Source: an uncultured Clostridia bacterium
GTDB lineage: Bacteria > Bacillota > Clostridia > Lachnospirales > CAG-274
DNA length: 64,000 bases
Direction: 5' to 3'
Assembly (NCBI GenBank): GCA_949948985.1
Contig: CATLIG010000003.1
Coordinates: 62,001 to 126,000, forward strand
The notes beneath the pieces were generated by a model that worked only from the letters and a program-made list of their open reading frames with translations, did no database searches and was not told where the DNA came from. Position numbers and translations under genes: made by a program. Shown here piece after piece: positions 1 through 64,000 of this stretch. Within the stretch, counting starts at the first letter, position 1. Every line of letters starts with the position of its first letter.

Positions 1-1245
1 ATTGAAAAAAGCAGTCCTCTTAAAGGAGAAATTACTATTGACGGCGCTAAAAACGCTGTTTTGCCTATTATCGCTTCAACAATTCTTACCGGAGAAAAAT
101 GCATTATTGAAAACGCGCCATTTTTAAAAGATGTTGAGATTATGCTTAAAATTCTTGAAGTACTTGGAGCTAAAACATCTTTTTGTGAAAAAGAAAAGAG
201 GATTGCTATAGATTGCCGGAAAATTTCGAATGTTCCGCTTCCCTATGAGCTTGTAAAAAAATTAAGGGCATCATTTTTATTTGCCGGACCGCTGCTGTCA
301 AGATTCGGTAAAGTTAATATACAAATGCCGGGAGGCTGTCCTATTGGAATACGACCGGTTGATTTGCATTTGAAAGGTTTTTCTATGCTTGGAGCTAAAA
401 TAAAGCAGGAGCATGGTAACATTGAGATAATTTCACAAGGTGTAAAGGGTAATAATATTTATTTGGATTTTCCAAGCGTCGGGGCAACTGAAAATATTAT
501 TATGGCGGCTGTATTGGCGGAAGGAGAAACAAATATATCAAACTGTTCTGTTGAGCCTGAAATAGTTGACCTAGCTGAATTCTTAAATAAAATGGGCGCT
601 TATATTTACGGGGCAGGAACAGACAGCATTAAAATTATCGGAGTGCCGGAGGTTTACGGAGCTGTGCACAGTATTATTCCTGATAGAATAGAAGCAGGCA
701 CTTTTATGATTGGAGCGGTTATTACAAAAGGAGATTTGATAATAAAAAATATTATATGCGACCATCTGAGACCTGTTATTGCAAAACTTAAAGATATGAA
801 TGTGGATGTGGAAGAAAATGAAAACTCAATACGAGTACATTCTGAAAATGAACTTATAAATACAGATGTAAAAACATTGCCGTTTCCCGGTTTTCCTACG
901 GATATGCAAGCTCAGTTTATGAGTCTTATGGCAGTTACTAAGGGTACAGGAATTATAAATGAAACTATTTTTGAAAACAGATTTATGCATGTGGGAGAGC
1001 TTAACAGAATGGGTGCTGATATTAAAGTGGAATCTAAGAGCGCTATTATAAAAGGAGTACCAAAACTTACAGGAACTCAGGTAAAAGCTACCGACCTCAG
1101 AGCAGGAGCGGCTCTTATATTATCGGCACTTGTTGCCGAGGGTGAAACAGAAATAAGCGACATATATCATATTGAACGGGGATATTGCAATATAGAGGAA
1201 AAAATAAGAAAGCTTGGTGGGAAAATAAAAAAGACAGAAGAATAG
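1..1245 (+). CDS. murA: UDP-N-acetylglucosamine 1-carboxyvinyltransferase MurA (5' partial)
   Basis: MurA transfers enolpyruvate from phosphoenolpyruvate to UDP-GlcNAc, the first committed step of peptidoglycan synthesis in the cytoplasm. The reading frame is open from base 1 and the first residues (PLKGEITIDGAKNAVLPI) match the conserved MurA N-terminus, so only a few codons are missing upstream; about 414 codons are present against a usual 417-430. The catalytic cysteine is visible in the loop PGGCPIGIRPVDLHL (Cys codon 337-339), so the enzyme is of the fosfomycin-sensitive Cys type. The late RPVDLHLKG and the C-terminal DLRAGAAL motif are also intact. spoIID follows after a 275-base gap. 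The TAG stop lies inside the left end of repeat element D1. Many Clostridia carry two murA genes; which one this is cannot be told. Confidence 0.96.
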   Translation: MEKSSPLKGEITIDGAKNAVLPIIASTILTGEKCIIENAPFLKDVEIMLKILEVLGAKTSFCEKEKRIAIDCRKISNVPLPYELVKKLRASFLFAGPLLSRFGKVNIQMPGGCPIGIRPVDLHLKGFSMLGAKIKQEHGNIEIISQGVKGNNIYLDFPSVGATENIIMAAVLAEGETNISNCSVEPEIVDLAEFLNKMGAYIYGAGTDSIKIIGVPEVYGAVHSIIPDRIEAGTFMIGAVITKGDLIIKNIICDHLRPVIAKLKDMNVDVEENENSIRVHSENELINTDVKTLPFPGFPTDMQAQFMSLMAVTKGTGIINETIFENRFMHVGELNRMGADIKVESKSAIIKGVPKLTGTQVKATDLRAGAALILSALVAEGETEISDIYHIERGYCNIEEKIRKLGGKIKKTEE

Positions 1246-1412
1246 ACTTATTTCGAAACTACAAAATTACATCAATTCAATAAAAAAGTATTTTATTCAA
1301 TGTTTCATCAAAAGGTGTTTTGCTTTTTAAATACCAAAAGCGTTAAGAAACATTGAATGAAATATTTTTTCTGACGATAACTATATCAGTGTAAAGCTTC
1401 GAAAGAAGTCTG
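1242..1412. repeat. Inverted-repeat element, family D copy 1 (full-length candidate)
   Basis: The ends are ATAGACTTATTTCGAAAC on the left and TTCGAAAGAAGTCT on the right, in inverted orientation about 170 bp apart. A second, inner inverted repeat (about 1288-1306 against 1346-1364, built on TTCAATGTTTC / GAAACATTGAA) makes the transcript strongly foldable. The left end contains the murA stop codon. Related ends are seen at 29235-29256 and 55777-55820. There is no coding capacity. Confidence 0.55.
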
Positions 1413-1520
1413 ACAGGTAATTAACTAACTTATAGTGAACCAACAAATTTTGCTGGCTGATGCAGATTAAAGGTTTTACAAAATATATTTTAGGCATAGA
1501 ATTTACAAGGGGTGATTTTT

Positions 1521-2522
1521 ATGCTTAAAATTTTAAAAAGCAAAGTTTTTGTGAAAACCGGTATATTTTCCATATATTTGATTTTTACTTCCGTTTTACT
1601 TCCTTATATTATAACAGAAGTATTTTTTAACGATTATAATACTGTAGTTTTGCAAAATTATTATATAAATCAAAAGGAAAAAGATGATACAGAGGATTTA
1701 AATAGTTTTACGGAAGAAAAAAATATGGGAGATTTATTAATAAAGGAAGAAAATCCCCAAATGGAATCGTATATAATAGGTGTAGTGGCAGCGGAAATGC
1801 CTGTTTCTTTTCACAAGGAGGCTCTTAAAGCTCAGGCTGTCGCCGCAAGAACATACGCTTATAGACAGGTTGGAAATGGTGAGATTAATCCTGAGAATAT
1901 TGGACAGGCTTTTATTACTGTCGATGAGATGAAAAAAAATTGGGGAAGTAATTTTGAAAGCAACTTTAAAAAAGTTTCAGACGCTGTAAATAAAACAAAA
2001 AATGAGATTATGGTATACAGGGGAGAACCTATTTTAGCCGCGTTTCATTCTACCAGTGGTGGTATGACAGAAAATTCGGAAAACGTATGGTCGGAAAAAC
2101 TTGATTATCTTAAAAGTGTAGACAGCCACGGAGATGAAAACGCTCCCGGATTTTTAAATATATGCAGGTTTCCAAAAAATGAGTTTATTAAAAAGTTCAG
2201 TGAAAACGGAGCAATATTTTCGGAGAATATCCAAAATGATATTTCTGAGTTAAAAAGGACAGAGGCGGGATATGTTTCAAGTATAAAAATAGGTGGAAAA
2301 GTTTTTAAAGGTTCTGATGTCAGAAAAATACTTTCTCTTAAATCGGCAAATTTTGATATTTTATATGAAAATGATGAAATTGTTTTTAAAACAAAGGGAT
2401 ATGGGCATGGTGCGGGAATGAGTCAGTATGGCGCTAATTTTATGGCTCTTGACGGAGATGATTACAAAAAAATTTTATCACATTATTATTATGGGGTTGA
2501 ATTTATTTCAATAAAAGGATAA
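1521..2522 (+). CDS. spoIID: Stage II sporulation protein D, SpoIID
   Basis: SpoIID is a membrane-anchored lytic transglycosylase that, with SpoIIM and SpoIIP, degrades septal peptidoglycan during forespore engulfment. The protein has 333 residues, the usual size. A single membrane anchor lies at residues 12-32, and the SpoIID domain starts near residue 80 with SYIIGVVAAEMP (catalytic Glu about residue 92) and EALKAQAVAARTYA. It continues through the AFHSTSGG loop and ends with the signature GYGHGAGMSQYGA. The start is put at ATG 1521 because AAGGGG lies 8-12 bases upstream; the GTG at 1512 overlaps that ribosome site. It sits downstream of murA, as in many spore formers, but the usual spoIIQ or spoIIID neighbour is absent. 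This is the main sign that the host sporulates. Confidence 0.95.
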   Translation: MLKILKSKVFVKTGIFSIYLIFTSVLLPYIITEVFFNDYNTVVLQNYYINQKEKDDTEDLNSFTEEKNMGDLLIKEENPQMESYIIGVVAAEMPVSFHKEALKAQAVAARTYAYRQVGNGEINPENIGQAFITVDEMKKNWGSNFESNFKKVSDAVNKTKNEIMVYRGEPILAAFHSTSGGMTENSENVWSEKLDYLKSVDSHGDENAPGFLNICRFPKNEFIKKFSENGAIFSENIQNDISELKRTEAGYVSSIKIGGKVFKGSDVRKILSLKSANFDILYENDEIVFKTKGYGHGAGMSQYGANFMALDGDDYKKILSHYYYGVEFISIKG

Positions 2523-2544
2523 AATATATAGAGAAATGAGATTA

Positions 2545-2646
2545 TAACAATTAGCGGAATTTTTAGAGTGAAATAATAAAATAATTTCTTTATACATCAG
2601 GTTTTATTAAAAATAATCTGTTTATTTTTTTATTGTTTCGCTACAA
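2545..2646. repeat. Palindromic repeat element, family A copy 1
   Basis: The left arm AGTGAAATAATAAAATAATT and right arm TTTTTTATTGTTTCGCTACA are inverted, with the family's central CATCAGGTTTTATTAAAAAT between them. The right end runs straight into family B copy 1. With that copy it fills the 328-base gap between spoIID and ftsH. Confidence 0.65.
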
Positions 2647-2812
2647 TAGACTTGTTTAATAACCTAAGTGATGACGATTGACAATAGATTTTTTCGTCAG
2701 ACGAAACTTAATTTTTGAGGTAATACTTGAAAAGTATTTCAAAAAAATTAAATAAAATATAGCGGAAAAAGCTATGTCAAGAGGCATTGCAGAGGTTATT
2801 GAACAGCCTAAT
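2647..2812. repeat. Inverted-repeat element, family B copy 1
   Basis: The ends are TAGACTTGTTTAATAACC and GGTTATTGAACAGCCTA in inverted orientation, spanning 166 bp. Read on the minus strand, the interior aligns with copy B3 at 10381-10542 (shared CTTTTTCC, TAATTTTTTTGAAAT, CAAAAATTA and GTCTGAC blocks). This makes it a dispersed family rather than a chance palindrome. Confidence 0.65.
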
Positions 2813-2850
2813 ACATAAAAACTAACGTACAAAGGAGAAAACAGTAAATT

Positions 2851-4776
2851 ATGCAGAATGATTCTGATTTTAAAAGAAATGAAAACAAACAAAACAAAGA
2901 CGGTAATCAGCCAAATAATTCAAATAATAAAAAAATACTTCTGGGAGTTTTGGCATTCGCATTGGTTTCAACTTTTTTACTGAATATTCTGATGACTTCT
3001 TTTTCAGGCTCAAATATGCTTGAAATAAAATACAGTGATTTTATAACGCTTCTTGAAAAAGATGCTGTCAAAAATGTTGAGATACAAAACGACAGGCTGA
3101 TTATAAATACAGATGTGTCCAAAATTGATTTGCCGGAGGCGATGAACAGATTTAACAAAACCAGTGAAATGGTTTTTTATACTGGTCTTGTGGGAGATAC
3201 TGAACTTGTTAAAACAATGAAAGAGCATAATGTGAAATTCTCAAGAAAGGTGACAAACTCTTCTCCTGTTATTGATTTTTTCACATCATGGATTATGCCT
3301 ATTTTATTTCTTTATATAGCCTTTTCACTTATTATGCATTTCGCAGCCAAGAAGCTTGGCGGCGGAGGACTTATGGGAGTTGGAAAAAGCAATGCTAAAG
3401 TTTATATGCAGAAAGAAACGGGGGTTACCTTTAAAGATGTTGCCGGTCAAGAGGAGGCTAAGGAATCTCTTCAGGAAATTATTGATTTTCTCCATAATCC
3501 TGACAAATACATTAAAATAGGAGCGAAACAGCCCAAGGGAGCTTTGCTTGTAGGACCTCCGGGTACCGGTAAAACTCTTCTCGCTAAAGCTGTCGCAGGT
3601 GAGGCGAATGTTACGTTTATGTCTCTTTCAGGCTCTGATTTTGTTGAAATGTTTGTGGGAGTAGGAGCGTCAAGAGTGCGGGATTTGTTTAAGCAGGCGT
3701 CTGAAAACGCTCCGTGCATTATTTTTATTGACGAAATAGACGCTATAGGCAAAAAACGTGACGGCTCTATGAACAGCAACGATGAAAGAGAACAAACTCT
3801 TAACCAGCTTTTATCCGAAATGGACGGATTTGACTCATCAAAGGCTATTGTTATACTTGCAGCAACAAACAGACCGGATGTGCTTGATAAAGCTCTTTTG
3901 CGTCCGGGACGTTTTGACAGAAGAATAATTGTTGAAAAACCTGATTTGACAGGAAGAGAAGATATCCTTAAAGTTCATTCCAAAGATGTTGTGCTTGGTG
4001 ATGATGTAGACCTTCACGCTATGGCTTTGGCCACAAGCGGAGCGGCGGGAGCAGACCTTGCCAACATGGTAAACGAGGCAGCTCTCAGAGCGGTAAGAAT
4101 GGGCCGTGAAAAGGTCTTGCAGGAAGACCTTATGGAAGCTGTGGAGGTTATTATAGCGGGAAAAGAGAAGAAGGACAGAATACTTTCGCCAAAAGAAAAA
4201 AGAATTGTCGCTTTTCACGAGGTGGGGCATGCTTTAGCGTCCGCTTTGCAGAAAAACTCCCAGCCTGTTCAGAAAATAACTATTGTACCACGTACAATGG
4301 GCGCTTTAGGGTATACAATGCAGATGCCTGAAGAAGAAAAATATCTTATGACAAAAGATGAGATGATTTCGGAAATTACAGTTTTGCTTGCCGGAAGAAC
4401 AGCGGAGGAGATTGTATTTGAAATTGCTACGACAGGAGCGGCTAACGATATTGAACGGGCTACTAAAATGGCAAGGTCTATGGTTTCTCAATATGGTATG
4501 AGTGATAAGTTTGATATGATGGCTCTTGAAAATACTGAAAATAAATATCTTGACGGGAGAAATGTTTCTTTATGCGGTGAAAATACAGTAGCTAAACTTG
4601 ACGAGGAAGTGCTTAATATTATTCGCTCATGTCATAAAAGAGCAGAAGAGCTTTTAGTCAAAAACAGAGAGGCTCTTGACAAAATTGCTGAGTATTTGTA
4701 TGAAAAGGAAACAATAACAGGCGAGCAGTTTATGGAGATTCTTAAGGAAGTCAGAGGAGAAGATGAAGAACTATAA
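2851..4776 (+). CDS. ftsH: ATP-dependent zinc metalloprotease FtsH (first copy)
   Basis: FtsH is a hexameric membrane AAA+ protease that extracts and degrades misfolded membrane proteins and short-lived regulators. The protein has 641 residues. Two membrane segments lie at about 28-50 and 145-168, flanking an extracytoplasmic domain. The AAA+ module carries Walker A GPPGTGKT (about residue 235), the pore loop MFVG, Walker B IIFIDEID and the second region of homology [17 protein letters not shown]. The zinc site is HEVGH (about residue 456), with the third ligand region TTGAANDIERAT. ATG 2851 has AAAGGAGAA upstream. This copy has HEVGH where the second copy at 49137-51104 has the more usual HEAGH, and the two differ strongly outside the AAA core, so they are old paralogues. 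Its stop overlaps the next gene. Confidence 0.97.
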   Translation: MQNDSDFKRNENKQNKDGNQPNNSNNKKILLGVLAFALVSTFLLNILMTSFSGSNMLEIKYSDFITLLEKDAVKNVEIQNDRLIINTDVSKIDLPEAMNRFNKTSEMVFYTGLVGDTELVKTMKEHNVKFSRKVTNSSPVIDFFTSWIMPILFLYIAFSLIMHFAAKKLGGGGLMGVGKSNAKVYMQKETGVTFKDVAGQEEAKESLQEIIDFLHNPDKYIKIGAKQPKGALLVGPPGTGKTLLAKAVAGEANVTFMSLSGSDFVEMFVGVGASRVRDLFKQASENAPCIIFIDEIDAIGKKRDGSMNSNDEREQTLNQLLSEMDGFDSSKAIVILAATNRPDVLDKALLRPGRFDRRIIVEKPDLTGREDILKVHSKDVVLGDDVDLHAMALATSGAAGADLANMVNEAALRAVRMGREKVLQEDLMEAVEVIIAGKEKKDRILSPKEKRIVAFHEVGHALASALQKNSQPVQKITIVPRTMGALGYTMQMPEEEKYLMTKDEMISEITVLLAGRTAEEIVFEIATTGAANDIERATKMARSMVSQYGMSDKFDMMALENTENKYLDGRNVSLCGENTVAKLDEEVLNIIRSCHKRAEELLVKNREALDKIAEYLYEKETITGEQFMEILKEVRGEDEEL

Positions 4777-5323
4777 AAATATCTGTTTCAAAAATGAAGA
4801 GATGTTATGTAAGACTAATATGAAAAAATTATTTATGGCTATTATAATTTTTGCTGTTACAGCGTTTATGACATCTGTATGTTTTGCGGGAGATATTCCG
4901 GAAACTTTGCTTTATGATGATTTGTCGACTGTATATTTTGGAATTGTTAAAAGTATTAATTATGAAAATAAAAGTATTTCTGTAATTCAATATAAAAATG
5001 TCAAAGGCGAATTTTATAAGGGCAAAGAAATAAAGTACAATAATTATTACTTTATCAATCCTGTATCCGAAGTTAAAATTCCGGTTGAAAATGAGATATA
5101 TTTATGTGGTTATACCGATGAGAACAATCCTCTTTATATATGGAAAGTATCAGGTACGGAAACTGAAAGTCTGACGGTTGAGTGTGATGACAATATGTCA
5201 AAACGGTTACAGGAATATCTGAATGAGGGCAGGTTTACAGAAAAGGAAATTATAAGATTTATGAAAAAACTTATTGCGTCAGGCAATGTGTTTTTGAAAA
5301 ATTCAGGAGGTATTTTATTTTGA
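4763..5323 (+). CDS. Secreted or membrane-anchored protein of unknown function
   Basis: I do not recognise this family. From Met at 4820 the N-terminus is a clear signal sequence: two lysines, a hydrophobic stretch of about 18 residues, then VCFAG as a likely cleavage site. The mature part of about 140 residues is rich in Tyr, Lys and Asn and is predicted beta-rich. The earliest start, ATG 4763, overlaps the end of ftsH and would give a 19-residue leader before the signal; ATG 4820 is equally possible because neither has a textbook ribosome site. It overlaps the next gene (TTG 5320 within the TGA stop), so it is translationally coupled to the ABC transporter and may be an accessory of it. Confidence 0.7.
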   Translation: MKNYKNICFKNEEMLCKTNMKKLFMAIIIFAVTAFMTSVCFAGDIPETLLYDDLSTVYFGIVKSINYENKSISVIQYKNVKGEFYKGKEIKYNNYYFINPVSEVKIPVENEIYLCGYTDENNPLYIWKVSGTETESLTVECDDNMSKRLQEYLNEGRFTEKEIIRFMKKLIASGNVFLKNSGGILF

Positions 5324-6288
5324 TAGAAGTTAAAAATCTTACAAAAGTTTATGGCAGAAATGTTGCTGTCGATAATATTTCATTTGTTGTAGGCGATGGT
5401 GAAATTGTAGGTTTTTTGGGACCAAACGGAGCGGGAAAAACTACTACCATGAATATTATGACAGGGTATATATCGGCAACAAAGGGTGATGTTGATATTA
5501 ACGGATACAATATTTTAAAAGAACCTGAAAAAGCGAAAAAGCAAATAGGATATCTTCCGGATACCCCTCCGCTTTACGGGGATATGAGAGTATGCGAGTA
5601 TCTTAATTTTGTATGTGATATAAAAGGAGTTTCTAAAGATAAAAGAAAAGATATGCTAAATGAAATATATAATATTGTAAAAATAAAAGACGTGGAAAAA
5701 AGAGTTATTAAAAATCTGTCAAAGGGATACAGACAGAGAGTAGGACTAGCACAAGCTCTTGTTGGATTTCCTGATGTACTTATTCTTGACGAGCCTACAG
5801 TTGGGCTTGACCCTAAACAGATTATTGAAATGCGTGAGGTTATTAAAGAACTTGGTCAAAGACACACCGTTATTTTAAGCTCACATATTCTTTCAGAGGT
5901 AAACGCCGTATGCGATAAAATAATTATTATAAATAACGGGAAAATAGCTGTTAAACTTAATACAAAAGATTTTGAGAATATGTCCTCCGATTTGTTTAAT
6001 ATAAGATTTAAAGCGAATAAGCCGGCAGACGAGATTTTGAGAATATTTGAGAAATTTAAACCTGTATACAACGGAGAAGAAGAAAAAGGAACTTTTGATT
6101 TTTTATTGTACAAGGAAGAAAAAAAGGATTGCCGTGAGGAAATATTTAATATTTCAGCAGAGAACAATTTGCCTGTTCTTATGTTTAAACCAGTGATATT
6201 TTCTCTTGAGGATTTATTCCTCAAGGTTATTAACGAAGATTATTCAGAAAACGATATTATTACAACAAACGGAAAAGAGGAGGTCTAA
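5320..6288 (+). CDS. ABC transporter ATP-binding protein, GldA/NatA type
   Basis: This is the nucleotide-binding subunit of an ABC-2 type exporter. Walker A GPNGAGKTT lies near residues 34-42, the signature LSKGYRQRVGLAQAL is intact, and Walker B VLILDEPTVGLDP is followed by the H-loop SSHIL. A C-terminal extension of about 100 residues is typical of the GldA/CcmA-like class. The start is TTG 5320, nine bases after AGGAGG (5305-5310), and it overlaps the upstream TGA. The permease (6291) and a GldG-like protein (7167) follow in one tight operon. The substrate is unknown; in Bacteroidetes the Gld proteins belong to gliding motility, but homologues in Clostridia are not linked to gliding. Confidence 0.93.
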   Translation: MIEVKNLTKVYGRNVAVDNISFVVGDGEIVGFLGPNGAGKTTTMNIMTGYISATKGDVDINGYNILKEPEKAKKQIGYLPDTPPLYGDMRVCEYLNFVCDIKGVSKDKRKDMLNEIYNIVKIKDVEKRVIKNLSKGYRQRVGLAQALVGFPDVLILDEPTVGLDPKQIIEMREVIKELGQRHTVILSSHILSEVNAVCDKIIIINNGKIAVKLNTKDFENMSSDLFNIRFKANKPADEILRIFEKFKPVYNGEEEKGTFDFLLYKEEKKDCREEIFNISAENNLPVLMFKPVIFSLEDLFLKVINEDYSENDIITTNGKEEV

Positions 6289-6290
6289 AT

Positions 6291-7154
6291 ATGAACGCTG
6301 TATTTAAAAAAGAACTACATACATATTTCAACACGTTATCAGGATATGTTTTTCTGGGATTTTTTGTTCTTATAAACGCCTATTTCTTTTCACAAATTAA
6401 TATTGGAGGGGGAAACTCTGACTACTCATCAACGCTGACATATACTTTTTCTATGTTTCTTATTCTTATTCCTGTACTTACAATGAGACTTTTCGCGGAA
6501 GAAGTACGACAGAGAACAGACCAGCTTTTATATACTTCCCCAATAAGCGTATGGAAAATTGTATTTGGCAAGTTTTTTGCCGCAGCGTCTGTTTTTCTTA
6601 TAGGTACGGCTGTTACAGCATTGTTTCCGGTTATAATGAGCTATTACGGAGAGGTTAATTTTACACAGACTTTCAGTTGTTTTTTGGGATATTTTCTTTT
6701 GGGCGCGGCTCTTATTTCCGTAGGTCTTTTTATATCTGTTCTTACGGACAACCAGATTATAGCCGCTGTAGGAACTTTCGCGGCGGTGTTCTTTATTCTT
6801 ATGATGGACGGAATTATAAAAAGTATGCCTGACGACCCGTTTTCCTCCGCTGTTTTTACGGCTATGGTAATTATATTTATTTCTTTTGTTTTATACAGCG
6901 GAACAAAAAATATTATTGTTTCTGTTATATTTTCGGTGATATGTATTGTAGCTGAAGCCGGCGTTTATTTATATGATAACTCTGTTTTTGAAAGTCTTAT
7001 AGCTAAGACTCTTGAATGGTTTTCTGTAGTAAATCATTTTGAGAGTTTTTATATGGGAATTTTTAAACTCTCAGACATAGTTTATTATTCTTCTTTTATA
7101 TTTGTTTTTCTATACGTTACGGTAAATACCATCGAAAAAAGAAGATGGAGATAG
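6291..7154 (+). CDS. ABC-2 type transporter permease (GldF-like)
   Basis: This is an integral membrane protein of 287 residues with six hydrophobic segments, at about 17-40, 55-75, 97-123, 137-162, 167-188 and 196-225, plus a last one near 255-278. The conserved RLFAEEVRQRTDQLLYTSPIS stretch after the second helix marks the ABC-2/GldF family. It begins two bases after the ATPase stop behind AGAGGAGG and pairs with that ATPase. Together with the next gene it forms the GldA-GldF-GldG set; the transported substrate is not evident. Confidence 0.9.
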   Translation: MNAVFKKELHTYFNTLSGYVFLGFFVLINAYFFSQINIGGGNSDYSSTLTYTFSMFLILIPVLTMRLFAEEVRQRTDQLLYTSPISVWKIVFGKFFAAASVFLIGTAVTALFPVIMSYYGEVNFTQTFSCFLGYFLLGAALISVGLFISVLTDNQIIAAVGTFAAVFFILMMDGIIKSMPDDPFSSAVFTAMVIIFISFVLYSGTKNIIVSVIFSVICIVAEAGVYLYDNSVFESLIAKTLEWFSVVNHFESFYMGIFKLSDIVYYSSFIFVFLYVTVNTIEKRRWR

Positions 7155-7166
7155 GAGGAATTTTTT

Positions 7167-8573
7167 ATGGACAAAAAACTTATGTACGGCACATTCTCCG
7201 CTGTATCTATATTGATTGTTATTGCCGTTCTTATTTTTGTTAATCTTATTTTTGAGAAAATAAATATTCAGACAGACCTTACGAAAGAGGGCCTGTATAC
7301 AATTACAGATGATTCAAAAGAGGCTTTGGGTAAAATATCGGAAGATGTGAATATATACGTTATCGCTGAAACAGGACAGGAAGACGAGAGAGTAAGAGAG
7401 TTACTTGACGAGTATACAAAAAATTCATCAAAAATTTCCGTACAATATATAAATCCTTATACAAATCCTGAATTTGTAAAAGGATTCTCCGAAAACGGAG
7501 AGGAAATTGAAAACGGCAGTATTATTGTTAAAAACGATAAAAAATTTAAAGTTATAAAACCTATGGAACTTTATGAAAGACAAGCCAATTATTACACCAA
7601 TACATACACGGTTACAGGAATATCGGCAGAGTCGGAAATTACAAACGCAATTAATTTTGTGTCAATGGGTGAAACTCCTGTAATATACTATGTTGTCGGT
7701 CACAATGAAAAAGGAATTTCACAAACTTTAAAAAGCGCTTTTGAAAAAATAAATTACGAGGTAAAAGACCTTAATATTACAAAAGAAAAAGGAATTCCTG
7801 ATGACTGCCGTATGCTGTTTATTACAACCCCTTTAAATGACTACTCAAAAAATGAGGCTGACAGCGTTATTAATTATCTCTTAAAAGACGGCAGAGCGAT
7901 GGTTTTTCTTGACAGAACCGAAAATACTCCCAATCTTGACAGTATTTTATCGGCATATGGAGTGAAAATGGGAAACGAAACAGTTTTTGAGGGAAACTCT
8001 GATTATTATACAAATTATCCAACATGGCTTATGCCAGAGGTACAAAGTGGAAACGAAATTACGGAAATAATTGTAAAGAGCGGATATCCTGTTATGGTTA
8101 TGGAGGCTCAGGGAATAGAAAGCCTAGAGCTTAAAAAAGAATCCGTTATTATAGAGCCTCTTCTTAAAACAACGGAGTCTTCTTACGGAAAATCCTCAAA
8201 GGAATATAAAACCGTTAATTTTGAACAGGGAGATAAAACAGGCCCTTTTAATATTGCTGTGGCTATAACAGACTCATATTATACAGATACAAATCATTTA
8301 TCAAAGATTATTGTATGCGGTTCTTCAAGTATTATAACAGAGGAACTTATAAGGGAAGTTCCGACAAGTCTTATGTTTGTTGTATATTCCGCAAACTGGC
8401 TTAAAGACGGAGAGGACACTACAATATATATTCCTCCAAAAAGCCTTGAGCCTGACCTTATCGCTGTTCCTGACGGAACAAAAAGAAATATAACTATATT
8501 TGTGTGTGCTGTTATACCTGCTGTTATATTTATTTTCGGAATTGTTGTGTGGTACAGAAGAAAGTATAGCTGA
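7167..8573 (+). CDS. GldG-family ABC transporter auxiliary protein
   Basis: The protein has 468 residues, with an N-terminal membrane anchor (about 10-30) and a C-terminal membrane helix (about 443-463) around a large extracytoplasmic part. The sequence following the first helix, DLTKEGLYTITDDSKEAL, is the hallmark of the GldG/ABC_transp_aux family, which adopts an IFT52-like fold. AGGAGG precedes ATG 7167 after a 12-base gap from the permease. It is presumed to be a non-catalytic partner of the exporter. Confidence 0.88.
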   Translation: MDKKLMYGTFSAVSILIVIAVLIFVNLIFEKINIQTDLTKEGLYTITDDSKEALGKISEDVNIYVIAETGQEDERVRELLDEYTKNSSKISVQYINPYTNPEFVKGFSENGEEIENGSIIVKNDKKFKVIKPMELYERQANYYTNTYTVTGISAESEITNAINFVSMGETPVIYYVVGHNEKGISQTLKSAFEKINYEVKDLNITKEKGIPDDCRMLFITTPLNDYSKNEADSVINYLLKDGRAMVFLDRTENTPNLDSILSAYGVKMGNETVFEGNSDYYTNYPTWLMPEVQSGNEITEIIVKSGYPVMVMEAQGIESLELKKESVIIEPLLKTTESSYGKSSKEYKTVNFEQGDKTGPFNIAVAITDSYYTDTNHLSKIIVCGSSSIITEELIREVPTSLMFVVYSANWLKDGEDTTIYIPPKSLEPDLIAVPDGTKRNITIFVCAVIPAVIFIFGIVVWYRRKYS

Positions 8574-8695
8574 TACAGTAATCAGCTTTAAAATAAGGCA
8601 GGATAAAAATTATTTTTACAGGAAGGCGGAGAAAGTGTTATACTCCTGTGCCGAACGATATTAATACAGCAAAAAGGATTTTCAGACGGTTGATA

Positions 8696-8716
8696 TTTTT
8701 AAACTGATTGACTATA
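8696..8716. repeat. Solo terminal repeat of family C
   Basis: The sequence TTTTTAAACTGATTGACTATA matches the right end of family C elements (AAGTTGATTGACTATA) with one change. The other end is not found, so this is a remnant within the 173-base gap between the GldG-like gene and the DUF4340 gene. Confidence 0.45.
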
Positions 8717-8755
8717 ATTTATAAAATTATTGATTGTTTTTAAAGGGTGATGCTT

Positions 8756-10198
8756 ATGAAAAAAATGTATATAAAATATATTGCCGGAGCGGCGGCGGTT
8801 TTGATTTTAGCGGGAGTGTACTTCTTTTTGCTTCCTGACAGTGAACAACAATTAAATACGGAAGAAAATAACACAGATGTTTCTTATAATGATATGACCC
8901 AACTTATAAAAGGTAATGCTGAAAATATTTCTTCTGTCACTCTTAACGGCGAAAATGGAATTGTTGAGATTATACCGGCGAAAAATGAAAGTGACCGTCC
9001 TGAAATTAAAGGATATGAAAATACCATTTTAAACAGTGAAACAGTTGATACTTTCACGAAAAGTATTCTGAATATTTCAGGCAAAGTAATAGACACACAG
9101 GACAAAGAACTTTCTCAATATGGTCTTGGTGAAAACGGTAAAAACATTGTACTGAAATTTAACGATGGAAGTGAACGGATTTTATATATAGGAGAGTATA
9201 CCCCTGACGGCGAGTATTGTTATGCTAAAACCGCCGACAATGATAAAGTGTATATGATTGGCTATATAAACGGAAAAAGAGTCAACTATACAATAAATGA
9301 TTTTATAGATAAGACATTTCCTTTGATTTCACCTTATACTATTCAGTCTATTAACATTAAGCGAAAAGAAAAAGATGAAATTGATATTGTATATGAAAGA
9401 AATAAAAGCGGAAACGCGAAAGAACTTATATCAATGGGTATGGAAACAATGATGATGAACAAACCTTACAGCGGTATGGCTGTATACCCAAACAATTTAC
9501 AGGATACTGTACTTATAAATATACAAAGTATAAAACTTGGCGACGCTGTTGAGTTTTCTCTTGATAATTCTGAAAAGTTTGGATTGGATAAACCGACTGC
9601 GGAAATAAATATTTCGGACACTGAAAATTCACTTAAACTTGTTGTTGGAAATATGTCGGACGAGAATAATTATTATTGTGTGATTAATGATAAAAACGCT
9701 GTATTTACTATTGATAAACAATTTGTAGAGCCTTTTATAAACGCCGACCCTATAAAGTTTGTCGAGAAATTTGTTGCTCTTTATTACAGGGCTGATGTGC
9801 TTAAAGCTGAAATGAGCTATAAGGGTAAAAATTATGAGATAACTTTCGGTGATGAGGAAAAAACAGATGATAACTCCGAAAATCAAAACTCACGGTTTAA
9901 CGATGACAGAAAAGTTTATATAAACGGTACTGAAGTTGATAAAAGTACATTTTCGGAATTTTTTGAGCTTCTTGTGGGTATTACTTTTGATAAGATTGAT
10001 GAAAAAGCTATGCCTTTGTCAGACGAGGCGGAGGCTGTTATTAAATATACTCTTAAAGACGGGTCTTATGACGAGGTGAGATTTTTGCCTTTTAATGACA
10101 GCTTTTACATTGTACAGGGAAAATCTATGAAAGGTATGCTTGTAAGCAGGCAAAAAGTCGGAATGCCTTTTGACAAGGCTGATAAGATTTTATCATAG
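8756..10198 (+). CDS. DUF4340 domain protein, membrane-anchored
   Basis: The protein has 481 residues. One N-terminal membrane helix (about residues 6-26) is followed by a soluble extracytoplasmic part containing repeated units of the DUF4340 type (for example ITSVTL-like strands, LSQYGLGENGKNIVLKF and KFGLDKPTAEINI). DUF4340 genes commonly end Gld-type ABC operons, and this one follows the GldG-like gene by 180 bases. ATG 8756 was chosen because AAAGGG lies 8-13 bases upstream; GTG 8747 is within that site and ATG 8750 is too close. The function is unknown, presumably in export or envelope processing with the upstream transporter. Confidence 0.85.
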   Translation: MKKMYIKYIAGAAAVLILAGVYFFLLPDSEQQLNTEENNTDVSYNDMTQLIKGNAENISSVTLNGENGIVEIIPAKNESDRPEIKGYENTILNSETVDTFTKSILNISGKVIDTQDKELSQYGLGENGKNIVLKFNDGSERILYIGEYTPDGEYCYAKTADNDKVYMIGYINGKRVNYTINDFIDKTFPLISPYTIQSINIKRKEKDEIDIVYERNKSGNAKELISMGMETMMMNKPYSGMAVYPNNLQDTVLINIQSIKLGDAVEFSLDNSEKFGLDKPTAEINISDTENSLKLVVGNMSDENNYYCVINDKNAVFTIDKQFVEPFINADPIKFVEKFVALYYRADVLKAEMSYKGKNYEITFGDEEKTDDNSENQNSRFNDDRKVYINGTEVDKSTFSEFFELLVGITFDKIDEKAMPLSDEAEAVIKYTLKDGSYDEVRFLPFNDSFYIVQGKSMKGMLVSRQKVGMPFDKADKILS

Positions 10199-10208
10199 GC
10201 GGTATAAC

Positions 10209-10293
10209 AGGCCTGTTCAATAATTTGTGGTGATAACAACCGGCAAAAAAAGATTTGTTGGGCGGTGTCATACAGATTATTGAACAGGTCTAT
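10209..10293. repeat. Inverted-repeat element, family B copy 2 (internally deleted)
   Basis: The ends GGCCTGTTCAATAATTTG and CAGATTATTGAACAGGTC are inverted over 85 bp, and most of the family interior is missing. It could act as a terminator-like hairpin after the DUF4340 gene, although no T-run follows. Confidence 0.6.
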
Positions 10294-10345
10294 TAAAGTT
10301 TGATAGTTTTTATTCTATTATTTTTTTAATAAAATTTTGTCATAT

Positions 10346-10374
10346 TTGACAATACGGAAAATTTTACTTATAAT
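10346..10374 (+). promoter_or_regulatory. Sigma-A promoter for the AGCS symporter gene
   Basis: Perfect boxes are present: TTGACA at 10346-10351, a 17-bp spacer, and TATAAT at 10369-10374. Transcription would start near 10381, the first base of repeat element B3, so the element would form most of the 5' leader of the gene at 10626. Confidence 0.8.
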
Positions 10375-10380
10375 TATATT

Positions 10381-10542
10381 ATAGACCTGTTCGATGACCT
10401 ACCCAATACCGCTTGGCAGACCTTTTTCCATTGTATTTTGCGTAATTTTTTTGAAATTGCGAGTATTACCGCAAAAATTATGCTTTGTCTGACAAAAAAG
10501 TTTATTGCCAATCGCCATCGTTCAGGTTGCCAAACAGGTCTT
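10381..10542. repeat. Inverted-repeat element, family B copy 3
   Basis: This element of about 162 bp begins ATAGACCTGTTCGATGACC and ends GGTTGCCAAACAGGTCTT. Its interior carries two smaller inverted repeats (GCGTAATTTTTTTGAAATTGC among them). It lies between the predicted promoter and the start codon of the AGCS gene and aligns with B1 (reversed) and B5. Confidence 0.65.
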
Positions 10543-10625
10543 ATGGTATGTCTGAAAATCAGAATACATTAAAAAATTTGTAGAAAACAAAATAAAAGCG
10601 GTTTGTTTTTGTGAAAGGAATATTT

Positions 10626-12032
10626 ATGGACTATTTAAACAGTGTTTTAGAAAGTATTGGTAATTTTGTAAGCGGTGTACCTTTAGTCACTCTTATTATT
10701 GCTGTAGGAGTATACCTTACTGTAAGGCTTGGGTTTTTACAGGGTTTAAAGCTTCCGAAGGCTTTTAAGTATGCTGTTTCTAACGAAGAGAACGGAAAAG
10801 GAGATGTTACAAGTTTTGGAGCGTTATGTACAGCGCTTTCGGCTACTATAGGAACGGGAAATATTGTCGGTGTAGCAACAGCTGTTGTGTCAGGCGGTCC
10901 CGGAGCCTTATTCTGGATGTGGCTCGCCGCTTTTTTTGGAATGGCCACAAAATATGCTGAGGGAGTACTTGCTATAAAATATCGTAAAGTATGTGATGAC
11001 GGTCATATACTTGGAGGGCCTTTTTACTATATTGAAAACGGTATGGGGGTAAAATACAGATGGCTTGCCAAAGTATTCGCTTTTTTATGTCTTTGCGTTG
11101 GAATTATGGGTATAGGAACTTTTACACAGGTAAACAGTATAGCAAGCGCCGTAAATGATTTTTTTGATCCTGATATGGCATATACTGTGTCATTATTTGG
11201 AAAAGAGTATTCCTACACTATTATTATTACGGGAATTGTCGCCGCTGTTTTGACAGGTCTTGTTATAATAGGCGGTCTTAGGAGAATCGCTAAGGTATCT
11301 GAAGTGGTTATTCCTGTTATGGCGGTATTATATTTTGGGGCATGTCTTATTATATTATGCCTTAACTGTGAGGAAATACCATCCGCCGTTCAAAAAATAT
11401 TTCATAACGCTTTTGATTTAAAGGCGGCTGCGGGAGGTACTGTAGGAGCGATGTTTATAGCTCTTCAAAAAGGCGTCGCCAGAGGTATTTTCTCAAATGA
11501 GGCAGGTCTTGGAAGCGCGCCTATAGCGGCGGCTGCGGCAAAAACAAAGGAACCTGTAAGACAGGGGCTTGTTTCTATGACAGGTACTTTTATTGATACA
11601 ATTATTATCTGCACTATGACAGGTCTTTGTATTATTGTGACAAATTCTGATAACATTGGACTTGAGGGAGTAAATGTAACATTAAACGCTTTTAGGGAGG
11701 GACTTCCTTTCAATGAGTCGGTAAGTTCTTTTTTACTTACGGTTTGTCTTGTGTTTTTTGCTTTTACAACTATTATAGGATGGAATTATTACAGCGAGAA
11801 ATGTCTTGAGTATCTTTCCGGAGGAAATAAAAAAATTGTTTCCGCATACAAATATTTATATATATTCGCAGTATTTATCGGACCATTTATGACAGTTTCC
11901 GCTGTATGGACCATCGCGGATATATTTAATTCCCTTATGGCTTTTCCAAATCTTATTGCTATTATATTTTTAAATGGAGTTGTTATAAGAGAAACGAAAA
12001 AGTATTTTGATAAAAAAAGCAATAAGTTTTAG
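10626..12032 (+). CDS. Sodium:alanine (AGCS family) symporter
   Basis: This is a Na+-coupled uptake protein for alanine, glycine or related small amino acids. The 468 residues are normal for the family and give about ten to eleven membrane segments. Family signatures are visible: ALSATIGTGNIVGVATA in the first third, GGPGALFWMW, FSNEAGLGSAPIAAAAAKT near the middle, and FTTIIGWNYYSEKC toward the C-terminus. ATG 10626 is preceded by GAAAGGA at 6-base spacing; GTG 10611 is just before that site. It stands alone, driven by a consensus promoter at 10346-10374. The substrate cannot be assigned more closely. Confidence 0.94.
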   Translation: MDYLNSVLESIGNFVSGVPLVTLIIAVGVYLTVRLGFLQGLKLPKAFKYAVSNEENGKGDVTSFGALCTALSATIGTGNIVGVATAVVSGGPGALFWMWLAAFFGMATKYAEGVLAIKYRKVCDDGHILGGPFYYIENGMGVKYRWLAKVFAFLCLCVGIMGIGTFTQVNSIASAVNDFFDPDMAYTVSLFGKEYSYTIIITGIVAAVLTGLVIIGGLRRIAKVSEVVIPVMAVLYFGACLIILCLNCEEIPSAVQKIFHNAFDLKAAAGGTVGAMFIALQKGVARGIFSNEAGLGSAPIAAAAAKTKEPVRQGLVSMTGTFIDTIIICTMTGLCIIVTNSDNIGLEGVNVTLNAFREGLPFNESVSSFLLTVCLVFFAFTTIIGWNYYSEKCLEYLSGGNKKIVSAYKYLYIFAVFIGPFMTVSAVWTIADIFNSLMAFPNLIAIIFLNGVVIRETKKYFDKKSNKF

Positions 12033-12100
12033 TAATTTGTTTTATAAATTTTATAAAAACGGCGGATATCGTATAATCTTATTTTTTTGTGATGATGATT

Positions 12101-12232
12101 TATAGTAATCCGTAAAATTTTTAGTGCGAAACAATAAAAAATTTCTTGATATATCAAGTTCTATTAAATATTTTCTGTCCATTATTTTATTGTTTCACTA
12201 TACTAGTGTAAATGGGAATTTACAGCAATTTT
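12101..12232. repeat. Palindromic repeat element, family A copy 2
   Basis: One of the most complete copies: TATAGTAATCCGTAAAATTT, then GCGAAACAATAAAAAATT, the central TATATCAAGTTCTATTAAAT, TTTTATTGTTTCACTATA, and the outer end TTACAGCAATTTTGG. It sits upstream of the 12297 gene. Confidence 0.7.
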
Positions 12233-12254
12233 GGTATTTTATCGGGTTGTTGTA

Positions 12255-12270
12255 TTAAACAGGTCTATTA
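12255..12270. repeat. Solo terminal repeat of family B
   Basis: TTAAACAGGTCTATTA matches the right end of family B. It lies 26 bases before the start codon of the next gene, and no partner end was found. Confidence 0.4.
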
Positions 12271-12296
12271 TATTTTCTGCTAGAGAGGTGTTTATT

Positions 12297-14624
12297 TTGA
12301 GTGTTCAATCAGGAAGAAACAGAAGATACAAAGTCGAAAAAGGCAAAAAAATTTACGAAAAAGGAAGACTGAGAAATGAAATTGGGATGATTATTACAGG
12401 AAAAGCATATGTTATTGGAGCGTATGGAAAAATACTTTTTGGCTCCGGAACTGTGTTTGGACTTTCCGATATAAAAAGCCAAGATTACCTTTTTGATTGT
12501 GTAGCTGAGGAAGACTGCGAAATTCTTGCCTACGGTATTGATGAAAGTCACGACGAGGAACAAATTATAAGTGCAAATAAGCAGTTTGCTGGTCTTATGA
12601 TTTCATCTGTTACAAAACAGGCTTCTGTTATGGCGTCAGTATATGACGATTTAGCGTCTCAATGCTCTATTTTATACGAGACGCTTGTTGAAAATAAAAA
12701 AGATTATCTTGAATATTGTAAAAAATTTTCCGTTGTTCCGGGAGATATTGAGGAAATTGAAATTCAGCCTATTTCGGAAGGCGGAAAAAATGTAACAATA
12801 GAAAAAATGGATTATTGTAAAAATCTTAATGGAATTCCGCTTGATATATTAAAAACTTTTTTCTCACAAAGCAGCAATGTGGCATATTTTAATGTTGTTA
12901 TTATAAGCGAACTTATAAAAGAACTCAACGACGCTATTTTTAATATGCTTGGGTATATTCACAAATATAAAAACGTACTTATCGGAAATGAGAAAAAAGA
13001 TTTATTTTACAGTTATTCTATCCTTGCTTTTGAGGTTGGCAAAAAGGGTGTTGACATTTCTGTTATATTAAGGGGAATTGACAGAATTATGGAAACTGTA
13101 AAAGAAATTCCTCTTATTGAAAAGAGAATTGAGGAAATCGCTGTTACAACGCATAATAAAAGAATGGGGCTTCTTTATAAAGTTCCGGGGGAAGACAGCG
13201 AGGAAGACGCTGAAAAAGAATTTAAGCTTCATTTAAGCTATACAAAAGACGAAATAGCAAAAGCGAGAGAAGATATTAAAGGCTCTCTTGAGCATATCTT
13301 ATCATACGCTAAGCTTGAGCCTGAAAATCAGGATAACTTTATGCGTCTTATTACCTCGTACGGGAATCTGAAAGACTGTCTTAGCGCTGACGAAAACGCG
13401 TCAACTATAAGAAAGCAGATTACTAAGGTATTTTATGATATTTATGAGCGTGTTTTCTTCAATTATATTGAGTCGGGCAAAAAAGATACTGTAATAGATA
13501 TGTTTCTTAATTTTGGTTATATAGATGAAAGGCTTATTGACGAAACTCAGGCTATTGATTTATATTATCTTAATAAATCATCCGGAGATAAAAATGTCTT
13601 TATGATGAAAGACTGGCTTACAGCTATTTATACAGGAAAAGAAGAACCATCTAAAAACGATTTTGATATAGATTATCAGGAAAATTTAAGAGAAATTAAA
13701 AAGAGCAGTCTTATGACTCCGGAGGAAGAAATAAAATATTTAAATGACCAAAAAGGAAAAGTGATTTATGAAATTCACAATATGTTTAAATCTACAAACA
13801 AAATAACTTACGGAAGAATAAGCACTTTCTGTCCTGTTTTATCAAGGCAGAGTTTATGCAACGATGTGCAGAAGGCATATGTTTCTCCGGACAGAATAAA
13901 CAGTATTATTAAAGAAACCATTAAGGTTGATTACTCATTATTCTACAGAGAGTGCAAATATGATAATGACAAGCTTGAAAACAACAATGAGCGTATTATG
14001 AAAGAAGTAAGACCATATTTTATACTTATGCCGAATTTTGGATCAAGATGCATTATGTGGCAGGATATAGCGGGCAGAAAAAAAGATACGCCCGCAAGAA
14101 TTGTTTTATCTGTATTCAGTATTGAGGATTTAAGCGAATTGCTTATGGAAACTTTTGCCAGATTTAGATGGGAACTCTGCAAGAATATGCAGGGCGTGAG
14201 ATGGAGCGATATTACAAGTAAATCTCTTACAAGCGAATATTACGATTATCTCCAGTTTTATAAGAAAAATAGGGAACTAAGCGAAAAATCCAAAGAAAAA
14301 ATTAAAATTATTGTTCAGAAAAAAGGAAACAATTACAAAGAGGTTTTCGCGAATGATTATGTTCAATGGATAAAGTATGAGGCGGAAGGTTCTCCAAGAC
14401 TTAATTCCTATGTCAGGGATATTATGTTCTCATACTGCCCTTTTCCTAAAAAAATGAGAGACCAGCTTGCCGAAAACCCTATGTACTCAAAGATTGTTAA
14501 AAAGTTTGAGAGGGACAGAGAGGCTAAGCTTAAAAGATTTGAGAATGTAAGAGAAAATATTCTTAAAGCAAACGGTGTGCCTGGTGAGGATTTCGATAAT
14601 AATATCGCGTTTTATAATATGTGA
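12297..14624 (+). CDS. Large cytoplasmic protein with degenerate cNMP-binding-like N-terminus
   Basis: The protein has 775 residues and no signal or membrane segment. Residues about 8-85 look like a cyclic-nucleotide-binding (Crp-type) beta-roll: KGKKIYEKGRLRNEIGMIIT, then GKILFGSGTVFGLSDI. The phosphate-binding cassette (normally GE-x-A/S-L with an Arg) is not recognisable, so ligand binding is doubtful. The rest is mostly helical and charged, with no domain I can name; a conserved-looking aromatic block (PYFILMPNFGSRCIMWQDI) lies around residues 575-595. TTG 12297 is chosen because AGAGAGGTG lies directly upstream at good spacing; in-frame codons before it run back into repeats A2 and B. 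It stands alone between repeats. The function is unknown. Confidence 0.82.
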   Translation: MSVQSGRNRRYKVEKGKKIYEKGRLRNEIGMIITGKAYVIGAYGKILFGSGTVFGLSDIKSQDYLFDCVAEEDCEILAYGIDESHDEEQIISANKQFAGLMISSVTKQASVMASVYDDLASQCSILYETLVENKKDYLEYCKKFSVVPGDIEEIEIQPISEGGKNVTIEKMDYCKNLNGIPLDILKTFFSQSSNVAYFNVVIISELIKELNDAIFNMLGYIHKYKNVLIGNEKKDLFYSYSILAFEVGKKGVDISVILRGIDRIMETVKEIPLIEKRIEEIAVTTHNKRMGLLYKVPGEDSEEDAEKEFKLHLSYTKDEIAKAREDIKGSLEHILSYAKLEPENQDNFMRLITSYGNLKDCLSADENASTIRKQITKVFYDIYERVFFNYIESGKKDTVIDMFLNFGYIDERLIDETQAIDLYYLNKSSGDKNVFMMKDWLTAIYTGKEEPSKNDFDIDYQENLREIKKSSLMTPEEEIKYLNDQKGKVIYEIHNMFKSTNKITYGRISTFCPVLSRQSLCNDVQKAYVSPDRINSIIKETIKVDYSLFYRECKYDNDKLENNNERIMKEVRPYFILMPNFGSRCIMWQDIAGRKKDTPARIVLSVFSIEDLSELLMETFARFRWELCKNMQGVRWSDITSKSLTSEYYDYLQFYKKNRELSEKSKEKIKIIVQKKGNNYKEVFANDYVQWIKYEAEGSPRLNSYVRDIMFSYCPFPKKMRDQLAENPMYSKIVKKFERDREAKLKRFENVRENILKANGVPGEDFDNNIAFYNM

Positions 14625-14659
14625 CTTTTATGTGGCAAAATCACATATCACGGAAAATT

Positions 14660-14695
14660 TATAGTAAACGGCAAATTTATTTGCCGTTTACTATA
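14660..14695. repeat. Perfect inverted repeat after the 12297 gene
   Basis: The arms TATAGTAAACGGCAAA and TTTGCCGTTTACTATA are separated by four bases. There is no T-run, so it is not a classic terminator. The TATAGTAA ends resemble the outer end of some family A copies. Confidence 0.6.
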
Positions 14696-14736
14696 ATATG
14701 AGAGGTCTGGCTGACGTGATTTGCAATAAAAAATTG

Positions 14737-14765
14737 TTGACAGAAATAAATTTATTATATAAAAT
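14737..14765 (+). promoter_or_regulatory. Sigma-A promoter for the FkbM gene
   Basis: TTGACA at 14737-14742, a 17-bp spacer and TAAAAT at 14760-14765. It leaves a leader of about 100 bases before ATG 14874 and would be the first promoter of the polysaccharide block. Confidence 0.7.
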
Positions 14766-14873
14766 TAAATAATAGGTATAAATTTCAAAATGAGGAAATA
14801 AACAATAAAATTTTAATAAACCCGATATGTTCAGAAATTTTTTTAATATGGAAGAAAAAATGAAAAATATATA

Positions 14874-15653
14874 ATGGCAGAGGTAGATAATCTTAATTTT
14901 ATTGGTAAAAATAATGATTTTATTATGGATATAATGTTATATAATCAAAGAACATATTCTTACAATGAACTTGAAATATTTTTTGATTTATCTCATAAAT
15001 ACTATGATGTTGACGATAACGGGTATTTCTTTGACTGCGGATGTAATATCTTGACAAGCGCAATATATGCTTTATCAAAAAAGCGTAATTTAAAGGCGGT
15101 GGCTTTTGAGCCGATAAAAGAAACTTTTAAGTTCGCGCGTATAAATTGTATATTAAATAATATGGAAGATAGGACAACCTTGATTAATACGGCTCTTTCC
15201 AACATAAATACCCCTTTGCTAATGGAGTGTTCAGAGGGTGATTATAGGCGGAGTTCAGTTGTTTTTTCGGGGGAGGGGTTGAGTAACATTGACTCTTATG
15301 AAAGCGTTAACGCGGTTACCCTTGACGATTGGTGTGAAACGACTAACTTTGACGTAGATAAAATAAATTACATTTGGATTGATGTAGAGGGTTATGAAGG
15401 CTATTTAATAGACGGCGCTATAAATATTTTGAAAAAGAAAAAAATTCCGCTTTATTTAGAGTTTGTCAGCGATTTTTTAAAGAAAACAGGCAGTTATGAT
15501 TTATTGATAAAAAATCTTTCGGAGTTGTATTCTTATTTTATTGTTGTAACTCATTCTTCAAATGAAAAAACTTTTGATTATGAACTAAAGCCTATTAGTG
15601 AATTGAATAATTTGGGAGATTCATGTGATTGTAATTTATTTATGGTTCCATAA
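14874..15653 (+). CDS. FkbM-family SAM-dependent methyltransferase
   Basis: This protein of 259 residues is predicted to methylate a sugar hydroxyl, as FkbM homologues in glycan loci do. The SAM-binding region is visible as FFDCGCNILTSAIYAL followed by KAVAFEPIKETFKFARIN. Motif III-like VNAVTLDDWC and INYIWIDVEGYEGYLIDGA follow and are typical of FkbM. The usual glycine-rich D-x-G-A-N-x-G is altered to D-C-G-C-N, which is a mild deviation. The start ATG 14874 has only a weak purine run upstream. It is the first gene of the polysaccharide block but is separated from the glycosyltransferases by repeat A3. Confidence 0.85.
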   Translation: MAEVDNLNFIGKNNDFIMDIMLYNQRTYSYNELEIFFDLSHKYYDVDDNGYFFDCGCNILTSAIYALSKKRNLKAVAFEPIKETFKFARINCILNNMEDRTTLINTALSNINTPLLMECSEGDYRRSSVVFSGEGLSNIDSYESVNAVTLDDWCETTNFDVDKINYIWIDVEGYEGYLIDGAINILKKKKIPLYLEFVSDFLKKTGSYDLLIKNLSELYSYFIVVTHSSNEKTFDYELKPISELNNLGDSCDCNLFMVP

Positions 15654-15654
15654 T

Positions 15655-15735
15655 TACAGCAATTCCGGAACAAACAGAGAAAAGAAAAATATTTTATTAA
15701 GTCTTGTATATTCATTCTTTTATTGTTTTTAAAGA
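15655..15735. repeat. Palindromic repeat element, family A copy 3 (degraded)
   Basis: It begins with the outer end TTACAGCAATTCCGG, has ATTTTATTAAGTCTTGTATA in the centre and ends with TTCATTCTTTTATTGTTT. The left inner arm has decayed. Confidence 0.55.
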
Positions 15736-15834
15736 GTAAAAGTAATTTCCTGCGTTGTTAAGCCGGTGTTTTTATGAAAAGTACTGTCAATAATTGTTTT
15801 GATGTATATTTTGTTGGGAAAGGTAGCTTTTGGT

Positions 15835-17091
15835 ATGAAAAAGGTTTTAATGATTGCGAATCAGTTCCCTCCTATGGGCGGTTCGGGAGTTCAGAGAAGT
15901 GTCAAGTTTGTAAAACATCTTCGTGAGTTTGGGTATGAGCCTGTTGTTTTTACAAGAAGTGAAAAAGGAATGCTTCTTAAAGACGAAACTCTTTTAGGCG
16001 ATATTCCTGAAGGCGTAAAAATTATCCGCACAAAAGCCTATGATTTTACAGAATGGCGGTCGGTTTTTAAAATACCCGGAAAAATATTGGGACTTAAAAT
16101 TTTTATCCCTGACAGCGCGTGGGTATGGAGCGTTATGTCAAGAAAAGCCGCTGTCAAAGAAATTATTGAGAATGACATAAAAATTGTTTATACCACAAGC
16201 GCTCCTTACAGCGACCATTTGCTTGGATTGTATCTTAAAAAAAAGTTTCCCTATATTACATGGGTTGTTGATTTTCGGGATGAGTGGACGAACAATCCTT
16301 ATGTACTTGACAGTCCTCATTGGTGGTACAGGACAAAAAAAGAAAAAAAGATGGAGGCGGAGGTACTTAACGCCGCTGACGCTCTTATTACAAATACTCC
16401 TGTTATGAGAAAAAACTTTATTTTAAATAACAATCTTTCGGAGGAAAACTTTTTTGTTATTCCAAACGGATACGATGAGGAAGACTTTAAGGAATTTGAT
16501 TTGAAAAAACCTGTCAATCCAAAATTGACCCTTACTTATACCGGAGCTTTATACGGAAGAAGAAAGCCTGATACATTTTTTAAGGCAATATCGGAACTTA
16601 TCTCCGAAAATAAAATTGATGGAAATAAAATTTTAATTAATCTTATCGGAAATTATCACAAAGAAAAGCTTCAAAGTCAGATTGATTCTTTTTCTCTTAC
16701 AAAGCAAATTAATATTGTGGGGTATGTTCCTCACAATGAATGTATAAAAAGACAGCTTGCGTCAGACGTACTTGTGCTTATTGAGGGAACGGGAAGAGGC
16801 TCGGACGCTTTTTATACCGGAAAGATTTTTGAATATATGAATACAGGTCGTCCTGTTTTGGCGGTTTTGCCAGAAAACGGCGCCGCGGCTGATTTGGTTA
16901 GAAAAACAAAAATTGGTGTTGTGGCTCATACGGACGATGTGGAAGCCATAAAAAAAGCTATATTCGGTTATTACGAAAAATGGTTGGAGGACAGGCTTGA
17001 TTTTTCTCCTGCCAGAAATGAAATTGAAAAATATGAAAGAAAAGAGCTTACTAAAGAGCTTGCTTCTGTTTTTGATAAATACTGCCGATAA
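15835..17091 (+). CDS. Glycosyltransferase family 4 protein
   Basis: This is a GT-B fold retaining glycosyltransferase of 418 residues. The N-terminal acceptor domain starts MKKVLMIANQFPPMGGSGVQ, with the typical glycine-rich loop. The C-terminal donor domain has LTYTGALYGRRKPDTF and the nucleotide-sugar site FYTGKIFEYMNTGRPVLAVL, whose Glu is the family's E in E-x7-E-like motifs. ATG 15835 was preferred over the upstream in-frame Met because it starts the Rossmann strand and follows GGGAAAGG. Its role is cytoplasmic addition of a sugar to a lipid-linked wall polysaccharide precursor; the donor sugar is unknown. Confidence 0.9.
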   Translation: MKKVLMIANQFPPMGGSGVQRSVKFVKHLREFGYEPVVFTRSEKGMLLKDETLLGDIPEGVKIIRTKAYDFTEWRSVFKIPGKILGLKIFIPDSAWVWSVMSRKAAVKEIIENDIKIVYTTSAPYSDHLLGLYLKKKFPYITWVVDFRDEWTNNPYVLDSPHWWYRTKKEKKMEAEVLNAADALITNTPVMRKNFILNNNLSEENFFVIPNGYDEEDFKEFDLKKPVNPKLTLTYTGALYGRRKPDTFFKAISELISENKIDGNKILINLIGNYHKEKLQSQIDSFSLTKQINIVGYVPHNECIKRQLASDVLVLIEGTGRGSDAFYTGKIFEYMNTGRPVLAVLPENGAAADLVRKTKIGVVAHTDDVEAIKKAIFGYYEKWLEDRLDFSPARNEIEKYERKELTKELASVFDKYCR

Positions 17092-17140
17092 TAAATCTTA
17101 TTTCGGCTTTAAAGAAAATACTGATTAACTTATAAGTGTT

Positions 17141-17238
17141 TTTACAGCAACTTCCGGAATTTCTGCCGCAAAACAATAAAATAATTTATTGATATCAGGC
17201 TTTATTAAAGCTTGTATATATGGTTTTGCCGTAATCAG
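17141..17238. repeat. Palindromic repeat element, family A copy 4
   Basis: It has the outer end TTTACAGCAACTTCCGGAAT, the inner arm GCAAAACAATAAAATAATTT, the core GATATCAGGCTTTATTAAAG and a shortened right end ATGGTTTTGCCGTAA. It separates the two glycosyltransferase genes. Confidence 0.65.
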
Positions 17239-17272
17239 TGTTTTCCTAAAACCTTTGGGGTGTGATTTTATA

Positions 17273-18400
17273 ATGAAAATACTTCACTTTATAAGCGGAG
17301 GAGATACGGGAGGCGCTAAAACTCACGTATTGACGCTTTTGCCAAGACTTATGGACGAGGGCGTTGAAATTGAACTCCTTTGTATTATGGAAGGGGTCTT
17401 TACCCGTGAAGCGAGAAAACTTAATATACCTGTAAACATCATTTTACAGAAAAAGCGATACGATATAACAGTTGTTAAAAAAATCAGAAGGTTTATAAAC
17501 GAAAATAATTTTGATATTGTACACTGCCACGGAGCAAGGGCAAATTATATAGCGGCTTTTATAAGAAAAAAAATAAACGCCGTTATGATTACTACTCTGC
17601 ACAGCGATTATAAGCTTGATTTTAAGGATACATGGCATAAACAGATGATTTACGCTCCTATTAACTGTTTCGCTCTTAAAAGATTTAAGTATATCCTTAC
17701 AGTTACTGACGCTTTTAAAAAAATGATGATTAAGCGCGGCTTTAAAAAAGACAGACTTTTTGTTGTATACAACGGAATTAATTTTGATTATAAGCCTTAT
17801 TTTGTTTCAAGACAGGAGTTTTTTGAAAAACACTGTCTTAGATATGATAAAAATAAAAAATATGTCGGTATAGCGGCAAGGCTTAATGTTGTCAAGGGAA
17901 TTGACATTTTTCTGAAAACCGCTTTTCTTATATGTGAAAACAAAAAAGATGTGGATTTTATTATTGCAGGCGATGGTGATGATTTTGAAAAGTATAAGTC
18001 TGAAATAGAGCAAAAGAAACTTTCTGACAGAATTTTTATGATTGGTCATATTGACGATATGGACAGCTTTTTTAACGCTGTTGATGTAAATATGCTTACC
18101 TCTTTAAGCGAAAGTTTTCCTTATGCTCTCCTTGAGGGGGCAAGAATGAAAAAAGCTACGGTAAGTACGGCGGTCGGCGGTATTCCTGAAATGATTCTGG
18201 ACGGAAAAACCGGTTTTTTGGTTTCTCCGGATAATATAAATGATATTTCTGAAAAAGTTTTGCGCCTTATTTCAGACAATTCTCTCGCTGAAAGCTTTGG
18301 ACAGGCTTTTTATAAACGGGCGGAGGAAAATTTTTCTGATGTTAAAATGGCGAGAACTCATAAAAATATTTACGAGAAAATTGTAAAGGAGAATAAATAA
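17273..18400 (+). CDS. Glycosyltransferase family 4 protein
   Basis: This is a GT-B glycosyltransferase of 375 residues. The start MKILHFISGGDTGGAKTHVL shows the GG-x-x-x-H acceptor-domain loop, and DIVHCHGARANYIAA is the conserved second strand. The donor-domain motifs are KYVGIAARLNVVKGIDI and the C-terminal SLSESFPYALLEGARMKKAT, the E-x7-E motif of GT4. ATG 17273 has GGGGTGTG eight bases upstream; earlier in-frame codons overlap repeat A4. Its TAA overlaps the ATG of the DUF4330 gene by one base. It probably works with the 15835 enzyme and the polymerase on one surface glycan. Confidence 0.91.
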   Translation: MKILHFISGGDTGGAKTHVLTLLPRLMDEGVEIELLCIMEGVFTREARKLNIPVNIILQKKRYDITVVKKIRRFINENNFDIVHCHGARANYIAAFIRKKINAVMITTLHSDYKLDFKDTWHKQMIYAPINCFALKRFKYILTVTDAFKKMMIKRGFKKDRLFVVYNGINFDYKPYFVSRQEFFEKHCLRYDKNKKYVGIAARLNVVKGIDIFLKTAFLICENKKDVDFIIAGDGDDFEKYKSEIEQKKLSDRIFMIGHIDDMDSFFNAVDVNMLTSLSESFPYALLEGARMKKATVSTAVGGIPEMILDGKTGFLVSPDNINDISEKVLRLISDNSLAESFGQAFYKRAEENFSDVKMARTHKNIYEKIVKENK

Positions 18401-18909
18401 TGAAACTTACAGATAAAAAAGGTAAATTATTTGGAATTATTAATCCTGTCGATTTAATTGTCATTATACTTCTTTTATCTATAGCGGGAGGGGTCTGTTA
18501 CAGAATTTTTGCTTCTAGAATTAATTCTGGCAATCCTTTGGCAGGAGAAAAAGAAGTATATGTCACTCTTTACGCTCAGCAGCAGATTCCTGAGGTAGCT
18601 GATTCTATTAAAAAAGGAGACAGGCTTGTCGCTAATAATCAATATACAAACGCTGAGGTTGTTGAGGTTATTTCTGTAAACCCCGCTGTTACAGTATCAC
18701 CTAATTCTGACGGAAAGTCTGTAAAATCAGAACACCCTTTATGGAAAGACATAACCATACGTATAAAAGACAAGGTTAATCCGGCAAATGTTATACTTAA
18801 AGCCGGCGAACAGGAAATAAGAGTGGGATACCCTTTTATTTTTAAAACACAGACTGTCGAGGCTAATACCAGAATTACAAAAATAGAGTTTGGCGATGAT
18901 GATGAATAA
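18400..18909 (+). CDS. DUF4330 membrane protein
   Basis: The protein has 169 residues. LTDKKGKLFGIINPVDLIVI followed by a membrane helix (about residues 16-37) is the signature of DUF4330. The remainder is extracytoplasmic, beta-rich and contains a G-x-x-L-V-x-N-N-x-Y-T segment. It is coupled to the glycosyltransferase by a one-base stop/start overlap. DUF4330 proteins often sit in polysaccharide loci of Clostridia, but their role is not known. Confidence 0.85.
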   Translation: MKLTDKKGKLFGIINPVDLIVIILLLSIAGGVCYRIFASRINSGNPLAGEKEVYVTLYAQQQIPEVADSIKKGDRLVANNQYTNAEVVEVISVNPAVTVSPNSDGKSVKSEHPLWKDITIRIKDKVNPANVILKAGEQEIRVGYPFIFKTQTVEANTRITKIEFGDDDE

Positions 18910-18929
18910 TTTTTTAAAGGAGGCTGTTT

Positions 18930-19478
18930 ATGGGTGAGATTTTGAAAAAAAGTTTTTTACGAGGTATTTTGGTTAAATGTATCAATTTTTTTTCTGATGC
19001 CTTTAAACAAAGCGCTTTTAGAAAAATAATTTCTGCCGTTTCGTTTTTTTTCGCCGTTAGCGGAACAAAAGCTGTGATTAAAAGGTATTTTGATAAAAAA
19101 CCTTTATTTTTTAATTCGGTTTTTTACAGAGGAATTAAATTTATAGGAAAACACGCTGAAAAAGCAGTGGATAAAATAAATTCCGCTGTATCGGAATTAT
19201 ACAATGAAAGTTTTTTAAAAAAGGTTTTTGATTTTTACAAATCAGAAGATACAAATGACAAGCTGGCAGCCGCCGGAATTTTTCTTATGATTGTTTCTTT
19301 GTCATTTTTAGTGTTTTCGGTTGTTTTTAACAAAAATGGGGAAACAAGAATTTTTATGTCATGGGCGTTGTTTTTTATAGGAATTTTAGTTGTTTACGCT
19401 GGAAGAAGTTTTGAGATTGTAAAGCAAAGCTTTACTTATAAGGCTGTCAAATATATAATTGAGTTGGTGAAAATGTGA
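18930..19478 (+). CDS. Membrane protein of unknown function in the polysaccharide operon
   Basis: The protein has 182 residues. The N-terminal two thirds are basic and amphipathic, with short hydrophobic patches. Two clear adjacent membrane helices follow (about residues 110-130 and 136-156), then a short cytoplasmic tail. I do not recognise the family. AAAGGAGG precedes ATG 18930. The TGA stop overlaps the GTG start of the polymerase gene, so the two proteins are made together, which suggests that it assists the polymerase. Confidence 0.8.
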   Translation: MGEILKKSFLRGILVKCINFFSDAFKQSAFRKIISAVSFFFAVSGTKAVIKRYFDKKPLFFNSVFYRGIKFIGKHAEKAVDKINSAVSELYNESFLKKVFDFYKSEDTNDKLAAAGIFLMIVSLSFLVFSVVFNKNGETRIFMSWALFFIGILVVYAGRSFEIVKQSFTYKAVKYIIELVKM

Positions 19479-20866
19479 GAAAAAAATTTGTTTGGATATT
19501 ATTACTTACAGGTGTATTTTTTGGTTTAATAACAACTTTTTGGGGAATTTTGCCTTTTTTTGCCATAGCCGGAGTTTTGATTGCCGCGGCGGTAATATTG
19601 TCTGATTATGAAAGAGCGACTTATATTTTAGGAGCTTATTCTGTGATTGATTTTGCCATCAGGTCATTTTCTGATTCTTTGGGGGGTATATGGGACGAGC
19701 TTTTTTTGATTATGCTTATCGCTTTATGGATTTTTAAATGGATTGTATACAGAAATGAAGAGGGTTTTAAAATGACTCCTCTTGATATGCCTGTATTTAT
19801 TTTTATAACGGCGATGCTTTTTGTACTTATTGTTAATTCTCCTGATTTTTCCATATCTCTTGAGGGATTTAGGGCGGTTGTGCAATATATATTATGGTAT
19901 TTTGTTGTAATTCAGCTTTTAAGAACGGAAAAGGGAGCAAGAAATCTTTGTATATTCTTTGTCCTTGTATGTTTTGCACTGGCGCTCCACGGAGTATATC
20001 AATACATTGTGGGAGCGGAAATGCCGGCAGGCTGGGTGGATAGCAAGGAACAGGGAGTAAGAACCAGAGTTTATTCTATTTTGGGAAGTCCTAACGTATT
20101 CGGAAGTCTTATGACTCTCGCCGCGCCGGTTGCCGTGAGTTTTATATTCTCTATGAGAAAAATACAGAGCAAGGTTTTGTTCGTGTTTATTTCCGCCACT
20201 ATTATGGCGAGTCTTTTATTTACTTTTTCCAGAGGCGCATGGATAGGGTTTATGATTGCCGTTTTTGTATATGTGCTTATTAAAGACAAAAGGTTCTTTA
20301 TACCCATTATATTAGGTGCGGTACTTCTTATTGCCTTTGTGCCAAGCGTTGCCAACCGTATTACTTATATGCTCAGTCCCGAATATATAGAAAGCAGTCT
20401 AAGAGGAGGAAGGCTTGTAAGGTGGATTACAGGAATAGACATTGTTTCGGCCAATCCGTTTTTAGGAGTTGGACACGGACATTTCGGCGGGGCGGTGGCA
20501 ATGAATCATGGTATGTCTTATATTGTTGGAATAAATGTTGTAAAAACATTCTATATGGATAATTATTTCCTTAAAACTGCTGTGGAAACAGGTCTTTTAG
20601 GTCTTTCAGCTTTTGTTGTACTTATATATCAGATTATTGTAAACAGTATAAGGACGATAAGAATTACATCTGACAAGGCGGTAAAAGAACTTGAAACCGG
20701 TATTTTCGCTGGTCTTGTCGGAGTTATATGCCATAATTTTGTTGAGAATATTTTTGAGGTGCCTATGATGACCTCTTGTTTTTGGCTTCTTGCGGCTGTT
20801 ATGATGCATTTATGGTATATAAATTTTAAAAGAAAGTCTTTAGAGGAAAAACACTCCGTAAATTAA
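19475..20866 (+). CDS. O-antigen ligase/polymerase (Wzy/WaaL family) protein
   Basis: This is a polytopic membrane protein of 463 residues with about twelve hydrophobic segments. The Wzy_C/O-antigen ligase domain is recognisable in the central LFTFSRGAWIGFMIAVFVY block. Further on is the large outer loop with NPFLGVGHGHFG, carrying the G-V-G-x-G-x-F motif, and a conserved late N-Y-F-L-K-T-A-V-E-T-G-L-L-G segment. It starts at GTG 19475 within the stop of the previous gene. The likely role is joining or polymerising lipid-linked glycan units on the outer face of the membrane. Confidence 0.9.
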   Translation: MRKKFVWILLLTGVFFGLITTFWGILPFFAIAGVLIAAAVILSDYERATYILGAYSVIDFAIRSFSDSLGGIWDELFLIMLIALWIFKWIVYRNEEGFKMTPLDMPVFIFITAMLFVLIVNSPDFSISLEGFRAVVQYILWYFVVIQLLRTEKGARNLCIFFVLVCFALALHGVYQYIVGAEMPAGWVDSKEQGVRTRVYSILGSPNVFGSLMTLAAPVAVSFIFSMRKIQSKVLFVFISATIMASLLFTFSRGAWIGFMIAVFVYVLIKDKRFFIPIILGAVLLIAFVPSVANRITYMLSPEYIESSLRGGRLVRWITGIDIVSANPFLGVGHGHFGGAVAMNHGMSYIVGINVVKTFYMDNYFLKTAVETGLLGLSAFVVLIYQIIVNSIRTIRITSDKAVKELETGIFAGLVGVICHNFVENIFEVPMMTSCFWLLAAVMMHLWYINFKRKSLEEKHSVN

Positions 20867-20876
20867 ATTGTCGGTT

Positions 20877-20966
20877 ATGGCAGAATAATGAAATAATATG
20901 GCAGGGAATTATTATCGGCTAAGTTGTTTTATTGTTTTGCTTTGAAAATTTTGCGAATTGCTGTAA
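20877..20966. repeat. Palindromic repeat element, family A copy 5
   Basis: A left arm resembling GCAGAATAATGAAATAAT, a right arm GTTTTATTGTTTTGCTTTGA and the outer end GCGAATTGCTGTAA are visible; the centre is diverged. It fills the gap between the polymerase and csaB genes. Confidence 0.55.
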
Positions 20967-20999
20967 TTTATTTGTAATTTGTTTTTGGAAGGGAACCTT

Positions 21000-22124
21000 A
21001 TGATTAATATATTGATTGCGGGATACCACGGCTTTGGTAACTGCGGCGATGAGGCGACTTTACAGGCTATGACTGTTAATATCAGGGATATGGCCGGAGA
21101 TGTCAGAATTACCGCTCTTTCTTATAAACCGGAGCTTACTAAAACTGAATACAATATTGAATCTGTTCAGAGGTTTAACGCGATGCAGGTCTTTAAAGCT
21201 ATAAGACAGAGCGACATTATTTTAAGCGGAGGAGGCACTCTTTTGCAGGACGGAACAAGTACGCGTTCGCTCTTATACTATCTGAGCATTATTAAAATCG
21301 CCAAAATTTTCCGAAAGAGAGTTATGCTTTACGCCAACGGAATAGGACCTGTCAACGGAAAAATTAACAGAAGGCTTATAAAATATGTTGTCAACGGAGT
21401 GGATTTTATAACCCTAAGAGAAAGTATGTCCGCGAAAGACCTTGAGGAAATAGGAGTAAAAAAACCGGAAATTCATATTACCGCTGACCCGGCGTTTACC
21501 CTGAAACCTGCCGGTGATGAGAGGATTTTTAAAATATTTTTGGACGAGGGTATTCCTCTTGACAAAAAAATTGTAGGTGTTTCTGTGAGAAACTGGAATG
21601 GCTCATACGGCAAAGACTATATAGAAAAAATAGCAGGGGTGTGCGACAGATTAGCTAAAGACGGAAAAACTGTTTTACTTATACCTATGCAGTTTTCAAA
21701 AGATATTTCTGTATCGGACAAACTTATGGACATTATGAAAGAAAAGTCCTATATACTGAAAAAGGAGTATACTCCAACGGAAATTTTAGGTATTATAGGA
21801 AAAGTCGACGTTATATTAAGTATGCGTCTTCATACTCTTATATTTGCCGGTGTTAAAAGAATACCTATGGCGGGTATTATATACGACCCCAAAGTCGAAT
21901 ATTATCTGGACGTCCTTGATATGCCATCAGGCGGAGATATAAGAACGGAAAACATTGATGAAAATAAATTATACGGCTGTATAGACGATATTTTTAATAA
22001 TTATGACGATTACGTTTTAAAACTTGACGAAAAGGTTAGGGTTCTTGAGAAAAAAGCTCATGAAAATGATATTTTTCTTGAAAAACAGTTGGATTTTATT
22101 CGTAAAAAAAAGACAGGAGGATAA
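21000..22124 (+). CDS. csaB: Polysaccharide pyruvyl transferase CsaB
   Basis: CsaB adds a pyruvyl ketal from phosphoenolpyruvate to a secondary cell-wall polymer, making the ligand for S-layer homology domains. The protein has 374 residues. The family start MINILIAGYHGFGNCGDEAT and the glycine motif SGGGTLLQDGTSTRSLLYY are present. Further hallmarks are ANGIGPVNGKINR, VSVRNWN and SMRLHTLIFA near the C-terminus. ATG 21000 has GGAAGGGA upstream; the extra seven codons before it lie in the gap after repeat A5. It precedes a small exported protein and the TagA-type transferase, an arrangement consistent with wall polymer synthesis. Confidence 0.93.
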   Translation: MINILIAGYHGFGNCGDEATLQAMTVNIRDMAGDVRITALSYKPELTKTEYNIESVQRFNAMQVFKAIRQSDIILSGGGTLLQDGTSTRSLLYYLSIIKIAKIFRKRVMLYANGIGPVNGKINRRLIKYVVNGVDFITLRESMSAKDLEEIGVKKPEIHITADPAFTLKPAGDERIFKIFLDEGIPLDKKIVGVSVRNWNGSYGKDYIEKIAGVCDRLAKDGKTVLLIPMQFSKDISVSDKLMDIMKEKSYILKKEYTPTEILGIIGKVDVILSMRLHTLIFAGVKRIPMAGIIYDPKVEYYLDVLDMPSGGDIRTENIDENKLYGCIDDIFNNYDDYVLKLDEKVRVLEKKAHENDIFLEKQLDFIRKKKTGG

Positions 22125-22126
22125 AA

Positions 22127-22585
22127 ATGAAAAATAAACTTATATTAACATTTTCTATCGCGGTAATGATGGCCGTTACGGTTTTCGCGGCGGAGCCGGG
22201 AAGCGGCAGCGACCCTGTTGTTTCAAAAAGTTATGTGGATGGTAAGATTACAGAACTTCTTACCGCCCTGGAGGCGGGAGGTACTATAAATGTAAGTTCC
22301 GGAAGTAAGGCGGACACATCAAAGCTTAAATATATTCCTGTTCATGTTGGAGTGGGGCAAAAGCTTATTGGCGGAGAAGGTACGGAGCTTATACTTCGTG
22401 TTGGAAGGTCTTTCGCTGTTGTGCCTACGGAATCTTTAATTGACATTACAACAGGTACAGAGCTTAAGGATAAAGGCGAACTTAAAAAAAACCACGTTGT
22501 AATTGTTCCGAGAAATGACGGAAGAGGCGTCAGGGTGGTAGAGGATGCATGGTTTCTTGTAAAAGGAGATTACACAATTCAATAA
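22127..22585 (+). CDS. Secreted protein of unknown function
   Basis: The protein has 152 residues with a signal sequence (MKNKLILTFSIAVMMAVTVFA, cleavage near residue 21). The mature part begins SYVDGKITELLTALE, a short helix of the kind seen in trimeric or coiled-coil linkers. It then forms a predicted beta domain of about 90 residues (YIPVHVGVGQKLIGGEGTEL). I do not recognise the family. It starts three bases after csaB with AGGAGG and is followed at 22 bases by the TagA-type gene, so it belongs to the same operon and may be a surface-exposed partner of the glycan. Confidence 0.8.
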   Translation: MKNKLILTFSIAVMMAVTVFAAEPGSGSDPVVSKSYVDGKITELLTALEAGGTINVSSGSKADTSKLKYIPVHVGVGQKLIGGEGTELILRVGRSFAVVPTESLIDITTGTELKDKGELKKNHVVIVPRNDGRGVRVVEDAWFLVKGDYTIQ

Positions 22586-22606
22586 CCGCATAGGGGAGGC
22601 GAAATT

Positions 22607-23341
22607 ATGAGTGAATATTCGCGTATACTTGGTGTTAAATTCAACAATATTACCCATAAAGAGGCGGTTGGTCTTTTAGAGTGTTTTCTTGAAGAGGAAA
22701 AGTGCCATTCTGTTTTTACCCCTAATCCGGAGATTGTTATGACGGCCAGAAAAGATTCTGAATTTATGGAGATAATTAATAACGCTGAGCTTGTGGTTCC
22801 GGACGGAATAGGCGTTGTTATCGCTTCTAAATTTACGAAAGAAAAGCTTAAAGAACGTGTCGCGGGGTATGACCTTGTTCAAGGATTGTTTTCTGAAATA
22901 AAAAATAAAAAATACACCGTTTATTTTTTTGGCGGAGCACCCGGCGTTGCTGAACAGGCAAAGAAAAAGATGGAAAAAATTCATAAGGGTATTAAGATTA
23001 TCGGTGTTTCTGACGGATATTTTGATGAAAAAAAGGAAAAACTTATTCTTGAGGATATTAAAAATAAAAAGCCGGATATACTGCTTGTAGGTCTTGGAGC
23101 GCCAAAACAGGAAAAATGGATTAATAAATACAAAGAACATCTTCCGGTAAAAATATGTATTGGCGTTGGAGGCAGTTTTGATACAATGAGCGGAAATGTG
23201 AAAAGAGCTCCTAAAATTTTTATAGATTTAGGACTTGAATGGTTTTACAGGCTTTTGCGTCAGCCCGCCAGAATTTTCAGAATGATGAAACTGCCTTTGT
23301 TCCTTTTTGTGGTATTGAAAGAAAAATTATTTGGAAGATAA
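22607..23341 (+). CDS. WecG/TagA/CpsF family glycosyltransferase
   Basis: This is a GT26 enzyme of 244 residues, related to TagA (N-acetylmannosaminyltransferase, which commits undecaprenyl-GlcNAc to wall polymer synthesis). Motifs are VFTPNPEIVMTARKD with the conserved T-x-N-x-E/D, VPDGIGVV, YFFGGAPGVAEQA, LLVGLGAPKQEKWI, GVGGSFDTMSG and the C-terminal LGLEWFYRLLRQPAR. All are intact. The ribosome site GGGGAGG lies eight bases before ATG 22607. It closes the csaB operon. TagA as a precise name is not certain within this family. Confidence 0.92.
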   Translation: MSEYSRILGVKFNNITHKEAVGLLECFLEEEKCHSVFTPNPEIVMTARKDSEFMEIINNAELVVPDGIGVVIASKFTKEKLKERVAGYDLVQGLFSEIKNKKYTVYFFGGAPGVAEQAKKKMEKIHKGIKIIGVSDGYFDEKKEKLILEDIKNKKPDILLVGLGAPKQEKWINKYKEHLPVKICIGVGGSFDTMSGNVKRAPKIFIDLGLEWFYRLLRQPARIFRMMKLPLFLFVVLKEKLFGR

Positions 23342-23424
23342 TTTACAGTGAAACAATAAGAAAAGGCAAATTCTAATTAAGCCTGATATATCAAGTTTTC
23401 TCATTGTTTCGCTGTAAAAATTTT
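23342..23424. repeat. Palindromic repeat element, family A copy 6
   Basis: TTTACAGTGAAACAATAAGA and TCTCATTGTTTCGCTGTAAA form an inverted pair about 80 bp apart around CCTGATATATCAAG. It directly follows the TagA-type gene and would form a hairpin at the end of that transcript. Confidence 0.65.
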
Positions 23425-23494
23425 GTGTATTTCCGCAAAAACAAGCAAAACAGACTGTTTTTCTTTTTCGGCTTTAAAAGGAGAATAAGTTTTT

Positions 23495-24349
23495 ATGAAA
23501 AATGGCTTTATGGCAAAGGTTTTTGATTATTTATTGATTTTTTTCGGAACACTTTTTATGTCTATAGCGCTTAACGTTTTTTTTGAGCCTAACAATATTG
23601 TTATTGGAGGCGCTACAGGGGTAGCTGTAATTATAAAATATTTGACAAAGGGTATTTTTGACGGAGGAATTTCACTTGGCGTATCGAATCTCGCTGTTAA
23701 TATACCGCTTTTTTTAATCGCTTTTAAAATGTTTGGTGTGAAATTTGTCGGAAAAACCCTTATAGCTACTTTAATGCTGTCGTTTAATCTTGAGCTGACA
23801 AGTTTTTTGCCTTCTTTTTACGGCGATTTTATTATTATCTCTATTTTTGGAGGAGTGCTTACAGGCCTTGGACTTTCTCTTATTTTCAGGGCAAGAGCTA
23901 CAACGGGAGGAAGTGACCTTGCCGCAAGTCTTATACATCATAAGCTAAGACATTATACTATTGCCGTTTTAATGCTTGTAATAGATATTATTATAATTAT
24001 ATGCGGTTATTTTGTATTTGGATTTTCGGCTACGATGTATGCTGTTATTTCAGTGTATATCACAAGTAAAATAATTGACGCTATACTGGAAGGGATTTCT
24101 TTTGCTAAAGCAACTTGCATTATTTCAAATAAATCTCAGGAAATCTGTGATATGATTTTTAAAGAATTGGACAGAGGGGTTACTTCTCTTTATGGAAAGG
24201 GAATGTTTTCAGGAGAAAACAAAAATATTCTGCTTTGTGTGGTTTCTCAGAAAGAAGTGTTTAAATTAAAGGAAATCGCTAAAAAAGTAGATGACAGCGC
24301 TTTTATTATGGTAGCTGATGTAAGAGAGGTTTTGGGCGATGGGTTTTAG
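23495..24349 (+). CDS. YitT-family membrane protein (DUF161/DUF2179)
   Basis: The protein has 284 residues. Five to six membrane helices form the YitT membrane domain, with the family motifs NIVIGGATGVAVI near the start and ATTGGSDLAASLI in the middle. A soluble DUF2179 domain closes the C-terminus (GVTSLYGKGMFSGENKNILL, then FIMVADVREVLGDGF). The biochemical function of YitT proteins is not established. AAAGGAGAA precedes ATG 23495. It appears monocistronic, bounded by repeat A6 and a terminator at 24356-24399. Confidence 0.92.
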   Translation: MKNGFMAKVFDYLLIFFGTLFMSIALNVFFEPNNIVIGGATGVAVIIKYLTKGIFDGGISLGVSNLAVNIPLFLIAFKMFGVKFVGKTLIATLMLSFNLELTSFLPSFYGDFIIISIFGGVLTGLGLSLIFRARATTGGSDLAASLIHHKLRHYTIAVLMLVIDIIIIICGYFVFGFSATMYAVISVYITSKIIDAILEGISFAKATCIISNKSQEICDMIFKELDRGVTSLYGKGMFSGENKNILLCVVSQKEVFKLKEIAKKVDDSAFIMVADVREVLGDGF

Positions 24350-24355
24350 TATATT

Positions 24356-24399
24356 AGGCCTGTCTGGAAGAGATGGCTTTCAGACAGGTCTGTTTTTTA
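24356..24399 (+). terminator. Rho-independent terminator after the YitT gene
   Basis: The stem CCTGTCTG / CAGACAGG is followed by TCTGTTTTTT, eight bases after the stop codon. Confidence 0.8.
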
Positions 24400-24411
24400 G
24401 GTTTTGCCGTG

Positions 24412-24519
24412 TTGCCGTCGGTCGGCATAGGCATTCGGCTATGCTCTCCCTCCGCCCCCTTGCAAAAATAATTTTTTAGCTCGCTTCCTTTTGTTCATTT
24501 TTAAGTTGATTGAATATAA
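24412..24519. repeat. Inverted-repeat element, family C copy (left end lost)
   Basis: The interior GTCGGCATAGGCATTCGGCT and TTGCAAAAATAATTTTTTAG and the right end TTAAGTTGATTGAATATA align with the reverse of copy C2 (48789-48952). The left terminal repeat is missing. The right end touches a family A fragment. Confidence 0.6.
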
Positions 24520-24566
24520 GATTTTATTAAATATCATATATTCATTCTTTTATTGTTTCGCTATAG
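24517..24566. repeat. Family A fragment (right half)
   Basis: ATTTTATTAAATATCATATA followed by TTCATTCTTTTATTGTTTCG and CTATA is the right half of family A. It appears to have been cut where the family C copy ends. Confidence 0.55.
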
Positions 24567-24889
24567 ATAAAGATATGTCCATAGACAAAATAAACAAATT
24601 ATATGCTTAAATTTTTATCTAATTAGTTTTTAACAAAAAGTTTAGTTCTTTATAGTAATTTGACTCGTAAAAGATTGATTTATAACGGTTGCTTTTATTA
24701 AATTTCCACTAAAAAAATAAGATGATATACAAATTTCACAAAGGTTTATTTATTTATTTGTTTATTTAATATATGGTTTATTTCGCTAAAATAAGGTATT
24801 ATATATATGATGATTACAATAAATTATTTGAGAAATATATTATAATATTTAGCCTAATCATTATTATGATTTTAAGGAGGATTATATAA
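24567..24889. other. AT-rich upstream region of the sugar-ATPase gene
   Basis: About 320 bases without a coding frame. A TATAGTAATTTG fragment near 24650 resembles the outer end of family A. T-rich and A-rich blocks from 24720 to 24850 probably hold the promoter of the next gene, but no box pair stands out clearly. Confidence 0.4.
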
Positions 24890-26002
24890 ATGTCAGATTT
24901 AAAACTTAAAAAGATTGTAAAAAAATACCCTAATGGTTTTGTTGCTGTTAAAGATTTTAATCTTGAAATCGAAGATAAAGAATTTATAATTTTTGTTGGT
25001 CCTTCGGGATGTGGTAAAACTACTACTCTCCGTATGATTGCTGGTCTTGAGGATATTTCGGGCGGAGAACTTTACATAGGCAACGAGCTTATGAACGATG
25101 TGCCTCCAAAGGAAAGAGATATTGCCATGGTTTTCCAGAACTATGCTCTTTATCCGCATATGACTGTATATGACAATATGGCTTTTGGTCTTAAACTTAG
25201 AAAAATGCCTAAGGATGAAATTAAAAGACGTGTTGAGGAAGCAGCTAAAATTCTTGATATAGCTCACCTTCTTGATAGAAAACCAAAGGCTCTCTCAGGT
25301 GGTCAGAGACAGCGTGTTGCTATGGGTCGTGCTATTGTCCGTGAGCCTAAGGTATTCCTTATGGACGAACCTCTTTCAAATCTTGACGCTAAACTCAGGG
25401 TTCAGATGAGAACTGAAATATCTAAACTGCACCACAGACTTGCAACTACGTTTATCTACGTTACTCATGACCAGACAGAGGCTATGACGCTTGGTACACG
25501 TATTGTTGTTTTAAAAGACGGTATTATTCAGCAGGTTGATACTCCTCAGAATCTTTACAATAAACCTTGCAATTTATTTGTTGCTGGATTTATCGGTTCT
25601 CCTCAGATGAATTTTATTGACAGTAAAGTTATTAAAAACGGCACAGATGTTTTATTGGCTTTTGGAGATTACAAGGTTAAGCTTCCTGAATCTAAAGGCA
25701 AAGCTCTTATTGAGGGTAAATATATTGACAAGGAAGTTGTACTTGGTATCAGACCTGAAGACATTCATGCTGAAGAAATTTTCCTTAATTCCTCTCAGGA
25801 AAGTATTGTAGACGCTCATGTTGAGGTTACAGAGCTTCTTGGAGCGGAGGTAAACTTATACTTACTTATCGGTGGTCAGAACGCTACAGCTAAAGTCAAC
25901 GCAAGATATGACGCTAAAGTTGGCGATACGGTAAAAGTCGCTTTTGATGTAAATAGAATTCATGTATTTGATAAGGCTACAGAACTTGTTATTACTAATT
26001 AA
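24890..26002 (+). CDS. Carbohydrate ABC transporter ATP-binding protein, MsmX/UgpC/MalK type
   Basis: The ATPase subunit of 370 residues energises oligosaccharide import through CUT1-type permeases. Walker A is GPSGCGKTT (about residues 36-44), the Q-loop is MVFQNYALYPHMTVYDN, the signature LSGGQRQRVAMGRAI and Walker B VFLMDEPLSNLDAKLR are intact, and the H-loop is YVTHDQTEAM. The C-terminal TOBE domain (VLGIRPEDIHAEE) marks the MalK/UgpC group. No permease or binding protein is nearby, so it is probably a shared ATPase like MsmX. Codons such as CGT, CTT and GGT are more frequent than in its neighbours, suggesting high expression. AAGGAGG lies before ATG 24890. Confidence 0.95.
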   Translation: MSDLKLKKIVKKYPNGFVAVKDFNLEIEDKEFIIFVGPSGCGKTTTLRMIAGLEDISGGELYIGNELMNDVPPKERDIAMVFQNYALYPHMTVYDNMAFGLKLRKMPKDEIKRRVEEAAKILDIAHLLDRKPKALSGGQRQRVAMGRAIVREPKVFLMDEPLSNLDAKLRVQMRTEISKLHHRLATTFIYVTHDQTEAMTLGTRIVVLKDGIIQQVDTPQNLYNKPCNLFVAGFIGSPQMNFIDSKVIKNGTDVLLAFGDYKVKLPESKGKALIEGKYIDKEVVLGIRPEDIHAEEIFLNSSQESIVDAHVEVTELLGAEVNLYLLIGGQNATAKVNARYDAKVGDTVKVAFDVNRIHVFDKATELVITN

Positions 26003-26023
26003 TAGTTGTTAAACATAGTTATT

Positions 26024-26105
26024 ATTGTAAAACAATAAAATAATACGTCAACAAATGTATATTAAGCGAATTATTTTGTTGTTTTGAGCTAAAATGTACA
26101 GTACT
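26024..26105. repeat. Palindromic repeat element, family A copy 8
   Basis: The left arm TTGTAAAACAATAAAATAAT and right arm ATTATTTTGTTGTTTTGAGC are inverted around a diverged centre, ending near TGTACAGTA. It lies between the sugar-ATPase gene and its terminator. Confidence 0.55.
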
Positions 26106-26130
26106 ATAACTGTATTTAATTATTAAAAGG

Positions 26131-26176
26131 GAGGCTGTATTGAAGATTATATTATTCTTTGATGCAGTCTTTTTTT
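26131..26176 (+). terminator. Rho-independent terminator after the sugar-ATPase gene
   Basis: GGCTGTATTGAAGA pairs with TTCTTTGATGCAGTC (several G-T pairs) and is followed by a run of eight T. It lies about 130 bases after the stop codon, beyond repeat A8. Confidence 0.7.
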
Positions 26177-26361
26177 AGAGATAGAAAGTAATTTTCAATC
26201 TATAAGTTTTTTTGTGTTTCAGGTAGAGCTTGATTGTAATTTTAGAAACACGTCATAAAATCAATAAGCCGGATAAACAGTGATATTTTTATATTTTATG
26301 TCTATATATTGAACTTCTCTATAGTTTGGGACAAAATTTTATTTATAGGAGGAATAAATTA

Positions 26362-27321
26362 ATGGATAATATAGAAAACATAGAATGGGACGAACGATAT
26401 AACATTGGCGTAAGTAACATTGACAAGGCTCATAGACGTTTATTTTCTATTGTGAAAAGATTGTTTGATACTGTTGAGAAAAATCAAAATAAAAAACATT
26501 CTTGTTATGAGGGTATTAAATATTTAAGCAATTATGCAATAACTCATTTTGCTGAGGAAGAGGCATATATGAGGTCAATTGGATACAAAGGCTATGAAAG
26601 GCATAAAGAGAAACACGACAAAATGAAAAATGAAATAGTACCTGCTCTTGAGGCTGAATTGGAAGAGGCGGATTATTCCGGTGAAGCGGCGAGTCGTTTC
26701 CTTGGAGTATGCTTAGGCTGGCTTACAGGACATACTATGCTTGAAGACCGTGCCATTACAGGTGAAATCGGAGGTAAAAAAATCATTGACATTAATAATG
26801 ATATTAATACGGAAAAGCCTATTATAGCTGGGGAAAAAGCAACAAAGGAAGAAGAGGAAAAGGTAATTGATGCAGTTGGTGAAATGATTTCTGTTATTAT
26901 GAAAGAAATGTTTAAGATTGATGCAAAAATTACCGACAGACATTATGACGGAGAATATTTTGGAAAGCCGGCATATTATCGTGCTATTTATAAAAATAAA
27001 AAGGGCAGAAAGATAAAAATTCTTATGATTATTGAGGAAAAATTGATTTTAGGTACGGTTGGCTCAGTAATGAATATTAGGTTTAATGTAGTTGATAATG
27101 CCGTTTTATCGGCGGCTATGCAGGTTTCTCATCATGTGATGCAAAGCATAAGCCAGCATTCAAAATTAAACAGCAGTAAAAAAGACCCTTTTACTCTTGA
27201 ACGGGAAAGCATATTGAGCGCAAAACATTTTAATGAAAAATTTGTTGCCAGTTATTTTGATTTTAACATACTTTTTGACACTGAAAAAGGTAAATTTGCT
27301 TTATGCGCTAAGATATTGTGA
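26362..27321 (+). CDS. Bacteriohemerythrin with C-terminal domain of unknown type
   Basis: The protein has 319 residues. Residues 1-135 form a hemerythrin domain that holds a di-iron centre for O2 binding. All seven expected ligands can be placed: His24, His62, Glu66, His81, His85, His124 and Asp129, with family spacing (AHRRLF, HFAEEEAYM, HKEKH, HTMLED). Residues 165-319 form a second alpha/beta domain that I cannot name; its layout recalls CheX/CheC-like phosphatases, but the catalytic E-x2-N pattern is not evident. The start ATG 26362 has TAGGAGGAA upstream. There is no signal peptide, so it is cytoplasmic. In an anaerobe it may sense or scavenge oxygen, possibly for aerotaxis. Confidence 0.88.
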   Translation: MDNIENIEWDERYNIGVSNIDKAHRRLFSIVKRLFDTVEKNQNKKHSCYEGIKYLSNYAITHFAEEEAYMRSIGYKGYERHKEKHDKMKNEIVPALEAELEEADYSGEAASRFLGVCLGWLTGHTMLEDRAITGEIGGKKIIDINNDINTEKPIIAGEKATKEEEEKVIDAVGEMISVIMKEMFKIDAKITDRHYDGEYFGKPAYYRAIYKNKKGRKIKILMIIEEKLILGTVGSVMNIRFNVVDNAVLSAAMQVSHHVMQSISQHSKLNSSKKDPFTLERESILSAKHFNEKFVASYFDFNILFDTEKGKFALCAKIL

Positions 27322-27439
27322 AAGGAATACATATTGAAATATCCACAGTCAGGCAGAAACAGGTAAAGTAACAGAGAAAAAGACTATATAAAGCGAATTA
27401 ATGATTTCGCTGAAAAAATAATATATCTTTTTATGGAAG

Positions 27440-27534
27440 TTCATAAAATTTTTAGTGCGAAACAATAAAATAATTACTGGATATTCAGGTTTTATTAAAT
27501 ATTATCCGTTTACCTTTTTATTGTTTTGCTATAA
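27440..27534. repeat. Palindromic repeat element, family A copy 9
   Basis: A well preserved copy: CATAAAATTTTTAGTGCG, AAACAATAAAATAATTAC, core TTCAGGTTTTATTAAATATT, and right arm TTTTTATTGTTTTGCTATAA. It ends 23 bases before the start codon of the next gene, so it abuts the ribosome site. Confidence 0.7.
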
Positions 27535-27557
27535 ATGTAAATAAGGAGGAAATATAT

Positions 27558-28301
27558 ATGTGTAAAAAATTTATATCTTTTATGACCGCGGCAATGATGA
27601 TGATTTCATCAACTACTGTTTTTGCTGACAGTTCGGTTCTGGTAAAAGTAAACGGCGAGATGGTTGAGTTTGACCAGCCCCCCGTAATTGAGAATGGAAG
27701 AACTCTTATTCCTTTCAGGGGGGTTCTTGAAAAAATGGGAATTACTGTTGACTGGGTTTCAGACGATAAAACGGTTATTTGTACAGATGATGAGAAAATT
27801 GTTTTTCTTCCTATAGGTCAGACGGAAATGACAGTGGTTTCGGCAGATGAGGAAATAATTGATTTTGACGGGAAAATTGATGGTGAAAAGATTTCTCTTG
27901 ACGTTCCTGGAAAAATTATAAACGGAAGAACACTAGTGCCTATACGGGCTGTTGCCGAAAGTTTTAACGCTGACGTAAACTGGGACTCCGAAACCAAAAC
28001 AGTTGAAATTAATACAAGTTCCGATGCAGATGTAAATATGGAAGAACTTGAAAAAAAGACCGAGGACTTTAGTAAAATAATATTACTGTTAAGTGAAAAT
28101 GTTAATAATTTAGATGATGTTGACGAAAGCGAGTTTAATGAAATGTCAGAAGAATTACAGGATTTTTATGACAATGTTCTTACTCAGGAAGGAATATATG
28201 AAAGTCAGGATAAAATTGATGAGATTACAGAAAAGCTTGAATACTTTATAAACAGGTTTAAAGATTTTCTTGTAAGAAATGGTATTGATGTGGAAAATTA
28301 A
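27558..28301 (+). CDS. Secreted protein: stalk (copper amine oxidase N) domain plus helical C-terminal module
   Basis: The protein has 247 residues. The signal peptide spans residues 1-23 (cleavage after VFA). Two stalk half-domains run from about 27 to 150, each with the hallmark phrases PPVIENGRTLIPFRG and GKIINGRTLVPIRAVAESF; no enzyme active site is present despite the family name. Residues 155-247 are helical and end with KIDEITEKLEYFINRFKDFL then VRNGIDVEN. This ending is shared with the proteins at 39708-40424, 41529-41861 and 43681-45168. ATAAGGAGG precedes ATG 27558. It is an unlinked member of the secreted family clustered at 39.7-46.6 kb. Its cellular role is unknown; surface exposure is inferred. 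Confidence 0.88.
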   Translation: MCKKFISFMTAAMMMISSTTVFADSSVLVKVNGEMVEFDQPPVIENGRTLIPFRGVLEKMGITVDWVSDDKTVICTDDEKIVFLPIGQTEMTVVSADEEIIDFDGKIDGEKISLDVPGKIINGRTLVPIRAVAESFNADVNWDSETKTVEINTSSDADVNMEELEKKTEDFSKIILLLSENVNNLDDVDESEFNEMSEELQDFYDNVLTQEGIYESQDKIDEITEKLEYFINRFKDFLVRNGIDVEN

Positions 28302-28328
28302 GTATGCGTGAAAAATTATAAAAGAGTT

Positions 28329-28366
28329 AAAAAATTATAAAAAGAATTTATTTTTTATAATTTTTT
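28329..28366 (+). terminator. A/T-only hairpin between the stalk-domain gene and proC
   Basis: AAAAATTATAAAAAG pairs with TTTTTTATAATTTTTT. It could end the stalk-domain transcript; being purely A/T it is a weak terminator. Confidence 0.5.
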
Positions 28367-28388
28367 GATGGACAGAGGAGAATTTAAG

Positions 28389-29195
28389 ATGAAAATCGGA
28401 TTTATCGGCGGTGGAAATATGGGCGGGGCTATTATCGGAGGTATAGTGTCTTCCGGTATTTATAAAGCTTGCGATATTTCTGTTGTTGATTTGTTTAAGG
28501 AAAATGTGGAAAAGCTTATTTCGAAATATAAAATAAAAGACGGCATAAATAACAAAGAAATTGCCGTAAATTCAGATATTTTATTTTTGGCGGTTAAACC
28601 TAATGTTATTGACGAGGTTATTTTAGAGGTCAAAGACTATATAAGTGACGACTGTATTGTCGTATCTATAGCGGCAGGCAAAAGCATTGACTCTCTTTCG
28701 TCTTTTTTTGGGGAAAAAGTAAAGATTGTGAGGGTTATGCCAAATACTCCCGCTCTTGTTGGAGAGGGAATGGCGGCCATTTGCAAAAATGACAATGTTT
28801 CTGACGATGAGATCCAAAAAATATCTGAGATTTTTAATTGTTTTGGCAAAGCTGAAGTTGTTCCTGAAAAAATGATGGATATTGTTACAGCAGTGAGCGG
28901 GTCTTCTCCCGCATTTGTTTATATGTTTATTGAGGCTATGGCGGACGCTGCTGTTCTTGGAGGTATGCCGAGAACTCAGGCGTATAAATTTGCCGCTCAG
29001 ACAGTTTTGGGTTCGGCTAAAATGGTGCTTGATACAGGTATGCATCCGGGTGAACTTAAAGATATGGTTTGCTCTCCGTCAGGTACTACTATTGAGGCGG
29101 TGGCAGAACTTGAAAAACTTGGTATGAGAACGGCTGTTATTGAGGCTGTACGTGTTTGCGAGGCTAAGTCTAAATCTATGGGACTGAAAAAATAA
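28389..29195 (+). CDS. proC: Pyrroline-5-carboxylate reductase ProC
   Basis: ProC performs the last step of proline synthesis, NAD(P)H-dependent reduction of 1-pyrroline-5-carboxylate. The protein has 268 residues, the standard length. The Rossmann motif GFIGGGNMGGAIIGG starts at residue 4. VRVMPNTPALVGEGMAA and the dimer-domain signature VSGSSPAFVYMFIEAMADAA are followed by SPSGTTIEAVAELE, all conserved. ATG 28389 is eight bases after AGAGGAG; the earlier Met at 28365 lies inside the upstream hairpin. No other proline gene is beside it, but proS is in this window at 46.8 kb. Confidence 0.97.
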   Translation: MKIGFIGGGNMGGAIIGGIVSSGIYKACDISVVDLFKENVEKLISKYKIKDGINNKEIAVNSDILFLAVKPNVIDEVILEVKDYISDDCIVVSIAAGKSIDSLSSFFGEKVKIVRVMPNTPALVGEGMAAICKNDNVSDDEIQKISEIFNCFGKAEVVPEKMMDIVTAVSGSSPAFVYMFIEAMADAAVLGGMPRTQAYKFAAQTVLGSAKMVLDTGMHPGELKDMVCSPSGTTIEAVAELEKLGMRTAVIEAVRVCEAKSKSMGLKK

Positions 29196-29234
29196 AATAT
29201 GTTTCTGTTTTGAAAAATTTATTTTGATTATAGT

Positions 29235-29256
29235 AGACTTCTTTCGAAAGAAGTCT
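29235..29256. repeat. Perfect palindrome, family D ends joined
   Basis: A 22-bp perfect palindrome centred on TTCGAA, made of AGACTTCTTTC and its complement. The arms match the ends of elements D1 and D3, so it looks like an element that has lost its interior. Confidence 0.6.
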
Positions 29257-29265
29257 GCTTATAAT

Positions 29266-29304
29266 AAAAGGTATAAAGATATATTTAAAAGCTTTATACC
29301 TTTT
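29266..29304. terminator. Hairpin after proC
   Basis: AAAAGGTATAAAG and CTTTATACCTTTT form a perfect 13-bp stem with a 13-base loop. The T-run is only four bases; it may end proC transcription. Confidence 0.5.
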
Positions 29305-29403
29305 AAAGTTTATATAAAAATCTATCAAACGATACCGAGGTAACTTAGAATAGGTCTAAAATTTAAAAATCTGTTTTAAACTTTCAAAACTTTTAATATA
29401 TTG

Positions 29404-29516
29404 TATAGTCAATCAACTTGAAAAAAGAATAAGTTCGGCGGCTATGATTTCCTCCGTCTTGCGAAAATAATTTTTATCTCGCTTCCGTTTGCTCATTCTC
29501 AAGTTGATTGACTATA
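29404..29516. repeat. Inverted-repeat element, family C copy 1
   Basis: The ends TATAGTCAATCAACTTGAAA and TCAAGTTGATTGACTATA are inverted over 113 bp. The interior GTCTTGCGAAAATAATTTTT and CTCGCTTCCGTTTGCTCATT aligns with C2 and C4. A duplicated TA flanks are consistent with TA-target insertion. Confidence 0.75.
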
Positions 29517-29521
29517 GTCTG

Positions 29522-29542
29522 TTTTCAAGTTAATTGACTATA
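29522..29542. repeat. Extra family C end next to copy 1
   Basis: TTTTCAAGTTAATTGACTATA is a second right-hand end placed just after copy 1, suggesting a tandem insertion or a partial duplication. Confidence 0.55.
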
Positions 29543-29597
29543 AAAATTATGAAAAATAAATTCTAATAAAATTGTAAAAAATTAATAAAATAGTATA

Positions 29598-29626
29598 TTG
29601 TTATTAAAATGTGATTATGTTACAAT
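29598..29626 (+). promoter_or_regulatory. Promoter of the half-dockerin gene
   Basis: TTGTTA at 29598-29603, a 17-bp spacer, and TACAAT at 29621-29626 with an extended -10 TG one base upstream. The leader before the ribosome site would be very short. Confidence 0.65.
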
Positions 29627-29648
29627 TATCCGAAAAAGGAGGTCTTTT

Positions 29649-31457
29649 ATGAAGATAGACAAAAAAATATTTATATTACCTTTGTCATTTTGTTTGCTGG
29701 CGGTTAATTCTTTAAGCATATACGCAAATAAATATGGTGATATTAATAATGACGGGTATGTAACATCGTATGACGCTTCTTGTGTTGTACAAAATGTACT
29801 TAATGAATTTGAATTTACAGATGAGCAGAAAAAAGCCGCTAAGGTAACAAATGGCTCGGAAATTACAATTAACGATGCAGCTGAAATATTAAAAAAAGCT
29901 CTTAATAATTCATATGTTTTTCCTGTGGAAAAACCACCTGTGGAAGAACCCCCCGCTGAGGAGTATAAAATTGAATCTGTAAAAAGCAAAGGAAACTCAA
30001 AAGTATTGCTTGTATTAAACAGAGCGACAGAAGAACCTCTTGTTTTAAGTGATTTTTCTATCATCTGTACAGGCGGCGGCAAAGATATGACAATAATGGA
30101 AGTTTCAACTCAGGATAATATACATTATGAACTTACAACGTCGTATTATAAAGACAATATTTACAATATCGAAGTTACTCTTCCCGGCGGAATACGCTTA
30201 GATAAAGATTTTGAGGTGAAAATTGACTGTCCGTATATCTCATCTGTTGAAACAACAAGAAAAAGCGATACTTCTGCTGATTTAACCTATGTTTCAGACG
30301 CTCCGGGAAATTTTTATTATCTTCTTGAGAAAAACAGTGACATGAAGCTGGTTTCTGAAATAACGGCAGATGAAATAATAAACAATAATAAAAGCGCTGA
30401 AATGGTGGTAGGACCTAACAATATAAATATTGATAATCTTGAAAAAGGTATATCATATACTTTATATTATGTGGCAAAAGACCCTGATGGGAAAACTACT
30501 GTTCCCGACAGTGTGAATATTTCTTCAGAGGTTAAGATTGAGGAAGAAAATGAAATTAAAATAGTAAATGTAAAATCATATGACAGGTATTTTGCTATAC
30601 AGTTAAACAGTCCTACAAAAACAGCCCTTTCAGGGTCAAACTTCAAAGTAACCTGTCCCGCTAACGGAGTGCTTCATACAGCGAACGCTGTAACCACCGA
30701 TAATATTAACTACAGACTGAATATGCAGGAAGGGTATTTTTACGTAGATAATAACAATATGACACTTGAAATAACCCTTGAGGATGGTTCGGTAATAACA
30801 GGTAAGTTTTATGCGGACTACTCGGCGCCTGCGGTGTCGCACAAAGAAATGCTGAGGACAGGGGAAAACAGCGTTGAGTTGGTTATATCTGTAGGTGAGG
30901 CCGGAAAATTATATTATATAATTAAAGATGACGTTGCCTCTGATTCAATAAGCGGAAAGGATTCTAAAGAAATATTTGACAATCCTAATAAAAAAAGTGT
31001 TGATATTAACTGGGGTTCTAACAAAATAAAGATTGAAGATGAAAATATATCGACAGGCAAATATATTTGTTTTGCTACAGAGGACGGAAAAGGAAACCGG
31101 CTTGATTACTATGAATATGAAAAAATACAGGAATACGACCCATCTCTTATTCCGGAAAAAGAGCTGGCTATAGAAAATGTTACAATATTTAATGATGATT
31201 ATTTTGGCAGAATAATAAAAGTCAAATTCAATGAAAGTGTTGTAGATAAAATTATAGAAAGCAAATATATAGAATTAACAGGACCGAATATTACCGGACG
31301 ATTACAGTACAGTACGTACTATGATAATCTTAATGATGATGAATTTGCGTTTATGGCGAGCAGTATGCCTAATTTTAAGTTTGCTTCCGGTGAAACTTAT
31401 AACTTAGTCATAACTGTTGATTATAAAAAAGTTTTCTTTAATTTTATAGCTCCGTAA
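29649..31457 (+). CDS. Large secreted protein with one dockerin-like repeat
   Basis: The protein has 602 residues. The signal peptide covers residues 1-24. Residues 26-95 resemble a type I dockerin: the first calcium loop is well formed (GDINNDGYVTSYDAS), but the second (VTNGSEITINDAA) lacks the first acidic ligands, so it is at most half functional. A Pro/Glu-rich linker near residues 97-107 leads to about 490 residues of predicted beta-sandwich repeats with recurring VxxxSVELVxSxxEAGKLYYI-like units, similar to bacterial Ig-like or fibronectin-like modules. No catalytic domain was recognised. AAAGGAGG lies before ATG 29649. No scaffoldin or cohesin is seen in the window. A surface or structural role is inferred. 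Confidence 0.82.
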   Translation: MKIDKKIFILPLSFCLLAVNSLSIYANKYGDINNDGYVTSYDASCVVQNVLNEFEFTDEQKKAAKVTNGSEITINDAAEILKKALNNSYVFPVEKPPVEEPPAEEYKIESVKSKGNSKVLLVLNRATEEPLVLSDFSIICTGGGKDMTIMEVSTQDNIHYELTTSYYKDNIYNIEVTLPGGIRLDKDFEVKIDCPYISSVETTRKSDTSADLTYVSDAPGNFYYLLEKNSDMKLVSEITADEIINNNKSAEMVVGPNNINIDNLEKGISYTLYYVAKDPDGKTTVPDSVNISSEVKIEEENEIKIVNVKSYDRYFAIQLNSPTKTALSGSNFKVTCPANGVLHTANAVTTDNINYRLNMQEGYFYVDNNNMTLEITLEDGSVITGKFYADYSAPAVSHKEMLRTGENSVELVISVGEAGKLYYIIKDDVASDSISGKDSKEIFDNPNKKSVDINWGSNKIKIEDENISTGKYICFATEDGKGNRLDYYEYEKIQEYDPSLIPEKELAIENVTIFNDDYFGRIIKVKFNESVVDKIIESKYIELTGPNITGRLQYSTYYDNLNDDEFAFMASSMPNFKFASGETYNLVITVDYKKVFFNFIAP

Positions 31458-31510
31458 ATACAGATTATTAAATGGTCTATTCTAAAAGTTTTGTTTAAAA
31501 GATTAAAAAA

Positions 31511-31549
31511 GGCAGTCACATTAAGAAATTAACGGGACTGTCTTTTTTT
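31511..31549 (+). terminator. Rho-independent terminator upstream of rpoB
   Basis: GGCAGTC pairs with GACTGTC (one G-T pair) and is followed by seven T. It isolates rpoBC from the upstream gene. Confidence 0.7.
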
Positions 31550-32098
31550 ACTTGTTTAAATTTATATTTGAAAGTTTATTGACTAACAGATTTTTTGGGA
31601 AAAACAGCAACTGGTGACAATAAGTTTGATGTTTTTGTCTTTTTCTGAAACAAACATTGATTTTTATGATAAAAATAAAAAAGAACTTGACAGTTCTTTT
31701 AATATATGGTATTATTAATAAATGTATCAATAAGTGAGAAAATATGGTTTTATTGTTAAAGCAACTCAATATAAATTTAAATGAAAATGCCTGTTTTACA
31801 GGGTTTTAAGCTTAATTTAATAAATATTCAATCACTTTTGTTTTTATAGTATAACATATAATTTTGTTAAATTCAACAATTTTTTTTATAAAAATCATAA
31901 ATTTTTAAATTTACTTTGCTGGTTATGCGGCTCAGTAAAGTACGCAAGCCTGAAATCCGGATTTTAAATTTGTTTTTAATTGCCGGTGGTTTTTTTGTGT
32001 TCAACCTTTTGTCTTTTTATTTCATTTTGTCTGTACTCCGCATAAACTTTATTTTGCGGTTTAACTTATACTATTATTTATTAAGGAGTGAAGGTGTC
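31550..32098. other. Long rpoB upstream region
   Basis: About 550 bases precede rpoB without a convincing gene. A T/A-rich segment near 31835-31860 (TATAGTATAACATATAAT) is a likely promoter area. From 31916 the rpoB frame stays open for 61 codons without homology to RpoB. A small AAATCCGGATTT palindrome lies near 31955. No rplL end is present. Confidence 0.5.
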
Positions 32099-35000
32099 AT
32101 GGAGAAAAACAGAATACGCCCCGTTAAGCTTGGTGATGTGGTTCGTATGAGTTATTCAAAGATAGACGAAGTTTTGGAGATGCCTAACCTGCTTGCCTTG
32201 CAAAAGGACAGCTATGAATGGTTCCTGAGTGAAGGGCTTAGAGAGGTATTTGAAGATATTTCGCCTATATGTGACTACAGCGGGAATCTTGTCCTTGAAT
32301 TTACTGATTTCGCTTTTGACGCGGAGCCTAAATATGATATACCCGAGTGTAAAGAGCGTGACGCTACTTATGCGGCGCCTTTTAAAGTAAAGGCTCGACT
32401 TCGCAACAAAGAAATTGACGAAATTAAGGAACAGGAAATTTTTATGGGAGATTTCCCACTTATGACAGATACAGGCACTTTTGTCATTAATGGAGCAGAA
32501 CGTGTTATTGTAAGCCAGCTTGTACGTTCTCCTGGCATTTATTATGCTATTGATAAGGATAAGGTCGGAAAAAATCTTTTAAGTTCTACCGTTATTCCCA
32601 ACAGAGGAGCGTGGATTGAGTATGAAACTGATTCCAATGATGTATTCTATGTAAGGGTGGACAGAACAAGAAAAGTTCCTGTAACGGTTTTAATACGTTC
32701 TCTGGGAATAAGTTCTGACGAGGAAATTTTGGAACTTTTCGGAAACGAGCCTAAAATCGCCGCTACAATAGACAAGGATACAACAAAAAACCGTGAGGAG
32801 GGTCTTATAGAAATCTACAAAAAAATACGTCCGGGTGAGCCTCCTACGGTTGACAGTTCCGAAACTCTGCTTAATAATATGTTTTATGACCCGAAAAGAT
32901 ACGATTTAGCTAAAGTAGGAAGATATAAATTTAACAAAAAGCTTGCCCTTAAAAACCGTGTAAGGGGATATAAGCTTGCTGAAAACGCTGTTGACCCATC
33001 TACAGGTGAGATTATTGCAAAAGAGGGTACTAAAATTACCGCTGAAATCGCTGAAAGCATACAGAATACAGGCGCTCCTTATATATGGGTTGTTGTGGGA
33101 GATACATCGGAAGAAAGAAACGTAAAGGTACTATCAAATCTTACGGTTGATATTGATGAGTTTATAAAACCCTACGGACTTAGCGCTAAAGAGCTTAAAA
33201 TAAAGGAAAAGGTATATTATCCGGCGCTTATGGAGATTATTTCCGCAAACAGCGGCAGGGAAGAAATTAAAAACGCTGTTTTAAACAATATTAACAAGCT
33301 TATTCCAAAGCATATCACTCTTGAGGACATTCTCGCTTCTATGAACTATGTTATGCATCTTGACTATGGAATCGGAAACAAGGACGATATTGACCATCTT
33401 GGGAACAGACGTATACGGGCTGTGGGAGAGCTTTTACAAAATCAGTTCAGAATAGGGCTTTCAAGAATGGAAAGAGTCGTGCGTGAAAGAATGACAATTC
33501 AGGATATGGACGCTATTACCCCTCAGGCTTTAATAAATATCAAGCCTGTTACCGCATCTATTAAAGAATTTTTCGGAAGCTCTCAGCTTTCTCAGTTTAT
33601 GGACCAAAACAATCCATTGAGTGAGATGACTCATAAACGCCGTCTTTCAGCTTTGGGGCCCGGCGGTCTTTCAAGAGAAAGAGCTGGGTTTGAGGTACGT
33701 GACGTTCATTCGTCCCATTACGGAAGAATGTGTCCTATAGAAACCCCTGAAGGACCTAATATCGGTCTTATTAACTCTCTAGCCACATTCGCGCGAATAA
33801 ATGAATATGGCTTTATTGAGGCTCCTTACCGCATTATTGACAAGACAGGCACTGTTCCAAGGGTTACTGATGATTTTATTTATGTTACAGCGGACGAGGA
33901 AGAAACTTATGTTGTCGCTCAGGCAAATGAGCCGCTTAATGAAAAAGGCGAGTTTATAAACGCCAAAGTTTCCGCTCGTCTTGGCGAGGAAAATGTTGAG
34001 ATGGACGCTGACAAAATCGACCTTATGGACGTTTCGCCGAAACAGCTTGTTTCTGTAGCTACAGCCCTTATTCCTTTCCTTGAGAATGACGACGTAACAC
34101 GAGCTTTAATGGGTTCTAATATGCAGCGTCAGGCTGTTCCTCTTTTGACTACGGAAGCTCCTGTGGTGGGTACCGGTATGGAGCATAAAACCGCTAAAGA
34201 CTCAGGTGTTGTTGTAGTCGCTAAACATTCGGGAATTGTTGAAAAAGTGGATGCTTCAGAAATTGTTGTTTTATGTGGAAACGGTTCTAAAGACCGCTAT
34301 AAAATGACTAAATTTAAAAGAAGCAATCAATCTAACTGTATGAATCAAAGACCTATTGTATTTAAAGGCGATAAGGTTAAAGAAGGTCAGATTATAGCGG
34401 ACGGTCCATCTACTAAAGACGGGGAACTTGCTCTTGGTAAAAATCCTCTTATCGGATTTATGACATGGGAAGGTTACAACTATGAGGACGCTGTTCTGCT
34501 CAGTGAAAAGCTTGTTGCTGATGATGTGTACACGTCTGTTCATATTGAGGAATATGAGGCTGAGGCAAGAGATACAAAGCTTGGGCAAGAGGAAATAACA
34601 AAGGATATACCAAATGTTGGCGAGGACGCTTTGCGTGATTTGGACGAAGAGGGTATTATAAGAATCGGAGCGGAAGTTCAGCCAAACGATATTCTTGTGG
34701 GAAAGGTTACTCCAAAAGGAGAAACGGAGCTTACCGCTGAAGAACGTCTTTTAAGGGCTATTTTCGGTGAAAAGGCGAGAGAGGTAAGAGATACGTCTTT
34801 ACGTGTTCCGCATGGTGAAAGCGGTATTATTGTTGATATTAAAAAGTTTACCAGAGAAAATAACGATGAGCTTCCTCCGGGTGTAAATCAGCTTGTACGT
34901 GTATATATAGCTCAGAAAAGAAAAATTTCAGTAGGCGACAAAATGGCGGGTCGCCATGGAAACAAGGGTGTTGTTTCACGTGTGCTTCCTGTGGAGGATA

Positions 35001-36052
35001 TGCCGTTTTTACCTAACGGACGCCCCCTTGATATTGTGCTTAATCCTTTGGGTGTGCCATCTCGTATGAATATAGGTCAGGTGCTTGAAATTCATTTAAG
35101 TCTTGCCGCTAAGGTTTTGGACTGGAAAGTAGCAACACCTGTATTTGACGGAGCCAGAGAGATAGACATTATGGACACTTTGGAGCTTGCCAATGATTAT
35201 GCTAATTCCCAATGGGAAGATTTTGAAAGCAAATGGAAAGACGTTCTTGACCCTGAAATTTTTGATTATCTTGATAAAAACAAAGCTCACAGAGAAGAAT
35301 GGAGAGGCGTTCCAATTAATCATACAGGGAAAATACAGCTTCGTGACGGACGTACGGGAGAAGAATTTGACAATCCTACAACTATCGGTTTTATGCATTA
35401 TCTGAAACTTCATCACCTTGTCGATGATAAAATTCATGCTCGTTCTACAGGACCTTACTCTCTTGTTACCCAGCAGCCCTTGGGTGGTAAAGCACAGTTT
35501 GGCGGTCAGCGTTTCGGAGAAATGGAAGTATGGGCGCTTGAGGCATATGGTGCGTCATACACACTTCAAGAAATTCTGACAGTTAAATCAGACGATATTG
35601 TGGGACGTGTAAAAACTTATGAGGCTATTGTCAAAGGAGAAAATATACCCGAACCCGGTGTTCCCGAATCATTTAAAGTACTGCTTAAAGAACTTCAGGC
35701 CCTTGGTCTTGACGTGCGTGTTCTTCGTGAGGACGATACGGAAGTTGAGATTAAAGAGGATATTGACGATGACGATATGGGTGTTATTGATGTAAATATT
35801 GAGGGAGTCGAAAAAGACGAAGATTTTGAGAATGAAGAAATGAACATTGTCGATTCAGTTTTAAACAATCCGGAACTTCTTGAAAAGCTTGAAATAAATG
35901 AGGATGATATTGATATCAGCGATGATGATATACTTATTGACGAGGATGAGAACGATATTGAAATTGATGAAGAGCTTTTCAGCGATTTAGACGACGATTT
36001 TGATATTGACACTGATATTGACGCTGATGATGACAGAGATGACGAAGAATAG
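32099..36052 (+). CDS. rpoB: DNA-directed RNA polymerase subunit beta, RpoB
   Basis: The protein has 1317 residues. Conserved landmarks include the rifampicin region ([20 protein letters not shown]), [20 protein letters not shown], the GNKGVVS catalytic-face motif ([14 protein letters not shown]) and the C-terminal clamp [20 protein letters not shown]. With Asp, His and Ser in the usual rifampicin positions it looks rifampicin-sensitive. ATG 32099 follows TAAGGAG and matches the family N-terminus ([20 protein letters not shown]). Odd: after the normal end near residue 1210 there is an extra tail of about 105 residues that is extremely acidic and rich in Asp, Glu and Ile. rpoC begins 17 bases downstream. 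Confidence 0.98.
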
Positions 36053-36069
36053 AAAGGAGAATTTTTGCT

Positions 36070-39000
36070 ATGAGTTCACAAAACGGCGAACAGGCTATAA
36101 CTTTTGATTATATTAAAATTGGTTTGGCGTCTCCTGAAAAAATTCTTGATTGGTCATACGGTGAAGTTAAAAAACCCGAAACTATTAATTACAGAACTTT
36201 AAAACCTGAACGAGATGGTTTGTTCTGTGAGAGAATTTTTGGACCAAGCAAAGACTGGGAATGTCACTGCGGTAAATTTAAAAGAATACGATATAAAGGT
36301 ATTATATGCGACAGGTGCGGCGTTGAGGTTACAAAAAGCAAGGTAAGGCGTGAGAGAATGGGGCATATAAAACTTGCAGCCCCTGTTTCTCATATATGGT
36401 ATTTTAAAGGTATTCCCAGCCGTATGGGTATTATACTCGGTATGTCCCCAAGGGCGCTTGAGAAAGTTCTTTATTTTGCCTCTTATGTTGTTCTTGACCC
36501 AGGTGAGAAAACAGGTCTTTCTTATAAAGATTTGCTTACAGAGAAAGAATACAGAGATGCCAGAGATAAATACGGGGATACTTTCAAGGTTGGTATGGGT
36601 GCCGAATCTATTAAAATACTCCTGCAAAGCATAGACCTTGAAAAAGAATCAGTAGAGCTTAAAAAAGAGCTTAAAAACAGTACAGGTCAAAAACGTGTGC
36701 GTATTATTAAAAAACTTGAGGTAATCGAATCTTTCAGGCTGTCAGGGAATAAACCAGAATGGATGATTCTTGATGTGATACCTGTTATTCCTCCTGATTT
36801 AAGACCTATGGTTCAGCTTGACGGAGGAAGATTCGCTACATCTGACCTTAATGACCTTTACAGACGTGTAATTAATAGAAACAATCGTCTTCAAAGACTT
36901 CTTGATTTACACGCTCCGGATATTATTGTAAGAAACGAGAAAAGGATGCTTCAGGAGGCTGTAGACGCTCTCATTGATAACGGAAGAAGAGGCAGACCCG
37001 TTACGGGACCCGGAAACAGAAGCCTTAAATCTCTTTCCGACCTCCTTAAAGGTAAGCAGGGACGTTTCCGTCAGAATCTTCTTGGTAAACGTGTTGATTA
37101 TTCAGGTCGTTCGGTTATTGTTGTCGGTCCTAATCTTAAAATATATCAATGCGGTCTTCCTAAAGAAATGGCTATTGAGCTTTTCAAGCCTTTTGTAATG
37201 AAAAAGCTTGTTGAGGATGGTATGGCTCATAATATTAAATCTGCCAAACGTATGGTTGAAAGACTCCAGACAGAGGTATGGGACGTATTGGAAGATGTTA
37301 TTAAAGAACATCCGGTTATGCTTAACCGAGCTCCGACTCTTCACAGACTTGGCATTCAGGCATTTGAGCCTGTTCTGGTTGAGGGCCGTGCGTTAAAGCT
37401 TCACCCTCTTGTTTGTACAGCGTATAACGCCGATTTTGACGGTGACCAAATGGCTGTTCATGTTCCCTTGTCTGTTGAGGCCCAGGCTGAATGCAGATTT
37501 TTGCTCTTAGCTCCGAATAACCTTCTGAAACCATCTGACGGAGAACCTGTTACTGTTCCGTCACAGGATATGGTTTTGGGAATTTACTATCTTACCCTTG
37601 AAAAAGACGGTGAAAAAGGAGAAGGCAAGGTATTTAAAGACGAAAATGAGGCTTTGCTTGCTTACGATAATCACGCAATCAGTCTTCATGCTAAAATTAA
37701 AGTAAGAAGAACATTTGTAATTGACGGAGAGGAAAAATCTAAAATTGTTGAAACAACAGCAGGCAGAATTATTATAAATGAGATTATTCCACAGGATATA
37801 GGATTTGTGGACAGAAGTATTCCGGATAATATATTTAAATATGAAATTGATTTCCTTACCGATAAAAAAGGTTTGGGAAAAATTATTAACAGGTGTATAA
37901 ACAAGCACAGCGCTACGGAAACAGCGGTTGTCCTTGATAATATAAAAAGTCTTGGATTTAAGTTTTCTACAAGAGGAGCTTTGACTGTTTCCGTATCTGA
38001 TATGGAAATTCCTAAGGAAAAGTTGGAGTATCTTTCTGAAGCTGACAAAGTTGTTGATAAAATTACAAAAATGTACAGAAGAGGTCTTATGACTGACGAG
38101 GAAAGACACGCTAAGGTTATTAAAGCATGGGAAGTAGCCGATGACAAGATTACGAACGCTCTTCTTGCCGGTCTTGGTAAATACAATGATATTTATATGA
38201 TGGCTCATTCAGGAGCCCGTGGTTCTAACAGACAGATTAAACAGCTTGCGGGTATGCGTGGTCTTATGGCTTCACCATCGGGCGAAACTATCGAACTTCC
38301 TATAAAGGCTAATTTCCGTGAGGGACTTTCAGTTCAGGAATACTTTATCTCAGCTCACGGAGCCAGAAAAGGTCTTTCTGATACGGCTCTTCGTACAGCC
38401 GATTCAGGTTATCTTACACGCCGTCTTGTTGATGTTTCTCAGGAAATTATTATTCACGAATGGGATTGTGCAGAAGGCTGTGATGAAGTACCGGGTATGT
38501 GGGTAAGTGCGTTTATGGATGGACAGGAGGTCATTGAGCCTTTATCTGACCGTATAAGAGGAAGATATGCTGTTGAGGATATTTATAATCCGAAAACAGG
38601 AAAACTTATTGTTGAGGCTGATACTATGATTTCTTCCGACCAAGCGGAAGCTGTTGAGGCGGCAGGAATTAAAAGAGTTCATATAAGAACTATACTTTCG
38701 TGTCATGCAAGAAAAGGTGTATGCTCAAAATGCTACGGAGCTAATATGGCATCCGGCAGAATTGTAAGAATAGGCGAATCTGTTGGTATTATTGCCGCTC
38801 AGTCTATAGGTGAGCCGGGTACACAGCTTACTATGCGTACATTCCATACGGGCGGTGTATCAGGAAATGACCTTACACAAGGTCTTCCTCGTGTAGAAGA
38901 ACTTTTTGAGGCAAGAAAACCAAAAGGACTCGCTATTATATCAGAAACAGGCGGAAAGGTTACTGTTACGGATACCAAAAAGAAAAGAGAGGTTGTCGTT

Positions 39001-39636
39001 ATAAATGAAAACGGCGATACTAAGGATTATCTTATTCCTTATGGCTCTCGTATAAAGGTTCTCAACGGCGATATTATTGAAGCCGGTGACGAGCTTACCG
39101 AAGGAAGTGTAAATCCTCACGATATTCTGAGAATTAAAGGAATAAGAGGAGTACAGGACTATATGATTCAGGAAGTTCAGCGTGTGTACAGACTTCAGGG
39201 TGTTGATATAAACGATAAACACATTGAGGTTATTGTAAGGCAGATGCTTAAACGAATCAAAGTTGAGGAAAACGGTGATACAAACTTCCTTCCAGGAAGC
39301 CTTATAGACTGGCTTGAGTTTGAGGCGGTAAACAAAGAAATGATTGAGCAGGGACTTGAACCCGCAAACGGTTCGCGAGTTTTACTTGGTATTACAAAAG
39401 CCGCTCTCGCTACGGAATCGTTCCTTTCAGCCGCGTCTTTCCAAGAAACTACAAGAGTGCTTACAGAGGCGGCTATTAAAGGAAAGGTTGACCCGCTTAT
39501 AGGTCTTAAAGAAAATGTTATTATTGGTAAGCTTATTCCTGCCGGTACAGGTATGAACACATACAGAAAAATTGACCTTAAACTTATTGACAAAGAAAAG
39601 GTTATGGAAGAAGAAACGGAAGATTTAAGCGTATAA
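36070..39636 (+). CDS. rpoC: DNA-directed RNA polymerase subunit beta', RpoC
   Basis: The protein has 1188 residues, the usual Firmicute length without large insertions. The N-terminal zinc ribbon is [32 protein letters not shown] carries the three aspartates that hold the catalytic Mg2+. The bridge-helix region and trigger loop ([13 protein letters not shown]) and the second zinc cluster ([13 protein letters not shown]) are intact. AGAAAGGAG precedes ATG 36070. It is co-transcribed with rpoB and ends at a hairpin (39660-39697), with no rpsL downstream. Confidence 0.98.
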
Positions 39637-39659
39637 ATAAAATTAAGATAAAAAAATAA

Positions 39660-39697
39660 AAGCTTGCTTGTGTATTCGGCAAGTTTTTATTTTTTAT
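39660..39697. terminator. Terminator between rpoC and the convergent stalk-domain gene
   Basis: AAGCTTGC pairs with GCAAGTTTTT, and A-runs and T-runs on both sides let it work for both directions. It lies between two convergent stop codons (39636 and 39708). Confidence 0.75.
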
Positions 39698-39707
39698 ATT
39701 TTGAAAA

Positions 39708-40424
39708 TTAATTTAGCGTTATACCATTTTTTAACGCAAAATTTTTCAGATTTTTTATATATATTTTATATTGATTTTGTATTTCAGCAAGTTTATCGGT
39801 ATCAGTTATATTACCATAGTTTTTTACAGTACGTTTATATGCGTTTATTTGATTTAAAATAGTCACAAATTCTTCTGATGCACTTTCGTCAAGAAGATAA
39901 CGCTTTTGTGTTATTTGATTGATTATTGAGTCAAGTTCATTTGATGTTGACGTATTTTTAGCTTTAGAATATGTTATATCTGTAAGGGTTGTTTCATTTG
40001 TGTCAATATCTATAAGACGTTTATCAGCATTCCATTCTACTTTAGCGTCAAACGCCTGTGAAATCGCCCTCAAAGGAATTAGTGTACGATTATTTATGAT
40101 TTTTGGAGGAACGTCAAGGTTTTTTATGGTTTTGTCAACGGTCATTTTTTTTGAACCTATTTGCATAATAACTGATTTTGTTTTTTTACGGCAGATTATT
40201 GTTTTAGTTTTTTCATTCCATTCCACTGACGCTCCGAGGGCCTCTAAAATTGTACGGAAAGGTACTAGGGTTGTACCATTTTCAATTATTGGTTTTTGCT
40301 CAAATTGAAGAAATTTACCATTTAACCTGACTTTTATAGGAGGGTCATATTTAGCATAAGCGGGTACGGTAAATAACAGCGTTATAACTGTGAAAAAAGT
40401 TATTACTTTTTTTAATATGGACAT
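39708..40424 (-). CDS. Secreted protein: stalk (copper amine oxidase N) domain plus helical C-terminal module
   Basis: The protein has 238 residues. The signal peptide ends near residue 24 (VPAYA). The stalk domain covers about 28-145 with PIIENGTTLVPFRTILEALG and PKIINNRTLIPLRAISQAF. The last 90 residues are helical and end TDKLAEIQNQYKIYIKNLK then NFALKNGITLN, the module shared with 27558-28301 and others. TAAAGGAG precedes the start. A promoter is predicted at 40493-40522. It converges on rpoC. The function is unknown. Confidence 0.88.
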   Translation of the reverse strand: MSILKKVITFFTVITLLFTVPAYAKYDPPIKVRLNGKFLQFEQKPIIENGTTLVPFRTILEALGASVEWNEKTKTIICRKKTKSVIMQIGSKKMTVDKTIKNLDVPPKIINNRTLIPLRAISQAFDAKVEWNADKRLIDIDTNETTLTDITYSKAKNTSTSNELDSIINQITQKRYLLDESASEEFVTILNQINAYKRTVKNYGNITDTDKLAEIQNQYKIYIKNLKNFALKNGITLN

Positions 40425-40492
40425 TATAAAAACTCCTTTACATTAATATTTGTTATTAAAAATATTTTTTTCAGGTTTTTTCTGAAATTGTT

Positions 40493-40522
40493 ATAATACC
40501 TCCTAAATTAAAATATGTACAA
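40493..40522 (-). promoter_or_regulatory. Promoter of the 39708-40424 stalk-domain gene
   Basis: On the minus strand TTGTAC (40517-40522), an 18-bp spacer and TATTAT (40493-40498). A small TTTCAG/CTGAAA hairpin (40469-40487) lies in the leader. Confidence 0.5.
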
Positions 40523-40681
40523 GGTATAAGTTTTATTACATTAAACTTCTTTAAAAATTTTACATCAATACATAAGAAAGAAAAAAATATTTTATAAGAG
40601 TAAAGTGTTAAAAATAAATAAACTAATGGCAGGTGTAAATATAAACTATTATAACATATGAGATACAGAATGTAAATATAT

Positions 40682-40726
40682 AAAAAAGACATACGGAAAG
40701 TAAACAATCCTGTATGCCTTTTTTTC
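40682..40726 (-). terminator. Terminator after the 40760-41272 lipoprotein gene
   Basis: On the minus strand GGCATACAGGA pairs with the TCCGTATGTC arm and ends in TTTTTTA; the opposite strand also has a T-run. Confidence 0.75.
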
Positions 40727-40759
40727 TGAAAAAATTAATATGCCTATGTAAGCTAATTA

Positions 40760-41272
40760 TTACTGAATGCCAAGCTGGTCAGCAGACATTTCTGTAATTG
40801 TAATATTGTTCTTAGCGGCGATGTCTCTGAATTTTGCGTCAATTTCTGTAACTTTTTTAGTAAGGTCAGAAAAATCAGAATCAGCTGTTAAAGTAGTCAT
40901 TGTCTGCTGAAGTTCCTGAGCTTCTGTTTGAAGAGCAACAAGTTCTGCCTGAGAGTCAGAGTCTAATTTAGTAGCGTTTTGAGCAATAGCCATAGCTGAT
41001 GAAGTCATTTTTACAATAGCTTCTTTTGTTTCAGCAGGCATTGCGGCATTTATATCAGCGGCACTACTGGAATTAGAATTATTATCAACAGCAGCAACTG
41101 TAGTGTCTTCAACATCAGTTTTGTCATCAATATCAGTTTTGTCATCACTGGCAACAGTAGTAGTTTCAGCAGTAGTAGCCTCAGTAGTAGTAGTTTTGTC
41201 ATCTCCACCGCAACCTGCTAATAAAGAAAATGATAAAACAGAAACACCTAAAATTGATAAAAATTTTTTCAT
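40760..41272 (-). CDS. Lipoprotein with Thr-rich linker and helical C-terminal module
   Basis: The protein has 170 residues. Its lipobox signal is MKKFLSILGVSVLSFSLLAGC, so Cys21 would be lipidated. A low-complexity linker of Thr, Asp and Ala (about residues 28-65) carries the helical module away from the membrane. The module (about 75-165) contains AMAIAQNATKLDSDSQAELV and ends FRDIAAKNNITITE. The 42038-42385 protein is its close paralogue, with nearly the same signal and module but no linker. TTAAGGAGA precedes the start. It has its own promoter and terminator. The function is unknown. Confidence 0.85.
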   Translation of the reverse strand: MKKFLSILGVSVLSFSLLAGCGGDDKTTTTEATTAETTTVASDDKTDIDDKTDVEDTTVAAVDNNSNSSSAADINAAMPAETKEAIVKMTSSAMAIAQNATKLDSDSQAELVALQTEAQELQQTMTTLTADSDFSDLTKKVTEIDAKFRDIAAKNNITITEMSADQLGIQ

Positions 41273-41336
41273 TATAAAAATCTCCTTAAATTAAAATATA
41301 AATTGTGAACAAAGTATGAACTTTATTTATAATGAT

Positions 41337-41365
41337 ATTATAGCACATAAAAATTGATATGTAAA
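41337..41365 (-). promoter_or_regulatory. Promoter of the 40760-41272 lipoprotein gene
   Basis: TTTACA (41360-41365), a 17-bp spacer and TATAAT (41337-41342) with an extended -10 TG. The spacer end TTTTTATGTGC and the leader are nearly identical to those of the paralogue at 42451-42479. Confidence 0.8.
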
Positions 41366-41528
41366 CAGTTTTTTATAAATTTAAAATTTTATAGTAAAAT
41401 AATAGAATAATAATGGTATATTTTATATGTTTACAAGGTAATCATACAAATAATTTTATTTTACCCGCTTTAATGTTCTGTAAATTGTTATAAATAGATT
41501 AATTTGTTTTGCGAAAAATTTGTTAAAT

Positions 41529-41861
41529 TTAATTTAATTCAATATTATTTTTAGAGGCTATATTTTTAAGTTTAGTAATATAATCATTATATTGTTCAGT
41601 AGTTTCATCAATTTTTTCCTGCGAGTTAAATTCAGATGGATTATCATTTATATTTGCTACATATCTATAAATTTCTTTTACAATTAATGAGTATTCTGAA
41701 TTTGTATCTACCGATAGTTTATTAATCTGAGACTGCATTGTTTCTAATACAGAAGTAAGTTTTTGTGCGGCTTTTTGATTTTCGCTTTCATCAATACCGC
41801 CGCAGCCTGTCACTAAAACAAAAAAAGATATACATAGACATAAGGATAAAATTTTTTTCAT
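41529..41861 (-). CDS. Small lipoprotein consisting of the helical module
   Basis: The protein has 110 residues. Lipobox: FFVLVTGC, Cys20 by position. The mature part is one helical module: QKAAQKLTSVLETMQSQINK, then SQEKIDETTEQYNDYITKLK and NIASKNNIELN at the very end. This ending is close to those of the stalk-domain proteins, so it appears to be the bare module on a lipid anchor. GGGAGG precedes the start. A family B end lies just upstream (41880-41899). The function is unknown. Confidence 0.82.
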   Translation of the reverse strand: MKKILSLCLCISFFVLVTGCGGIDESENQKAAQKLTSVLETMQSQINKLSVDTNSEYSLIVKEIYRYVANINDNPSEFNSQEKIDETTEQYNDYITKLKNIASKNNIELN

Positions 41862-41879
41862 TTATAAAACCTCCCATAT

Positions 41880-41899
41880 CAGACCTGTTTTAAAATAAC
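41880..41899. repeat. Solo terminal repeat of family B
   Basis: AGACCTGTTTTAAAATAACC resembles the left end of family B; no partner end was found. It lies just upstream of the 41529-41861 gene. Confidence 0.35.
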
Positions 41900-41960
41900 C
41901 ATAATGTACTTTTGGAAATATTTTTCACTATGATTGTTTTAAAAAGGTTATGTTTTTATT

Positions 41961-42013
41961 AAAAAAGCAACATACAAGAAAATATATAAATAAATCCTGT
42001 ATGTTGCTTTTTT
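41961..42013. terminator. Terminator after the 42038-42385 lipoprotein gene
   Basis: AAAAAAGCAACATACA pairs with TGTATGTTGCTTTTTT; it is symmetrical and could serve both strands. Confidence 0.8.
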
Positions 42014-42037
42014 ATGTAAGAAAATTAAAATTTTTGA

Positions 42038-42385
42038 TTATTTTAAATCATTAATATCTAATTCTTTGATTTCAATACCGTTTTTATCAGCAATATCTCT
42101 GAATTTTTGGTCTAAAGCCGTCATTTTTTCAATAATTTCTGTATAATCAGAATCTTCAGTCAAAGTTGTGGCAGATGAAGCAAATTCCTGAGCTTCAGCC
42201 TGAAGGTCAGCGAGCTCTTTCTGAGAATCAGAATCTAATTTATCCATATTCTGAGCAATAGCCATAGCAGATGATGTCATTTTTTGAGCAGCAGCCTCAG
42301 CGTCTTCTTTGCTGGCTCCGCCACAGCCTACAAGTAAAGAAAGTGATAAAACAGAAACACCTAAAATTGATAAAAATTTTTTCAT
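42038..42385 (-). CDS. Lipoprotein consisting of the helical module (paralogue of 40760-41272)
   Basis: The protein has 115 residues. The lipobox signal MKKFLSILGVSVLSLSLLVGC differs at two positions from the 40760-41272 paralogue. The module contains AMAIAQNMDKLDSDSQKELA and ends FRDIADKNGIEIKE. The Thr-rich linker is absent. TTAAGGAGA precedes the start. Promoter, leader, signal and module are all similar to the paralogue, so the whole transcription unit was duplicated. The function is unknown. Confidence 0.86.
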   Translation of the reverse strand: MKKFLSILGVSVLSLSLLVGCGGASKEDAEAAAQKMTSSAMAIAQNMDKLDSDSQKELADLQAEAQEFASSATTLTEDSDYTEIIEKMTALDQKFRDIADKNGIEIKELDINDLK

Positions 42386-42450
42386 TGTAATATCTCCTTA
42401 AAATTAAAATGTGAATAATGTAAATAAATTGTAAACTTATTTATAAAGAC

Positions 42451-42479
42451 ATTATAGCACACAAAAATCGGTTTGTAAA
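42451..42479 (-). promoter_or_regulatory. Promoter of the 42038-42385 lipoprotein gene
   Basis: TTTACA (42474-42479), a 17-bp spacer and TATAAT (42451-42456), with the same TTTTTGTGTGC spacer end and extended -10 as at 41337-41365. Confidence 0.8.
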
Positions 42480-42533
42480 CATTTTTTTTTAAAATTTAAT
42501 ATTTTTTATAAGTATATAAAATCAATATATTTT

Positions 42534-43667
42534 TTAAAATTCAACTGTAACATCGATTATTCCGGCAGCATAAGGCGCTATTTCATACTGATTAAAATAA
42601 AATACAATTCCTTTTTCAGTCAAATAGAAATTATATTTGTTTATAGTATCAAGAGTTTCTTTTGAATCCTCAAAAAATGATTCAGGCTCGGAATCTATTT
42701 TCTCAATAAAGAGTTTTTTTGCTTGTTCGATAATTTCTTCCGAGGTTTTATTAAATAATTTTTTTGATATATCATCCAGAGTTACTTCTTTTTCTGTATC
42801 AAGGTCGTATATCTTTGAGGACATCGCATTTGTGGGGTGTGCTCCGCCTGTATACAAAGATACATATTCATTTATTGAAACAAAATTATCTGTTTCGATT
42901 ATATCATACATAAATATAAATTCATATGGATTAAAGTTTTCACCGAACTCATTACGAAAATCTGTTAATTCTTTTATTATATCATCTTCAGATGAAGAAC
43001 CAAATACATCTGTAATACTAGCCGAAAAAAGTTCTTTTGCTGTGGTTAATTTACTTTTGATAAATTCTGAGGTTTTTTCGCTTAATTTATCGGTATCAAA
43101 GATTACTTCTGAATGAATTAATACATTGCCGTCATTATCTTTCAGGTCATATACATTTGAATTATTCTCTGATTCTGATGTTTCCTGTGACTGATTTTCA
43201 GATGATTCTAAAGGTTTGGTTTCTGAAATACCGGATTTTATCTCAACAGTTTTTGTTTCTCCGTTCCAGTTTACGTCAGCTCCAAAGCTTTCGGAAATAG
43301 CACGGAGAGGAACAAATGTTGTACCGTCTATAATTTTGGGTGAAACATCAAGAATGATTTTTTTACCGTCTACATCAATTTCATTTGAACCTATTGAAAC
43401 AGAAACGGTTTTATCGGCTTTTTTACAGGTAATTGTTTTTTCAGCCGAATTCCATAAAACCTCTATTCCCATAGCTTCTGAAACAGCCCTGAAAGGAACC
43501 AGAGTTCTGCCGTTTTCAATTACGGGAGCCTGTTCAGATTCAACAGGAGTTTCGTTTACTATGATTTCTATTCTGTCAGAACCAGAGTCTGCGAATATAT
43601 TAGAGGTCGTAATTTGTGAGAATATAAAAGTTGATGTTAAAAATAAAGAGGTGATTTTTCTTTTCAT
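42534..43667 (-). CDS. Secreted protein: stalk (copper amine oxidase N) domain plus DUF3298 domain
   Basis: The protein has 377 residues. The signal ends near residue 26 (NIFA). The stalk domain spans about 31-150 with APVIENGRTLVPFRAVSEAM and PKIIDGTTFVPLRAISESFG. A Ser/Glu/Gln-rich linker (about 155-180) leads to a C-terminal domain of about 200 residues like those of PdaC and RsiV (DUF4163/DUF3298), with SLYTGGAHPTNAMSSKIYDL and the end FYFNQYEIAPYAAGIIDVTV. It starts 13 bases after the previous gene and is the last of a three-gene operon. It lacks the K-N-G-I ending of its neighbours. Its role is unknown; in RsiV this domain binds lysozyme. Confidence 0.88.
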   Translation of the reverse strand: MKRKITSLFLTSTFIFSQITTSNIFADSGSDRIEIIVNETPVESEQAPVIENGRTLVPFRAVSEAMGIEVLWNSAEKTITCKKADKTVSVSIGSNEIDVDGKKIILDVSPKIIDGTTFVPLRAISESFGADVNWNGETKTVEIKSGISETKPLESSENQSQETSESENNSNVYDLKDNDGNVLIHSEVIFDTDKLSEKTSEFIKSKLTTAKELFSASITDVFGSSSEDDIIKELTDFRNEFGENFNPYEFIFMYDIIETDNFVSINEYVSLYTGGAHPTNAMSSKIYDLDTEKEVTLDDISKKLFNKTSEEIIEQAKKLFIEKIDSEPESFFEDSKETLDTINKYNFYLTEKGIVFYFNQYEIAPYAAGIIDVTVEF

Positions 43668-43680
43668 TTTAATTTACTCC

Positions 43681-45168
43681 TTATATGTTTATTTTATTTT
43701 TTTCAGCGAGTTGCTTTAATTTCTCAGTATATTTTTTTAATTTCTCAACGGCATCGTTGATTTTTTCCTGAGTATTAAGTCTTTGATTGTTTCGGGAAAT
43801 GAGTTTAATATATTCACTTATTTCCGATGAAAGAGTTTTGTATTCAGATTTTCCTTTTATGAGGTTGTTTTGAAAAGCTTGTTCAAGACGCATATAGATA
43901 TTTGAAAGTTCACGCTCACAGGAGGTGTATTCTGTTTTATCAAGGGCAGGCGTCTTTTTTGAAACTACATACGATTTCATATCCTCAAGATAAATTCGTA
44001 TTTGTTTTACATATTCGTCAAATTGCTTTTGTGAGGTAAGTTCTAGGTTGTTAAACGGTGTTTCGGCATAAGTGTAAAAAGACGTATTGGGTGTAATTTT
44101 ATCACTTGCCTCAGGGTTTTCCTGTACAGAAACAAATAACTCGTTTAAAATATTTATATATTCAGAATAGTCAAATAACACGATATTATTTTTCTTGGCA
44201 AAATTTTTTAAATTATCAAGGCATATATTGAATTTATCAGAAATTTTATCCGGCTGAGTTTCGCTGTATTTATAATGGTCTATAAAACAAGATAATATAT
44301 CAAATTTGATTTTATCAAGTTCCTCAGAGGCTTTATCCTTAAAAAAAGAGGAAATATGAAAAAGAGTAATACAAAGTTCAGATAAATTATTATCCGGACA
44401 ATAATATTTACGCAAAAAATCAATACAGTTTTTAACGCTTGTTTCTGAATAAATTAAACGGTTGTTTCTTTTAAAAATGTCAGTAACTTTATTTACATAC
44501 TCTTCTTTTCGAGATTGTGTTTTTTTCATAGCCTCAGGAGTTTGAGTTTCAGCCGTTTTATCGTCTTCCGTATATTTACCGGAGTTAAAATACTCAAATA
44601 TAAGTTTTTTTGCCTCAATTACAGAATTATCGTCAAAATCCTTTAAATTGGCGATTAGTCTTATATTAACAGCGTTTAACTCATTATCCGGCAGATAATT
44701 TGATGCTGTGTAATCATAGCTGTAATTGTCATTTATTCTTATAAAATCAATAATATTTTCATTAGGAATAAATACAGAGCTTGAGTTTAAAATCCTTGAC
44801 GCTGTATAGTCAGATATATAAGTGATTCCATTTTTAATTTTTGACGGTGAGGCTGTATCTGAATAAACTTGTTTGTTTATTTTGAATGAGTCTGAACCTA
44901 TTGTCAAAGAAAAGGTGTTTTTTCCATCTGTGCCGTATATTGTTTTTTCAGCAGAATCATATGTTATTATATATCCATTCTGTTCTAAAAATGAACGCAG
45001 AGGCAAATAGGTTTCGTGATTGGCGTCGTCAAAAAATACAGGATTATCAAGTTTTATGGCTTTTCCGTTTACAAGTACCTCAGTATCGGAATCAAAGTCA
45101 GCGAAAGTATGTACTGATGATAAAAATATCGTTGCTGTAAAAAGTAAAGCAGTTAATTTTTTTTTCAT
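43681..45168 (-). CDS. Secreted protein: one stalk domain plus repeated helical modules
   Basis: The protein has 495 residues. The signal peptide ends near residue 22 (VHTFA). The stalk domain runs from about 27 to 130 (TYLPLRSFLEQNG) and is diverged in its second half. About 360 residues of helical sequence follow. They contain FNICLDNLKNFAKKNNIVLF midway and end TQEKINDAVEKLKKYTEKLK then QLAEKNKINI. The two K-N-x-I endings suggest two or more copies of the helical module. ATG 45168 is ten bases after AAAAGGAG; GTG 45177 is too close. It is the middle gene of an operon. The function is unknown. Confidence 0.85.
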   Translation of the reverse strand: MKKKLTALLFTATIFLSSVHTFADFDSDTEVLVNGKAIKLDNPVFFDDANHETYLPLRSFLEQNGYIITYDSAEKTIYGTDGKNTFSLTIGSDSFKINKQVYSDTASPSKIKNGITYISDYTASRILNSSSVFIPNENIIDFIRINDNYSYDYTASNYLPDNELNAVNIRLIANLKDFDDNSVIEAKKLIFEYFNSGKYTEDDKTAETQTPEAMKKTQSRKEEYVNKVTDIFKRNNRLIYSETSVKNCIDFLRKYYCPDNNLSELCITLFHISSFFKDKASEELDKIKFDILSCFIDHYKYSETQPDKISDKFNICLDNLKNFAKKNNIVLFDYSEYINILNELFVSVQENPEASDKITPNTSFYTYAETPFNNLELTSQKQFDEYVKQIRIYLEDMKSYVVSKKTPALDKTEYTSCERELSNIYMRLEQAFQNNLIKGKSEYKTLSSEISEYIKLISRNNQRLNTQEKINDAVEKLKKYTEKLKQLAEKNKINI

Positions 45169-45184
45169 TGCAGACACACTCCTT

Positions 45185-46639
45185 TTAATCTTTTATTCCC
45201 ATTTTAGCGGCAAGATATTTCCAATCACCAATAAGCTGATTTATATTTTTTACACAATCTTCTATTTGCAGATTGTTCATACTGATAATAGTGTCAAATG
45301 CAGAAGAAAATTCAGGATTATTCTGATTTAATTTAAACAGTTTAGAGTAAGTATCAAGGGTTTTTATATATAAAGCATTATATCGTCCCTGAAAATCAGA
45401 ATATTTTGGTTTTAATGTTTTACCGTTTGTATCTGCCTCAAGGTCAGAAGCGTTTTTAATAAAATTTTTTAAATATAAAGTAAGATTAAGGTCTGCCTTT
45501 ATAAGCGGTTTTATATCTATTCTTTCGGCGGGACGAAGTGTTTTTTTGCTTATTCCAAGATTGATATAAATTGTTTTTACTTCTTCAAGAATTTCTTTTG
45601 CTTCTTTTTCAGCGGAGGCAAGATTTTCAGAATCAGGCATTAACTTATCAGGGTCGTCTGAAAGGTATTTGTCTTTAAACTTTGTCATTTTTTTGATGTG
45701 CTTGTTATACGGTTTTTCCGATAAAGCGTATTTTTCCTTAAATATATAGGGTTTATCAAGAGTATCGTTGATTTCTCTTACTGTATAATTTTCGATATAT
45801 TTTTCATAAAGGTCTATATCGGACATATAGTCGGCATAATCAGGTATCTTACAGTCGGTTTTTTTTGTAAAGTTCTCAATTTCCGATATTAGAACGTCTA
45901 TTGAATCTTCTGAAAGATTGAAAACTTTTTTAGCTCTTTTCATTTCGCAGGCATTTATACTGCTGTAGTTTATATTTATTTTTCCGAAAGGCGTATCGGA
46001 AGAAGTATCAAAAATTTGGGAAAAATATTCAAAATCTTCCTTGTAATTTTCATATTCCGGTTTTAAAATTTTTGCCAACGACATATAAGAACCTTTATCA
46101 AGGCACATTTTATCGTTTATAGCGTAAATATACAAAGACAGTTTTGTAAGTTTTGCTGACAAAACGGCATCCTCTGTATTTACCGGAGAGTATATAAATA
46201 CAGTCTGGAGTTCGCTGTCCCAGTATACCTCTGAGTTAAAAGCGTGAGAAATGGCTCTTAAAGGTATATAAGTTGTGCCTTCTATAAGAGTGGGAGGAGC
46301 ATCAAGAAAAACATCGGAATCTTCTGATGATTTCATTATATGGTTATCTATTTCAAAAGTTAAATATATATCATCTTTTGAGCAAATAATTGTTTTTGTT
46401 CTTGAATCCCAGTAAACGGCAATATTCATTGAATTTGCTATTTCTCTTAAAGGTACTAAAGTAGTACCGTCTTTTATAATGGGAGCTTTTGTCAAATTCA
46501 AAATATTATCGTCAAGCTCCACAATTATTTTATTATTTGAAACAGAATAAGAATAAGCGAATATATTGATATTTACTGACGATAATATTATTGTGAGTAA
46601 AACAATAGTTATTAAAAGTTTTGTTGAATATTTTATCAT
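45185..46639 (-). CDS. Secreted protein: stalk domain plus long helical region
   Basis: The protein has 484 residues. The signal sequence is within residues 1-29. The stalk domain spans about 33-150 (KAPIIKDGTTLVPLREIANS, then PPTLIEGTTYIPLRAISHAF). The remaining 330 residues are helical and highly charged, ending NQLIGDWKYLAAKMGIKD, a variant of the shared ending. AAGGTGA precedes ATG 46639. It is the first gene of the operon with 43681-45168 and 42534-43667, with seven- to thirteen-base gaps after start correction. The function is unknown. Confidence 0.85.
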   Translation of the reverse strand: MIKYSTKLLITIVLLTIILSSVNINIFAYSYSVSNNKIIVELDDNILNLTKAPIIKDGTTLVPLREIANSMNIAVYWDSRTKTIICSKDDIYLTFEIDNHIMKSSEDSDVFLDAPPTLIEGTTYIPLRAISHAFNSEVYWDSELQTVFIYSPVNTEDAVLSAKLTKLSLYIYAINDKMCLDKGSYMSLAKILKPEYENYKEDFEYFSQIFDTSSDTPFGKININYSSINACEMKRAKKVFNLSEDSIDVLISEIENFTKKTDCKIPDYADYMSDIDLYEKYIENYTVREINDTLDKPYIFKEKYALSEKPYNKHIKKMTKFKDKYLSDDPDKLMPDSENLASAEKEAKEILEEVKTIYINLGISKKTLRPAERIDIKPLIKADLNLTLYLKNFIKNASDLEADTNGKTLKPKYSDFQGRYNALYIKTLDTYSKLFKLNQNNPEFSSAFDTIISMNNLQIEDCVKNINQLIGDWKYLAAKMGIKD

Positions 46640-46696
46640 AAAATCACCTTAAAATTTTTTCAAGAATGTCTTTGATTTTTTGTCAAAAGAGATTTA

Positions 46697-46787
46697 AATA
46701 CAGCGGAACAATAAAGTAATATGGCAGATTTTTATAAAATCTGATATATTTTATTTCTCTTTAAAAAATTTTCAAATTGCCGTTATA
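46697..46787. repeat. Palindromic repeat element, family A copy 10 (degraded)
   Basis: ATACAGCGGAACAATAAAGT is the left arm, ATCTGATATATTTTATTTCT the centre and right arm, and TTCAAATTGCCGTTAT the outer end. It lies between proS and the stalk-domain operon. Confidence 0.5.
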
Positions 46788-46813
46788 CATAGTACTGCTG
46801 AAAAAATGGTTTA

Positions 46814-48247
46814 TTAATATGCTTTTCCCCATACCACCATTTTTTCGGCAGGTTTTCCACAGCATACGCATACATCTGATATATGTTCCTGCTCAAAAGG
46901 CATACACCTTGACGATGCTCCTGTATCTTCTTTTATTTTGTTTTCACATTCCTCATTACCACACCACATAGCTTTTATGAAACCTTGATTTGTTTTAAGG
47001 ACATTTTTAAATTCTTCCATATTTTTAGCTTCCGATGTTTTTGAGTTTCTGTGTTTTGTTGCTTTTTCAAGAAGAGATACTTGAATATTGTCAAGAAGAG
47101 AAAGAACTTCATCCGCGATATCAGAAAGTTTTACAGTTACTTTTTCACCGGTATCACGTCTGGCAAGAACAGCCTGATTATTCTCTATATCACGTGGGCC
47201 AAGTTCTACTCTTATAGGAACACCTTTCATTTCATATTCGCTGAATTTCCATCCCGGAGATTTATCAGAATCGTCAAGACGTACACGGCAGACTTTTGAA
47301 AGCTCTTTCATAATTTCAGACGCTTTTTCAAGGACTCCTTCTTTTTTCTGCATTACAGGAACTATTATCACTTGTATAGGAGCGACTTTTGGAGGAAGAA
47401 CAAGTCCGTTGTTGTCGCTGTGAACCATTATGAGTCCGCCTATAAGACGTGTGGAAACACCCCAAGAGGTTTCGTGAACATACTGAAGTTTATTGTTTTT
47501 ATCCGTATACTGAATATCAAACGCTTTGGCGAAACCGTCGCCGAAATTGTGGGAAGTACCGGACTGAAGAGCCTTTCCGTCATGCATAAGACTTTCTATT
47601 GTATATGTGGATTTAGCGCCGGCAAATTTTTCTTTATCGGTTTTCTTACCTTTTATTACAGGCATAGAAAGAACTTTTTCGCAGAAATCAGCATATTCGT
47701 TAAGCTGTGCTATTGTTTCTTCCTGAGCCTCTTCTGCCGTAGCGTGAACTGTATGACCTTCTTGCCATAAAAACTCAAGACTTCTCAGAAAGGGTCTTGT
47801 GGTTTTTTCCCAGCGCACAACAGAACACCATTGATTATACAATTTCGGCAAGTCACGGTATGAGTGAACTATATTTGAGTAATGTTCACAGAAAAGAGTT
47901 TCTGATGTAGGTCTTACGCAAAGTCTGTCCGTAAGTTTTTCTTCACCGCCGTGAGTAACCCATGCAACTTCCGGCGCAAAACCCTCTACATGGTCTTTTT
48001 CTTTTTGAAGAAGACTTTCAGGTATGAACATCGGCATATATACGTTTTCGTGTCCTGTAGCTTTAAATCGTTCATCAAGCTGTTTTTGAATAAGTTCCCA
48101 TATAGCGTATCCATAAGGACGAAGTATCATACAGCCGCGTACGGAAGAATAATCAATCAAATCAGCTTTTTTTACTATATCTGTGTACCACTGCGCGAAA
48201 TCGTCTTCCATAGATGTTATCGCGGTAACCATTTTTTCTTTTGACAT
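46814..48247 (-). CDS. proS: Prolyl-tRNA synthetase, short (archaeal/eukaryotic-like) type
   Basis: ProRS charges tRNA-Pro with proline. At 477 residues it belongs to the short type that lacks the bacterial editing insertion. Class II motifs are present: motif 2 [20 protein letters not shown] with the preceding RPTSET loop, and motif 3 [14 protein letters not shown]-type sequence downstream. [15 protein letters not shown], typical of the short type, is intact. The C-terminal domain has cysteines (WCGNEECE and CVCCG), a zinc site, and ends in Tyr as in this class. AAAAAAGGAG precedes ATG 48247. Its predicted promoter (48406-48434) is separated from the gene by repeat A11. No T-box leader is recognisable. 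Confidence 0.96.
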
Positions 48248-48272
48248 AATATATATACTCCTTTTTTAAAAC

Positions 48273-48374
48273 TATAGTAATCCACAAATTTTCAGGGCAA
48301 AACAATAAAGTAATTCCCTGCTATATCAGGTTTATTAAAATCTAGTTGTTCATTCTTTTATTGTTTCGCTGTAA
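48273..48374. repeat. Palindromic repeat element, family A copy 11 in the proS leader
   Basis: A well preserved copy: TATAGTAATCCACAAATT, GCAAAACAATAAAGTAATTC, core ATATCAGGTTTATTAAAATC, right arm TTCTTTTATTGTTTCGCTGT. It lies between the predicted proS promoter and start codon and would form a long hairpin in the mRNA leader. Confidence 0.7.
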
Positions 48375-48405
48375 AGTAATTATTTTTTATAATACAATAC
48401 ACTAT

Positions 48406-48434
48406 ATTTTAACACAGTATTGAAATATATTCAA
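48406..48434 (-). promoter_or_regulatory. Promoter of proS
   Basis: TTGAAT (48429-48434), a 17-bp spacer and TAAAAT (48406-48411) with an extended -10 TG. It predicts a leader of about 150 bases containing element A11. Confidence 0.7.
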
Positions 48435-48499
48435 TAATTTAGGCTTAAAAGATTTAGAGAAAAATAAAAAAAATTTTATACATAAAGTTATGTATAAAG

Positions 48500-48752
48500 T
48501 TATCAACTAAAATAATATAATGAAACAAGCCTTAAAGGCTTATCAACAAAGTTATCCACTTATCCACTGTTAATAAATAATGAATATTTGTTTTTTTTTG
48601 TGAAAAACATTGTTTATAAGTATTATTTTGATAAAAAACACAATATATTGTGTTAATAATAATATAGGAAGGGGATATATAGTTATTTTAAATAAAAAAT
48701 GACAGTTGGAGGGAACAAAGTTATCAACATATGATTGTGAATAAGTTGATAA
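48500..48752. promoter_or_regulatory. Cluster of DnaA-box-like sites around an AT-rich palindrome
   Basis: On the plus strand: TTATCAACT 48500-48508, TTATCAACA 48540-48548, TTATCCACT 48552-48560 and 48560-48568, TTATCAACA 48721-48729. On the minus strand: TTATTCACA 48736-48744 and TTATCAACT 48744-48752. Between the two groups is an AT-rich stretch with the 16-bp palindrome ACACAATATATTGTGT (48638-48653). Only one site matches TTATNCACA exactly. dnaA is not nearby and gene directions do not diverge here, so a titration or regulatory site is more likely than the chromosomal origin. Confidence 0.5.
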
Positions 48753-48788
48753 GTGTATAAAATATTTTTTAAAGAACGAAATAAAAAT

Positions 48789-48952
48789 TATAGTCAATCA
48801 ACTTGAAAATGAGAAAAAGGAAACGATATAAAATTTATTTTCGCAAGGCAGTGGAAGAAGAGCGTAGCCGTAGCCTACGCCGACTGACACTAACAAAACG
48901 AAAAGCATTTTTATCCGCTGAACTTGTTCAATTTTTAAGTTGATTGACTATA
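48789..48952. repeat. Inverted-repeat element, family C copy 2 (longest)
   Basis: The ends TATAGTCAATCAACTTGAAA and TTAAGTTGATTGACTATA are inverted over 164 bp. The interior has an inner palindrome AGCGTAGCCGTAGCCTACGC and the block TTATTTTCGCAAGGCAG shared (reversed) with C1 and C4. There is no coding capacity. Confidence 0.75.
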
Positions 48953-49016
48953 TTAAACAGATGAGTTATGAACAGTTTTATGGTAACAGTCTATAGATTT
49001 TTACGATAAAAAAATT

Positions 49017-49055
49017 AAAAAATCAGCGAAAACAATGTTTTTACGCTGATTTTTT
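49017..49055. terminator. Terminator downstream of the second ftsH
   Basis: AAAAAATCAGCG pairs with CGCTGATTTTTT over a 15-base loop. It is symmetrical and lies about 80 bases beyond the ftsH stop. Confidence 0.85.
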
Positions 49056-49068
49056 ATAAATTTACAAC

Positions 49069-49110
49069 AAACCTGTTCAATAACTTATGTGGAAGATGCT
49101 GAACAGGTTT
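49069..49110. repeat. Miniature family B element (copy 4)
   Basis: AAACCTGTTCAATAACTT and GATGCTGAACAGGTTT are inverted in only 42 bp, a family B copy reduced to its ends. Confidence 0.55.
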
Positions 49111-49136
49111 GCTATATAAAAAAGTTGTTTTATAAA

Positions 49137-51104
49137 TTATATCTCAATATCAATACTTTTTGATGTTTTATCGGAATTAGCGTCTTCAGACGATGTTTTT
49201 TCTTTATCTTCTTTCGGTGTTGTATTAAAGAAAGGATTTTCAGGCTCTTCAACTACCTTATCAGGATCTAAGATATGTCTGAATTCAGCTCCTGTAATTT
49301 TTTCTTTTTCTATAAGAAGTTTGGCTGTTTTGTGAAGAACATCTATATTTTCATTTAATATTTTTATCGCCTCGTTATATGATGATTTTATTATTTTATC
49401 AATTTCATCGTCAATTATTGAGGCAATTTCCTCACCATAATTTCTTGCGTGTCCTATATCTTTTCCAAGAAATACTTCATTATTATCGTCACCGAATTGA
49501 ATAGGGCCGAGTTTTTCACTCATACCATAACGCATTACCATTTTTCTCGCAAGCTCTGAAGCTCTTTGTATATCGTTTGATGCGCCTGTAGTAATATCTT
49601 TTATAATAATTTCCTCCGCGGCTCTTCCACCGAAAAGAGATATAATTTCTTGAGTCATCTGAAGTTTTGAGCGGTAAGCCTTGTCATCTGATGGAAGCGG
49701 CATTGTATATCCACCAGCCATTCCTGTTGGAATTATTGAGATTATATGAACAGGGTCAAGCTCTGATAAAATTTCAAATAAAATAGCGTGACCGGCTTCA
49801 TGATATGCCGTAATTCTTTTTTCCTTGTCACTTATAATGCGGCTTTTCTTTTCTGTACCTATTCCGACTTTTACAAAAGCTTTTCTTAAATCGTCCATAT
49901 CAAGCTCTTTTTTATCAAATCTGGCTGCTAAAAGAGCCGCCTCGTTTAAAAGATTCTCAAGGTCGGCGCCTGTAAATCCGGGAGTTGTCTGCGCTACGAC
50001 TTTCATATCAACGTCAGGACTTATTTTTTTACCTTTAGCGTGAACCTCAAGTATTGCCTCGCGCCCTTTTACATCCGGTGTTCCTACAACAACTCGTCTG
50101 TCAAAACGTCCGGGACGAAGAAGAGCTGGGTCTAATATGTCAGGGCGGTTTGTAGCGGCAAGAACTATTACTCCTTCATTTATGCCAAATCCATCCATTT
50201 CAACCAAAAGCTGGTTTAACGTCTGCTCACGTTCATCGTGTCCTCCGCCAAGACCGGCACCGCGGCGACGTCCTACAGCGTCAATCTCGTCTATAAAAAC
50301 AAGGCACGGAGAACTTTTCTTTGCCTGTTCAAAAAGGTCACGCACTCTTGAGGCTCCGACACCAACGAACATTTCAACAAAATCCGAACCGGAAATGCTG
50401 AAAAAAGGAACACCAGCCTCGCCGGCAACAGCTTTTGCAAGAAGTGTTTTACCTGTACCAGGAGGGCCTACAAGGAGTACACCTTTAGGAATTCTAGCGC
50501 CTATATCAACAAATTTTTTAGGATATTTTAAAAATTCCACTATTTCCTCAAGTTCTGTTTTTTCCTCGTCAAGACCGGCAACTTGCTCAAAAGTTATTTT
50601 ATTTTTACCGGAAATAGCGATTTTAGCTCTGCTTTTTCCAAAGTTCATAACTTTTCCGCCGCCGCCTTGCATTTGCCTTATGATAAATGTAAGAAGAACT
50701 ATTGAAATTATAATGATTATTATGGTAGGAAACAATGAAACAAAGATGCTTGTTTTTGCTGAGTCTGCGAAATTTACTTTTAAATCGTAGGAGGGGTTTT
50801 CTTTTATGACGGTGTCAACAGTCTGAACAAAAGAATTCATATCGCCTATATTTAAAAGTTCTTTTTTATTATTGCTAAAAGTTACCAGTACTTCTCCCTC
50901 GTTGTCACCTTCTGAGTCCTTGCGGATTTCAAGAGCGTAGAGATTAGGGTCTTTTGCCTGAAGCTGTTTTATAAGCTGGTTGTAAAAATAAGGATTGTCG
51001 TTAGGCTGTGATGTATCAAAATTTCTGGATATAAGAATTGCCATTATTATGAATAAGAAAATTATTATATACAATCCAAAGCCTTTTAAATAATTATTTT
51101 TCAA
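49137..51104 (-). CDS. ftsH: ATP-dependent zinc metalloprotease FtsH (second copy)
   Basis: This is the more canonical FtsH of the window, with 655 residues. Membrane segments lie at about 7-24 and 120-140. Walker A GPPGTGKT is near residue 212, followed by pore loop MFVG, Walker [12 protein letters not shown], the second region of homology [17 protein letters not shown], and the zinc motif HEAGH (about residue 434) with [11 protein letters not shown] further on. An acidic, Ser/Lys-rich tail of about 35 residues ends the protein. The start is TTG 51104, seven bases after AGGAGG; no ATG alternative fits. A promoter is predicted at 51147-51175. It stands alone, and its usual partners hpt and tilS are not adjacent. 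Confidence 0.97.
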
Positions 51105-51146
51105 TATATTTCCTCCTTGATTAATATATTTAGTACGTTATTCTCT

Positions 51147-51175
51147 ATAATAACATACAATGGCATTAAATTCAA
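51147..51175 (-). promoter_or_regulatory. Promoter of the second ftsH
   Basis: TTGAAT (51170-51175), a 17-bp spacer and TATTAT (51147-51152) with an extended -10 TG. Confidence 0.7.
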
Positions 51176-51297
51176 TATTAAAGGTAAAAAATAATTTTAA
51201 TATTTTTGTTTTTTTTCGACAGTTGGTATAAGCAGTACTTACAGAAATTCTGTAATAGAGAGGATAGGAAAAAATATTTTATAATATTTTTTTATAT

Positions 51298-51391
51298 TTA
51301 CAGCATTTAAAGACAAAATATTTTTTATCAGACCTGTTCAATAAAGTTCTGAATAAAATATTATTTTCTATTTATATTGAAACTGCTGTAA
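51298..51391. repeat. Element with family A outer ends containing a family B end
   Basis: TTACAGCA at 51298-51305 and TGCTGTAA at 51384-51391 are inverted and match family A outer ends. The interior holds CAGACCTGTTCAATAA (51330-51345), the family B terminal sequence, so it looks like a chimera or nested insertion. Confidence 0.5.
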
Positions 51392-51510
51392 TTCAATTTA
51401 TAAAGTTAAATCAATAAAGCAAATAAGACCGTTATGAAATATAAAATTGGTAATTCGCTGGATTTGTTCTTTTAGTTATTTTAATATTAATGACAAAATG
51501 TCAATAATTT

Positions 51511-51774
51511 TTAATCGGAATTTTTTAACCTGTTTTCCTTTGTGAGTTCTTCCATACTTATACCAAATAATTTTGAAAATGTTTTTAACTCAATATCAGT
51601 AACAAATCTTTTGCCTGCCTCAATTCTCTGTATGGCATTTTTGTCTATATCCAAACCATAAATTTGCAGTCTTTCAGCAAGTATTCTTTGAGAAATTTTC
51701 AGACGGCATCTTAAAATGGCTATATTTTCACCACATATATTATTTTTACCGTCTGAAGATTTGTTTATGAACAT
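51511..51774 (-). CDS. Small XRE-family helix-turn-helix regulator
   Basis: The protein has 87 residues. The helix-turn-helix occupies about residues 17-75: IAILRCRLKISQRILAERLQ, then DIDKNAIQRIEAGKRFVTDI, then LKTFSKLFGISMEEL, the normal Cro/C1 layout. It has no extra domain. AGGAGGAAA precedes ATG 51774. An 8-bp inverted repeat (51786-51812) overlaps its ribosome site and may be its own operator. The target genes are unknown; the divergent small membrane protein at 52464 is one candidate. Confidence 0.88.
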   Translation of the reverse strand: MFINKSSDGKNNICGENIAILRCRLKISQRILAERLQIYGLDIDKNAIQRIEAGKRFVTDIELKTFSKLFGISMEELTKENRLKNSD

Positions 51775-51785
51775 AATTTTCCTCC

Positions 51786-51812
51786 TTGTAAATCTATTAA
51801 AGCAATTTACAA
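51786..51812. promoter_or_regulatory. Candidate operator at the XRE gene start
   Basis: TTGTAAAT and ATTTACAA are perfect inverted arms separated by 11 bases, positioned just upstream of the start codon of the XRE gene. Autoregulation is inferred from position only. Confidence 0.4.
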
Positions 51813-51907
51813 AATTATTATTTTGCTATAGAAACGCTGATTTATGACAATATATAAAATTAAAATAATAAACAGCAAAACACTTCTAAAATAATCATAT
51901 TACAAAT

Positions 51908-52007
51908 TATAGCGAAACAATAAAATAATGGACAATTAACCATAATAAACTTTATATATCAAAGAATTTTTTTATTGTTTTGTACTGAAAATTTTGGAAT
52001 TGCTGTA
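51908..52007. repeat. Palindromic repeat element, family A copy 12
   Basis: TATAGCGAAACAATAAAATA, a diverged centre, TTTTTTTATTGTTTTGTACT, and the outer end TGGAATTGCTGTA. One of the copies that shows both the inner and outer right ends. Confidence 0.65.
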
Positions 52008-52045
52008 CTGAAAAAATTTTACTGATTTACAAATTATGTATATGT

Positions 52046-52122
52046 TATAGTCAATCAACTTGAAAATGAGAAAAAGGATTTTTAGCCGCCGAACTTACTT
52101 ATTTTTAAGTTGATTGACTATA
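52046..52122. repeat. Inverted-repeat element, family C copy 3 (short)
   Basis: The ends TATAGTCAATCAACTTGAAA and TTAAGTTGATTGACTATA are 77 bp apart. The left 30 bases are identical to C2, so this is an internally deleted copy. Confidence 0.75.
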
Positions 52123-52260
52123 TATTTAAATAATGATATTTTGCCGATAACAGCGATAGCAATGTTAAGTCTTCAGGTTGAAGAACTGGTCTTTCGCTGT
52201 AGGGTAAATTAATCAGCATTCATTTATAGTATTGCCTTAATTTTTTTTGACATTCAAAGC

Positions 52261-52289
52261 TTGCCATAATATCTATTTTGTGCTATAAT
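52261..52289 (+). promoter_or_regulatory. Promoter of the small membrane protein gene
   Basis: TTGCCA (52261-52266), a 17-bp spacer and TATAAT (52284-52289) with an extended -10 TG. The predicted leader is about 170 bases and contains a run of seven G near 52400. Confidence 0.7.
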
Positions 52290-52463
52290 AAATTAAAAAT
52301 GACATTCACTAAATGTTATTTTTAAGGAAATTTTAAGATGATAGAGTTATAATAGTTTTATCAAAATATCACAAACAGATATTTAATGTTTTAAAATGAG
52401 GGGGGGTGTTGTTTTTTCTACTATTATTTGTTTTGTGAATTTTTTACAGAGGAGGGTTTTCAT

Positions 52464-52721
52464 ATGAAAGAATTGCATTATATGAAAGTTATATTTTTTT
52501 TGGGAGCGTTGTTGTTATGTATAACTTATTTATCTGTGAGATATATAAAATATTATTACTCTAAAAGAAATGACGCTGATTTTGATAAAAGGACATTAGG
52601 AGAAATTGGAGTTATTACTTGTATATTTTTTATTGGTGCCATAATGTGTTTTTGCAGTATAGATATTGGTAAAGTTTTAAGTAGTATTTTTAGTATTGAA
52701 AGGCAAATAAGCATTTTTTAG
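52464..52721 (+). CDS. Small membrane protein of unknown function
   Basis: The protein has 85 residues. Two membrane helices (about 8-26 and 47-66) are separated by a basic loop with YYSKRNDADFDKRTLGE. AGAGGAGGG lies before ATG 52464. It is the only plus-strand gene in the right part of the window and is isolated between repeats. No family was recognised; expression is supported by a good promoter and ribosome site. Confidence 0.65.
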   Translation: MKELHYMKVIFFLGALLLCITYLSVRYIKYYYSKRNDADFDKRTLGEIGVITCIFFIGAIMCFCSIDIGKVLSSIFSIERQISIF

Positions 52722-52849
52722 CAAATAATTGACTTTATAAATTTTGTAGAAGTTTGCAGAGTTTTCAAGGCATAATAATGAGATAATTTTTTAACAGATT
52801 TATTTTAAAATTACGCAATTACAGCATTCCATAGTTTTATGGGTATTTA

Positions 52850-53009
52850 ATAGACTTGTTCTAAACTATCGTAGTATTGCCTGACAAAATTTTTTTTCAT
52901 ACTTTCACTGTTTTTTTGAAAGATTTGAAAAATTACTGTAAAAATCATATCTTATCTGACAAAAAAATTCTTGTTAATTGTGGTTGCCTATTTTATCGAA
53001 CAGGTCTAA
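52850..53009. repeat. Inverted-repeat element, family B copy 5
   Basis: It starts ATAGACTTGTTCTAAAC and ends ATCGAACAGGTCTAAT. The interior shares TTGCCTGACAAAATTTTTTT, TTTTTTTGAAAGATTTGAAA and CTTATCTGACAAAAAAATTC blocks with B3. Confidence 0.65.
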
Positions 53010-53057
53010 TTAAATAAAGCGGAAGGCTGATTTTCAGCTTTCCGCTTTATTTAATTA
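53007..53057. repeat. Long perfect-type hairpin between two family B copies
   Basis: The 24-base arms run outward from a TTT loop (53031-53033) and pair fully apart from one G-T position. The right arm contains TTTCCGCTTTATTTAATTA. It joins the right end of B5 to the left end of B6. Confidence 0.75.
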
Positions 53058-53134
53058 GACCTGTTTAATAATCTGAGTATAATTATTGATGAATTTGTAA
53101 AGCTATGTTACGGCAGTTTAGAACAGGTTACTAT
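53055..53134. repeat. Inverted-repeat element, family B copy 6 (short)
   Basis: The ends TTAGACCTGTTTAATAATC and GTTTAGAACAGGTTACTA are inverted over about 80 bp; the interior is diverged. Confidence 0.55.
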
Positions 53135-53162
53135 ATAAGTTTTAGAATAGGATAACATAAAT

Positions 53163-53200
53163 TAAAAGAGGAGAGAATTAAAAAAAATAATCTCTCCTCT
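53163..53200 (-). terminator. Terminator of the chemoreceptor gene
   Basis: AGAGGAGAGA and TCTCTCCTCT form a perfect stem, followed on the minus strand by TTTTAATT. Confidence 0.8.
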
Positions 53201-53208
53201 ATAAGATA

Positions 53209-55488
53209 TTAGTTTTTAAGATTAAACTTAGAAACAGTCGATTTGAATACACTTGACTGACTTGCAAGCTCTTCGGAAGCGGCAGCGCTTTCTTCGGAAG
53301 TAGCGGTATTATTTGAAACAACGGTAGCAATCTGATTAATTCCTATATTAATTTCAGAAATAGAATTTGTCTGCTCTTTAGAATCATTTGCGACTTCTAT
53401 AGAAAGAGTAGATATTTCATCAATTTGAGAAACAATTTTTCTAACCGTATCAGCAGTTCTGTTTACAATTTCACTGCCTTGTTCAGCTTTTTCAAGAGAT
53501 TCAGCAATAAGAGCAGAAGTTTCTTGAGCAGAAGTCTGACTTCTTGCCGCAAGACTTCTTACCTCATCAGCAACAACGGCAAAGCCTTTGCCGTGTTCAC
53601 CGGCTCTGGCAGCTTCAACAGCCGCGTTAAGAGCAAGAATGTTTGTCTGGAATGCTATATCGTCAATAACTTTGATAATATTTGAAATATTATTTGAGGA
53701 TTCATTTATAGCGTCCATAGCGTTAAGAAGGTCTTTCATTTCATCTCTTATGCGGGTAGCGCTTTCCTTAGCGTTATTAGCTAGTTCATTTGATTTAAAT
53801 ATGTTTTCGGTATTTCTTTCAGCGTTTTTAGAAACGAGTCCGATAGTAGCAGTAAGCTCTTCGACAGCGCTTGCCTGTTCAGAAGCACCCTGGGCAAGGG
53901 TTGTTGAGGAATCGGCAATGCTCTGAGAACCGATTGCTACTTGTTCTGATGACATAATGATTTCTTTAATAAGCTGATTGAAATTCGAGATAATGAGGTT
54001 TAAAGAGTCCTGAATTTCTTTGAAATCTCCAACATACTCGTGAGTTATATCAACATCAAGATTTTGATTTGCCATATTCTTGAGTATATTTGAAATTTCA
54101 TCTATGTAATCGGACAATACAACTACAGTGGAGTTAATGATTTTAATCATTTCATTAAATTCACCGGAGAATTGAGAGTCGTCTATATGGAAATCGAAGT
54201 TTCCTTTAGCGACCTCAGCCAAAGCGTCTTTTGTAGCTCTTATTGGTTTTGATATATTTTGGATTAGACGGGTAAGTGAGTTTATAATAGACGCCCACTG
54301 ACCTTTAAGTTCATCAAGTTCAATATTTGTATCAAGGTTTCCGTTATTAATATTTTCTGTAATTGTGCTAATAGCACTGTTGATTGAAATAATGTTGTTT
54401 TTCATAGTGTCAAGAGATTCATGAATAATGGCTTTATCACCTGTAAATCTTGGAGAGGTATAATCAAAATTACCTTCAGCGTATTGATTGATACTTTCGC
54501 TTATTACTTTAAGCTCTTTTGTTGTATCATCAAGCATTGAGTTAATATTTTCAGCTATAACAAGATATTCACCATTATATTTTGAGGTACTGATTCTCTT
54601 GTAAATATCACCGTTGTTCATTGATTTAAAAGCGTCATTCATATCATAAACGATATTTTTTATGGTATCAATAAGCATTGCGAAATTGTTTGAAAGCTGA
54701 CCTATTTCATTTGTGGCATTTGTTCTTAAAACTAGGCTGAAATCTCCCTCAGCGGCTTTTTTAGACATTTCGGTAATACTGTAAATAGATCTTACAATTG
54801 ATTTAAAAATAATTATCGAAAGAACAACGGAAATAATAAGCGCAAGAATCAGAATAGAAATTGTAATTATTACTGTCATACTTGCGTTTGACGTAATTTC
54901 ATCTTCCAAAACTATTTGACGGTCTACAGCCGCTTTTCTGATAGCCGCAACATTTGTGTTAGCAGTGGAAATAAGATTTGTCATATCACTGATACAGCTT
55001 TCAATAGTTTTATTGTCATTGTTGTTGCAGGCGGTTTGTAAACGTTTTACTATATCATCTGACGGTTTGAAATCATCTAAGAATTTTTGACGAAGATTGT
55101 AGAGATTTTGTCTGGCTTGTTCAGTAAGGGCAGGGTCGGTGTCTATGGCGTTTTTATATCTATCAAGTATTTCGTTAATTGTACCCTCCTGAGTAATAAT
55201 TTCCTCAATGGCCTTATTTACGGAGGAATTGTTATCATATGCTTGTGCCTGAACTATGATGTTTAAAAAATCACTTTTAAAATTGGCGACTTCCAATGAA
55301 ATTTCACTGGATATATCTTTTCTTGCATAAGCGGTACTTAAGAGAAGGTCGTATTCAGAGTTTACATTGCTTAATGAAATAAAGTTAAATATTCCAATAA
55401 ATAAAGTAAAGATTACCAAAATAGTTGATAATATGAAAACTTTAGCTTTAATTGAAAGGTTTTTGTAAGAACTCGAGGTCTTACTCAT
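53209..55488 (-). CDS. Methyl-accepting chemotaxis protein with tandem HAMP-like units
   Basis: The protein has 759 residues. Membrane helices lie at about 15-38 and 198-222, enclosing a mainly helical sensor region of about 155 residues (four-helix-bundle type). From about 222 to 500 there are roughly six HAMP-like units, each with a G-D/N-F/L/I-D-like beginning (AEGDFSL, NNGDIYK, AEGNFDY, NNGNLDT, AKGNFDF, ANQNLDV). The cytoplasmic signalling tip is [20 protein letters not shown] with the following [20 protein letters not shown], which docks CheA/CheW. ATG 55488 is nine bases after AAGGAG; the upstream ATG is too close. The ligand is unknown. It is monocistronic, with its own promoter and terminator. 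Confidence 0.95.
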
Positions 55489-55527
55489 AATTATCATCTC
55501 CTTATTAAATTTTATTTTCTAAATACA

Positions 55528-55556
55528 ATTATACTATAATCGGTTAAACAAATCAA
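55528..55556 (-). promoter_or_regulatory. Sigma-A promoter of the chemoreceptor gene
   Basis: TTGATT (55551-55556), a 17-bp spacer and TATAAT (55528-55533). A CCGATTATA sequence lies inside the spacer, but a sigma-28 -35 TAAA is missing at the right distance. Confidence 0.75.
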
Positions 55557-55697
55557 TAGATAGTTGTATATTAAAACCTGATATTTGTAAAATTTTAATT
55601 AGATTTGTTAATGTTGCATAAAAATATGATAAAAAATAAATTTTATATATAGTCAATTATGATGTATTTAAAAGACTGTTTGAAAAATACAGTATAT

Positions 55698-55747
55698 GTA
55701 AAAAATCATCGAAAATAAAATTATTATTATTTTCGATGATTTTTTAC
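55698..55747. terminator. Symmetrical hairpin between the phosphoketolase and chemoreceptor genes
   Basis: GTAAAAAATCATCGAAAATA and its complement form a stem of about 20 bp, with T-runs on both strands. On the minus strand it lies about 90 bases downstream of the phosphoketolase stop and probably ends that transcript. Confidence 0.75.
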
Positions 55748-55776
55748 GTATTATAATCAAGTAATTCGTAATAGGA

Positions 55777-55820
55777 ATAGACTTCTTCCGAAACCTTACA
55801 ATAATTCCGGAAGAAGTCCA
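55777..55820. repeat. Inverted-repeat element, family D copy 3 (short)
   Basis: ATAGACTTCTTCCGAAACC and CCGGAAGAAGTCC are inverted over 44 bp. It is followed by a family B end (TTAAACAGGTTTATTA at 55821-55836) that reaches the phosphoketolase stop codon. Confidence 0.55.
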
Positions 55821-55833
55821 TTAAACAGGTTTA

Positions 55834-58191
55834 TTATTTATTTTCAGGAGTGTGCCATTTCCATTTGCTGACCTCAGGAAGGTCGATTCCGTATTCAGCA
55901 ATATGCTGTTTATGAGAAACCAAAGTGTCACGCATTTTTTGAAGAAGATAAGAGCCTTTGTTTCCAAGTTGAGGCAGATTATTTATAACCGCTTGTACAA
56001 GGTGAAAACGGTCTATCTCATTTTGAACACGCATATCAAAAGGAGTTGTTATAGTGCCTTCTTCTTTATAGCCGAACACATGGAGATTACGATTTGTACG
56101 GAAATAGGTAAGCTCGTGAATCATTGTGGGGTATCCGTGGAACGCGAAAATAATTGGTTTATCTTTTGTAAACAACGCGTCATAATCAACGTCTGTAAGA
56201 CCATGAGGATGTTTGGTTGATGGTTCAAGTTTCATAAGGTCTACAACATTTATAAATCTGATTTTAAGCTCCGGCATATTGTCACGTAAAATAGTAACGG
56301 CGGCAAGAGCCTCTAAAGTAGGAGTTTCTCCGCAGCATGCCATAACAACGTCCGGTTCGCTGTTTTGGTCGTTGCTTGCCCAGCCCCATATACTTATTCC
56401 CTGTGTGCAGTGTTTAACGGCTTGTTCCATATTAAGCCACTGAGGTCTTGGATGTTTTGACGCTACAATAACATTTACATAATTTTTACTTGATATACAA
56501 TGGTCAAAACAGGAGAGCAGGCAGTTTGTGTCAGGCGGAAGATATATACGTACAACGTCAGCTTTTTTATTTGCTATATGGTCTAAGAAACCTGGGTCTT
56601 GATGAGTAAATCCATTATGGTCCTGCTGCCATACGTTTGAGCTTAAAATAAGGTTTAAAGACGCTATTTTTTGACGCCACGGAAGTTCTGCGCATACTTT
56701 AAGCCATTTAGCGTGCTGTGCCGCCATTGAATCCACTATACGTATAAAAGCCTCGTAGCTTGCAAAAAATCCATGACGACCTGTTAAGAGATAACCCTCA
56801 AGCCAGCCTTCACATATATGCTCGCTTAGCATTGAATCCATTACACGTCCGTCAGGAGCTAAAAATTCATCATTTTCCTGTACTTCTCCGCTCCAGCATC
56901 GGTTTGTAACCTCAAATATTTTTCCAAGCCTGTTGGACATAGTTTCATCCGGTCCGAAAATACGGAAATTTCTCGATTCTTCATTAAGTTTTAAAATGTC
57001 ACGTACATATCCGCCAAGCTCAATCATATCCTGTCCCTCTACAGAACCTGGGAAAGGTACTTCTTTTGCGTATTTTTTAAAGTCCGGCAAACGCAGATTA
57101 TGAAGAAGCAATCCGCCGTTAGCGTGAGGATTAGCGCTTATCCTTCTGTTTCCCTCGGGAGTAAGAGCTTTAAGTCTTGGAATAAGACGAGCGTTTTCAT
57201 CAAATAATTCTTCAGGTTTGTAGCTTAAAAGCCAATTTTTAAGAAGCTCTAGATGCTCTTCTTTTTCCATTGTAATCGGAACCTGATGTGCTCTGAAAGA
57301 GCCTTCTATATTTTGCCCGTCAACGACTTTAGGCCCTGTCCAGCCTTTTGGTGTTCTTAAAACTATCATTGGCCAAAAAGGTCTTTTAAGATTATTATTT
57401 TCACGAGCGTTTTTTTGAATTTCCTTGATTTTTGATACGCAGGTATCGACAGCTTCAGCCATTTTTTTGTGCATATCCATAGGTTCATCGCCCTCTACGA
57501 AATGAGGTTCCCAACCGCACCCGTGGAAAAAGCTTTCTATTTCATCATGGGAAATTCTTGAGAAGATAGTTGGATTGCTTATTTTATAACCGTTAAGATG
57601 CATAATTGGCAAAACGGCGCCGTCAGTAACCGGATTAAGGAACTTATTTGAATGCCATGCGGCGGCGAGAGGTCCTGTTTCCGCTTCGCCATCGCCTACA
57701 ATACAAGCGGCGATTAAATCAGGATTGTCAAAAACAGCACCGAAAGAATGAGCTATTGAATAGCCAAGTTCTCCGCCTTCGTTTATTGAGCCAGGGGTTT
57801 CGGGAGCGGCATGGCTTGAAATACCTCCGGGAAAAGAGAACTGTTTGCAAAGTTTTTTCATACCTTCGATATCCTGACTTACATTTGGATAGACTTCGCT
57901 GTAAGTGCCTTCAAGATAGGAATTTGCAACAAAGAAGTTTCCTCCGTGCCCCGGACCTGATACTAAAATCATATTTAAATCGAATTTTTTTATGGCTCTG
58001 TTCATATGGGCATAAATAAAATTTTGTCCGGGAACTGTACCCCAATGTCCAACGATTTTCTTTTTAATGTGTTCTTTTTTAAGAGGTTCACGCAACAGAG
58101 GGTTATCAAGAAGATAAAGCTGTGCCGCTGATAAATAGTTGGCGGCTCTCCAGTACGCGTTTAGATTTTCAAAATAATCCTGAGTATTCAT
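55834..58191 (-). CDS. xfp: Phosphoketolase (xylulose-5-phosphate/fructose-6-phosphate)
   Basis: This thiamine-diphosphate enzyme splits xylulose 5-phosphate (and often fructose 6-phosphate) with phosphate to acetyl phosphate plus a C3 or C4 sugar phosphate, giving an ATP-yielding pentose route. The protein has 785 residues, near the usual 790-830. Family signatures are the N-terminal [40 protein letters not shown], the ThDP site [20 protein letters not shown], and the C-terminal [19 protein letters not shown]. It ends with [18 protein letters not shown] precedes ATG 58191. It stands alone behind a perfect promoter (58318-58347), suggesting strong expression. No acetate kinase is adjacent. 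Confidence 0.97.
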
Positions 58192-58317
58192 TTTGTTTTA
58201 TTCTCCTTTTCGCTATAGCTTTGCCTGAATACATAATTCTTTGTATTAAGCTACTCTATTTAATTATTACACATAAAAATTTAAAATATTATATAAAAGT
58301 TATAATAATATATTTAT

Positions 58318-58347
58318 ATTATAATATATAATACTATGCGTTGTCAA
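58318..58347 (-). promoter_or_regulatory. Consensus sigma-A promoter of phosphoketolase
   Basis: TTGACA (58342-58347), an 18-bp spacer and TATAAT (58318-58323), both boxes perfect. The leader is about 120 bases long. Confidence 0.85.
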
Positions 58348-58459
58348 ATTATCATAGAAACAGCAAAAACTGATATATCCCAAGGTTTGAAAATATAAAT
58401 TTTATTTTTGTGGTTTACTTTAAGCTGTACTTATATAAAGACAACTTGTATAACCGGTT

Positions 58460-58494
58460 AAAAAAAAGATACCACAAATATTATTTGCGGTATC
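58460..58494 (-). terminator. Terminator of the flagellar operon after csrA
   Basis: GATACCGCAAATA pairs with TATTTGTGGTATC and is followed on the minus strand by eight T. It lies ten bases after the csrA stop. Confidence 0.9.
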
Positions 58495-58504
58495 AGTTTT
58501 TTTA

Positions 58505-58717
58505 TCAGAATAGATTATTTAAATCAATATTTGAGTTTTGAGCGGCTTCGGAATTTTCTTCCTGTATCTGAAGAAATACTTCCTTTCGATGAACAGAAAT
58601 ATTTTTAGGAGCAACAATACCAAGCTTTACCTGTTCACCTTGTATTCCAAGAACAGTAATTTCTATATCATTGCCAATCATTATAGAACTGCCTTTTTTT
58701 CTTGTAAGGGCAAGCAT
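58505..58717 (-). CDS. csrA: Translational regulator CsrA
   Basis: CsrA is a small dimeric RNA-binding protein that blocks translation at GGA-containing leader hairpins; in Firmicutes its main known target is flagellin mRNA. The protein has 70 residues. The first strand [20 protein letters not shown] and the RNA-contact region [19 protein letters not shown] are fully conserved. ACGGAGGTG precedes the start and overlaps the fliW end. It sits two bases after fliW, the standard antagonist pairing. Confidence 0.96.
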
Positions 58718-58719
58718 TT

Positions 58720-59181
58720 CTATTCACCTCCGTTTTTTTTCTTTAATTCCTCATAGAAATAATATTTAACAGAATAATCCTCATTTTTTACAACCATTTG
58801 TTTTCCTTTTTTTGTTGTAAGGTTAATTACAACAGGAGCTTTCAAATTTACAGACATTTTTGAAACTGTCTGAGGAATAACAACGATATTATAAATAAGA
58901 AGGTTATCTTCTTTAACTTCTCCTATAGATTCTAAATCCGAGTCATAAACAAGAGGGTTATAATCCGGAATAATATCGTAAACGTCCATTATGACAAATG
59001 ATGTTTCAGGGTCTTCTATTGACTGAAGCCAGCAAAAAAGGGGTTTTATTCCGGAATTATCTTCTTGTTGTATTATGGTGAATTTTTTTAAATCCTCGAA
59101 AGCGGGAATACCACAGTCAAAGGTATAAATATTTTCCTCATTAATGTCAATATTGCCAAAGTTTTTCGTCTTAATAACCAT
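58720..59181 (-). CDS. fliW: Flagellar assembly factor FliW
   Basis: FliW binds either flagellin or CsrA. When flagellin is exported, free FliW sequesters CsrA and flagellin translation resumes. The protein has 153 residues. Typical features are the start [34 protein letters not shown], the [16 protein letters not shown] segment and [17 protein letters not shown] near the end. ATG 59181 is seven bases after AAGGTGG; the TTG at 59187 touches that site. It lies between flgL and csrA. Confidence 0.95.
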
Positions 59182-59197
59182 AGCCAACCACCTTTTA

Positions 59198-60634
59198 TTA
59201 TAAGAAATCAGCCAGTGTAAGCTGAGTTATGTTCATACCTACTCTTAAAGCTGCTTGATATGAGGCGTTTGCCACATTAAATTTCATTGCTGTATCAGCG
59301 TAATTTATATTCTCGTTTTTAGACATAAGGTTTGTGTAATTTACATTATCATCGCCAAGTCTTTCCTGTATAAGATAAATACGGTTCATACGTACACCTA
59401 AATTTGTGTGCTGTTCTGTAACTGAGGAATTGAAATTATTTATTTTTGTAATCATTTCCTCAAATTGAGAACGAAGGTTACTGTCAAATGATGCTATTTC
59501 AGACTGGGATAATTCTGAGAAAGGTTTTCCTCCAAAATAAGTGTCAATGTCATCATTAGAAAGGGTACCTGACATATAATCATAAACTTTATCAAAATAA
59601 TGAAGTTCAGAATACATTTCCTCAGTATATACTTCCGGAGCCACAGAGTTTATATCAATATAATTGTTTACACCAACTTCAAGTTTAATACGGTCTCCGG
59701 AAACGTGAGTAGCGCCCTCAATGATTTCGCCGGGAATTTTAATGTCAATGTCTACTCCGTCAACAACAAAGTCAAGACCATCTCCCGCGGTATTTTTATC
59801 AGCGGTAATATGATTTACGGTAGTGCCGTTTATGAGGTCGACAGATATAGTTATGCTTCCGTCGCCGGTTGAGCCTGACCCGCCTGACGACCCACCGCCT
59901 CCCGAGGTAGGAATGCTATGAAGTTGGATTGTTTGTTTATCGGGAGATACAAAAATTTCATAGTCAGTAGCGCTTATTGTATCTTTGAGTTTATCTATAA
60001 GGTCGTCTCTCTGAGTTATGACAGATGTATCTCCTCCGGCAATTTGTCCGTTTAAATTAGCTATCTGGTCTAAAATATCGTTTGCCTCTTTAATGGGACC
60101 GTTTTGAACTTTATCAAGAACATCATCAATATTTACATAATTACCATCATTATATATTTCTTTGTTCAATGTATTTTTTCCTGTAGCGGCATCTTTTAAT
60201 ATAGGCGGTTTATCTGTCATATATCCTGAAAAAACATATCTGCCCATATATGTTGAGTTTATCTCTGATTCAAGCTGTCCAACATAAGAATTAAACTGAT
60301 GAAGTATTTTTTTTCGGTCGTCTTCTTTATATTGGTCGCTTGCACCCTGAACGCAAAGCTCACTCATAGATGTGAGAATTGACGTTATATTTTTAAACGC
60401 CGACTCAGTAGTTTCCATCCACGAAATACCCTGATTGGCATTTGAGTTATATTGTTCCGTAGATGAAACAATATTTCTGAGTTTCAGCGCGCGGCTTGCG
60501 ATAATCGGGTCATCAGAAGGCATTTGTATTTTTTTGCCTGACGCCATTTGAGTATAATATTTATCCAAATTGCTCATATTTTTGTTTATGTTTGTGAGCA
60601 TTGAATTTGTCATCATTATATTTGTAATTCGCAT
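59198..60634 (-). CDS. flgL: Flagellar hook-associated protein 3, FlgL
   Basis: FlgL forms the outer ring of the hook-filament junction. The protein has 478 residues. The flagellin-like N-terminus (MRITNIMMTNSMLTNINKNM with MASGKKIQMPSDDPIIASRA) and the C-terminal helix (NYADTAMKFNVANASYQAAL) are both present. The central domain is long and carries a Gly/Ser linker (SGGGGSSGGSGSTGDGS) near residues 230-248, unusual for FlgL, before a beta-rich insertion. CGGAGG precedes ATG 60634. It follows flgK after a 138-base gap. Confidence 0.94.
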   Translation of the reverse strand: MRITNIMMTNSMLTNINKNMSNLDKYYTQMASGKKIQMPSDDPIIASRALKLRNIVSSTEQYNSNANQGISWMETTESAFKNITSILTSMSELCVQGASDQYKEDDRKKILHQFNSYVGQLESEINSTYMGRYVFSGYMTDKPPILKDAATGKNTLNKEIYNDGNYVNIDDVLDKVQNGPIKEANDILDQIANLNGQIAGGDTSVITQRDDLIDKLKDTISATDYEIFVSPDKQTIQLHSIPTSGGGGSSGGSGSTGDGSITISVDLINGTTVNHITADKNTAGDGLDFVVDGVDIDIKIPGEIIEGATHVSGDRIKLEVGVNNYIDINSVAPEVYTEEMYSELHYFDKVYDYMSGTLSNDDIDTYFGGKPFSELSQSEIASFDSNLRSQFEEMITKINNFNSSVTEQHTNLGVRMNRIYLIQERLGDDNVNYTNLMSKNENINYADTAMKFNVANASYQAALRVGMNITQLTLADFL

Positions 60635-60772
60635 ATAAATCCTCCGTTCCTATAATATTACCGCAAATAATATAATTATTTACAGTGTTTCAAAAAATTA
60701 TTGAAAAACCGGCAACAGAGCGGAAACTGAAAAATGGTCCGCATATCTGTTTATTTTGCCGTAATCTTAAAT

Positions 60773-62365
60773 TTATACGCCAAGTCTGTTTATTAATGTA
60801 TCATAAACCTGGCTTATGCTTTGCATAAGTTTTGCTGACGCAACATAAAGCTGTTGATATTTAAGCATACTTGTTATTTCCTCATTAAGGCTTACTCCGG
60901 AAACAGAAATTCTCTGGTTATCAGTTGAGGTTGTAAGTTCGTCATAGAAATCGTTAAAACTCTGAGCCTGCCTTTTGTCAATTCCAAGTTCGGAGGAAAT
61001 ACCGTTTACATAATCAAAGACATTACCTTCTTTAAAAAGAGAACCGTTATTTCTGATTGTCGTAAATTCTAATATAATTTCATTGTTGCTCTCCTGATTT
61101 GGAGGAGCTATACTTGATGTCGCAAGTCTTGAGGAGTCTTTCATAAGAAGGTCGGACATAGAAAAATTAAAAGCCGTTATTTTTGAGTAATCGAGCTTTT
61201 CAGGGTCTTCAATACAATTACCGTCCTCGTCTTTGTATGAAAAGAAAAGGTTTCCTTTGTTTCCTTTTTCATCATATCCGTTTATATGACCGGACATACC
61301 CTCAATATCAGTGTCATCAAGATGTTTTCCCTCATTGAAAGCTTTGGCGATTGTCTGAACCAAAGTGTTTAATTTATCTACATAATAAGGAATTCCTTTA
61401 TAATTTTGCGGCTGTGATTTCTTTATATCAGGGTCTGCCGGAGTATCTGTATCAGTCTGTACATTTACATTGCCGTCACGTATGTCAAGAAGTCCTTTGA
61501 GTTCACCAGAAAGTCCTCTTGTGTTAAAAGGTATATCGGCAGACCATCTTAAATCATATAATCCTGGAGCATCATCAGGGTCGATTTGTGTATTGGCGTC
61601 TCTGGCAACACATTCTATTTTAAAATTATCAAAGTGGTTGACAAAATCCTGACCGTTTATAAGTACAACATATTTTGGTCCGTATTCCGAGTCAATTTCT
61701 TTTACTTCTGTATTAACGTACTGAGAAAGTTTATCAACAAGCAATGCTCTCTGGTCACGAAGGTCGTTGGCATTATCCCCGTTAAGCTCATAGGAGAAAA
61801 TCTGTTTATTCAAACCGACAATCTGGTCGCCTATAGAATTTATTGTCTTTACAAGAGATTGGATTTCATCATTTACATCTCTTTGCTGAGTTCTTAAAGA
61901 CTGAGCGTAGGCATTTATATTATCTACAAAAGACGATGCGAAATTTATTACGCTTGTTCTGTAGGTTTTATCTCCGGCACTAAATGTAAGTCCGCTTACA
62001 CTATTCAAGAAATCGTTTATTGAGGAGCTTATACCTGTTGTTGAGAGTTCACTGAAAACCGTTTCCAAAAGTTCAAGCTGGTCATTTTTTTCAGAGTATT
62101 CACCGAAAGTTGCTTTTTGCTCCCAATATTTTTTATCAAGATAAAAATCTCTTATTTGCTCTATTCCGTAAACATCGCTTCCTGTGCCGACCATACCTTT
62201 TCCGCAGACACCGGGCAGAGGCTCTGAAGCTTTCTGCATAGCGACTTGTCTTGTATACCCTCTTGTCGAAGCGTTTGCTATATTATGAGAAACAACGGAA
62301 AGTCCGTTTTTCGCGGTAAACAAAGCGCTTGTAGCGACATTAAACTCAAAAAATGCTGAATTCAT
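60773..62365 (-). CDS. flgK: Flagellar hook-associated protein 1, FlgK (second paralogue)
   Basis: FlgK forms the ring between hook and FlgL. The protein has 530 residues. The N-terminal rod/hook motif is LFTAKNGLSVVSHNIANAST followed by RGYTRQVA. The C-terminal helix is SGVSLNEEITSMLKYQQLYV and ends in a LINRLGV-type tail. The middle is a variable D2/D3 region. AAGGAGG precedes ATG 62365, and the gene begins 16 bases after the first flgK. The two share ends but differ in the middle. Which one is the principal FlgK is not clear. Confidence 0.93.
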   Translation of the reverse strand: MNSAFFEFNVATSALFTAKNGLSVVSHNIANASTRGYTRQVAMQKASEPLPGVCGKGMVGTGSDVYGIEQIRDFYLDKKYWEQKATFGEYSEKNDQLELLETVFSELSTTGISSSINDFLNSVSGLTFSAGDKTYRTSVINFASSFVDNINAYAQSLRTQQRDVNDEIQSLVKTINSIGDQIVGLNKQIFSYELNGDNANDLRDQRALLVDKLSQYVNTEVKEIDSEYGPKYVVLINGQDFVNHFDNFKIECVARDANTQIDPDDAPGLYDLRWSADIPFNTRGLSGELKGLLDIRDGNVNVQTDTDTPADPDIKKSQPQNYKGIPYYVDKLNTLVQTIAKAFNEGKHLDDTDIEGMSGHINGYDEKGNKGNLFFSYKDEDGNCIEDPEKLDYSKITAFNFSMSDLLMKDSSRLATSSIAPPNQESNNEIILEFTTIRNNGSLFKEGNVFDYVNGISSELGIDKRQAQSFNDFYDELTTSTDNQRISVSGVSLNEEITSMLKYQQLYVASAKLMQSISQVYDTLINRLGV

Positions 62366-62381
62366 TAAAAAACCTCCTTAA

Positions 62382-63941
62382 TCAACGGCCGACAACACCC
62401 ATATTATTTACAACTTTATCTACCATTGAATCAATTATATTTATAAATTTTGAAGCAGCCTGATAAGCGTACTGATATTTAAGCATATAGGAAAGTTCCT
62501 CATCTATGGAAACCCCTGAAAGAGTCTGACGTTTATTATCAACATAAGTCATAAGACCGTTATGCTCGTCATAATATGTACCGGCCTCGTGAACTTCTAC
62601 TGCTATATCGTCTATTATTGAACGGTAGTAATTATTTACCGAATAGAGATTTCCTTGTTCATCTGTGAAACTGTCTATGTTGTTTTCCCATTTTTTCATA
62701 GTATCAAGAATAACGCTTGTATCACCTATTTGACCTGATGGAGAAAGAGCCAGGTGATTATAGCCCTCGGCACTGTCGAGAATTGGGTTTACCTGAATAT
62801 TTGATGTGGTATAACCTTTATCGTCAACTGTTTTTGTAAAAACGGGAACTCCGTGTTCTCCTAAAAGGTCAACTGTATTTCCGCTTGAAAAAGCGTCATT
62901 TATAAGGGTTACAATTCCGTTTACAAGATTATCGAATTTTTTCTGCACATTTGGAATAAGATAATTGTTTACCTCGCTTTCAGGCGTGTCATATTTTCCT
63001 ATGGTATTTCCTCTTGATACAAGCAGACTTTTTAAAAGACCGCAACAATTTTGAGAACCGCCGTTAAGATTTTCTTTTGTTAAATCTCCGAAAAGAGAAA
63101 TAGCGCTGTCATCGTCCGCAGAAAGAATATCCTCGGATTTTGAGAAAACAGGCTCGACAAAAGCATATCCCGCCGCCGAGTACTTTAAACCAAGAGTATT
63201 AGCGGCATTGTGAGCGAGAAGCTCATGACCGTGGGCTATAATATTTACGCTGCCGTTGGCGGATTCTTTTACTGTTATATCAAGATATGAACTTAATTTA
63301 TCCAAAAGGAGGTTTCTTGAGTCACGAAAATCATTAGCGTGGTCGCCGTTCATTTCGTGGTATACGATTTTATCGTTTAACTCAGCTATATCTTTTACTA
63401 TTTTATTTATATCGTCAACGGTAGTTTTTATTTGTCCGTTTAAATTCATTTGATAATTGTAAAGACCGTCTTGTATATCCTGCATTTTATTTACAAATGT
63501 TTTACATGTTTCTATAAACGAGCCTCTTGTTTCTATTCCCTCCGGATAAATCGAAAGCTCGTTAAGAGCTTCCCATATGTTATTTACAACATCCTGAGCG
63601 GCGTAAGAACTTTCAAGCTCTCCTAAAATATTCTGTACTTCCTGACCTGTTGTATACCTTACGGCATAATAATTTGATGTACTTGCCTCGGCTCTGTAAT
63701 CAGCGTCAAAAAATTTGTTTCTTATCTGTCTTATCTCACTTAAATCAGTGCCCATTCCTACTTGCAGAAGTCCTACTTTGCTTTCGGAATGGGTTCTATA
63801 TAAAAAGTCCTGCTGGATATTTCCCTGACGGGTATATCCCGCAGCACCTGAGTTTGCCATATTGTGTCCGGTTGTGGAAAGACCCGACTGAGCGTTTCTT
63901 AAACCGCTTACACCTATACTGTAGCTTGACATTGAAGACAT
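62382..63941 (-). CDS. flgK: Flagellar hook-associated protein 1, FlgK (first paralogue)
   Basis: The protein has 519 residues. The N-terminus SYSIGVSGLRNAQSGLSTTG continues HNMANSGAAGYTRQGN, and the C-terminus SGVSIDEELSYMLKYQYAYQ continues AASKFINIIDSMVDKVVNNM; both are FlgK hallmarks for helical packing in the junction. AGAGGAGG lies before ATG 63941. It follows the end of a probable flgN, its export chaperone. Tandem FlgK paralogues may form hetero-rings or serve different stages. Confidence 0.93.
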   Translation of the reverse strand: MSSMSSYSIGVSGLRNAQSGLSTTGHNMANSGAAGYTRQGNIQQDFLYRTHSESKVGLLQVGMGTDLSEIRQIRNKFFDADYRAEASTSNYYAVRYTTGQEVQNILGELESSYAAQDVVNNIWEALNELSIYPEGIETRGSFIETCKTFVNKMQDIQDGLYNYQMNLNGQIKTTVDDINKIVKDIAELNDKIVYHEMNGDHANDFRDSRNLLLDKLSSYLDITVKESANGSVNIIAHGHELLAHNAANTLGLKYSAAGYAFVEPVFSKSEDILSADDDSAISLFGDLTKENLNGGSQNCCGLLKSLLVSRGNTIGKYDTPESEVNNYLIPNVQKKFDNLVNGIVTLINDAFSSGNTVDLLGEHGVPVFTKTVDDKGYTTSNIQVNPILDSAEGYNHLALSPSGQIGDTSVILDTMKKWENNIDSFTDEQGNLYSVNNYYRSIIDDIAVEVHEAGTYYDEHNGLMTYVDNKRQTLSGVSIDEELSYMLKYQYAYQAASKFINIIDSMVDKVVNNMGVVGR

Positions 63942-63957
63942 ATATAAATCCTCCTCT

Positions 63958-64000
63958 TTACTGTTTTATATCAAAAAGCCTGTCGCCGGTCGGAATCTCG
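63958..64000 (-). CDS. 3' end of a gene upstream of flgK, probably flgN
   Basis: The last 14 codons read EIPTGDRLFDIKQ and then a stop, ending 16 bases before the flgK start. FlgN, the FlgK/FlgL export chaperone, usually occupies this place and ends with a similar F-D-x-K tail. Only this fragment is in the window, so the assignment rests on position. Confidence 0.4.
   Translation of the reverse strand, partial: EIPTGDRLFDIKQ

Follow-up and report, generated by a model that had tools for sequence, protein, structure and literature searches.

In the window, i.e., the whole stretch of 64,000 nucleotides from an uncultured Clostridia bacterium analyzed here (G000:C3:62001-126000), seven adjacent genes, all read leftward, are flanked by two genes that read as rpoC (36070-39636) and proS (46814-48247). 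The rpoC product has its closest match, at 80% identity, in a genome of Anaerotignum, and by this comparison alone the organism, a gut bacterium, was placed as a relative of that genus. A sequence-only reading of this DNA had proposed that six of the seven, together with a gene elsewhere in the window, end in one helical module that belongs to no named domain. The question is whether these charged endings are really a single domain and, if so, what such a domain does in the cell envelope.

We have examined the eight products, named here by the lowest coordinate of their genes. Three are predicted bacterial lipoproteins, with an N-terminal signal sequence that, as read from the translations, ends in a lipobox cysteine. 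Two of them, 41529 (41529..41861, minus strand, lipobox LVTGC, module at 41532-41786) and 42038 (42038..42385, minus strand, LLVGC, module at 42056-42307), contain scarcely more than the module, as had been claimed, and in 40760 (40760..41272, minus strand, LLAGC, module at 40784-41032) it is located behind a linker described before as Thr-rich and found to be Thr/Asp-rich. The other five are secreted proteins with the stalk domain PF07833 (49.8 to 132.5 bits, cut-off 24.2); a stalk had been claimed for two of them, 27558 and 39708. Gene 39708 (39708..40424, minus strand) has the stalk at 40011-40325 (E 6.3e-37) and the module at 39711-39959, and 27558 (27558..28301, plus strand), which forms the second locus, has them at 27645-28010 (E 1.5e-33) and 28041-28298. 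An open reading frame beside the latter (26326-27321) reads like a bacteriohemerythrin (HHE-type) protein. In 43681 (43681..45168, minus strand; stalk 44791-45072, E 3.6e-13) there are two module copies, an internal partial one (44167-44349, residues ~280-333) and a C-terminal one (43684-43932), detected by the profile search at E 1.2e-11 and 3e-21; the suspected repeat is real and appears also in the 43681 orthologue. Gene 42534 (42534..43667, minus strand; stalk 43239-43559, E 7.4e-39) lacks the module, and its C-terminus matches DUF3298 (E 8.7e-15, 55.9 bits, over the cut-off) and weakly PdaC (E 1.4e-4, 23.3 bits, under the cut-off of 29.1). Finally, 45185 (45185..46639, minus strand; stalk 46193-46513, E 1.9e-26) includes a long helical region.

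A C-terminal module of ~80-85 residues is common to 39708, 40760, 41529, 42038, 43681 and 27558. When profiles were built from five of these proteins, the sixth was recovered in six of six cases, with E-values (computed for an assumed 30,000 sequences) of 7.7e-8 for 39708, 6.5e-10 for 27558, 5.9e-12 for 43681, 8.6e-15 for 41529, 3.6e-16 for 40760 and 6e-19 for 42038, while the top open reading frame of the window outside the family was found at 0.95 or worse. The real modules scored 33.5-69.1 bits, against 6.6-17.2 bits for 200 shuffles of each left-out module, and the better pairs among the six aligned with z values of 5.8-27 over shuffles. A profile made from relatives of the same genus, free of any sequence from the window, also found all six. 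With a profile from the three lipoproteins of G004, a genome of another genus, 41529 (6.2e-8), 27558 (6.6e-7) and 43681 (0.003) were found and 39708, 40760 and 42038 were not clearly found. The tails and helices quoted before are all present as written; the tail, which reads N-x-I/L/V in 25 of the 29 copies, comes after the third helix, in which the polar positions (Q, D/E, K, K, N) are conserved. The idea that the endings are merely convergent charged amphipathic helices is suggested by their charged helical composition and by scattered weak coiled-coil matches, but against it stand the leave-one-out recovery well above shuffles and other reading frames of the window, a tree that groups the copies by orthologue and a confident fold prediction. 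Chance similarity is already refuted for the six proteins, and as a general explanation convergence has a negligible probability.

Gene 45185 is a different matter: the claim stood clearly for five of the seven adjacent genes and for 27558, and it could not be demonstrated for 45185, whose ending YLAAKMGIKD had been taken as a variant of the shared tail. Its C-terminus did not match the family profile, profile-profile comparison included, and its pairwise alignments were unsupported against shuffles; the lack of a profile match rules it out as an ordinary member, and its helices may be convergent. However, it aligned over the whole module with the C-terminal copy in a membrane-anchored paralogue found in this genome and in G028 (L051/L052, see below) at E 5.5e-5 and Prob 66%, versus 0.078 for the reversed control, and both contain the motif GKTLKxxYxxYQ; this E-value is optimistic because the comparison was chosen after the motif had been seen. 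The last ~90 residues of 45185 (about 45188-45457) might then be a divergent module, linked to the family only via this paralogue. The single-sequence fold (pLDDT 47) was unusable, and the protein is conserved at 64-72% across the genus.

We have folded one copy, the module of 41529, using as alignment the five other copies of the window and nothing else. AlphaFold returned a confident bundle of three main helices (4-24, 31-53 and 61-84; pLDDT 91.8, pTM 0.82), in agreement with the shared helical fold that had been anticipated. No model of Pfam, NCBIfam or PHROGs matched the module above cut-off, which bears out the claim that it has no named domain, and this includes any enzyme family, catalytic domain or known binding family. 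Against solved structures the best Foldseek E-value was 2.4, and the best VIA-align Z in the PDB was 9.6, for the designed bundle 9rgy (2.4 A over 82), where the tool takes about 13 as the meaningful level for helical bundles. By sequence, the PDB gave only coiled-coil or designed bundles and HA2 stalks, a resemblance that we attribute to composition, and the Rfam search of the window gave no match. We also considered that the module could be a divergent FIVAR domain (PF07554), which is present elsewhere in the same genomes, has a similar length and likely a similar topology, and could be aligned globally over its whole extent, with its TQxEIDxAxxxL stretch set against SQEKIDEITEKY. The register looked right, but the local profile-profile score (13.2) was at the chance level given by reversed and shifted FIVAR controls (mean 13.8, maximum 15.2), and FIVAR is not one of the 25 Pfam families that most of the 29 members matched. 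We rejected membership, and consider a FIVAR origin highly improbable.

The family is narrowly distributed. Clear matches were obtained in five of the 392 genomes of the order, four of this genus plus G004 (another genus of the same family). Two further weak matches near 1e-4 in the order and six weak ones in the class were found; matches at E 1e-5 to 1e-3 were treated as background, and distant copies may have been missed because not every first-look candidate was scored. The profile search that had been suggested for the Lachnospirales thus supports a real family and not a general domain of the order. In plasmids and phages, tblastn with 41529 gave no match. As far as contigs allow, rpoC and proS flank the cluster throughout the genus, while its middle genes vary: G027 has nearly the same genes, G029 fewer, and in G028 there are three genes and the contig ends beside them. 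Likewise, in the relatives 27558 stays before the gene at 28365 (it reads as proC), and its counterpart is doubled in G027. In G028 that counterpart (L047:7133-8492) occupies two reading frames, the result of a frameshift, an assembly error or decay.

Within this conserved setting the module proteins diverge fast, with orthologues of 41529 at 35-46% identity compared to 94-95% for rpoC. The copies in the tree cluster by orthologue and not by genome (few deep branches are well supported), and since this grouping holds across the genus most duplications predate it. Recent duplication is suggested only for the pair 40760/42038 and, in G027, for the two modules of a lipoprotein that has them in tandem (L045:4595-5560). 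The former is a recent duplication that included the promoter, being visible at the DNA level and extending to upstream sequence 77% identical. The signal region of the G027 lipoprotein resembles that of 40760 (73% over 26 aa), which suggests that different modules may have been placed behind one signal. The notion of an undescribed extracytoplasmic module that has been duplicated and has moved between anchors is supported by the fold, the lack of a family model and the several anchors, while the ongoing local duplication that went with it is mostly contradicted by the orthologue-wise tree.

The window contains three exact matches to the promoter-like pattern TTTACA-17-TATAAT, where 0.07 would be expected, and each of them is in the cluster on the minus strand: before 42038 (42451..42479, with TG), before 40760 (41337..41365, duplicated with the gene) and about 220 nt before 39708 (40648..40676). 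Four more were detected in the fetched relative loci, each upstream of a module lipoprotein gene. The version with TG at a fixed position before the second hexamer appears seven times genome-wide, two of them in the cluster. Judging from these patterns, strong and separate promoters are probable. Downstream of 42038 (41967-42007) a hairpin with a long stem and then a run of T was read by eye as a terminator; it is of a kind that the scan, given its limit on loop size, would pass over.

A common three-helix fold says little on function. Lipoproteins and stalk proteins contain the module, and so do tandem arrays and a transmembrane protein. The last is encoded elsewhere in this genome (contig C13, L051:5421-6191), has two module copies, one strong and the other weak, lies next to SLH and LysM/G5/M23 genes, and has a like gene in G028 (L052:3507-4232). 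The stalk domain is also fused to Amidase_3 in two proteins of this genome, which fits wall targeting, and occurs in wall hydrolases according to a published surfaceome (PMC4137172). The variable anchors, these fusions and the published occurrence suggest to us that the stalk is the wall-placing part and the module the binding one. Our tentative preference, at somewhat below even chances, is that the module is a non-catalytic interaction domain: an autonomous three-helix bundle of the cell envelope that lipoproteins would hold on the outer face of the membrane, stalk proteins probably at the wall (a placement that we infer from the fusions) and a third form on a transmembrane anchor. It would act by binding a protein, with another module or an envelope protein shared by the copies as the likeliest candidates. 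The lipoprotein modules of the window are acidic (pI 4.1-4.7) and the C-terminal modules of 39708 and 43681 basic (8.9 and 9.2), so that membrane-side and wall-side copies could link membrane and wall. If acidic and basic modules did pair, this would be a Gram-positive membrane-wall tether unlike those described. There are exceptions to the charge pattern, as the module of 27558 has a net charge of -18, the G028 orthologue of 39708 a pI of 5.2, and the tandem lipoprotein modules of G027 are near neutral; a genus-specific tether of this kind seems to us improbable.

Two other roles are unlikely, to a similar degree. The fast divergence beside conserved neighbours would also suit an exposed role, that of an outward-facing adhesin or host-factor-binding bundle whose changes reflect exposure to host or phage, in the manner of small three-helix surface proteins of other Gram positives. 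Its structural matches include a staphylococcal complement inhibitor (2qff; Z 6.9, 2.1 A over 68) and, from pneumococcus, the N-terminal domain of CbpA (2m6u; Z 6.8, 3.9 A over 73). However, both Z values are below the helical-bundle level and below those of designed bundles, the PDB sequence search found no relation to either protein, and a bare lipoprotein module should sit near the membrane, beneath the wall. Alternatively, the module might modulate wall enzymes, binding amidases or endopeptidases (stalk-Amidase_3, LysM-G5-M23) and controlling their site of action. The two Amidase_3 proteins with a stalk point in this direction, as does an M23/G5/LysM gene that, in this genome as in G028, immediately precedes the membrane-anchored copy, but that neighbourhood is one locus type only and the rpoC-proS cluster itself contains no amidase or endopeptidase gene. 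We retain, with the reservation expressed above, the non-catalytic interaction domain.

Whatever its partner, an envelope domain absent from Pfam, NCBIfam and PHROGs has now been delimited and has a confident fold and a conserved genomic position, so that its proteins can be annotated together, as a single family, and put to the test. The stalk domain PF07833, the role of which is poorly understood, gains a small recurrent partner, the binding of which is open to measurement.

Five proteins of the window have, above cut-off, the same stalk domain as the PF07833 secreted proteins of Firmicutes. Elsewhere in this genome the stalk is joined to partners that include Amidase_3, CBAH and flavodoxin, and a match to CHAP falls just under the cut-off; what differs here is that the C-terminal partner domain is undescribed. 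A likeness to the lysozyme receptors of the RsiV type (DUF4163/DUF3298) is limited to 42534, with its DUF3298, its weak PdaC match and its sequence resemblance to 3cyg, the structure that RsiV was reported to match best (PMC5014341); the domain search gave no match to DUF4163 as such. The C-terminus of 42534 is possibly a relative of the lysozyme-binding part of RsiV, although the protein is secreted, is fused to a stalk and lacks an anti-sigma part, and some RsiV-type proteins do not bind lysozyme (PMC5014341). The three-helix bundles of the PDB, designed and natural, have the same overall helix arrangement as the module, but this arrangement is common and no sequence relation was shown. FIVAR, too, is a small helical module found outside the cytoplasm in surface proteins of Gram positives; the module described here differs from it by its C-terminal NxI tail and its frequent lipoprotein context.
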